Of a DNA stretch of 27,160 nucleotides, positions 1 through 27,160 are shown one piece after another. This DNA comes from a virus. The position numbers were made by a program, and so were the translations under genes. Where the stretch lies: IMG/VR virus record IMGVR_UViG_3300025881_000068, positions 1 through 27,160 of that record. One strand, written 5' to 3'. Within the stretch, counting starts at the first letter, position 1; each line of letters opens with the position of its first letter. The notes under the pieces were generated by a model. That model was given only the letters and a program-made list of their open reading frames with translations. It was not told the origin of the DNA and made no database searches.

Positions 1-1
1 C

Positions 2-463
2 CAAGGTGTGAAAACCATTGCGAAGTATGGGATCCTGTCTCGTGACACGGCCATCTACAAGGGGGCCAACAAGGCTGTTCAGTACGGGGACTTCATCGCC
101 AAGGGGATCTACTACGATCACCTGATCGACAAGGGTCTGTCCCATGAGGATGCTCTGAAAGTGGTGAACGAAGAGTTCGTCAACTTCCTGAATTTGCCGG
201 GTCGTACCCGGACTTATCTGGAAGGAATTGGAGCAACTTGGTTCCTCACCTTCAAGATCCGGATCATGAAGATTGCCATGAACCAGATCCGTGAGAACCC
301 TGCTCGGTCCCTGCTGTTGGCTGCCACTGTCGCTGACTTTGGTTCGCCACAGGCTGACAACCTTGCATCGGTCATCGCTGATGATCGTATCGGTTACGCT
401 CTGGGATGGGACATGCTGTTCGGTTCTGCCAGTCTGAACCCATGGCTGAACCTGTATGACTAG
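2..463 (+). CDS. C-terminal end of a large virion-type protein (partial, 5' end outside window)
   Basis: The frame is open to the left edge: codons for Gln-Gly precede the GTG at position 8, so that GTG is probably internal and this is the last ~153 residues of a longer protein ending at TAG. The tail is alpha-helical with hydrophobic stretches (TWFLTFKIRIMKIAMNQIRE, then SLLLAATVADFG) and ends NPWLNLYD. I do not recognise a catalytic motif. It is the only plus-strand gene and converges on the replication operon. In N4-like phages the giant virion RNA polymerase has a comparable position, and in other podoviruses an internal/ejection protein does, so a DNA-ejection-associated virion protein is my inference. 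The fragment alone cannot decide between these. Confidence 0.6.
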   Translation, partial: QGVKTIAKYGILSRDTAIYKGANKAVQYGDFIAKGIYYDHLIDKGLSHEDALKVVNEEFVNFLNLPGRTRTYLEGIGATWFLTFKIRIMKIAMNQIRENPARSLLLAATVADFGSPQADNLASVIADDRIGYALGWDMLFGSASLNPWLNLYD

Positions 464-475
464 GGAATGGTGAAA

Positions 476-548
476 GAAGAGGGACTCCGATCACCACTGG
501 GTAACAATCTCCCAGAGGATATTCATCAGAGTCCCTCTTCCGTTTTTT
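476..548 (+). terminator. intrinsic terminator of the plus-strand gene
   Basis: A perfect 12-bp inverted repeat (GAAGAGGGACTC at 476-487, GAGTCCCTCTTC at 529-540) is followed by CG and six T's (543-548). The 41-nt apical part carries a second small hairpin (CTGGG/CCCAG). It begins 12 nt after the stop codon at 463. The complementary strand has only a broken T-rich stretch (TTCTTTC), so plus-strand termination is clear and minus-strand termination is possible but weaker. Confidence 0.9.
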
Positions 549-773
549 CAGGAGTTGGCTCTCCTCTCTGAAACAGACGGCTTCTAATCAATCTGAGTCC
601 ACTGTTTCGTCATCCGTCGTGGATGCCTGACCATACCGAATTAAGGGGTTCGCACGTCAGGTGCAGCATATCCCCAAGCAGAAGGGGTGGGAGACTTTCA
701 CTCCCTGTCTGAGGCACAACCCTCAGTCTGCGGCTTTCGGCCACTGGTAGTAGGGTCAAGCCCTACCGCGATG
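549..773. other. gene-free convergent region packed with hairpins
   Basis: No supportable gene lies here. Consecutive inverted repeats fill the stretch: GGAG/CTCC (551-564), GAAACAG/CTGTTTC (570-608), CATCC/GGATG (611-625), CCTGAC/GTCAGG (626-661, with inner CGAA/TTCG), CCCC/GGGG (672-687), GGGAG/CTCCC (689-705), CTGAGG/CCTCAG (709-726) and GTAGGG/CCCTAC (750-766). It lies between the plus-strand terminator and the end of the minus-strand operon. On the minus strand it would be the 3' end of the operon transcript. It may be an mRNA-protecting 3' UTR or a discrete noncoding RNA. The strand is undecided. Confidence 0.5.
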
Positions 774-950
774 TCAGTCGTCTACATCGAAGTCCTTGTT
801 GATGAACCACACCACCCACAGTCCCGTGAAAACTAGGGCGATGGGGGCCACCAATGTGAGGAGCAATCCGATCAGAGCACCTGCCACTAGGACAGCGACT
901 GACAACACACCGAAGAGAAGGGTTAGGCCGATGGCCTTTCCCCAGCTCAT
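774..950 (-). CDS. small two-helix membrane protein, 58 aa
   Basis: This is the last gene of the minus-strand operon. The ATG overlaps the TGA of the RusA-like gene by 4 nt (ATGA), a typical translational-coupling arrangement. The protein starts MSWGKAIGLT and consists almost entirely of hydrophobic residues from about 7 to 50, enough for two transmembrane helices with a short turn near a proline at about residue 36. It ends in the charged tail NKDFDVDD. The two-helix topology and size would suit a holin or other small phage membrane protein, but no lysis genes are visible nearby and the sequence alone does not establish this. The overlap, codon pattern and clean membrane topology support a real gene. 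Confidence 0.75.
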   Translation of the reverse strand: MSWGKAIGLTLLFGVLSVAVLVAGALIGLLLTLVAPIALVFTGLWVVWFINKDFDVDD

Positions 951-1840
951 TGGTCGAAGATCGACGACTTCTTCACCTTTGCAGGCGCTTCAGTGTCGGT
1001 GCTTTCTTCGGGGGAATCACTCGCGGAGGATTCGGTTTCCTCGTCCCCGAAAAGGTTTTTTCCCGAGGACTTCCCGGTTTTGGTCTCGGTTTCAGCTTTG
1101 GCCGGGGTATCGGCTTCGTCTGTCGAACCATCGCCTTCTGGTGATTCAGCATCTCCTGCGCCATCGCCAGCATCGCTGTCTTCATCAGGTGTTTCCACAT
1201 CGTCTTCCGGCTCCTTCGGTTTGTTCTTGGAACCCGGCTTACGACCCCCACGCCGTGTCTTCGGCTTGGCTTTGGCTTCGCCCATCAGAACCTCAGCGGT
1301 GATGTTCCCATCATCGTCGGAGTTCAGATCGACACCAGTCACACCTGAGAGGCCCAGTGTTGCCACAAAGGCTTCCAGTGCTTTCTGGATTTCGTCTTCA
1401 TCGAGAAGGATCCGCATGGCGTTCCCCTTTCTTGGTTCAATTTCTGTGATTGTCACGAGGACATGTTCTTCGGTAGCGAATCCACCGAAACCAAAAGAGA
1501 CATCGTCGAGGAACTTCCAATTGTCGTCCTCAATGATTCCTGCATGTTGCAGGGTGTCTGAGAAGAACTTGTCCACAATGGAGCAGATGTTCGCTACGTC
1601 GAATTCTCTCTTGGTTCTGGCGAATACTTGATACCTGAGTCGGATCCTCCCGAGGGGAGGCACCTTAGCATCACGCAACAGTTTGGCCCCATGATCCTGA
1701 AACTTGTGCTTCAGGGCTGTGAGGCTCCGGTAGTGGAGGTTGCGATAGACGTTCAGATTGAGAGCTGTCACCTTCTTGCGTGAGGTACGAAACCTCATTG
1801 GCAGTTTCAGCTTGAACTCTCGGTGGGTCGGTATTGTCAT
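947..1840 (-). CDS. RusA-like Holliday-junction resolvase with long acidic tail
   Basis: The protein has 297 aa and starts at an ATG behind a very strong ribosome-binding site (TAAGGAGG, 5 nt upstream). Residues ~25-130 resemble the RusA fold: conserved acidic residues lie in REFDVANICSIVDKFFSDTL and the following GIIEDDNWKFLDD, as in the D-x-D-N...D...DD pattern of RusA enzymes, which cut branched DNA as dimers. Residues ~190-297 are low complexity: a Lys/Arg-rich patch (KAKPKTRRGGRKPGSKNK) and then a long Asp/Glu/Ser/Thr tail. The extreme C-terminus (SSIFDQ) and an internal NLFGDEE resemble the tail of the upstream SSB (SLFDD). The context (SSB, Sak4-like ATPase, nuclease) supports a role in resolving recombination intermediates or trimming DNA before packaging. 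The family call is by motif only. Confidence 0.7.
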   Translation of the reverse strand: MTIPTHREFKLKLPMRFRTSRKKVTALNLNVYRNLHYRSLTALKHKFQDHGAKLLRDAKVPPLGRIRLRYQVFARTKREFDVANICSIVDKFFSDTLQHAGIIEDDNWKFLDDVSFGFGGFATEEHVLVTITEIEPRKGNAMRILLDEDEIQKALEAFVATLGLSGVTGVDLNSDDDGNITAEVLMGEAKAKPKTRRGGRKPGSKNKPKEPEDDVETPDEDSDAGDGAGDAESPEGDGSTDEADTPAKAETETKTGKSSGKNLFGDEETESSASDSPEESTDTEAPAKVKKSSIFDQ

Positions 1841-1866
1841 CGCAACCTCCTTACGTCTGACGGTGA

Positions 1867-2679
1867 TTAGTCGTCAAACAACGAGGTCTTGGCTTTCGCT
1901 TTGCCCTCGCCACCGGATCCGCCCTTGAAGGCTTTGCCTTCGGACGAACCTTTGCCAGTGGACTTGTCGTAGGTCTGGCCCTTGTTCCGTTCCAGCCACT
2001 TCTCGGCATAGTTGGAGGCCGACTCGTCCATGTTGGCGATGGCTTTGCCGATCTCACCAGCTTCGAGAACTTCGTCGAAGTTCCCACCCAGTCCACGAAT
2101 GAACTCGGCGACATCGCTGATGGTCACGAGCTTGTCTTCCGGGAAGAACTTGATGATCTCGTTCTGATCACGGGTCTCACCAGTCGGCTCGTACTTGCCG
2201 GTGTTCTGGTCCAGAGCGGTCTTGTCCACCGTCTGACGCTGGAGAGCGACTTGGACCTTCTCACCGTGCAGCTCCGTGAAGCAGTCCACTGCCTGCGGCA
2301 GCTCCTTCTTCGCGTCGAAGTCGTACAGCTTCACCGTCAGCTCCTCGACATCCATCTTGCCCATCTCTTTCGAGCAGACGAGCATACACAGCGAGTTGAT
2401 CTGGTTGAAGCCAGGGAGGTTCTTGTCCTCACCGGTCTTCTTGTCCTTGTACGTCACGTCGCCGTTCCGGTTGGACACCCAGATCTGCTGACGGACTTCA
2501 CGTCCGTTGATGTCGAGCAGAAGGGTCACGTTGCGTGCTTCGGAGGCAGATGCCTTGCCGATGTACGCGGTCTTGATGGTGGCGGTGTAGATGTCAGTAT
2601 CCAACGCGCCTCCGCCACCGAGGTAGTCGTCTTCGACCTTGTCAGCAGCGGCTTTTTTTCCTGCGAAAATGTTGCTCAT
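1867..2679 (-). CDS. single-stranded DNA-binding protein, N4 gp45-like
   Basis: The protein has 270 aa. I chose the ATG at 2679 (MSNIFAGKK) because upstream in-frame codons read low-complexity Asn/Thr/Arg sequence overlapping the preceding gene. The N-terminal ~200 residues are beta-rich (DTDIYTATIKTAYIGKA..., ARNVTLLLDINGREVRQQIW) and match the style of phage SSBs of the N4 gp45 group. The last ~40 residues are Gly/Ser/Lys-rich and flexible, ending KTSLFDD. An acidic tail with a hydrophobic residue is the usual recruitment peptide of SSBs. It lies between a Sak4-like ATPase and a RusA-like resolvase, the expected neighbourhood. It should coat ssDNA during replication and recombination and recruit partner proteins through its tail. 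Confidence 0.75.
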   Translation of the reverse strand: MSNIFAGKKAAADKVEDDYLGGGGALDTDIYTATIKTAYIGKASASEARNVTLLLDINGREVRQQIWVSNRNGDVTYKDKKTGEDKNLPGFNQINSLCMLVCSKEMGKMDVEELTVKLYDFDAKKELPQAVDCFTELHGEKVQVALQRQTVDKTALDQNTGKYEPTGETRDQNEIIKFFPEDKLVTISDVAEFIRGLGGNFDEVLEAGEIGKAIANMDESASNYAEKWLERNKGQTYDKSTGKGSSEGKAFKGGSGGEGKAKAKTSLFDD

Positions 2680-2728
2680 TAGCGTTTTCTTTCTTTCAGG
2701 GTTTCGGGTCTGGTTTGTTGTTCGGCAG

Positions 2729-3463
2729 TTATTCCGCGTAGTATTCAACCAGTTGGTCGATCACGAGCTGTGCATCGTTTTCGATGAAGGTCTCGTCATC
2801 TTCGAAGAGACCAAAGGGAGAGCGTATCCGATCTCCCACTGTGGCTCGCGTAGTACGGGTCTGGAACACATGCTTGTAGCCCATGTCCCGGTCCCGTTCG
2901 GAGATCTTGAGGAGTTTGCCTTCGGCAGCATCCTTTTCGATCTCCTTGATCGTAGCCTTCTTGGCTCCGATCACGGTCGTGAAGTATGCCTCCAGACCGT
3001 TTTTCTTCAGCGCACCTTTGACAGGCACGGTGTAAGAAAACTTGCCAGTGTTCTCATCGAGTTGAGCGTCGATGTGACCCAGCATGATCGAGTAGCCGGG
3101 GAACTTGGCCACGTAGTCATACATGAGGGTCTTGAAGAACTGGCCGTATGCGCCCCACTGCTGCATGGTGTTGGCTGAACCAAGCACATGAACAGACTCG
3201 AACCGGTCCATCATGAAGCTGATGGTGTCGATCACGATGGTGTGGAAGCGTCCGGGGTTGTCGAGGACTTGCTGGTAGAGATCGAAGATCTCTTCAGGGT
3301 CATCCACTGTCACCCGTTTGAACTTGTTCTTGAAAGGTAGCGGTTTGCCACCTTCACAGTTGATGTAGAGAACACCCTCCTGACCACGCATGTTCCGAAG
3401 ACAGGCAGATTTACCTGCCCCGGACTCACCCGCGATGAGGATGGCTTTTGGACTTTCAGACAT
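2729..3463 (-). CDS. Sak4-like RecA-fold ATPase (AAA_24 type)
   Basis: The protein has 244 aa, with an ATG 7 nt after AAGGAG. A Walker A motif GESGAGKS lies at residues 12-19 and a Walker B strand in HTIVIDTISF near residue 78. The segment YSIMLGHID is consistent with a sensor-like strand. Size and architecture match the single-domain RecA-like phage ATPases of the Sak4/AAA_24 group, which act in SSB-dependent ssDNA annealing. That the next gene is the SSB supports this partnership. The C-terminal part (GDRIRSPFGLFEDDETFIEND) is acidic. The gap to the SSB start is 49 nt. The ATPase fold is confident. The Sak4 annealing function is inferred from size and neighbours. Confidence 0.8.
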   Translation of the reverse strand: MSESPKAILIAGESGAGKSACLRNMRGQEGVLYINCEGGKPLPFKNKFKRVTVDDPEEIFDLYQQVLDNPGRFHTIVIDTISFMMDRFESVHVLGSANTMQQWGAYGQFFKTLMYDYVAKFPGYSIMLGHIDAQLDENTGKFSYTVPVKGALKKNGLEAYFTTVIGAKKATIKEIEKDAAEGKLLKISERDRDMGYKHVFQTRTTRATVGDRIRSPFGLFEDDETFIENDAQLVIDQLVEYYAE

Positions 3464-3480
3464 AACGTCTCCTTCGTTGT

Positions 3481-3555
3481 TGGTTCCCCCAGAGGGACTC
3501 GAACCCTCATTCCCTGTTTAGGAAACAGGTTTCTATCCTGTTGAATTATGGAGGT
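3481..3555 (-). tRNA. tRNA-Arg, anticodon CCT (codon AGG)
   Basis: The anticodon arm CCTGT-TTCCTAA-ACAGG gives anticodon CCT. The T arm is GAGGG-TTCGAGT-CCCTC and the 3' end carries an encoded CCA. The acceptor pairs ACCTCCA with TGGGGGA, with an A:A mismatch at 1:72 and a U:G at position 4. The D stem has only three good pairs (TTC/GAA), and one connector base before the anticodon arm is missing, giving 75 nt in total. These oddities suggest an atypical or partly degraded tRNA, but all other landmarks are intact. It lies inside the operon between the primase-helicase and Sak4-like genes and must be cut out of the mRNA. Its codon AGG is the natural target of supplementation. Confidence 0.85.
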
Positions 3556-3557
3556 CC

Positions 3558-3721
3558 ATTGACTGAGAGATCTGCTTCCGGAATCGAACCGACACATCCT
3601 TGGGTATCCAAGTTAGGACAGGGTGATTGTAATCTCTTATTGGACAAGGTGGCCTTATCACCATTTTCGTCCTCGCCCCGGCTAAATTCACCTCCGGGGT
3701 ACATCTGGTCTCTCAGTCAAT
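3558..3721 (-). ncRNA. structured RNA closed by a 13-bp helix, directly upstream of the tRNA
   Basis: A perfect 13-bp inverted repeat (ATTGACTGAGAGA at 3558-3570, TCTCTCAGTCAAT at 3709-3721) encloses about 138 nt containing further helices: CCCCGG/CCGGGG (3676-3699), GGAC..GGTG/CACC..GTCC (3642-3672), CTTGG/CCAAG (3599-3612) and, on the minus strand, GGTTCGATTCC (3580-3590), which matches the tRNA T-arm consensus. A near copy of the GGAC-GGTG strand at 3616-3627 can pair GGTGAT with ATCACC (3657-3662) instead, so two folds compete. It begins 4 nt after the primase-helicase stop and ends 2 nt before the tRNA. I found no acceptor pairing or 7-nt anticodon loop that would make it a tRNA, and no protein start with a ribosome-binding site. 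The family is unknown. Confidence 0.6.
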
Positions 3722-3725
3722 AGGG

Positions 3726-5924
3726 TTAGGGTGCCATCTTACTGGCCACCGATTTCAGGATTGTGGACTCGATCTCATCCTTCTTCAGAGGACTCTGTGA
3801 CTGCTCGTTGAGAGTGTTCACTTTGCCCTTGATGACATCGTAGGTTGCACCTGCGTCCACCAACATGAAGGCGAAGTCCCGGAGATTGTTGTTCCGGTTT
3901 CCCACTTCCATGTTGTTGAGGAACCACCGTTCAAGGTGATCCAAGCGTCCCAGATCAGCCACCTGTGCGGTGTACTCGCTGTTCTGTTTGGTCTTCGGGA
4001 TGAACGGTAGGACGTTCACCAGTGAAGTTCCTTTGTGGACAACGACTTGGCTGTCCTCGTGGGTCATCCACTTCTTGCTCCGCTGGTTCGCAGAGCCATC
4101 AGACTTGAAGGGCAGCCAGAGAAGGAAGCTGTCCATGAAGTCACGGTAGTCTGTCTTGTCCAGCTTCAGGTTGTAGTTCGCTGGCATGATCAGACGGAAC
4201 CGATGCTCCTCGTCTGTGTGACGCTTGGTTGTGGCCGTGATGAAGGTGTACTCTTTCATCAGCTCGTGAAGAGCTTCGAGACGAATACCGCGACTCGTGA
4301 TGTTGCCATCCTTGTCACGCTCATGGCCGTCAATGTCCACCACAAGGCAGTTGAAGCCTTCGATGACATTGTCCTCCGACCGGTGCTCCTTATCGAAGTG
4401 ATGGTTGCACCAGTGCATCCCCGGTGCAGTCAGCAGCTTGGGAAGGCTGTCGAATGGTTTCTGCATCGGAGAGTAGTCAGAAGCGAAGTGATCAGAGAAG
4501 CTGAAGCTGATCTTGTTCAGATCGGTCTCTTCAAGCGTTGAGCCAGTGAAGAAATCAACTCCGCTGATCACGTTCTTCTTGATGACAACGTGGTTGCCCA
4601 CGCCCCATGCCATTGCGAGATCCATTATTTCCCTCCGGGGTACGGAGGAGTTAGGATAATATGGCAGATCCTCAACGAGATCAGCATGGGTCAAGGTGAC
4701 GCCTGACGAAGCGATGTACTTCGCCAGACGGACGAAGTTCCTCTCCCGCTTGAGCAGGGTCTGGAACGATGCTCCACTCTCTTCAGCGACCTTGAATGCC
4801 TGACGCAGGTTCTTCTTGGTGATCTCGGGAGACTCATCCAAGAAGGCATAGATGCCTGCGAGCTTGAGGGCTTTGAAGTACCGGTGGCTGAGTTCAGCTT
4901 TCCGGATGACTTCGTGCTCAGGCAACGTGTTGGCCACCATTTCACAGTGGAGACGGTAGGAGATCATCTCGACCCCCACCTCTTTTGGCACGTCGATCTT
5001 CAGATTGTAGAAGCGCGTGTCAGCGAACTTGGCCAGTTTGTGCTTCCAGTTTAGGAGAGACTGTGACCGGTTCTTGGACACCAACCCGTTGTACACGTCC
5101 TCGGGATTGATGGTAGCGGAGAAGTTTTCAGGCTTCCCCATACCGAAGAAGCAGCGACGAGCGTATCCCGTCTCAAGGAAGGAGTAGAACTCCTCCTCGG
5201 TCTTGGATCCGTCGAAGAGCTTCGAGGTAGTTCCGAACATGAGCATGTTGGCAGGGGTGGCCCCGACCAGATCAATGCCCCGCTCGTTGTCGGCAGTGTT
5301 CTTCACCAGCTTGGTTTTGATCCGACCCAAGTCGTATAGCTCCAAGAGGATGTTGATCACCTCTGTGTTGCCTACGATATTGGAGCCAATCTCATCCATT
5401 TGGAAATTGATCGAACCTGCACGAGCGAGCAGCAGCTTGTAACGGAGCTGCTTCACTGCTGGTCCAGTGCCGGAGTCGAAGAGGAAGGGTGCGTGTCCTT
5501 GGCGCTTGAAATCAGCCTCCAAGAGTTTCTTCTCCTCGTCTTCGCTCCCCGACTTCTTTGCAGCAATGTCCACTGCGAGATCGTAGATCGAACTCTCAGC
5601 GATGGCTGGGAAGACGGACCCCGTGAAGAGCTGCCGGAAGTCAGAGATCACGTTTTCCATCAGAGACACGGAGTGACCCTTGCCAAAGCCTGATGTGGCC
5701 AGAGCAATGGAATAGACGTTGATCGGGATCTTCCCCCGTTCAGGGCTGACGATGGTTGCCCGCATGGAACTCGGGATCAGACCCAAGAAGTAGGCAACCT
5801 CGGCTTGGAAGAAGTCACGGTTGACGTTTCCTGTACGGTGGCACAGCAGATCAACCAACTCCGACATGGCCGGGTGATGAGGTTCGTTCTCGATCACACT
5901 GAGGTCATAGAGTGGTTTTGACAC
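3726..5924 (-). CDS. primase-helicase fusion, N4 gp43-like (ATPase + AEP primase)
   Basis: The protein has 732 aa and starts with GTG behind AAGGAG (8 nt), which overlaps the stop region of the upstream nuclease gene. The N-terminal half is a P-loop ATPase with Walker A SGFGKGHS (78-85) followed by FQMDEIGS, in the style of the DUF3987/DnaB-like helicases of phages. From about residue 500 comes an archaeo-eukaryotic-type primase domain: VVDIDGHERDKDG (acidic pair D530, D532), the basic/His segment KRHTDEEHRFRL (~567-577) and WMTHEDSQV. The C-terminal ~70 residues (GNRNNNLRDFAFMLVDAGAT) resemble the helical PriCT module. It should unwind duplex DNA and make primers for the split DNA polymerase. 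The domain calls are by motif. N4 gp43 is the closest match I recall. Confidence 0.75.
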   Translation of the reverse strand: MSKPLYDLSVIENEPHHPAMSELVDLLCHRTGNVNRDFFQAEVAYFLGLIPSSMRATIVSPERGKIPINVYSIALATSGFGKGHSVSLMENVISDFRQLFTGSVFPAIAESSIYDLAVDIAAKKSGSEDEEKKLLEADFKRQGHAPFLFDSGTGPAVKQLRYKLLLARAGSINFQMDEIGSNIVGNTEVINILLELYDLGRIKTKLVKNTADNERGIDLVGATPANMLMFGTTSKLFDGSKTEEEFYSFLETGYARRCFFGMGKPENFSATINPEDVYNGLVSKNRSQSLLNWKHKLAKFADTRFYNLKIDVPKEVGVEMISYRLHCEMVANTLPEHEVIRKAELSHRYFKALKLAGIYAFLDESPEITKKNLRQAFKVAEESGASFQTLLKRERNFVRLAKYIASSGVTLTHADLVEDLPYYPNSSVPRREIMDLAMAWGVGNHVVIKKNVISGVDFFTGSTLEETDLNKISFSFSDHFASDYSPMQKPFDSLPKLLTAPGMHWCNHHFDKEHRSEDNVIEGFNCLVVDIDGHERDKDGNITSRGIRLEALHELMKEYTFITATTKRHTDEEHRFRLIMPANYNLKLDKTDYRDFMDSFLLWLPFKSDGSANQRSKKWMTHEDSQVVVHKGTSLVNVLPFIPKTKQNSEYTAQVADLGRLDHLERWFLNNMEVGNRNNNLRDFAFMLVDAGATYDVIKGKVNTLNEQSQSPLKKDEIESTILKSVASKMAP

Positions 5925-5935
5925 GGGGTGTCTCC

Positions 5936-6934
5936 TTATGTTCGACTTCCGTCGTCGTGGAAGTAATTTTTGCGTTGTTCACAAACCGAGAAGGCAGGGC
6001 AGTACGGACAAGCCTTCACTTCACCGGGTACGGTGACGACTGTCCCTTTGCCTTTCTCCTGCAAGTGGAGCTGGGCATCAGCAGGGTTGTCGAAGTTCTT
6101 CTGACAACGACCACCAGCTTTGGCTGTCTCCGGGTTCGAGTAGTATTTGTACTGAGGCTCAGAGCGCCACAGCTCCTTGTCGGTACACTCCACCATCTTG
6201 TCTTGGCTCTTGCCAGCGTTCTCGATGATGTGGTCCACCTTCCCGTTGACCCAGTCTTCCGTCTCCTTGAGGGAGAGCAGAGGGAATTCCTTGTGAGGAG
6301 TCCGGATCTGAGGATAGCGGGGATCAGCAGTACGATACTTGACCCAGTCTGTGAAGATGAATTGGATCCTCATCACGTCATCCCGGATCAGGTCCGGCAT
6401 GATCCAGCGATACATGGACCCTTGGAGGATGTAGTCTTCATCCTTGTTCCCAGAAGTCCAAGCAAATGTGCTGGTGGATTTGAAATCCCGGTACGCCTGA
6501 CCGATCAGAAAGTCGAGCTGACCGGTGATGCAAAGATCACGGAACTGCTTGTACCCACGGATCTCCAGATAGATGGGGATCTCATCATCCTTCACGGTCT
6601 TCGGATCAGGGTTGATCCGCACCTTGTCGATGATCTTCTGAGGGTAGTGCAGCTTCCGCATGGCACCTTGCCAGTCACCCTGAGTCCATGCACGTTCGAT
6701 GGAGTCATGGAGACCGTGGCCCATACGGGAAGCGATGACATCTGAGAGATCCATCTCTTCCATCTTGTGATCCACTTTACGTTTGAGGATCAGTTGACGT
6801 GTTGGTTTCATCAGCGTGGTCACTGAGATCAGCTCACCGGGGGGAGCTTCAGCAGCCCCGGAGTTGTAACCGTCTTGCAGCAACCAAACCGCCAGAGGCA
6901 GGTCGATCTTGTGGTGGTTGGTGATCTTAACCAT
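5936..6934 (-). CDS. PD-(D/E)XK nuclease with cysteine cluster (Cas4/AddB-like)
   Basis: The protein has 332 aa. The longer frame begins at a TTG. I chose the ATG at 6934 (MVKITNHHK) because AAAGGA lies 9 nt before it. The PD-(D/E)XK residues are visible: LHDSIE (H76, E80), CITGQLDF (D141) and YRDFKSTS (D150, K152). Four cysteines (GRCQKNF, then ACPYCPAFSVC near the C-terminus) match the Fe-S cluster pattern of Cas4 and AddB nucleases. Such proteins are ssDNA/dsDNA-end exonucleases. Position between polymerase and primase-helicase matches the PD-(D/E)XK gene of N4-like replication modules. The gap to the primase-helicase is 11 nt. It probably acts in recombination or end processing. Confidence 0.8.
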   Translation of the reverse strand: MVKITNHHKIDLPLAVWLLQDGYNSGAAEAPPGELISVTTLMKPTRQLILKRKVDHKMEEMDLSDVIASRMGHGLHDSIERAWTQGDWQGAMRKLHYPQKIIDKVRINPDPKTVKDDEIPIYLEIRGYKQFRDLCITGQLDFLIGQAYRDFKSTSTFAWTSGNKDEDYILQGSMYRWIMPDLIRDDVMRIQFIFTDWVKYRTADPRYPQIRTPHKEFPLLSLKETEDWVNGKVDHIIENAGKSQDKMVECTDKELWRSEPQYKYYSNPETAKAGGRCQKNFDNPADAQLHLQEKGKGTVVTVPGEVKACPYCPAFSVCEQRKNYFHDDGSRT

Positions 6935-6948
6935 TGGATATGGTCCTT

Positions 6949-7284
6949 TCAAAAAGTGTTCATGTAGATGTGGAGCTTGTGATCGCCCCAGGTGGAGTCA
7001 GCAAATTGTGTGACGAGTTCTTCGCCACCATTGTCGAACCATTCCATGAACTTACGACGGATCTCAGGTTGAGTGAGGGAGATGTTATCTCCCTCCATCG
7101 GACCCCAACGGTAACTGCCAGATTCATAGAGCTTGGCTCCGAAGACCATCTCGGTGGAGTCCATGTTGAGCAAAGCAACACCGTCTGGAAGTTGGTAATC
7201 CAATTCGGCTGCCCATTGAGAGACAGCTTTGGAAGTTGGAAGCAACCAACCGTAGTATGCGATGACGCTTTGATTAACTGACAT
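6949..7284 (-). CDS. conserved-looking hypothetical protein, 111 aa
   Basis: No family recognised. The start at 7284 (MSVNQSVIAYYG) is preferred over an in-frame ATG six codons upstream, since AAAGGA sits 9 nt before it, the same spacing as in the next gene. The protein is Trp/Tyr-rich (YYGWLLP, SYRWGPMEGD, KFMEWFDNGG, STWGDHKLHIYM) and mixed alpha/beta, with no signal peptide or membrane segment. It overlaps the upstream gene by 11 nt and is 14 nt from the downstream nuclease start, so it is part of the replication operon. Function unknown. Confidence 0.75.
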   Translation of the reverse strand: MSVNQSVIAYYGWLLPTSKAVSQWAAELDYQLPDGVALLNMDSTEMVFGAKLYESGSYRWGPMEGDNISLTQPEIRRKFMEWFDNGGEELVTQFADSTWGDHKLHIYMNTF

Positions 7285-7627
7285 TTCCGAGGATCCTTTC
7301 ATTGTTATGGTTCACATGGCTCTTCCATTCGACACGTTTCACAGTGTTCAACTTTCTCAGAGCTGCATGATCCAGAACCACGAAGACAGGTGGACCACAT
7401 AGAACTTGGTCCGGTCTATCCCCGGTGGATCTGAATTTCACTCTGGCTTTATCGTAGAAAATCATACGGTTAGGCCAAGAGAATGAGTTGTGCCGATACA
7501 TCGTCAGCATCATCTCGATCATGTATTCACAGTGTCGAAAATCATGACACATATAGATGCAGTCACGACCTTTCTTGATGTGGTCTTGGAACATGTCGTG
7601 AAGCTGCCTAGACGACTGAAATCTCAT
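7274..7627 (-). CDS. hypothetical protein, 117 aa
   Basis: No family recognised. The ATG overlaps the stop of the polymerase C-terminal gene in an ATGA junction. The sequence is His/Met/Cys-rich at the N-terminus (DCIYMCHDFRHCEYMIEMM) and basic, with a hydrophobic strand GPPVFVVLDHAAL near residues 78-90 followed by a basic tail. The FVVLDHA strand resembles a Walker B, but there is no P-loop, so no ATPase call is made. The tight overlap on both sides supports expression with the replication genes. Confidence 0.7.
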   Translation of the reverse strand: MRFQSSRQLHDMFQDHIKKGRDCIYMCHDFRHCEYMIEMMLTMYRHNSFSWPNRMIFYDKARVKFRSTGDRPDQVLCGPPVFVVLDHAALRKLNTVKRVEWKSHVNHNNERILGNVS

Positions 7628-8370
7628 GCTGCCAGTTTCTCCAGGTGTTTGGTGATCTCTGCTTTGACATCACCGATGGTTGAGTCTTTCGGAATGGTCA
7701 TCTCTTCCTTCCAGTTTGGATAGAAGATCGACAGTTCCCCAGACATTTTGATGTGCTCATTCTGGATGGCAGGATCCTCTTGCCAGCTCACAGCTTTCAC
7801 CATGTGCTTGTTGGTATAGAGGACAGTTTCCATATCATCCCGGATGAGCATGTAGTTTGCGTCATGGATCTGAGCACAAGGTTTGATGTCCAAACGATGT
7901 GGTCCCTTTCGGACAGTCTGCATGAACTCAGAACCAGCACGACTATTCAACATGCAGTAGGATTGACCGAGAGCATTACCTGCTGTCCGGCCCTCTGCTG
8001 CTGCCTCATACGGTGTCTTACTGGTTCCCAAGACAACCTGCTTGAGCAGGGGAGTTCGCAATCTCAGGCCAAATGCGAGGGTGACGTAGCCATCCTTACA
8101 GGCTTGCTCCAGTTTATCTGCAACCCACTTGTCGGAGACGTGGTACAGATCGTGATAGCTGGCTTCGATTGACTTAGCCAACTGCGAGGTGAAGCCACAG
8201 TTCGCCATCAGAGTCACATACGTCCCCTGATAGGTGAGAGCGAAAGTCGGTGCCTTCGACTCTTGTCTCCAGTGGGGATAGAGCTTCTTGATGGAGTTGA
8301 CACGAGCGACATTGTGTTCGCTCGCGTCTACTGTGGAGACAGACTCGACTGTCCCAACCAGTTTAAGCAT
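7624..8370 (-). CDS. DNA polymerase family A, C-terminal piece (motifs B and C)
   Basis: The protein has 248 aa. The frame opens at 8484, but the first ~38 codons lie inside the Tad2-like gene and read nothing familiar. The ATG at 8370 overlaps the Tad2-like stop (ATGCTTAA), giving MLKLVGTVES. It carries polymerase motif B (RQESKAPTFALTYQG, R35, K39, Y47), the conserved EGRTAGNALGQS segment, and motif C with QIHDAN (H169, D170), ending in GELSIFYPNW as family A phage polymerases do. It lacks motif A and the exonuclease, which lie in the 8839-10923 gene. The two chains must associate to give an active enzyme. The pieces are in the same frame but separated by stops, so this is not a sequencing frameshift. 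Confidence 0.9.
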   Translation of the reverse strand: MLKLVGTVESVSTVDASEHNVARVNSIKKLYPHWRQESKAPTFALTYQGTYVTLMANCGFTSQLAKSIEASYHDLYHVSDKWVADKLEQACKDGYVTLAFGLRLRTPLLKQVVLGTSKTPYEAAAEGRTAGNALGQSYCMLNSRAGSEFMQTVRKGPHRLDIKPCAQIHDANYMLIRDDMETVLYTNKHMVKAVSWQEDPAIQNEHIKMSGELSIFYPNWKEEMTIPKDSTIGDVKAEITKHLEKLAA

Positions 8371-8830
8371 CCGGGACCAGAACCCAGTCCAGAGCCAGCA
8401 TGTCAGACTGTGAGCAGAGCCAAGGAACGATTGTCCCATCGGCTGTGAACATGTCCACATGAGGTTGATAGTTGAACTTGGCACCTTCGCCGAGGATCGA
8501 GAGCAGAGGCTCCCGATTGACAGTCAGATTGTGCGAACCAGCAACCAAGAACAGGAACATGTTTTTCCCGTTCCAGCCATACCGTGCCACACGTTTACCA
8601 GCCTTCAGATGTTCGATGGCTGTACCAAATCCGAACATACCGTCAGAGGTGTAGGTGGCTTCGAAGACATCAGCAGGGGACCAGCTTTGATAGCCGTCTG
8701 CATAGATGACCAGATAGCCCTCACGAGCTGGGTCTTCATCTTCTGGGATCGTCCATCCCCGGTGGGTGTTGTAGTCACCCAGGTTCATCTTGGTCGCTGT
8801 CAGCGACTTGGTTCCAACGTATTGCTTCAT
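8363..8830 (-). CDS. Tad2-like anti-Thoeris protein (DUF2829) with N-terminal extension
   Basis: The protein has 155 aa from the ATG at 8830 (MKQYVGTK, the usual start of this family). A GTG four codons upstream, overlapping the polymerase stop as GTGA, is an alternative. Residues ~1-60 form the frequently linked module (GWTIPEDED, GYLVIYADGYQSWSP). Residues ~66-155 are the DUF2829/Tad2 domain: FGTAIEHLKAGKRVARYGWN, MFLFLV, HVDMFTADGTIVPWLCSQ and DMLALDWVLV. Tad2 proteins sequester the ADP-ribose-derived cyclic signals made by Thoeris TIR proteins. The key Trp and Asp of the ligand-binding DMxxADGTIVPW region are present. The gene fills the break between the two polymerase pieces and overlaps the C-terminal piece by 8 nt. 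The sequestration function is inferred from the family. Confidence 0.88.
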   Translation of the reverse strand: MKQYVGTKSLTATKMNLGDYNTHRGWTIPEDEDPAREGYLVIYADGYQSWSPADVFEATYTSDGMFGFGTAIEHLKAGKRVARYGWNGKNMFLFLVAGSHNLTVNREPLLSILGEGAKFNYQPHVDMFTADGTIVPWLCSQSDMLALDWVLVPDA

Positions 8831-8838
8831 GGATTTAC

Positions 8839-10923
8839 TCACTTGTTGAGTTGGGCAAACAGCTCATGTCCGAGCAGCTTTTGACCCTCATATTCTATCT
8901 CCTCATCACTGTGGAAATAGATCTCTTTCCCATCGACGACTGCCTTGTAGGGGGTAGCCCCTTCTGGAAGCAGTTCAATGTCTGGCATGTGCTCTTTGAA
9001 ATAAGCCAATGCACGAAGACAGTGTCCGTCGAACCCATCAGAATACACCTTGATCTTCTCTGGATCTTTGGTGGTCACTGCTGAGATCTTGTCCTCCAAC
9101 GAGTCGAAGTCCAAGCCCACAAACAGCCATCCGGGGGGTGCTTCAAAGCACTCCTTGATGAGCTTGGCAAGCCTTTGTTTGACGGGTGTCGAACCAGCAG
9201 AAGGGATGTTCTGTAGGTTGGGGTTGTTGCTGGAAAGTCTCCCAGATGCTGTGCCACCCAGTCGGAAGTTTCCGAACAGGTAATGCCATCCATCGTTGCC
9301 CTTCTGAGCTTTCAAGAATGCTGGAAGGAACGTCGAGAGGATGATCGCACTGGCTTTGTACTCGATCAGGATCTCCAAGAACCGAATCACTTCGGGATCC
9401 TTGGTGTGGTTGATGAGCTTCTCCAGTGTGTCAGCACCTGTGGCAGGTTGCTTGGAGTCTGTGTAATCCAGCACAGGCAAACCAAGGAAGTTCTCGTCAT
9501 AGAGAAAGCGTTGGAGCTGCTGTGAGGATCCGGGGTTGAACTCGACGATGGTGTCTTTGGTCTTCCCGAGATCAGCCTTCGTGATCTGCTTGGTTTTCAG
9601 CTTGGCGTTCTTCTCGATGACCTTCTCATCTCGGAGCTGATCCATGAAGGACCAGACGATCTGGAGATTGTTCATCTTGGCCAAGTTGTCGCTGCTCTCC
9701 TTGTTGAGCTGCTTGTCCAGTGCGATGACCTTCTTCATGTTCAGAGGCATCCCGGTGAGCTGCATCTGAATGATGTCGATCACGGCTGGACGGAAGAGTG
9801 ACTGATACGGCACGTCTTGCTCGTCAGCGATCATGATCGGGTAGTTCTTCTTGAAGACATACCATGTGGAGAGGCCGTCGATCAGGTTGTATTCCAACAG
9901 CTTGGGCAACGGGATCTGGGTGATGTCATGGATGTCTTCCACGGCATAGTTCCCAGCGAACTCCTGAGCCTGAGCCTTGAGACCCAGCTCATTTCCAGCA
10001 CAGGAATTGGTGGCCAGATAGGAGATGATCTGTGTGCAGTCCCAGTCTCTCAGCATCACATCAAGACCTTCGAGGAGACCCTCTTGATCAAGGATGTGAT
10101 CCATAAACAGTTGATAAACAAGGACATACACGTCGTAGCAGATGTTGTGATAGATCATCTTCCGCTTGAAGTTACGGAAGAAAACCTGAAGAGCAGCTCG
10201 AACAGCTTTGTTCTTGAACTGCACTCCGTGAGCACCTTCAGCAGCACTCCCCTTGGCAACGACGTAGTCAACAGGGAAGGCAATGCCTTCGTGCTCATTC
10301 CAGCAGAAAGTGATCGTCCCGATCTCTGCATCGTAGTGCTTCAAGGAGAAGCCTTCGATGTCACAGGTCAGGTCACAGTCCATTTTCAGCAGCTTGTCGA
10401 GCCACTGTGCGATGTCTGTGTCTGTCATGGGATAGTCAGCGAACTTGATGATGTTCTGGCCAGTGACCGTCACATCTCCCTTGGCCCACCGTTTGGTAGA
10501 CTCCAGAGCCATCCCGATCTTCTTCTTCATGTTGTCCGGGTCATAGAAGACCCGTGCATAGTTGGGACAGTAGGTGATCGAGAAGTCTGGATCGTAATCG
10601 GAGATGAAGAAATCCCCGATGGTCGCATCTGTCTTGGCTTTCTTCGAGAGGATCTTGAAGTAGTCAGGCTGTGTCACGATTAGCATCTTGATGCCTGCTG
10701 CCTTGAGGTTGGGCAACAGGTCATCAAGATACTCTTTCATGTCAGAGGCTGAGTTCTTCTTCTTGGTTCCATCCATGAAGAGATCAGCAACCATGACGCT
10801 CTCACCCAGAGCAAGCAGGTGAGGTTGGTAGTAATGCTTCTGCACCTCCGCTGTCTGGATGCGTGGAACCAGGATACAAATCCGAGGATCCTTTGCAGAG
10901 TTGCCGATGACTTCATACTTCAT
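8839..10923 (-). CDS. DNA polymerase family A, N-terminal piece (exonuclease and motif A)
   Basis: The protein has 694 aa, with an ATG behind AGGAGA. The 3'-5' exonuclease motifs are present: ExoI CDIEGF (D188, E190), ExoII YHNICYDV, and ExoIII YNLIDGL. Thumb/palm sequence follows (FNPGSSQQLQ, GGTASGRLSSNNPNLQNIPS) and then motif A VGLDFDSLED (catalytic Asp at about 605). The chain stops 90 residues later, after DGHCLRALAYF and IEYEGQKLLGHEL, before motifs B and C. The first ~165 residues are a non-catalytic domain I do not recognise. It overlaps no polymerase sequence in the downstream piece, so the pair is complementary. It starts 2 nt downstream of the stop of the 57-aa gene. Confidence 0.92.
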   Translation of the reverse strand: MKYEVIGNSAKDPRICILVPRIQTAEVQKHYYQPHLLALGESVMVADLFMDGTKKKNSASDMKEYLDDLLPNLKAAGIKMLIVTQPDYFKILSKKAKTDATIGDFFISDYDPDFSITYCPNYARVFYDPDNMKKKIGMALESTKRWAKGDVTVTGQNIIKFADYPMTDTDIAQWLDKLLKMDCDLTCDIEGFSLKHYDAEIGTITFCWNEHEGIAFPVDYVVAKGSAAEGAHGVQFKNKAVRAALQVFFRNFKRKMIYHNICYDVYVLVYQLFMDHILDQEGLLEGLDVMLRDWDCTQIISYLATNSCAGNELGLKAQAQEFAGNYAVEDIHDITQIPLPKLLEYNLIDGLSTWYVFKKNYPIMIADEQDVPYQSLFRPAVIDIIQMQLTGMPLNMKKVIALDKQLNKESSDNLAKMNNLQIVWSFMDQLRDEKVIEKNAKLKTKQITKADLGKTKDTIVEFNPGSSQQLQRFLYDENFLGLPVLDYTDSKQPATGADTLEKLINHTKDPEVIRFLEILIEYKASAIILSTFLPAFLKAQKGNDGWHYLFGNFRLGGTASGRLSSNNPNLQNIPSAGSTPVKQRLAKLIKECFEAPPGWLFVGLDFDSLEDKISAVTTKDPEKIKVYSDGFDGHCLRALAYFKEHMPDIELLPEGATPYKAVVDGKEIYFHSDEEIEYEGQKLLGHELFAQLNK

Positions 10924-10925
10924 GT

Positions 10926-11099
10926 TCAGTCTCCTATGACAATGCGATCAGCTTCACCGATAGCTGTTTGAGCCTCCAACATTTCATTCATCCACTCATC
11001 GGAATGAGATGGAAAATTCAATTCCTCTTCGATGCTCTGAGAGATCAAAGCAGACAGAGTGTTAGCAGTGGCTTTTGAGATGGTGATCTCAGTTTTCAT
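10926..11099 (-). CDS. small hypothetical protein, 57 aa
   Basis: The ATG overlaps the helicase stop (GCATGA) and AAAGGT lies 8 nt upstream. It ends 2 nt before the polymerase start, and the polymerase ribosome-binding site AGGAGA lies in its last codons. The protein starts MKTEITISKATANTLSALIS and is acidic and predicted helical (SIEEELNFPS, DEWMNEMLEA). No family recognised. The tight fit between two essential replication genes and the coupled start support a real gene. Confidence 0.75.
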   Translation of the reverse strand: MKTEITISKATANTLSALISQSIEEELNFPSHSDEWMNEMLEAQTAIGEADRIVIGD

Positions 11100-12367
11100 G
11101 CGAAGTACCTTTCTGGAAGCTCGCCTCGGATGTAGAGACGAGAGCGTGGACGGGACAGTGCAACGTACTGGAGACGTGCTGTCTGTTCCTTGTTGGTGGA
11201 CTTGCCAATGTCGGCGAGGTCCACGATGACAGAGTCATAGGTTGACCCCTGAGCTTTGTGCGTGGTGGATGCACTGACCGAACGGAGATCGGGATACCCG
11301 TTCTTGATCTTGAAGAAGCGTTCCCAGCTCTTGTTCTGGGAGTAAAACTTCAACACGGCTGCCCGGTCATTGTGGTCTGCGAAGGCTGTTACCGAATAGG
11401 TAACACCACTGTTCACATCTTCCACATCCATCATGATCATCCGGACTTCTTCGCCAGAGACGATAGATTTGTCCATGAAATCATCAGTGATGCGAACCAC
11501 ACGAACGACTTGGTCTGTGTAGAGACGAGTCTTGCCCACGAGTTCAGCGGCTGAGTTGTTCGAAAGAATCTCACCAACCTCGTATGGCTCGGTGTAGGCA
11601 CGCAGCTCACGAATGAAGCTGTTGTACTGGATGACACGAGCATTGGTGTACGAGAGCACACGCTTGCTGGGATCCTCCAATAGGAACTCACGTTCCAGAA
11701 CACCTTTGAGTGTGGTCCCATCGACGAAGTCGATTACTCCCGGCACTTCCTTGATCCGGGTGAACTTGCCAGTCAGAACAGTCTGCTTGGCCTGCTCACA
11801 GAGATCCATGAGTGCTTGTTGTCCAGCGTTCCGTACTGATGTGGACAGGAGACCAGTCTCCATTCCCTTCTGGGCATAGATCGGAGAGATGTTCTCCTTC
11901 ACAGGAGCCAACTGGTTTTTGTCCCCTACGAACAAGACCTTACAGGTCGAGTCGATACCTTTCATGATGTACTTGAACAGGTCAGAGTTCACCATGGAGC
12001 ATTCATCGACGATGATGAGAGTACCAGAGTGAACCATCCACTTGGGAGTGGGGACGATCTTCACTGCACCTGTGGTGAAGTTCTCCGAGACACGAAGATT
12101 CATAAACGAGTAGATCGTTCCAATCTCTCCGGCTCGGTGTGGCATTGCATCCGAGATGACGGCTGCTGCTTTGTTTGTTGTGGCTGTAATAACCACGCTG
12201 TGCATTGTCTTGGTTTGCTGATGCTTCAGGATTCCATCAGCAATCTGAGAAATCAGATACGTTTTACCTGTACCAGCACCACCGGACACGTCCATGAATT
12301 TATCAGGTCCATTGATGAAGTTGATTACTTTCATGAACACGCCCTGCTGATCTTTATTTAGTGGCAT
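11096..12367 (-). CDS. SF1B DNA helicase, Dda/RecD-like (N4 gp42-like)
   Basis: The protein has 423 aa from the ATG at 12367 (MPLNKDQQG), with AAGGA 7 nt upstream. Upstream in-frame codons cross a stable hairpin and are unlikely to be translated. Helicase motifs in order: Q-motif LNKDQQGVF; I SGGAGTGKT; Ia ITATTNKAA; II IIVDECSM; III VLFVGDKNQLAPV; then HKAQGSTYDSVIVDLADI (V) and LQYVALSRPRSRLYI (VI). This is the Dda/RecD subfamily, 5'-3' translocating monomeric helicases. It lies between nrdJ and the polymerase, as in other N4-like modules, and probably acts at origin opening or fork rescue next to the primase-helicase. Confidence 0.9.
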   Translation of the reverse strand: MPLNKDQQGVFMKVINFINGPDKFMDVSGGAGTGKTYLISQIADGILKHQQTKTMHSVVITATTNKAAAVISDAMPHRAGEIGTIYSFMNLRVSENFTTGAVKIVPTPKWMVHSGTLIIVDECSMVNSDLFKYIMKGIDSTCKVLFVGDKNQLAPVKENISPIYAQKGMETGLLSTSVRNAGQQALMDLCEQAKQTVLTGKFTRIKEVPGVIDFVDGTTLKGVLEREFLLEDPSKRVLSYTNARVIQYNSFIRELRAYTEPYEVGEILSNNSAAELVGKTRLYTDQVVRVVRITDDFMDKSIVSGEEVRMIMMDVEDVNSGVTYSVTAFADHNDRAAVLKFYSQNKSWERFFKIKNGYPDLRSVSASTTHKAQGSTYDSVIVDLADIGKSTNKEQTARLQYVALSRPRSRLYIRGELPERYFA

Positions 12368-12388
12368 GTTGTTTTCCTTGTTGAGGGT

Positions 12389-12412
12389 GTCCCCTGTCCG
12401 AAGACAGGGGAC
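12389..12412 (-). promoter_or_regulatory. intercistronic cUUCGg hairpin between nrdJ and helicase
   Basis: In the 53-nt gap, the minus strand reads GTCCCCTGTC-TTCG-GACAGGGGAC: a perfect 10-bp stem closed by the exceptionally stable C(UUCG)G tetraloop. There is no T run after it, so it is not an intrinsic terminator. It sits 8 nt downstream of the nrdJ stop and just before the helicase ribosome-binding site. A 3'-end block protecting nrdJ mRNA, or a processing boundary tuning helicase expression, is the likely role. Confidence 0.75.
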
Positions 12413-12420
12413 GATGTGGT

Positions 12421-14877
12421 TTAGCCACACTTAGAGTAGCCGCAATCGGTACAGACTAGGCAACCACTATGATTAACCATGGTATAAGCTTTACACTCAG
12501 GACATGATTTATCTATATAATGGCCAGGTTGGTCTTTTGGGTCATCATAGACAAGAACTTCAGATTCAGAATCTTTGAGATAAAGCATTCGATCCAAAGT
12601 CTCTTCACGAGTCTCACCCAAATCTGTAACAATCTCGTCATGGACCTCGTCAACGATTTTGAGGTCTTTCAGATGCTGTTCCAATGTGGAACCAAGAAGA
12701 GCAATGAACGATGGTTGGTAACGGCCATCTACGAAGGCACCTCCGTTCGGATCCATGATGGATTTGAGGTCTTCGATGACGAAGGAGATGTCATCGTTGC
12801 GACGGAAGACAGAACTCATCATGCGAGTCAGGGCTACAGTCCACTGGAAATGGCTCATGTCCTGAGTGTTGATGAAGATCTCGAACGGTGTGACCTTGCC
12901 GTTTTGCATACGGTTGTTGATGGTCACATAGAAGTTCGACCCCTGCCACTTCAGCTTGTAGGTTTGGCCGTCGAGGATCTTCGCACGAGGTGTGTCGAAG
13001 TTCGTCTCTGGTTCTTCCGGAAGTGTTTCTTCCTCTGGTTCACTCTTCTCATCTTCGATGATCGAGATTACAGACCCAAGGGTATCATTGGGACGATAGG
13101 TCGTGCAGCCTTTCAAACCCAGACGGTATGCCTGCATGTACACTTCCTTGAAGTCTTCGAAGGAAATGTCCACCGGACAGTTGATCGTCTTGGAGATCGA
13201 CGAGTCGATCCACTTCTGAACAGCAGCCTGTATGACCAAATGGTCGTTGGGTGTCAGTGTCTGAGCTGTGACAAGATGCTCCGGGTTCGGATCAAGATCC
13301 CGACCGGTTGACTCGCACCACTCACGGTGACGTAGCACACCATAGTCTTCGACCATCTGTTCGACTTTGGTCACACCATCGTCTTCCAGAACATTCCGCA
13401 TGTAGCGGCCTGCGAAGACAGGTTCCACACCAGAGCTGACGTTGCCTGCGTACATCGAGATCGTCCCTGTGGGAGCGATAGATGTCAGCAAAGCATTCCG
13501 GATCCCGTGCTGCATGATTTCATCACGCAAGCTGGAAGGGATTCCTTCCTGACTCATGAAACCAGAACGAACGAACTCCTTGCGTTGGTCGAAGGTCATG
13601 GTTGCAGGGCATGGTCCGTACTCACGAGCCATCTGCACCGACTCATGGTAGGCAGCCAGTGTGATGGTCTTCATCACTTCGTCAGCGATCTGCTGAGAGG
13701 TCGTCGAGCCATACTTCTCATTCAGCATGAAGAGCATGTCTGCCAGACCAGTGATGCCCAGACCCATCCGACGCTTGTACTTGGCTTCGGCTTCCTGCTC
13801 AGGGAGTGGGAAGTTCGAAGAGTCGATGACGGAGTCCAGAAGACGAACCGCGATACGAGTGGTTGTCTGGATCAGCTCGTAGTCGATCTCAGCGTTGTTC
13901 TCGAACGGGTTTTTGACCATACGGCTCAGGTTGATGGAGCCAAGAAGACATGCACCATACGGAGGCAATGGTTGCTCACCACATGGGTTGGTCGAGGAGA
14001 TGTCTTCGATGTACCAGAGGTTGTTCATCTTGTTGATGCGGTCGATGAACAGCACACCCGGTTCAGCATGGTTGTAGGTGTTGTCCATGATCTCATTCCA
14101 GAGGTCACGGGCTTGGACGATCTCGTAGATCCACTCACCGTTTTCTGTCTGGCCAAGGCTGGTGTCCTTGGGTTGGATCACATGGCTCAGGGGCCACTCG
14201 TAGTTGTGGATGACAGCATTCATGAAGTCATCCGAGGCCATCACGCTCATGTTGAACATGTTGAGACGACCCTTCTCACGCTTCGCCTTGATGAACTTGA
14301 GCACATCAGGGTGGCTGCACATGATGGTAGCCATCATTGCCCCACGACGAGCACCTGCGCTCATGATCGTGCGACACATGGCGTCCCAGACATCCATGAA
14401 GCTGAGAGGTCCGGAAGCATCTGCATCCACACCTTTGACCGGAGCACCCGATGGACGAATGGGGCTGAAGTCATAGCCGATCCCACCACCTTGCTGCATG
14501 GTGAGTGCTGCTTCCTTGAGGTTGGTGAAGATGCTGTCGAGGTCATCACCGATGGTCCCCATGACGTAGCAGTTGAACAGGGTGACAGCTCGTCCACTCC
14601 CTGCACCTGCGGTGATACGTCCTGCTGGCAGGAATTTGAAGTCACTGAGTGCTTCGAAGTAGCGTTCACGCCAGTTGTCCCGTGACACCTGAGTGATCTG
14701 ATACCCTTCTTTGTCACCAGTCAGGGTGATGTCTGCCTTCGAACATGCTGTGGCGATACGATTCCACGTATCGACGACGGAGAGATCGTCTTGGATGTCC
14801 GGATTGGGTGTGGTCAGCTTGTATTTCCGGTTCCAAATCTCTTCGGAGATTGGCTGAGGGAAGGGGTTGTTCGTCAT
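12421..14877 (-). CDS. nrdJ: adenosylcobalamin-dependent (class II) ribonucleotide reductase
   Basis: The protein has 818 aa from the ATG at 14877 (MTNNPFPQP), with AAGGA 8 nt upstream. The active site STNPCGEQ (297-302) supplies the thiyl Cys C299 and Glu301. The redox pair is C103 (FNCYVMG) and C310 (GACLLGS), the same spacing (+11) as C408/C419 in the Lactobacillus enzyme. APTGTISMYAGN forms the phosphate loop. The C-terminus is Cys-rich (SCPEC, CLVCTDCGYSKC), as in NrdJ proteins that take electrons there. No class I small subunit is near, supporting the B12-dependent class. It makes dNTPs for phage replication and depends on host cobalamin. It follows a terminator, so it has its own leader. 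Confidence 0.93.
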   Translation of the reverse strand: MTNNPFPQPISEEIWNRKYKLTTPNPDIQDDLSVVDTWNRIATACSKADITLTGDKEGYQITQVSRDNWRERYFEALSDFKFLPAGRITAGAGSGRAVTLFNCYVMGTIGDDLDSIFTNLKEAALTMQQGGGIGYDFSPIRPSGAPVKGVDADASGPLSFMDVWDAMCRTIMSAGARRGAMMATIMCSHPDVLKFIKAKREKGRLNMFNMSVMASDDFMNAVIHNYEWPLSHVIQPKDTSLGQTENGEWIYEIVQARDLWNEIMDNTYNHAEPGVLFIDRINKMNNLWYIEDISSTNPCGEQPLPPYGACLLGSINLSRMVKNPFENNAEIDYELIQTTTRIAVRLLDSVIDSSNFPLPEQEAEAKYKRRMGLGITGLADMLFMLNEKYGSTTSQQIADEVMKTITLAAYHESVQMAREYGPCPATMTFDQRKEFVRSGFMSQEGIPSSLRDEIMQHGIRNALLTSIAPTGTISMYAGNVSSGVEPVFAGRYMRNVLEDDGVTKVEQMVEDYGVLRHREWCESTGRDLDPNPEHLVTAQTLTPNDHLVIQAAVQKWIDSSISKTINCPVDISFEDFKEVYMQAYRLGLKGCTTYRPNDTLGSVISIIEDEKSEPEEETLPEEPETNFDTPRAKILDGQTYKLKWQGSNFYVTINNRMQNGKVTPFEIFINTQDMSHFQWTVALTRMMSSVFRRNDDISFVIEDLKSIMDPNGGAFVDGRYQPSFIALLGSTLEQHLKDLKIVDEVHDEIVTDLGETREETLDRMLYLKDSESEVLVYDDPKDQPGHYIDKSCPECKAYTMVNHSGCLVCTDCGYSKCG

Positions 14878-14929
14878 TGGTTCTTCCTTGTTGATATGTT
14901 GGGGGTCTGCTGGTGTAGCCACTCCCGTT

Positions 14930-14983
14930 GAAAAAGAAAAGCCTCCACCGATAGCATAGGAGCACATTTCGGTAGAGGCTTTC
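14930..14983 (-). terminator. intrinsic terminator after the macro-like gene
   Basis: On the minus strand AAAGCCTCTACCGA pairs with TCGGTGGAGGCTTT (12 of 13 pairs, one mismatch) around a 17-nt loop and is followed by TCTTTTT. It starts 2 nt after the stop at 14985 and ends about 50 nt before the nrdJ start. It separates the accessory block from the replication block. Confidence 0.85.
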
Positions 14984-14984
14984 T

Positions 14985-15395
14985 TCAGAACGTCCCCCAG
15001 AATTTGGCGTCCCTTGGGAGGAAGGGTTGCCAGACTGTGTCGAAGAAGCAGTTGCTCTTTCGATGGGCGACGTACTCGAAGAGTCTCGCAATGTTGTCAT
15101 CACGAAACCCGGAGAGACCAGTCCCAACTCTGGTGACTTGGAACTGGAGTTCATTCCGCTCGTCGTATGCGAACTTCATGAATTTCTGGACGTGTGTATG
15201 CACGTCGTCAAAGGGCATGAAGCTGATGTTCAGCCCCTTGGTAGGGAGAGCATAGGATTGGCCTGTGAGGCCCTCTCCTACGCCCAGCTCGGCACCTTTG
15301 TGTTCTCGTGCATAACGAGCTGCACCAGCACCATGGATGCCGCTGAGGTTTGAACCAAAGACGAAGATCATCTTGGATGGATCATGCAGCTCCAT
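14985..15395 (-). CDS. phage macro-like protein (A1S_2505-type)
   Basis: The protein has 136 aa. The ATG at 15395 shares its A with the stop of the cupin gene (TGATG), so translation is coupled. There is no strong ribosome-binding site. The sequence MIFVFGSNLSGIHGAGAARY, then GEGLTGQSYALPTKG, VTRVGTGLSGFRDD and IARLFEYV is the pattern of a widespread phage family that I remember as A1S_2505 and that looks macro-domain-like (Gly-rich loops following a FVFGSN strand). Macro domains bind or remove ADP-ribose. Whether this one does is inference. It is the last gene before a terminator. Together with the Tad2-like gene, it is a second candidate for handling ADP-ribose-derived signals. Confidence 0.7.
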   Translation of the reverse strand: MELHDPSKMIFVFGSNLSGIHGAGAARYAREHKGAELGVGEGLTGQSYALPTKGLNISFMPFDDVHTHVQKFMKFAYDERNELQFQVTRVGTGLSGFRDDNIARLFEYVAHRKSNCFFDTVWQPFLPRDAKFWGTF

Positions 15396-16114
15396 CAGAA
15401 TACCAGCGACAGGATGCCTGCCCAGAAGACAGCACACAGGATGACTCCGAGGATCAGGATCCTCTTCTTGGTGAGGATGTCATCCGGATCAGGAGTGCTC
15501 TTGTAGGAGCTGCTCTGCACGCAGTTGAGACAGTAGCCGTCGTAGTTGTGGAGCTGGATCTCACCCCCACCACACTCACGGCAATGGAAGTGGTTGAAGA
15601 TCCCGTTCTCATCGACGATGCTGACTTCACCACAGCCACGACCCACGGTGCCTTTCTCTGCACCGACGAAGTCTTTCCAGTGACGCCAGCCCTGAGCACA
15701 GAGGAAGCCCCACTCACGGATCCGAGGACCGGTGATGAAGATTGTCGTCACTGGTTCATCCTGTGTGGACAGGGGCAGAGCCAGACGGTGAGCGAAGTTC
15801 GGTCCACGGTATATCCAGTCGCCAGCCTTGATCATACGTTTCCGAGGGTACGCCCCATTGGGGCTGAGGTAGTGCTCGATCATCTGACCACTGGTGCAGA
15901 GACTGAGCGTCCGCCATGGGTGATCGTGAAGAGCACGGTCATCATCATCGTGCAGGATTTTGTGCAGATAGATGTTGAACCACTTGTTCCGAGGGATTGC
16001 CCACCAGCGTAGCATGTAGGGGTCATCCGAAGGTCCGATCACGAAGTCGGGTTCACGACTCTCCATGATCTGTTGGGATTTTTTGGTAGCCCAACGTGTG
16101 AAGATACCAAACAT
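15395..16114 (-). CDS. cupin-fold protein with zinc ribbon and C-terminal membrane anchor
   Basis: The protein has 239 aa, with an ATG 7 nt after AAAGGA. A cupin metal site is seen as ALHDHPW (first His pair) plus NFAHRLAL, with strands TLSLCTSGQMIEHYL and TIFITGPRI between and after. Residues ~176-200 carry CRECGG...YCLNC, a four-Cys zinc ribbon. The last ~22 residues (RILILGVILCAVFWAGILSL) form a single transmembrane helix, with the cupin and ribbon on one side. The LHDHPW cupins are common unknowns in phages. The ribbon plus anchor is unusual. It could modify or bind a small molecule or metal at the membrane. No substrate can be named. Confidence 0.75.
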   Translation of the reverse strand: MFGIFTRWATKKSQQIMESREPDFVIGPSDDPYMLRWWAIPRNKWFNIYLHKILHDDDDRALHDHPWRTLSLCTSGQMIEHYLSPNGAYPRKRMIKAGDWIYRGPNFAHRLALPLSTQDEPVTTIFITGPRIREWGFLCAQGWRHWKDFVGAEKGTVGRGCGEVSIVDENGIFNHFHCRECGGGEIQLHNYDGYCLNCVQSSSYKSTPDPDDILTKKRILILGVILCAVFWAGILSLVF

Positions 16115-16134
16115 TTGGTAATCCTTTCATGAGG

Positions 16135-16374
16135 TTATGCGAGATAGTGCTTTCGTCCACGGGCAATTTCTTCACCCGGTTTCAGCTCACGCCAGTAGAA
16201 CCTCTCACGTCGAGCGTTGATTCTCTCGTGTTCGTTCAAGACGGCGACACTGTGATCAGCCCGATCATCTGATTTCTCGGACTGATGAATGAGTTCTTCA
16301 CCATAGATGGTGGTCGAGCAGACGAGGTAGTTCTCGTCAGGCCAGACTGCATCAGGACAGACGACCCTACTCAT
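16135..16374 (-). CDS. hypothetical protein, 79 aa
   Basis: The ATG overlaps the stop of the upstream gene (ATGA). The protein is hydrophilic and charged, beginning MSRVVCPDAVWPDENYLVC and ending in a Arg/Glu-rich stretch (NEHERINARRERFYWRELKP, GEEIARGRKHYLA). No motif recognised. It lies 20 nt before the cupin gene and shares its transcript. Confidence 0.65.
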   Translation of the reverse strand: MSRVVCPDAVWPDENYLVCSTTIYGEELIHQSEKSDDRADHSVAVLNEHERINARRERFYWRELKPGEEIARGRKHYLA

Positions 16375-16547
16375 GAGAACATGGGACGATAGGGACGACC
16401 ATTCATGATGGCCTTGTACCGAAGGTCGGACTGCTTCTCAGCGAAGTCACGGTACTCATCGGTGTCTCGTGCCTCAGCCTGCTTGGACAGATTCGTGACG
16501 AGATTCATCACGGGATAGGACACGGTGGAAAGAAGGTACTTTTGCAT
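16371..16547 (-). CDS. hypothetical protein, 58 aa
   Basis: I chose the ATG at 16547 (MQKYLLSTVSYP) because AGGAG lies 8 nt upstream. An ATG at 16571 lacks one. The first 74 nt overlap the 3' end of the HNH gene in a different frame. The protein is amphipathic at the N-terminus (KYLLSTVSYPVMNLVTNL) and then acidic/basic helical (AEARDTDEYRDFAEKQSDL). Function unknown. Confidence 0.6.
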   Translation of the reverse strand: MQKYLLSTVSYPVMNLVTNLSKQAEARDTDEYRDFAEKQSDLRYKAIMNGRPYRPMFS

Positions 16548-16851
16548 TGGACAGCTCCTGTCTGCGAGCATCTCTTCGACGCTGGTTTTCTTTGTGCGTC
16601 ACCATCTCAAGGTGAGCTTCGTTGACACACATCCGGTTGTTGCACAGATGATCTACCTGCTTTTTCCCCGGCACGAAACCATTCTTGTTGACGAACGAAA
16701 CGATGTGGACAGCTACAGTTTGTCCATCCAAGGACATCCGAGGGTAGCCACCCCCTCTTCCGGATCCGGAGTCCGACCCCTGCCAAATGTGACAGGGGCT
16801 GGGTTCTCCGTTCAGATAGAAACCGGTGAACTGAACAACCACATTGGCCAT
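16474..16851 (-). CDS. HNH homing-type endonuclease
   Basis: The protein has 125 aa from the ATG at 16851 (MANVVVQF). An ATG 11 codons upstream is possible. The HNH_3 pattern is clear: CHIWQG, GYPRMSLDGQTVAVHIVSF, then VDHLCNNRMCVNEAHLEMVT (His-Asn-His with the paired cysteines) and KENQRRRDARR. Free-standing HNH enzymes of this group nick or cut phage DNA and spread by homing. Its last 74 nt overlap the next gene, so its C-terminal tail (PSFHRVLSRDESRHESVQAG) is probably extra sequence read from an inserted gene end. It sits within the accessory block and may mark a recent insertion. Confidence 0.82.
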   Translation of the reverse strand: MANVVVQFTGFYLNGEPSPCHIWQGSDSGSGRGGGYPRMSLDGQTVAVHIVSFVNKNGFVPGKKQVDHLCNNRMCVNEAHLEMVTHKENQRRRDARRQELSNAKVPSFHRVLSRDESRHESVQAG

Positions 16852-16885
16852 GATTCTCTCATGAATGTCAGTTCTCCGGCACATG

Positions 16886-17017
16886 TCATTCGCCCTTTGT
16901 CAGAACGATCTGATGGTCTTCACGACGAGCTTTCCAGCCTGAGAAGACCAGACCCCAGCCCATGAAGAAGGCTGTGATCAGATTCGATGGGACGGAGACG
17001 TAGCGAACCTGTTTCAT
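16886..17017 (-). CDS. single-helix membrane protein, 43 aa
   Basis: The ATG shares its A with the stop of the upstream gene (TGATG). The protein begins MKQVRYVSVPSNLITAFFMG, with a hydrophobic stretch through GLVFSGW (about residues 9-27) followed by a charged tail ending VLTKGE. One transmembrane helix is likely. Function unknown. The coupled start supports it as real. Confidence 0.6.
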   Translation of the reverse strand: MKQVRYVSVPSNLITAFFMGWGLVFSGWKARREDHQIVLTKGE

Positions 17018-17586
17018 CACAGAGCCTCCGTCACCAGACGACGACCACGGAACACACCCTTCGGGTTGCGGTTCTTGGTCTCGGTTTCCAGAACAACATA
17101 GACGTTGTTGCTGCTGGAGATCAGGACATCGCCGACGTTGATGACGACACCGGGAGGCACCTCGTAGTGGCACGAGTAGTTGTTCGCGGTCGCCTTGACC
17201 CGGAAGGTGTCCGGAAGGTCTTCTTCCAGATGCTTCGGCTTGAACGCCTGCACTTCACCGTTGTCGAGTTCGAGGACGTAATCCCCTTGGCTCGTGGTGT
17301 TCATGTAGGTGCCAACGGCAGCGGGGCCTTTGATGGTGCGGTAGCGACGGGGCATGATGTAGTTCCAATCTGTGTTGATGGGTGGTCCATCCCAAGCAGT
17401 GAATCCGTTCATGGGACGGTGATACGAGTAGGCTTCCCGATAGTTCTGGTAATGCCAACGGGTGATGTGGAAGTGTGCGTCACGACGAGCGTAGACAGAC
17501 CAGAGTTCTCCATCATCGTCGATGTGAAGGACAATCATAGGTGTCCAGCCTCGGTTGAGACGCACTACGTCTCCGACTTGGTGCAT
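17017..17586 (-). CDS. beta-rich hypothetical protein, 189 aa
   Basis: First gene of the accessory block, with ATG after AGGAG (7 nt) and a leader that follows a terminator. It begins MHQVGDVVRLNRGWTPMIVL, an SH3/KOW-like beta pattern, with a second similar pattern near the C-terminus (PGVVINVGDVLISSSNNVYV). The middle is rich in aromatic residues (HFHITRWHYQNYREAYSYH, DWNYIMPRRYR). Two small beta-barrel modules are plausible. No function can be assigned. Confidence 0.75.
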   Translation of the reverse strand: MHQVGDVVRLNRGWTPMIVLHIDDDGELWSVYARRDAHFHITRWHYQNYREAYSYHRPMNGFTAWDGPPINTDWNYIMPRRYRTIKGPAAVGTYMNTTSQGDYVLELDNGEVQAFKPKHLEEDLPDTFRVKATANNYSCHYEVPPGVVINVGDVLISSSNNVYVVLETETKNRNPKGVFRGRRLVTEAL

Positions 17587-17663
17587 TGGTTTTCTCCTAA
17601 ATTTTCACGGAATTTTCCCCAGATTTTGCTCGCACACATGAGAACAAAAGGTGAACGGGAAAC

Positions 17664-17703
17664 CAAAAAGAGAACTCCCCACGATTTCTCGCAGGGAGTT
17701 CAA
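17664..17703 (-). terminator. intrinsic terminator after rIIB
   Basis: On the minus strand GAACTCCC (17701-17694) pairs with GGGAGTTC (17679-17672) around 14 nt and is followed by TCTTTTTGG. It begins within 8 nt of the rIIB stop. Confidence 0.9.
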
Positions 17704-17707
17704 TGAC

Positions 17708-19252
17708 TTAGCGATTGAGCTGGTCTTCAATCGTCTCGATCTCCGCATCGGTGAATCCGAGTGCGGTCCACGACTTCTTCTTCGCCTTCTTGAAGGCACC
17801 CAGTTCCTTGAAGGAACCAGAGGAGAAGAGTTCGCGTGCCTGTTCAGGGACAGACTTTGGCTTGTCGCTGATGATGGACTGCACCACGTCCTCAGTCACC
17901 GGCTCAGGAGCAGGTGCTTCGGTCTTGGATTCGATCACAGCATCGACGATGTCAGCCACCACAGGCCCAGACTCAGCGACTTCAGAACCTTTCAGCCACA
18001 GCACGTAGTCGTGCTTCTCCATCCACCGACCGATAGAACGGGTCGAGGTGTTGAAGTGAGCAGCAACCGCAGACTTGGTCTGGTTGTTCTTCAGCATCTG
18101 GAACGCTTCGAACACGTTGGCCGGAAGGCCACCGGTCTCAGGGTTCAGAGTCTGTGCCTTTGCCTTGCGAGCGTCGGCCAACGTGGTGTTGTTGCGAACA
18201 CGCTCTTCAGGAGTGGAGTCCTCTGCCAGAGATTTCCCAGTGGTGGGTTTCTTCGACACAGGCTGTTCCACAGGCTCAAGCTTGGCCAGCAAGGAGACGT
18301 TGGTGATCTCCTTGGTTCCCACGAAGATCTCTTCGAAAGGAACGATGGACCGACCTTCGACAGCATCAACGATGAGCTGTTCGAACGTCTGATCACCGGA
18401 CACATGGTTGCCGCTCATCGCAGTCTTGTGCGAGTTGGCGCTCATCATGCCGATGATGTCGTAGGAGCACACCCGTGCCTTGGTGTCTTCCCCATGGGGG
18501 ACGGCGATGAAGTTCTCCGGGTCCACGAGGACGATCAGAGTCTTGTCACCGCTGAAGCCACCGAGATAGCCGAGGTTGGCCACATGAAGACCAGTCGAGC
18601 ACGAGTTGTGACGGCTGGGATCGACCATATCCACAGGCATGGTGACACGAGAGCCAACACGCTGCTTGATCTTCTTCGAGTGGGTGTCCACGACATAGCC
18701 GGGATCGTCAGAACAGGAAGTCACACGCTTGTAGGCGATGATCCGACCGGTGTTGGTCAGAGGCATCTCCGAGCGTTTGATGAACTTCATCAGGTCTTCG
18801 CCCGAGTGCTTCCGTGCTTGGATGATCGGAGCCAGACGCTTGAAGAAGTTCGTGACAGACGGGCTGCCATCCTTCGCTGCACGAGCCATGTGGGCCTGAA
18901 GGTTGTCCACATGGGGGATGATGACCTTGTCTTGGCCGACAGTCACTTGGACAGACGAAACCATGGGATAGAAGATCCCTTGGACAGTCTTGCCGTCGAT
19001 GATTTGGGTCATTTCGATACCGGCATCAGCCAGCTCTTTCAGATCCAGAGCAGATTTCACTGCGAGGAAGTCCGAAAGGTCGATGTCCACAGACCGTGTC
19101 CCAGTGAGCTGGGGAGTCAGGAATGCGGCAATCGAAGCAGTGTCATACGGGCCATCGACGAGCATGTCGATGACCTCACCGGTTACAGTGAACAAGGTCG
19201 TCTTCTTGTCACTGGCCAGCATAGACACCACGGATTTCTTGTTGCTATCCAT
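17708..19252 (-). CDS. rIIB-like protein
   Basis: The protein has 514 aa from the ATG at 19252 (MDSNKKSVV), with AAAGGA 7 nt upstream. The central part matches the rIIB family: FFKRLAPII, LTNTGRIIAYKRV, RHNSCSTGLHVANLGYL and IVLVDPENFIAVPHGEDTKA. A helix-turn-helix segment at ~380-420 (NNQTKSAVAAHFNTSTRSIG) follows, then a charged linker and a C-terminal Lys-rich helix. In T4, rIIA and rIIB protect against abortive-infection systems such as RexAB. Here rIIB follows rIIA by 20 nt, so they are co-expressed. The HTH suggests DNA contact, which I infer only from sequence. Confidence 0.85.
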   Translation of the reverse strand: MDSNKKSVVSMLASDKKTTLFTVTGEVIDMLVDGPYDTASIAAFLTPQLTGTRSVDIDLSDFLAVKSALDLKELADAGIEMTQIIDGKTVQGIFYPMVSSVQVTVGQDKVIIPHVDNLQAHMARAAKDGSPSVTNFFKRLAPIIQARKHSGEDLMKFIKRSEMPLTNTGRIIAYKRVTSCSDDPGYVVDTHSKKIKQRVGSRVTMPVDMVDPSRHNSCSTGLHVANLGYLGGFSGDKTLIVLVDPENFIAVPHGEDTKARVCSYDIIGMMSANSHKTAMSGNHVSGDQTFEQLIVDAVEGRSIVPFEEIFVGTKEITNVSLLAKLEPVEQPVSKKPTTGKSLAEDSTPEERVRNNTTLADARKAKAQTLNPETGGLPANVFEAFQMLKNNQTKSAVAAHFNTSTRSIGRWMEKHDYVLWLKGSEVAESGPVVADIVDAVIESKTEAPAPEPVTEDVVQSIISDKPKSVPEQARELFSSGSFKELGAFKKAKKKSWTALGFTDAEIETIEDQLNR

Positions 19253-19272
19253 GGTTTTGTCCTTTGGATTGG

Positions 19273-21873
19273 TTACAGAGTCCGGATGAACCGGGCGAGT
19301 TTCGAGGCAAAGTCTTGTTGCCCCGGCTTGTCGAGACCACGCCATTGGTAGTCGAGCTTGGTCTCAGAGAGGAGATCAGTAGCCTTGATAGCCTTCTTGA
19401 TCTTCTCTTTCTGTGGGTCGTCACGCCACACATCGTCCAAGAGGACTTCCATCTCCTTGGCCGTCTTCTGGAGGGGATAGAACTTCTCCTCCTTGATGGT
19501 CTTGATGATGTTCATCTCCTCCCAGAAAGCATCGTCATCCTGACGGATTTTGGCGATACCCATGGCTGCTTGGATCTGGTGATCCTTGATCATGGATTCT
19601 GGGATGTTGGAATTGTCCATCACCTTGATGACACGCACGATGTTCCGAAGGGGATAGACCCTCTTCCCCATGGTTTTGTGCCACTGGATGACCAGTTCTT
19701 CGAACTTCTTGGCTCCCCCTTTCTCCAGCTTCTCAGCTTGAGTTGTGTTGTTCACCATGGCCACGTCCGGGTGGATCTTCAGCATGTAGTGCATCAGAGT
19801 CTTGGACGGTCTGTTGGGATTCCCACGGTGATAGTAGCTTTCACTTTCCAGATCAAACTGCTTGATGTAGAGGAAGTGACTCGGATTTGTCAGAGGAACA
19901 CCATCCGTATCCGGATCATAATCCTCATCTCCCGAGTCGATTTCATCTGCCTTCCAGTCGTTGCGACGGGTATCTACCCGGCAATACTGTTTGACGATGG
20001 GACGAGGAGCGTCGTTCTTTCCATAGGTCCGACGCTCAGGCTCATCAGCTTCGATGACGTGGAAGCCGAGGTTGGTCAGGATCTCCAGAGCCTTGTCATA
20101 CCATCCCTTGCGAGAGTGGACGACGTAGGCTGGAATTGATCCATAATCCGGAGAGCCGAAGTAGTTGCTCATGTACCGTTTGTCAGTGGAGAAGTAGCTC
20201 TGAGGAGCGATGTCGGTATCACGAACAGCTTGTAGAGTCTTGCCCAGCACGACTGTGTTGGACATGAACAGTTGGGTGACTGCCTTGCCATCCTTCGATG
20301 CCCAGATCTGGTAAGGATCCGAGTATTTCACCTCTGGTTTCTCGACCTTCCCACCGATGTTGCGGGTGGACCGGTGAGCATACCGATGACCAATGCCCTT
20401 GGGGGCATTCCGGTGACGTTCCATCGTCGGCCAGTCGCCATCAGCCTGAAGACGAATCTTCGGACGCATGAAGCCAGCATCTTCAGGAAACTCCTTCAGC
20501 AACTGGTTCTCGAACTCATGCAGCTTGGCGAGCTGTTGGGGCATGATCCATCCAGCGATCACCTCTTCCAGACCATAGCTGTAATGATAGTGGTTGCCGA
20601 TGATCTTCTCAGCATCTTGCTTCAACATCTTGAAACCAAGGTACTTGTGATCAGGATAGACCCGGATGAAGTGACGAATGAGGACATTCATCCACCAGGT
20701 TTTGCCCATGACATTGATGATCGACCGTGGCGACTTGACCAGCAGTCGGAGAGCGATGTCCCAGACGGTCTTGTCTGTGTTCAGAGGAACCAGAGGAAGC
20801 ATCTTGTCCCGGAACTCCTGAAGGAACATGGACTCATGCGACTCGTTCGAGACTGCATGGAAGAGGGCGTACTGAGGTTGAATCCCCCCCTTCTTGTAGT
20901 CGTCGAAACGATCCCGGAAGTAGGCGTGGATGACAGGGTCAAACACCTCTTGGAAGCGTTCCATGCACAGCTCCAGACCAATCCGGATGTTCTCCTTGGT
21001 GTTGGTGGACATGTTCAGACCTTCCCGGTTGGGAAGAGGGCTGAGGCTGTGAGGTGCGAAGCCGATGTACAGGCTGGAGATCTCCGAGATCAGGTTCATG
21101 AACTCGAATTCTTCGTCGTACTCCTCCTTGTGAGGGATGAGATACCGGACGCCACCATACACGGCATACAGCTCTTTCTCGCTGCCACCACGGGTGTCCA
21201 TCACGTACTGTGCAGGCTGCACACTTTCGGACTCGATCAGCTCAGGATTTTCGTCCTGAAAATGGATTTGTGCTTTGATCCCAGAGAGATACAGCACGTC
21301 CTTCACGATACGACGAGTCTCACGCAGAGCGCCTTCTTCGAGAGGAACGCTGACGCTGAGGCCAGATTCTTCGGTCTCGAAGGACATCAGTTGGGTCATC
21401 CCCGGCTTGCCGTCTGCCTCGTCAGAGACACGGCTCATCAGGTACATCGTCTTGATGCCCTCATGGTGAGAGGTGACAGTGAACGACTCGGTGTAGGACC
21501 ACGGGGATTTGGATCCCAGTCCGAAGCCACCGGTCATGTCTGCGTTGTCACGCTTGGTCGATGCAGCGTAGGTGCAGTACACATCTCCCATCATGTCATC
21601 AGCGATCCCCGGACCATAGTCTCGGACGGTGAAACCGTTGTGCTCGGTGATGTAGATGTCGATGGGCTTGTCTTGGCAGTTGCCCATACGGTGAGCATCC
21701 CAAGCGTTGAACATGACTTCCTGAACCATGGCACGATGCGGGTTTGCATAGAAGCCGGTCGAGAGCATAGACATCAGCATGGGGTCATCGGAGACCTTGA
21801 AGCCTTTGGTTTTGCCAACTCCACCGATGAGAACCTCATTCTGGTTGAACTGGTCATTGTTCATGACTTGCAT
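19273..21873 (-). CDS. rIIA-like GHKL ATPase
   Basis: The protein has 866 aa, with ATG 8 nt after AAGGA. GHKL motifs are visible: N-box EVMFNAWDAHRMG (Asn, Asp), G1 VRDYGPGI, and the lid/G2 GGFGLGSKSPWSY. The rest is long and charged, without further recognised domains, in keeping with rIIA. It is first in the rIIA-rIIB pair, downstream of a terminator, and probably the first gene of the early operon. T4 rIIA is membrane-associated and acts with rIIB against phage exclusion. That role is assumed here. Confidence 0.87.
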   Translation of the reverse strand: MQVMNNDQFNQNEVLIGGVGKTKGFKVSDDPMLMSMLSTGFYANPHRAMVQEVMFNAWDAHRMGNCQDKPIDIYITEHNGFTVRDYGPGIADDMMGDVYCTYAASTKRDNADMTGGFGLGSKSPWSYTESFTVTSHHEGIKTMYLMSRVSDEADGKPGMTQLMSFETEESGLSVSVPLEEGALRETRRIVKDVLYLSGIKAQIHFQDENPELIESESVQPAQYVMDTRGGSEKELYAVYGGVRYLIPHKEEYDEEFEFMNLISEISSLYIGFAPHSLSPLPNREGLNMSTNTKENIRIGLELCMERFQEVFDPVIHAYFRDRFDDYKKGGIQPQYALFHAVSNESHESMFLQEFRDKMLPLVPLNTDKTVWDIALRLLVKSPRSIINVMGKTWWMNVLIRHFIRVYPDHKYLGFKMLKQDAEKIIGNHYHYSYGLEEVIAGWIMPQQLAKLHEFENQLLKEFPEDAGFMRPKIRLQADGDWPTMERHRNAPKGIGHRYAHRSTRNIGGKVEKPEVKYSDPYQIWASKDGKAVTQLFMSNTVVLGKTLQAVRDTDIAPQSYFSTDKRYMSNYFGSPDYGSIPAYVVHSRKGWYDKALEILTNLGFHVIEADEPERRTYGKNDAPRPIVKQYCRVDTRRNDWKADEIDSGDEDYDPDTDGVPLTNPSHFLYIKQFDLESESYYHRGNPNRPSKTLMHYMLKIHPDVAMVNNTTQAEKLEKGGAKKFEELVIQWHKTMGKRVYPLRNIVRVIKVMDNSNIPESMIKDHQIQAAMGIAKIRQDDDAFWEEMNIIKTIKEEKFYPLQKTAKEMEVLLDDVWRDDPQKEKIKKAIKATDLLSETKLDYQWRGLDKPGQQDFASKLARFIRTL

Positions 21874-21987
21874 GATTCTGTTCCTTTTTCACGGAAATGG
21901 ATGGGTGGTGTCTGTCCCTTGAGAATAGGCTGAGATGGACGATCTAGGTGCTCGACTCATAGCGCCCTCTTAACAGTGACAGATCAC
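21874..21987 (-). promoter_or_regulatory. leader of rIIA (promoter expected)
   Basis: About 114 nt between a terminator and the rIIA start. A promoter is expected, since the upstream terminator blocks read-through. I see no convincing sigma-70 pair. The word TTCCGTGAAAA (21896-21886) just before the ribosome-binding site recurs at 17612-17602 before the first gene of the next transcription unit. Confidence 0.35.
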
Positions 21988-22024
21988 CAAAAAAGAAAAA
22001 CCCCGCAGGATTTCTCCTACGGGG
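21988..22024 (-). terminator. intrinsic terminator upstream of rIIA
   Basis: On the minus strand CCCCGTAGGA pairs with TCCTGCGGGG (10 pairs, one T-G) across GAAA and is followed by TTTTTCTTTTTT. It ends transcripts made from the gene-poor region 22025-22482. Confidence 0.92.
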
Positions 22025-22178
22025 TCTACAGCTCCAGCAAATTCCAGAATCACGGATTAACATCCGTTCCTTAGAATCGACTGGTCGCTATTCCTCGTCA
22101 TAAGGTGTCAAATGCACCAAGACCCGCTATTAGGCGCTTCCGTCCTGTGCGGCATCTTTCAGAGGATATTAGGTATCC

Positions 22179-22256
22179 TCAGTGCCAACAATCAATCCTG
22201 CCTCCACGGCAGGTGGTTCTGAACCACGGACGATTGGTCACTGGTTTACGTTTCAT
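22179..22256 (-). CDS. possible 25-aa Cys/Trp/Arg peptide
   Basis: ATG at 22256 sits 5 nt after AAGGA (AAGGAACAGATATG). The frame reads MKRKPVTNRPWFRTTCRGGR and ends IDCWH before TGA. It is basic, with two cysteines. The coding frame covers repeat unit 1. Unit 2, lacking a clear start, ends identically in CWH-stop. Either a tiny gene or coincidental coding over a structured RNA. Confidence 0.3.
   Translation of the reverse strand: MKRKPVTNRPWFRTTCRGGRIDCWH
22180..22243 (-). repeat. tandem unit 1 (64 nt)
   Basis: Plus strand starts CAGTGCCAACAA and ends CGATTGGTCACTG, the ends pairing (CAGTG/CACTG, CCAA/TTGG with one bulge). Inside are CTGCC/GGCAG and GTGGTT-CTG-AACCAC hairpins, a three-way-junction-like layout. 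Unit 2 shares the ends but not the middle. Confidence 0.7.
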
Positions 22257-22287
22257 ATCTGTTCCTTGGAGTTTGAGGGATGGGGTT

Positions 22288-22354
22288 CAGTGCCAACAAG
22301 CGGTACGTGTGCAGTGAGCAAGAAAACACGTATTCATCCACCGATTGGTCACTG
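22288..22354 (-). repeat. tandem unit 2 (67 nt)
   Basis: Same end sequences as unit 1 (CAGTGCCAACAA, CGATTGGTCACTG), 44 nt away. The interior holds one ACGTGT/ACACGT hairpin and differs from unit 1. In the minus frame corresponding to unit 1 it reads VTNRWMNT... and ends CWH-stop. Confidence 0.7.
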
Positions 22355-22482
22355 AGAATGCTGGAAGCTCACTGACCTGAAGTCATAAGATCACATTATT
22401 TGGGAAGGGATGAGATATCACATGGTCTTTCTCCACGAATTGAGCTGATGCAGGATTGCATTGCTAGGTGAGGTCTTTCAAC

Positions 22483-22512
22483 CAAAAAAGAGGCCGGGGA
22501 AAGCCCCGGCCA
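22483..22512 (-). terminator. intrinsic terminator after the 36-aa gene
   Basis: On the minus strand GGCCGGGG-CTTT-CCCCGGCC, a perfect 8-bp GC stem, is followed by TCTTTTTTGG. It lies 12 nt after the stop at 22524 and closes the tail/phosphoesterase transcript. Confidence 0.95.
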
Positions 22513-22523
22513 ATTTCATGGTG

Positions 22524-22634
22524 TCAGTGGTTGGTGAACCAGCGGTCGTACAGGTTCTTCACCCATACAGGTTGGGGGATGAGGTTCCACCCAACGATCA
22601 AACCGGCCCCGAGGCCAATCAGAAATTCGATCAT
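22524..22634 (-). CDS. single-helix membrane protein, 36 aa
   Basis: ATG overlaps the phosphoesterase stop (ATGA). The sequence MIEFLIGLGAGLIVGWNLIP has one Gly-zipper-like transmembrane helix. The cytoplasmic-type tail reads QPVWVKNLYDRWFTNH. Small proteins of this exact style are frequent in podoviruses. Function unknown. The terminator immediately follows. Confidence 0.8.
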   Translation of the reverse strand: MIEFLIGLGAGLIVGWNLIPQPVWVKNLYDRWFTNH

Positions 22635-23794
22635 AGTCCAAAGTCCTTCCTTGGTTTGTCCTGAAGAAGTAGAGGCTTCAGGTTTACCTTGGTTCGGTCC
22701 ACTTCACCATCCTGTTTGTGCAGAGTGATCCCACAGATCCCCCCACGAGTGAAGAAGCCCTTGAGCTGCGCCCACTTGTTGGGTTTGGCCAGAGTCCGGA
22801 AGTGCTCACAGTCAGCTCCCACGAGCTGTTTCTGTTTGTCGTGGTGGACGTGAGCTGTCCAGATGAACCGCCAGAACTTGGCCTTGGCCCATGCGTCTGG
22901 GAACTGGTCAGAAAAGACATCCTTTAGGTCTTCCCATTTGGATTTGTCCCCGTGGTGAGGGAACACAGCACACTTGCCCCACGGGATGACACGGAAGTCT
23001 TCGTCAGTGACAACGATCTCGACACGAGGATCGTCTTTGAAGTGAGCATCAAGAGCCACCATCACACCGATGTAGGCTGTCTCGTCATGGTTTCCCCGGA
23101 GGAGATGGACTTCGACTTCGTTGTGGTTCTGGAGAAGAAGTCCGATTGCGAAACGCATGATGTTCATTGCGTCAATCGTGTTCTTCAGGTGGTTCTCCCG
23201 GATGACATCACACTCGTTGCCTGATGCAGGAGTCAACCCCTTGTGGTCATTGGCGTCCAGTAGGTCGCCCATGTCCAGTAGGACAGCCTTGTGAGCCTTG
23301 GGCAGGTTGTGCATCAAACGGACAAGTGCTGCATACACCTCGTCGAGGTACTTCGGATCCCCGTACTCACCGCCTACGTGGAGGTCACAGAGGGGGATGA
23401 AGTTGCAGAGGTCTTCGGGTAGCTTCTCAGTGGGAGGGGCCACTGGTGCGACTCGTGGAGCCTGTGTGAGGGCATCAATGATGGTCTGGGCCACATCAAC
23501 AGGCTCGATCTCTTCTGGTTTCATCGCATAGCGGACAGAATTCCGGACGATGGTGCCATCTGGCATTGTCTCTTGGACGATACGCCATCCGCCAGTGACG
23601 ATACCTCCTCCGAGACCAGTGGCATCCATGGCTGATTTGAGACCGGGATCAGCGTTCTCGTATGCGAGAGCTGCGGTAATTGAATCACGGAGGGAACTGC
23701 GAGCGATTCCGAGTAGTTCAGCAGTGAGAGTGAAGTTCTCGTTGTTCTCACGCCATAGTTTCAGGCGTTCCGCCTGTGTTGGGGTAATGGGCAT
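22631..23794 (-). CDS. helix-turn-helix plus calcineurin-like metallophosphoesterase
   Basis: The protein has 387 aa from the ATG at 23794 (MPITPTQAERLKLWRENN), with AAGGA 7 nt upstream. Two upstream in-frame ATGs lack such sites. Residues ~18-42 form a helix-turn-helix (FTLTAELLGIARSSLRDSI). After a Pro-rich linker the phosphoesterase metal motifs appear in order: CDLHVGG, DMGDLLD, LRGNHDE, FPHHGDKSK and TAHVHHDK. These coordinate two metals as in Mre11/SbcD-like and general calcineurin-like enzymes. Substrate is probably nucleic acid or a nucleotide, guided by the HTH, but this is inference. It follows the tail genes and couples to the 36-aa protein. Confidence 0.85.
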   Translation of the reverse strand: MPITPTQAERLKLWRENNENFTLTAELLGIARSSLRDSITAALAYENADPGLKSAMDATGLGGGIVTGGWRIVQETMPDGTIVRNSVRYAMKPEEIEPVDVAQTIIDALTQAPRVAPVAPPTEKLPEDLCNFIPLCDLHVGGEYGDPKYLDEVYAALVRLMHNLPKAHKAVLLDMGDLLDANDHKGLTPASGNECDVIRENHLKNTIDAMNIMRFAIGLLLQNHNEVEVHLLRGNHDETAYIGVMVALDAHFKDDPRVEIVVTDEDFRVIPWGKCAVFPHHGDKSKWEDLKDVFSDQFPDAWAKAKFWRFIWTAHVHHDKQKQLVGADCEHFRTLAKPNKWAQLKGFFTRGGICGITLHKQDGEVDRTKVNLKPLLLQDKPRKDFGL

Positions 23795-23837
23795 CTGGCC
23801 ATCCTTATTTGAGGGAATGGGGAGAGCCATTGGGATC

Positions 23838-23883
23838 ATCGACCATGCACTGCAACCTTGAGGGGATGCGTAGCATGGTCGAT
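23838..23883. repeat. 11-bp inverted repeat between tail gene and phosphoesterase
   Basis: ATCGACCATGC (23838-23848) and GCATGGTCGAT (23873-23883) are perfect complements across 24 nt. It lies 8 nt after the stop of the tail gene. A T run follows only on the plus strand (TTTT), so minus-strand termination is not indicated. It may be a 3'-protecting hairpin or a protein site. Confidence 0.7.
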
Positions 23884-23891
23884 TTTAGATG

Positions 23892-24872
23892 TTAAGCGGT
23901 AGATTTCACACCGACTTCAAGAGTCGCAAAGTCAGCAGTATCCCAAGGAGCTGCTGTTTGAGGATTGTTTTCCAATACCTCAGTATGGAGAGAACCAGTG
24001 GGGGCAAAAGGAGTTCCATCCACATCTGTGGCAGCATGGCGAATGAATGGTGTGATTTGGGTAGGTCCAGCAGAACCAATAGCCCCAATGAAACTGTTTA
24101 CAACAGCTCGTACCCCTGAAGTTGTAGCGGGACCACCATAGACAGACAGTGTCCAACTTTCCTTCTGGTTCGGCGTAGGAGAGTTGATCGAAAGACCATC
24201 ACCAAACGTCACAATGTCTGCGTATGTGCCATTCCACTCGTTATGGGTGCCTTGAGCAGCCGGAACCAGTGTAGCAACACGCCAATTGAGAGTTGGTTCG
24301 TTGTCTGTGACCACGAATTCCGAGTAATAAAACTCATCACCAGCGGAGGTGTAGACCATGTCTTCGTGCTGCATCACAAAGGAAGTCGGGCCAAGTTTTC
24401 CAGCAGTGTTGGCAGCAGTGGCAGTCGATTGGAGAGCACCATTCATGTAGGCTTCCATGGTGATATTGGCATCGACCACGACTTTCACATCAATGATTAC
24501 AAAAGAGTTTTCAGGGAGACTGAGGGTAGTGCCTTCAACAATGGTATCACCTGTGACTTTCGCAAAACCCTGGCCATTGAGAATATCCCAACGAGCAAGC
24601 TCATCACCAGCGTCGTTGTAGATGGTGAACCAGTACCCATCGTTGCCGGAGCTTGTCATGTAATTCGCTGTTTTCACATAGAAATGATACCATGTGGTGT
24701 TTGATGCTGCGAGAGCATGAGGGACAGTGAAACCATTGGACCCACCATTGGATGGGGCAGTAATCTTTGCTGATTCAGATGAATAAGCAGAGTCAAATGT
24801 GTTGGTAGTGGTGTTCTTGAAAGAAGCACCCCCCAGATCAATTGCTCGGCTGCCTACAAAGAGAATGGCCAT
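23892..24872 (-). CDS. beta-rich tail-associated protein
   Basis: The protein has 326 aa, with ATG after GGAG (8-9 nt) located in the end of the upstream gene. It begins MAILFVGSRAIDLGG. The core alternates beta strands with Asn/Thr/Gly turns (WYHFYVKTANYMT, YWFTIYNDAGDELARWDIL, SFVIIDVKVVVDANITMEAY), resembling concanavalin-A/LamG-like jelly-roll proteins of phage tails. No enzymatic motif is visible. Downstream of the collagen-like gene, it is probably part of the tail fibre or a receptor-binding assembly. Confidence 0.7.
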   Translation of the reverse strand: MAILFVGSRAIDLGGASFKNTTTNTFDSAYSSESAKITAPSNGGSNGFTVPHALAASNTTWYHFYVKTANYMTSSGNDGYWFTIYNDAGDELARWDILNGQGFAKVTGDTIVEGTTLSLPENSFVIIDVKVVVDANITMEAYMNGALQSTATAANTAGKLGPTSFVMQHEDMVYTSAGDEFYYSEFVVTDNEPTLNWRVATLVPAAQGTHNEWNGTYADIVTFGDGLSINSPTPNQKESWTLSVYGGPATTSGVRAVVNSFIGAIGSAGPTQITPFIRHAATDVDGTPFAPTGSLHTEVLENNPQTAAPWDTADFATLEVGVKSTA

Positions 24873-24877
24873 GATTT

Positions 24878-25717
24878 CTACTCCAGAATGACAAAGGTGG
24901 CAGCATTAGTGGTATATGCTGTGTTTTCAGGTTGACCAAGTACAGCATAAAGAGAGTGCTGTGAAGTGGACACGGCTTGGTTCGAGTTACCCAAGACAGC
25001 GTAGAAGCTGTGAGCATAGAGATGGGCTTCCTTCGGTTTTGGTTTCAGAAGGACACCTGCCATGATCAGACGTGTGTTGGTTGTTCCAACTGAGGTGTCA
25101 GCGATGGTCTTGGTTTCCTCGACAGAGATGTGCTCACTGTAGACAGCAAAAATGTCTGTGCCTTCGTAAGCAGTTGAAGGCATGTGGACTGTATCCAGAC
25201 CACTCATCGAGACTGTCCCACTTCGGCTACTCATGGCAGCCAGAACAACTTCATCTTCCTTGACTGGGACATCAACAGAGAAGCCGGTTCCTCGTGCAAA
25301 GAAGAATTCGATATTGTTCAGATCCACATTGCTGGAGATCAGCCAGTTTGATGCACCCCGACGGTAGGATGTGGAGCTGTGAGTGAAGTCGAGCTGGTAG
25401 TCACCGGGGGTGGTGATTGTCACGTAACCCCATGTAACTTCTTCATAATCGTTGCTTTCATAGGTTCCGATTTGTATGATCGGATACCCTCCAGCATCGA
25501 GCAGAGTGATTGGGCTATCAGATCCCCCAGCACCACCAGATGCACCGTAAAGTGCAATGATGTACGTCCCAATCTCATCAAAAGAGAGAGTGGGATCGTA
25601 GTTGTTGTCTCCAGAGTAATCAGTGCCTTTGTAGACGGCAGTGACTTCCGTTGAAGGAGGAGGTGTTGCAGCGATGATTGCAGATGCACTCACCGAACTG
25701 AGGAGAAGACTCATCAT
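24878..25717 (-). CDS. tail protein with C-terminal repeats
   Basis: The protein has 279 aa. Its ATG overlaps the stop of the collagen-like gene (ATGATG). N-terminal [20 protein letters not shown] is Ala/Ser-rich. It resembles a signal-like or assembly segment, but phage virion proteins rarely need export. Glycine-rich beta sequence follows ([20 protein letters not shown]). The last ~55 residues hold two copies of a repeat, [18 protein letters not shown] and [18 protein letters not shown]. This fits a fibre or adhesin component. No closer family recognised. Confidence 0.7.
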
Positions 25718-27159
25718 GTGGTCAGGTGTCCTACCAGATAATAGACATCGGCTGTGTCCCCATCAGGGATGAGGGTTGCTGAACCATATTGAGCACCAAT
25801 GGTCAGGTTTCCATCAGCACTGTGAATGGTCACATTGGTTCCAGCAACGAAGACAACAGATCCAGCACCAGTCTGGATGTATGTTGCTGGTTCAACGCCT
25901 GTCAGGTTTTCAGGAACTGTGACTGTGATCTGAGCAGCATTGGCCATCTTACGGAAGATGTTCCCTGCCAGATCGGCATTGGTCACAGAATATGCAGTGG
26001 CTGTGTTGGAAGCTGGAACGATTGCAGAGACACCGTCTTGTCCATCAGTACCATCGGCACCGGCTGGACCCTGTGGCCCCGGTACAGTTGAGTCAGCTCC
26101 TGCTGGACCCTGTGGTCCTTCTGGGCCGATAGTGCCTTGTGGACCCGGAACTGTGCTGTCTGCACCGGTGTCACCTTTAGGTCCAGCCGGTCCTTGGATA
26201 CCGGGATCACCCTTTGGACCGGGTACAGTTGAAGGAGCACCTTCATCACCTTGAGGTCCGACTGGGCCTTGTGGTCCGGGAACAATGGAATCGTCTCCAT
26301 CATCACCCTTGTCACCTTTTGGTCCTTTGAGAGACACACCAAGTGGCCAAGTACCAGAGGCTTTTGGACCATGCAGTGTGTAAGTGCTTGTATTCAGGTA
26401 GAAATCACCTGTGTTACCTTGGGTCGTAGGATTTGAAGTACCATGGAGAATACCTTCACCATTGTTACCTGTGGCACCTTTGATCGAGACACCAGCATCC
26501 CAACCCCCAACAGTCTTAGGACCGTAGAGATAGAGGCTGAGTGTGTTGATGAAGAAGTCACCAACATTACCGATACCAGCAGTCGGAGGAGCTGTTCCGT
26601 CCAACATTGAACGTCCAGCCGGTCCTTGAGCACCGATTGAACCAGTGTCACCTTTGGCTCCCTTTGGACCAACCGGTCCCTGTGGACCCTGTGGGCCGGG
26701 AATGTCGGAGTAACCAGCAGGACCACGATCACCAGTGTCGCCCTTGTAGCCTCGTGGGCCTTGTTCACCTTGGGGTCCGGGGATAGTGGAAGCATCCCCT
26801 TTGTCACCCTTGTCCCCTTTGGGACCACGAGGACCGGGGACAGTAGAGACAGGACCAATGGGGCCTTGGACACCCTGCGGACCTTGAGGGCCTTCAGGAC
26901 CGATTGGACCTTGTGGTCCAACGTCACCTTGTTCACCCTTGTAGCCACGGAGACCACGCTCACCTTGTGGACCCTGCTCACCCTGAATACCCTGTGGACC
27001 TTGTTCCCCACCACCTGCGAACAGGGATGAGGACTTGGTGCCAACAGTCAGAGTGAACGTCTCTTCCTTGCTCATGGAGAGCTGAAAAGAAGGGCCAAGC
27101 TCAGTCGTGAGATTGAAAGCTGGCCCCAGAGTTGTGTTCAGATCGAGAGTTTCGTTCTT
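25714..27159 (-). CDS. collagen-like tail fibre protein (partial, 5' end outside window)
   Basis: The frame is open past the ATG at 27075 to the right edge, and that ATG lacks a ribosome-binding site. The residues before it ([20 protein letters not shown]...) form a short beta repeat continuous with LTVGTKSS, so the gene extends further. Gly-X-Y triplets occupy two blocks (~50-170 and ~265-375 of the visible part), with many PQG and DKGD units. Between them is a tandem of ~40-residue domains ([18 protein letters not shown] and [18 protein letters not shown]). A C-terminal beta domain ([16 protein letters not shown]-like) may act as the trimerisation or receptor tip. Phage collagen stretches form rigid trimeric shafts. 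Confidence 0.9.
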
Positions 27160-27160
27160 C

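Follow-up and report, generated by a model that had tools for sequence, protein, structure and literature searches.

A structured noncoding RNA from an N4-like phage and its relatives: a predicted uncatalogued family with covarying helices and a loop-loop contact

Introduction

Annotation of phage genomes covers proteins and tRNAs, and structured RNAs of the size considered here are missed, as illustrated by the unannotated copy in an isolated phage described below. The window analysed in this work, the whole 27,160-nt stretch of IMG/VR record IMGVR_UViG_3300025881_000068, is the 27-kb record of an uncultured N4-like phage encoding primase, Sak4, polymerase, helicase, RNR and rIIA/B homologues. 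Among deposited phages, the nearest Sak4 proteins to its own are those of Schitoviridae roseophages, with up to 55% identity. Between the primase gene and a tRNA lies a 164-nt segment closed by a long perfect helix, which raises the question of whether the segment is a functional RNA and, if so, from which strand it is made, how it folds, and whether it acts as a free molecule or on the genes beside it.

The element in the window

The segment is bounded by 13 perfect pairs, read directly from the sequence, in which ATTGACTGAGAGA (3558-3570) and TCTCTCAGTCAAT (3709-3721) form the closing helix. The primase ORF ends at 3726 on the minus strand, leaving 4 nt (3722-3725) between its stop codon and the element, and 2 nt (3556-3557) separate the element from tRNA-Arg(CCT), encoded on the same strand at 3481-3555. 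All of these coordinates match the first-pass annotation, made from the sequence alone, which had described a perfect 13-bp closing helix 4 nt past a stop codon and 2 nt before the tRNA. It had also pointed to a T-arm-like string and to duplicated strands; both exist, but their strands had been mixed. The T-arm-like GGTTCGATTCC belongs to the minus strand (3590-3580), and the duplicates GGACAGGGTGAT and GGACAAGGTG are plus-strand letters, with minus forms ATCACCCTGTCC and CACCTTGTCC, each able to pair with GGAC..GGTGAT in the window sequence. The minus strand, which the tRNA and both neighbouring genes share, folds with a minimum free energy of -59.0 kcal/mol (z = -3.67) that none of 200 shuffles equals; for the plus strand, z is -3.14 and one of 200 shuffles equals it. 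The features of the locus are as follows, with helices numbered P1 to P5, classes A to D and covariance models R1 to R3 defined in the next section.

3558-3721, minus strand: whole structured RNA of 164 nt, transcript running from 3721 to 3558; basis, the fold statistics above, covariation in relatives, and a match of the class A model R3 at 3561-3718, the window sequence (as L033) being part of R3 by construction
3709-3721, minus strand: 5' strand of P1, the closing helix; 13 perfect pairs, with two-sided change at 11 of 12 P1 pairs in class A and 10 of 11 in class B
3558-3570, minus strand: 3' strand of P1, the closing helix; same basis as the 5' strand
3676-3699, minus strand: P2 hairpin CCCCGG/CCGGGG; two-sided change at 3 of 6 pairs in class A, 95.2% of cells paired
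3642-3672, minus strand: P3 hairpin, outer helix GGAC/GUCC (judged in relatives by eye only) and inner helix GGUG/CACC (two-sided change at 4 of 4 pairs, 100% paired)
3652-3658, minus strand: apical loop of P3, AUAAGGC, whose last three bases GGC (3654-3652) are one side of the predicted loop-loop kiss and complement the P5 loop in 28 of 28 elements
3600-3611, minus strand: P4 hairpin UUGG/CCAA, class A only; seen by eye in the window and in L003, uncounted
3580-3599, minus strand: P5 hairpin GGA/UCC, with a 14-nt loop UGUGUCGGUUCGAU (3596-3583) holding the T-arm-like string; two-sided change at 2 of 3 stem pairs, loop near-invariant across the family
3591-3593, minus strand: GUC of the P5 loop, predicted partner of the P3-loop GGC through G3654-C3591, G3653-U3592 (wobble) and C3652-G3593; covaries across the family
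3481-3555, minus strand: tRNA-Arg (CCT), 2 nt downstream; ARAGORN, and Rfam RF00005 at 44.2 bits
3726-5924, minus strand: N4 gp43-like DNA primase, upstream neighbour; phrog_2135, E 0
2729-3463, minus strand: Sak4-like ssDNA annealing protein (N4 gp44-like), downstream neighbour; phrog_124, 9.4e-39

A further helix, P1b, enclosing P2 and P3, was seen by eye and in the minimum-energy fold of locus L294; it is weak in the window and, lying at alignment gaps, is uncounted.

Known RNA types do not account for the element. Rfam 15, searched over 3440-3760 with E up to 10, returned only the tRNA and its antisense look-alikes. At the element itself, ARAGORN and RF00005 gave only the neighbouring tRNA-Arg and neither ARAGORN nor Rfam found a tmRNA; with no cloverleaf, anticodon arm or tag frame recognised, a tRNA or tmRNA identity was rejected. 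Membership of a catalogued RNA family was likewise rejected, as Rfam 15 gives no match at the elements: at gathering level, 12 carrier loci returned tRNAs only, and the best E values at the elements, 2.0 (L299) and 4.2 (L294), are all far under the cut-offs. The proposal of a discrete structured RNA, distinct from tRNA, tmRNA and catalogued introns, is supported.

Three other features of the window were recorded. The tRNA-Arg(CCT) at 3481-3555 (minus) has an apparent A-A mismatch at the first acceptor pair, where L007 reads T (by eye). The family A DNA polymerase gene (7624-10923, minus) is split into two parts, ORF 8839-10923 and ORF 7624-8484, with Pfam matches that adjoin at profile position 199; the ORF between them (8363-8842) belongs to phrog_872, of unknown function, and Rfam finds no intron there. 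A cysteine dioxygenase-like protein is encoded at 15395-16114 (minus; phrog_4786, 1.1e-50) and is possibly the product of an auxiliary metabolic gene.

Relatives of the element and their classes

To define relatives at the same genomic place, we fetched 29 loci around the Sak4 gene with the Sak4 protein of the window. Six of them carry a related element, recognised by reading, motif filter and models (L002, L003, L012, L015, L018 and L023), and the Sak4 protein of L002 is 100% identical to that of the window. Model R1, run over the remaining Sak4 loci (L002 not included), found no additional element. The element comes and goes as a whole, since in L005 and L022 it is missing and the intergene is very short, and L006-L010 contain the tRNA alone.

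Carriers elsewhere were collected by sequence pattern. The P5-loop pattern gave 17 viral stretches and wider patterns gave more; the motif filter, applied to 420 records, passed 46 places, of which 27 were distinct. These, together with L023, recognised by eye, make up the 28 elements analysed below. A 29th, L122, came from model R3 with a match of 2.4e-13, although it was absent from the training set. The family therefore comprises at least 29 distinct elements, found on viral contigs and in one isolated phage, Sulfitobacter phage vB_SupP_AX, where the element lies in the primase-Sak4 intergene and the deposited record has no annotation at that place.

The elements fall into class A, which includes the window, class B, class C and two odd members termed D. 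All classes follow a common plan: the closing helix P1, a P3 hairpin with a 7-nt loop of the AYAAGGC type, and a P5 hairpin with the 14-nt loop UGU-SYC-GGUUMGAU. Covariance models built on the classes match across them, which supports a single family. R3 (class A) aligns over its full length to 16 of the 19 loci of classes B, C and D on which it was run, with E values from 2e-8 to 2e-3 (for instance L035, 2e-8; L294, 2.3e-8; L015, 2.3e-7; L040, 1.7e-5); it aligns only partially to L045 and L296 and gives no alignment on L023. R1 (class B) is full length on 5 of 6 class C loci (E 2e-5 to 2.5e-3) and also reaches L041 of class A; in the window it finds the P5 piece only (18.2 bits), class A being distant. 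R2 (class C) matches L294 at 2.6e-10 and L035 at 1.6e-7, reaching classes B and D. Because carriers were chosen by P5-loop letters, and many also by the P3 loop, conservation of the loop letters is partly imposed by the search; pairing of P1, the P3 stem and the P5 stem is not imposed by it. About 18-21 bits of the model scores come from the loops and are partly circular, and the remainder comes from the whole length.

Two weak full-length R3 matches, L092:531-697 and L137:180-346 (21.8 bits and E 0.0019 each), are possible further members. They come from a run of R3 over 100 loci of L048-L153 (L062 and L122 were used elsewhere and the last four left out), in which the other loci gave P5-like fragments. 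Comparison of eight elements with phage records by blastn returned vB_SupP_AX as the sole real match, the others being tRNAs or chance. Cellular sequence was also covered: a pattern scan of genome contigs gave at least 120 stretches, none of which, among the matches listed, passed the hairpin filter, and R3 matched none of 100 of these stretches. Pattern searches of whole genomes gave 0 of 385, 0 of 369 and 1 of 396 genomes, the lone match being without the kiss (GAC against TGC); the sequence covered is too small for a claim that cells lack the family or that viruses are enriched in it. Open-access papers yielded no description of such an RNA family. By these comparisons, the window element is a predicted member of an uncatalogued family of phage structured noncoding RNAs, which are themselves a known kind.

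Covariation and selection on pairing

The first-pass annotation had named the lack of compensatory changes in relatives among the results that would refute its reading; such changes are clearly present in classes A and B. In class A (7 sequences, the window being L033), 98.9% of alignment cells are paired and 20 of 28 pairs show two-sided change in at least one sequence; none of 500 shuffles is as good on any measure, and slid controls reach 33-49% paired. The corresponding values for class B (12 sequences) are 97.6% of cells and 19 of 26 pairs, with slid controls at 36-47%. P1 differs in sequence almost everywhere, yet 100% of its cells are paired. Its length is weak evidence when taken alone: a helix of at least 9 is found in 24 of 28 elements versus 111 of 560 shuffled-flank trials. 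As to the alignments, that of class B (A3) excludes L300, a near copy of L295; the class D loci L291 and L292 are in no counted alignment; row L032 of alignment A4 (the contig of L018) is one position out of register in P2; and the P1 ends of L036, L062, L292 and L298 were set by eye.

Over both alignments, G-U cells outnumber A-C cells by 31 to 1, which points to an RNA rather than DNA, with the minus strand as transcript, and rules out a DNA hairpin or palindrome. The element is an RNA under selection. What the comparisons show to be kept is a predicted minus-strand molecule with P1, P3, P5 and the kiss between its loops.

A predicted contact between the P3 and P5 loops

In all 28 elements, the three bases that end the P3 loop complement bases 4-6 of the P5 loop, and the pairings covary, occurring in five kinds: GGC/GUC, GGC/GCC, GAC/GUC, GGG/CCC and CGG/CCG. 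No permutation out of 200,000 was as good, with related elements counted as independent. L122, which stands outside the 28, has the P3 loop ACAAGAC against GUC, that is, GAC/GUC. Class A, including the window, keeps an invariant GGC/GUC, and the pairing varies in class B; because the class A kiss does not vary, the case for it in the window is carried by the family. These covarying combinations show a three-base-pair interaction, predicted from sequence, between the apical loops of P3 and P5, next to the T-loop-like UUMGA.

The P5 loop contains UUMGA, which is the T-loop sequence, and a T-loop may accordingly be suggested for this position; with the kiss beside it, the RNA probably adopts a compact core resembling the elbow of a tRNA. 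Neither Rfam nor ARAGORN recognises the P5 string as a tRNA T-arm, and the element has no anticodon arm and no CCA.

Genomic neighbourhoods and release of the RNA

In N4-like phages, the element occupies the primase-Sak4 intergene. In other carriers it lies next to or near genes of diverse function: DNA polymerase (L301, L035, L291), a Gp2.5-like protein (L034), primosomal or replisome proteins (L295, L300), Erf and RecE (L299), RNR (L290), terminase (L046), an OmpA-like protein (L036), and a head gene on the opposite strand, to which the L040 copy is antisense. tRNA genes are recurrent company. L045 holds the element within a tRNA array and in L038 a tRNA-Met follows it. In L290 the element, of class B, occupies the gap within a permuted tmRNA gene: the CCA is followed at once by P1, and the 5' piece begins 4 nt past P1. 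In the window, L003, L038 (with a wobble-extended P1) and L290, 2-4 nt separate the end of P1 from the tRNA or tmRNA downstream. A search of 12 further carrier records at E 1e-3 found a tRNA in none of them. The company of tRNAs is frequent but not needed, and release by tRNA processing cannot be general, because none of these 12 records showed a tRNA.

The tmRNA of L290 (1619-2072), a permuted two-piece gene on a 98-kb viral contig, was recorded as a feature in its own right, as were two recurrent features of the Sak4 intergene. A motif of the approximate form GACCTGAGYA ... CTGTCG ... TTAAACTGCTC, with variants, occurs upstream of Sak4 in L004, L011, L015, L019, L020 and L023; it shares the intergene with the element in L015 and L023 and is possibly another structured RNA. 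A small ORF of about 50 residues, seen by eye, recurs between the tRNA, element or primase and Sak4 (L006-L010, L012, L017); it starts with GGTGATYC or similar and has a TATTGGTATCT or TACTGGTATCT stretch.

A free, trans-acting RNA is suggested by two facts, namely that no neighbour is constant and that one copy is antisense to its neighbour. The suggestion that tRNA processing could aid release of the element fits its placement in the window. The RNA is probably released as a discrete molecule, its 3' end being made by RNase P wherever a tRNA or tmRNA adjoins it 2-4 nt downstream, and would act in trans, not on the gene beside it. Leaving the target aside, we consider the combination of family, strand, fold and action in trans to be the likely account of these elements.

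What the RNA would act upon can be addressed only tentatively. Its elbow-like core might be bound by a host protein that handles tRNA, either a processing or modification enzyme or a defence nuclease that attacks tRNAs, and the RNA would then work as a tRNA mimic or decoy during infection; we hold this as one possible target, and a doubtful one. PMC13096335 discusses how phage tRNAs may serve as decoys or supplements where a defence attacks tRNAs. In its most extended form, which we regard as speculative and rather unlikely as a whole, the proposal is that many unrelated phages share a new class of viral RNA. The intramolecular kiss between an AYAA 7-nt loop and a T-loop-motif 14-nt loop would build an elbow look-alike in a molecule that is not itself a tRNA; tRNA maturation would excise this RNA, even from within a permuted tmRNA gene, and it would then work in trans, either opposing host tRNA-binding proteins or using them, one example being a decoy role towards defences that attack tRNAs. 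A mimic or decoy of this kind, if real, would join the phage answers to such defences.

Alternative explanations

The element could instead serve the 3' end of the primase mRNA, stopping exonucleases or guiding processing among primase, tRNA and Sak4, with no role as a free RNA. It lies 3-8 nt past the primase ORF in 7 of the 8 primase-Sak4 carriers scanned (259 nt in the eighth, L023), so that a 3'-UTR role is possible in those phages, and long helices, of which P1 is an example, are the kind of structure that blocks exonucleases. A bare hairpin would suffice for that purpose, however, and the near-invariant 14-nt loop and the covarying kiss would be left unexplained. Other copies sit within tRNA arrays, inside a tmRNA gap or on the strand opposite a head gene, and the relatives L005 and L022 manage without any element. 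We judge this explanation unlikely.

A main functional rival is a replication-linked RNA or origin element, such as a primer or structured transcript at a phage origin, to which we give only a small chance. In its favour, by raw count the annotated neighbours mostly belong to replication or recombination (primase, Sak4, DNA polymerase, Gp2.5, primosomal or replisome proteins, Erf and RecE); early genes, however, cluster in phages. Other elements adjoin head, terminase, OMP-like, tRNA or tmRNA genes, and the excess of G-U over A-C cells speaks for an RNA and against a DNA hairpin.

A bacterial Y RNA of the YrlA type, that is, a tRNA-mimicking scaffold tethering a Ro/Rsr protein to an exonuclease, has the same general plan of a long terminal stem and a tRNA-like core. 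One carrier contig, L045, has 15 ARAGORN tRNAs and encodes a TROVE (Ro/Rsr) protein (738-1745, minus) with a sub-cut-off YrlA-like match beside it (2009-2078, minus). That match is apart from the element, which lies at about 3285-3435. With E up to 10, the YrlA model RF02553 matches no element in 16 of 16 records and none in three stretches; its sub-cut-off matches elsewhere in 6 of the 16 compare with weak matches in 13 of 14 control genomes, none over the cut-off. The TROVE gene (PF05731) is absent from 15 of the 16 records, most of which are fragments; the window, a 27-kb fragment whose partner could lie elsewhere, is among the 15. YrlA membership was rejected on the RF02553 and TROVE results, and the Y RNA explanation is improbable.

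A cis-regulatory switch between the local P3 hairpin and a distal strand copy, as the first-pass annotation had entertained, is highly improbable: GGUGAU of the window can pair either way and the minimum-energy fold takes the distal copy, but only 61.9% of class A cells keep the distal pairing, a level that 155 of 500 shuffles reach, versus 100% and covariation at 4 of 4 pairs for the local one, and no constant regulated gene stands beside or downstream of the elements, so that a riboswitch or cis switch was rejected, the alternative pairing not being conserved.

Comparison with known RNAs

The preferred account, a free RNA with an elbow-like core, has partial counterparts among known systems. 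PMC8394870 describes YrlA as a modular RNA in which a large terminal stem is joined to a domain resembling the D, T and acceptor arms of tRNA, so that a long terminal stem and a tRNA-like core are common to both; one difference is that the predicted P3-P5 kiss would use positions other than those of a tRNA elbow. Y RNAs have also been put forward, in PMC12282133, as one explanation of abundant RNAs in a Listeria phage.

The permuted two-piece tmRNA is related by position, as the L290 element fills the gap of such a gene, but the element itself has neither a tag reading frame nor tRNA-like ends. GOLLD and ROOL are ornate, phage-linked structured RNAs, often near tRNAs, several hundred nucleotides long and represented by Rfam families; the present elements resemble them in being phage-linked and structured and in lying often near tRNAs, and differ in being shorter and in lacking any Rfam match.

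A similar setting is found in phage T4: its RNA C and RNA D, also called species 1 and 2 and measuring 139 and 119 nt, lie beside tRNA-Arg in the T4 tRNA cluster and are stable RNAs according to the database record. We know of no function for either. Homology was rejected, as none of the three models matches: R1, run unfiltered over the T4 cluster, gives a best E of 0.19, at a tRNA, and R2 and R3 give none. The likeness is one of kind and place, in that these are phage RNAs beside tRNA-Arg, and RNA C carries the T-arm-like GGGTTCGAATCCC. Strong covariation, occurrence in phages unrelated to one another and location in tRNA clusters and replication modules make the family a testable entry to the role of T4 RNA C and D and other small stable RNAs of phages.

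What the first reader, a model, noticed from the sequence alone, without database searches (positions are those of the whole stretch)
7624..10923. DNA polymerase gene split between motifs A and B with a Tad2-like gene in the break
The N-terminal piece carries the exonuclease and motif A. The C-terminal piece carries motifs B and C. The Tad2-like gene lies exactly between them: its start overlaps the first stop as GTGA (or follows it by 8 nt), and its stop overlaps the C-terminal start by 8 nt. Both polymerase ends match the region around a surface loop in intact relatives, so a cassette seems to have entered a permissive loop and the enzyme now works as two chains. An anti-defence gene inside an essential replication gene would be hard to lose and would be expressed with the polymerase.
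Basis: partly seen in the sequence, partly recalled or inferred. Interest (0 to 1): 0.88.

Follow-up and report, generated by a model that had tools for sequence, protein, structure and literature searches.

The report
Split phage polymerase with swappable anti-defence slot
In this uncultivated phage the DNA-copying enzyme is made as two separate proteins, and the break between their genes, probably first opened by a selfish DNA-cutting gene, has become a slot that related phages fill with different genes of the kind that mop up bacterial alarm signals.

Summary
On the minus strand, a Schitoviridae-type family A DNA polymerase is encoded as an N-piece (10923-8839: exonuclease, motif A), a Tad2-like gene (8842 or 8830 to 8363), and a C-piece (8370-7624: motifs B and C). 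It is not an assembly error. More than 20 independent viral contigs share the same break. Both pieces are under strong purifying selection. Both carry extra ends absent from intact relatives: a 45-aa N-tail and a ~15-aa C-head.

The break is a 'gene-in-pieces' most likely made by an HNH homing-endonuclease cassette. Homologous N-tails accompany HNH genes at two sites of the same polymerase, including in cultured coliphage Pollock. Relatives carry HNH alone, HNH plus Tad2, or Tad2 alone.

The gap then became an exchange slot. Contents are Tad2-like (14 contigs), Acb2/Tad1-hairpin proteins (at least 5), ribonucleotide reductase, unknown ORFs, or nothing. The gene can be lost: a 94-97% identical relative keeps only 18 codons of Tad2.

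Outside the window, HNH-bearing relatives have frame-breaking inserts after C-piece codon 46 that resemble the T4 gene 60 ribosomal bypass.

Two-chain activity and sponge function are inferred, not shown.

The parts
8839..10923 (-). N-piece of family A DNA polymerase (694 aa): 3'-5' exonuclease motifs and motif A (D605-E610 at 9111-9094)
   Evidence: Pfam DNA_pol_A 25-199 and phrog_17; 64-67% identical to roseophage polymerases; invariant catalytic residues
8842..8976 (-). N-tail: 45-aa C-terminal extension (ELLPEG..YKAVVDGKEIYFHSDEEIEYEGQKLLGHELFAQLNK) absent from intact relatives; probable interaction module from a mobile element
   Evidence: alignment to intact relatives; conserved in 14 split relatives; homologous to Pollock-type tails; predicted beta4-alpha, local pLDDT 66-87
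8363..8842 (-). Tad2-like (PF11195) gene in the break; GTG start 8842 overlaps the N stop (GTGA), conserved ATG start at 8830; an N-terminal accessory domain, then the Tad2 domain (residues 72-156)
   Evidence: Pfam 87 bits; closest solved structures are Tad2 proteins 9eib, 8v3e, 8wjd; conserved ATG in relatives
8363..8370 (-). ATGCTTAA: stop of the gap gene overlaps the start of the C-piece (translational coupling); the same or a similar overlap is used by unrelated gap genes
7624..8370 (-). C-piece of the DNA polymerase (248 aa): fingers O-helix/motif B (8268-8221) and motif C (7869-7858)
   Evidence: Pfam DNA_pol_A 199-335, phrog_2573; alignment; invariant residues
8326..8370 (-). C-head: about 15-aa N-terminal extension (MLKLVGTVESVSTVD) absent from intact relatives
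8232..8233 (-). Codon 46/47 junction (PTFALT|YQGTY): uninterrupted here; site of the 1-48-nt inserts in HNH-bearing relatives

Best explanation
The phage's family A replicative DNA polymerase is a two-chain enzyme encoded by a permanently broken gene. One mRNA gives the N-piece (exonuclease, thumb, half of the palm with motif A, plus a 45-aa C-terminal tail), then a Tad2-like protein, then the C-piece (fingers from the O helix, motifs B and C, plus a ~15-aa N-terminal head). The overlapping stop/start codons couple their translation. The two polymerase chains assemble non-covalently, probably helped by the tail and head. The break was most likely opened by an HNH homing-endonuclease cassette that brought the tail and head with it. 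In this lineage the endonuclease is gone. The gap now serves as a recombination slot, with homologous polymerase sequence on both sides, into which small counter-defence genes are swapped: mostly cyclic-nucleotide sponges of the Tad2 and Acb2/Tad1-hairpin kinds. The Tad2-like protein is expected to sequester nucleotide immune signals made by the host (Thoeris or CBASS). Shown by sequence: the split, its conservation and selection, the extra ends, homology of tails across split sites, variability and loss of the gap gene. Inferred: two-chain assembly and activity, the HNH origin, coupling, and sponge activity.
For: Conserved split with conserved ends in more than 20 contigs. Both pieces have dN/dS 0.06-0.12 and the tail 0.10-0.24 between the window and L027, L028, L030 and L034. 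All exo and pol motifs are invariant. HNH origin: the tails of window-type and Pollock-type splits, at two different sites of the gene, are homologous (mean shuffle z of 5-6; profile-profile E 1.7e-6), while the Aeh1 NrdA tail is not. Relatives carry HNH alone (L064, L095, L158, L159, L261) or Tad2+HNH (L018/L031, L067) in the break. L095 is 94% identical in DNA to intact L122 up to the break, so it gained tail+HNH+head recently. Splits are scattered on the polymerase tree, with at least 9 changes forced by starred branches. Cultured coliphage Pollock lives with an HNH-split polymerase. Slot: gap contents differ between close relatives. The only PF11195 or PF24729 genes in these contigs lie in the gap, except L094's Tad2 at 66 kb, an Acb2-type gene elsewhere in L067's contig and a sub-cut-off match in L159's; the two whole intact roseophage genomes searched (72.7 and 74.7 kb) have neither. 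Tad2 identity does not follow polymerase identity: window vs L030 is C-piece 85% and Tad2 58%; vs L056 it is 75% and 68%.
Against: No HNH gene or remnant is in the window itself, so its history is inferred from relatives. Gap Tad2 genes cluster somewhat with each other, so some vertical inheritance is likely. The predicted structures of the separate pieces are low-confidence in the palm and fingers, and no complex could be modelled. All window-type splits without HNH are from metagenomes, with no isolate. Tad2 ligand binding was not tested.
Confidence: 0.8

Rival explanations
1. One reading: a Tad2 cassette itself inserted into a permissive loop and split the polymerase; the position protects the anti-defence gene from loss.
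For: The Tad2-like gene lies exactly in the break with overlapping codons; Tad2 is the commonest gap gene in the window's clade.
Against: Split relatives with HNH only and homologous tails; splits with no gap gene (L034, L045) and an 18-codon Tad2 remnant (L027); unrelated genes in the same slot.
Confidence: 0.08
2. Split first by another route (stop codon plus internal start, or simple fission); the HNH later invaded the existing gap, and the tails are gap-derived read-through sequence.
For: L113, L117 and L145 are split with short gaps and other tails; Tad2+HNH double occupants exist (L031, L067). A similar doubt is on record for split gene 43 of Aeromonas phages (PMC2988022).
Against: Homologous tails at two sites, one of them (Pollock-type) always with HNH in the records checked; recent gain of tail+HNH+head in L095 against intact L122.
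Confidence: 0.12
3. Spliced rather than two-chain: the gap is a group I/II intron or a split intein, and one full-length polymerase is made.
For: Phage polymerases often carry introns and inteins (general knowledge); nACB1 has a group I intron-like element with a related HNH near motif B.
Against: No intron in the window by Rfam; 4- and 8-nt overlaps leave no room for one; no Hint domain by Pfam; the tail does not start with C/S and the head has no HN-C/S/T junction.
Confidence: 0.02
4. Assembly error or a dead polymerase gene.
For: The window is a metagenomic contig.
Against: Same break in many independent assemblies; strong purifying selection on both pieces; cultured HNH-split relatives.
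Confidence: 0.02

Closest known systems
Aeromonas phage Aeh1 nrdA-a / mobE / nrdA-b
   Same: Essential DNA-metabolism gene broken by a free-standing HNH gene, overlapping ORFs, extra residues at both ends of the break; the split enzyme is reported functional (PMC2988022). I read Aeh1 directly.
   Different: Different gene and unrelated tail sequence. The window has no endonuclease in the break but a Tad2-like gene.
T4 gene 39 / mobA / gene 60 with the 50-nt bypass
   Same: Topoisomerase gene split by a homing endonuclease, with a bypassed insert after codon 46 of the C-terminal gene (PMC5009743). HNH-bearing relatives here have 1-48-nt inserts at about codon 46 of the C-piece.
   Different: The window's C-piece has no insert; bypass in the relatives is only a prediction.
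HNH-split polymerases of Schitoviridae (Escherichia phage Pollock, Klebsiella phage Pylas)
   Same: Same gene, HNH in the break, homologous N-tail, cultured phages.
   Different: Break about 20 codons upstream; HNH instead of Tad2; the window-type tail is not in any named phage searched.
Tad2 (PF11195), N4 gp49
   Same: Tad2 domain well over the cut-off; the family sequesters gcADPR and cyclic dinucleotides (PMC12043709). N4 gp49 aligns over almost the whole length.
   Different: N4 gp49 lies about 9 kb away from the polymerase, next to the virion RNA polymerase; here the gene is inside the polymerase gene.
Nuclease genes at boundaries of exchange (HEG islands)
   Same: Homing endonucleases sit in or near essential phage genes and mark exchange tracts (PMC10448857).
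   Different: Here the slot persists and is exchanged after the endonuclease is gone.

Membership tests
Family A DNA polymerase of Schitoviridae (N4 gp39) | 3'-5' exo motifs and polymerase motifs A, B, C, divided between two ORFs | tested here: met
Gene-in-pieces made by a homing endonuclease | gene intact in relatives and broken here at one point, both parts kept | tested here: met
Gene-in-pieces made by a homing endonuclease | homing endonuclease gene in the break | tested here: not met
   absent in the window; present in relatives L018, L064, L067, L095, L158, L159, L261
Gene-in-pieces made by a homing endonuclease | extra residues flanking the break that mediate assembly | tested here: inconclusive
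   extra residues present and conserved; assembly role not testable here
Gene-in-pieces made by a homing endonuclease | the two chains form an active enzyme | not testable with these tools
   only inferred from dN/dS
Tad2 sponge | Tad2-like domain over the curated cut-off | tested here: met
   87 bits vs 25; nearest PDB sequences are Tad2
Tad2 sponge | binds gcADPR or cyclic dinucleotides; protects phage from Thoeris/CBASS | not testable with these tools
   none
Group I intron | catalytic RNA core flanking the ORF | tested here: not met
   Rfam scan of the window finds only a tRNA
Split intein | Hint fold, C/S at the N junction, HN-C/S/T at the C junction | tested here: not met
T4 gene 60-type bypass cassette | non-coding insert in the C-terminal gene | tested here: not met
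   window 0 nt at codon 46/47; HNH relatives 1-48 nt

The most novel reading that the evidence does not exclude
A homing cassette of the T4 mobA/gene 60 kind (HNH endonuclease, gene fission with portable assembly tails, and a ribosome-bypassed insert in motif B) spreads through Schitoviridae polymerases. After the endonuclease dies, the break is kept as a dedicated exchange slot in which phages swap cyclic-nucleotide sponges, coupled to synthesis of an obligately two-chain DNA polymerase. In the HNH-bearing alleles ribosomes hop 40-48 nt between threonine codons to make the C-piece.
Probability: 0.5. Interest if true: 0.87.

Novelty: new variant of a known kind. Interest (0 to 1): 0.72.

Why it matters
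It shows a parasitic gene's insertion site inside an essential replication enzyme turned into a stable, exchangeable location for counter-defence genes. That gives a simple way to find new anti-defence genes: read whatever lies in the polymerase break. It also offers a natural two-chain family A polymerase with tail and head modules that recur at two sites, useful for studying fragment complementation. And it points to candidate ribosome-bypass inserts, a mechanism for which the 2016 review that I read lists very few natural cases (PMC5009743).

Tried and rejected
Intron and intein readings were tested and rejected. Aeh1 NrdA tails were compared and are not homologous. tblastn of the window tail alone against named phages gave no match, so no isolate in that collection has this exact tail. 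AlphaFold models of the single pieces were too uncertain to dock or to search by fold, except that the tail itself is locally confident. A DNA pattern for the hairpin insert found the known loci plus two identical chance hits in a repeat. A scan of bacterial genomes gave one phage contig, probably mis-binned in an archaeal MAG. Elevated DNA identity around the slot may reflect recombination but also the conserved motifs, so I do not lean on it. An attempt with wrong C-piece coordinates failed.
Full report
WHAT IS THERE. The window is a 27-kb virus contig carrying an N4-like (Schitoviridae) replication block on the minus strand. From 10923 down to 7624 it encodes the N-terminal piece of a family A DNA polymerase, a Tad2-like protein and the C-terminal piece of the same polymerase. 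The N-piece ends at DNA_pol_A profile position 199 and the C-piece begins at 199. Named relatives (roseophages, rhizobiophages, Pseudomonas phage Zuri) have one intact gene at the same place in the operon. The N-piece is nearest to roseophages, at 64-67% identity.

THE BREAK. Alignment to intact relatives puts the break right after the residues MPDI. By profile alignment to Taq polymerase this is the fingers loop just before the O helix (residue numbers from my knowledge). Both ends carry sequence that no intact relative has: 45 residues on the N-piece and about 15 on the C-piece. Both are conserved across split relatives. The N-tail is predicted as a small four-strand plus helix unit with local pLDDT 66-87, although the neighbouring palm is poorly predicted in this shallow alignment.

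IT IS REAL AND UNDER SELECTION. The same break recurs in more than 20 contigs from different metagenomes and in GenBank contig WAML01000115.1. dN/dS is 0.06-0.12 for both cores and 0.10-0.24 for the tail; the head is too short to judge. All exonuclease and polymerase motif residues are invariant.

WHAT FILLS THE GAP. Tad2-like genes are in 14 contigs (window, L013, L014, L018, L039, L041, L042, L056, L062, L066, L067, L079, L088, L262). Acb2/Tad1-hairpin genes (PF24729) are in L010, L011, L012, L017 (fused to an RyR domain) and L037. Other contents are a 72-aa ORF plus an RyR-like fragment (L036), a 99-aa ORF (L040), a 647-aa ribonucleotide reductase-like ORF (L094, L107, L108, L112; named by eye from its sequence), HNH only (L064, L095, L158, L159, L261), or nothing beyond 9-10 nt (L015, L045). 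L009/L027, the closest relative at 94% (N-piece) and 97% (C-piece), keeps the first and last codons of the Tad2 gene around a deletion, leaving 18 codons. Across whole contigs the sponge families are found only in this gap, with one Tad2 exception (L094, where the gap holds the reductase) and one Acb2-type exception over the cut-off (L067's contig, G021:15132-15272); a sub-cut-off match lies in L159's contig. The two whole intact roseophage genomes searched lack both families. Unrelated gap genes end with the same or a similar overlap (ATGCTTAA) on the C-piece start, so the swap keeps the coupling. Tad2 relationships do not follow polymerase relationships.

WHERE THE BREAK CAME FROM. Cultured Escherichia phage Pollock and Klebsiella phage Pylas have the same gene broken about 20 codons upstream, with an HNH gene in the break and an N-tail homologous to the window's. 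In other lineages the window's own break site holds an HNH gene alone, or together with Tad2. L095 and intact L122 are 94% identical in DNA up to the break, so tail, HNH and head arrived recently and together. On the polymerase tree split forms are scattered, with at least nine changes forced by well-supported branches (quick method). This is the pattern of a mobile cassette, as in Aeh1 nrdA and T4 genes 39/60 (PMC2988022; PMC5009743). The window itself has no HNH, so I call it a derivative of such a gene-in-pieces, not a member that meets every defining feature.

HOW IT MOST LIKELY WORKS. One transcript; the N-piece, Tad2-like protein and C-piece are translated in turn with reinitiation at the overlaps; the two polymerase chains assemble, with tail and head as probable contacts; the Tad2-like protein is a predicted sponge for host nucleotide signals. 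The slot is exchanged by homologous recombination in the flanking polymerase halves. Assembly, coupling, exchange mechanism and sponge activity are inferred.

A SECOND RESULT OUTSIDE THE WINDOW. All seven HNH-bearing loci at this site (L018, L064, L067, L095, L158, L159, L261) have an insert at or within a few codons of the C-piece codon 46/47 junction (PTFALT|YQGT): 40, 47, 1, 5, 48, 45 and 5 nt. Twenty-four of 25 loci without HNH have none; the exception is L107, with 48 nt (Fisher p 2.4e-6; related sequences are not independent, so the p value is only a guide). The five long inserts (L018, L064, L158, L159, L107) hold a strong hairpin, a stop codon and an A/G-rich stretch, and are flanked by threonine codons (ACN) on both sides. 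[quoted passage not shown] The cultured Acinetobacter phage nACB1 carries a related HNH inside a group I intron-like element near the same motif (E 8e-9 but under Rfam's gathering score). The short inserts (L067, L095) have no clear hop and could be defective copies or sequence errors. Bypass is a prediction; I did not test it.

VERDICT. Observation confirmed.

Noticed in passing
L018:4690-4790, L064:5830-5900, L158:4700-4770, L159:1140-1200, L107:2625-2690: 40-48-nt inserts with hairpin, stop codon and flanking threonine codons after codon 46 of the C-piece: candidate ribosomal bypass elements of the T4 gene 60 kind.
   Followed up: partly
L067:6440-6470, L095:5135-5150, L261:3805-3820: 1- and 5-nt frame-breaking inserts at or near codon 46 in other HNH-bearing loci; L261 reads ACG TA ACG (matched codons around a stop).
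   Followed up: partly
L236 (Acinetobacter phage nACB1):3855-4660: Polymerase interrupted near motif B by a group I intron-like element with an HNH about 54% identical to the free-standing ones.
   Followed up: partly
L094:2799-4745, L107:491-2434, L108:2520-4463, L112:2955-4898: A 647-648-aa ribonucleotide reductase-like gene (judged by eye, no family search run) sits in the polymerase break.
   Followed up: no
L035:6797-7342: Gap gene fusing an RyR domain to an Acb2/Tad1 hairpin, a possible sponge with an extra ligand-binding part.
   Followed up: no
L040:2678-2974; L036:7083-7298: Gap ORFs with no family match: candidates for unknown counter-defence genes.
   Followed up: no
L051:6175-7383: Another polymerase interruption of about 1.2 kb at a different site (between residues 504 and 511) holding several small ORFs.
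   Followed up: no
window 3484-3555 (-): A tRNA gene in the replication block.
   Followed up: no
window 25714-27075 (-): Protein with collagen-like repeats.
   Followed up: no
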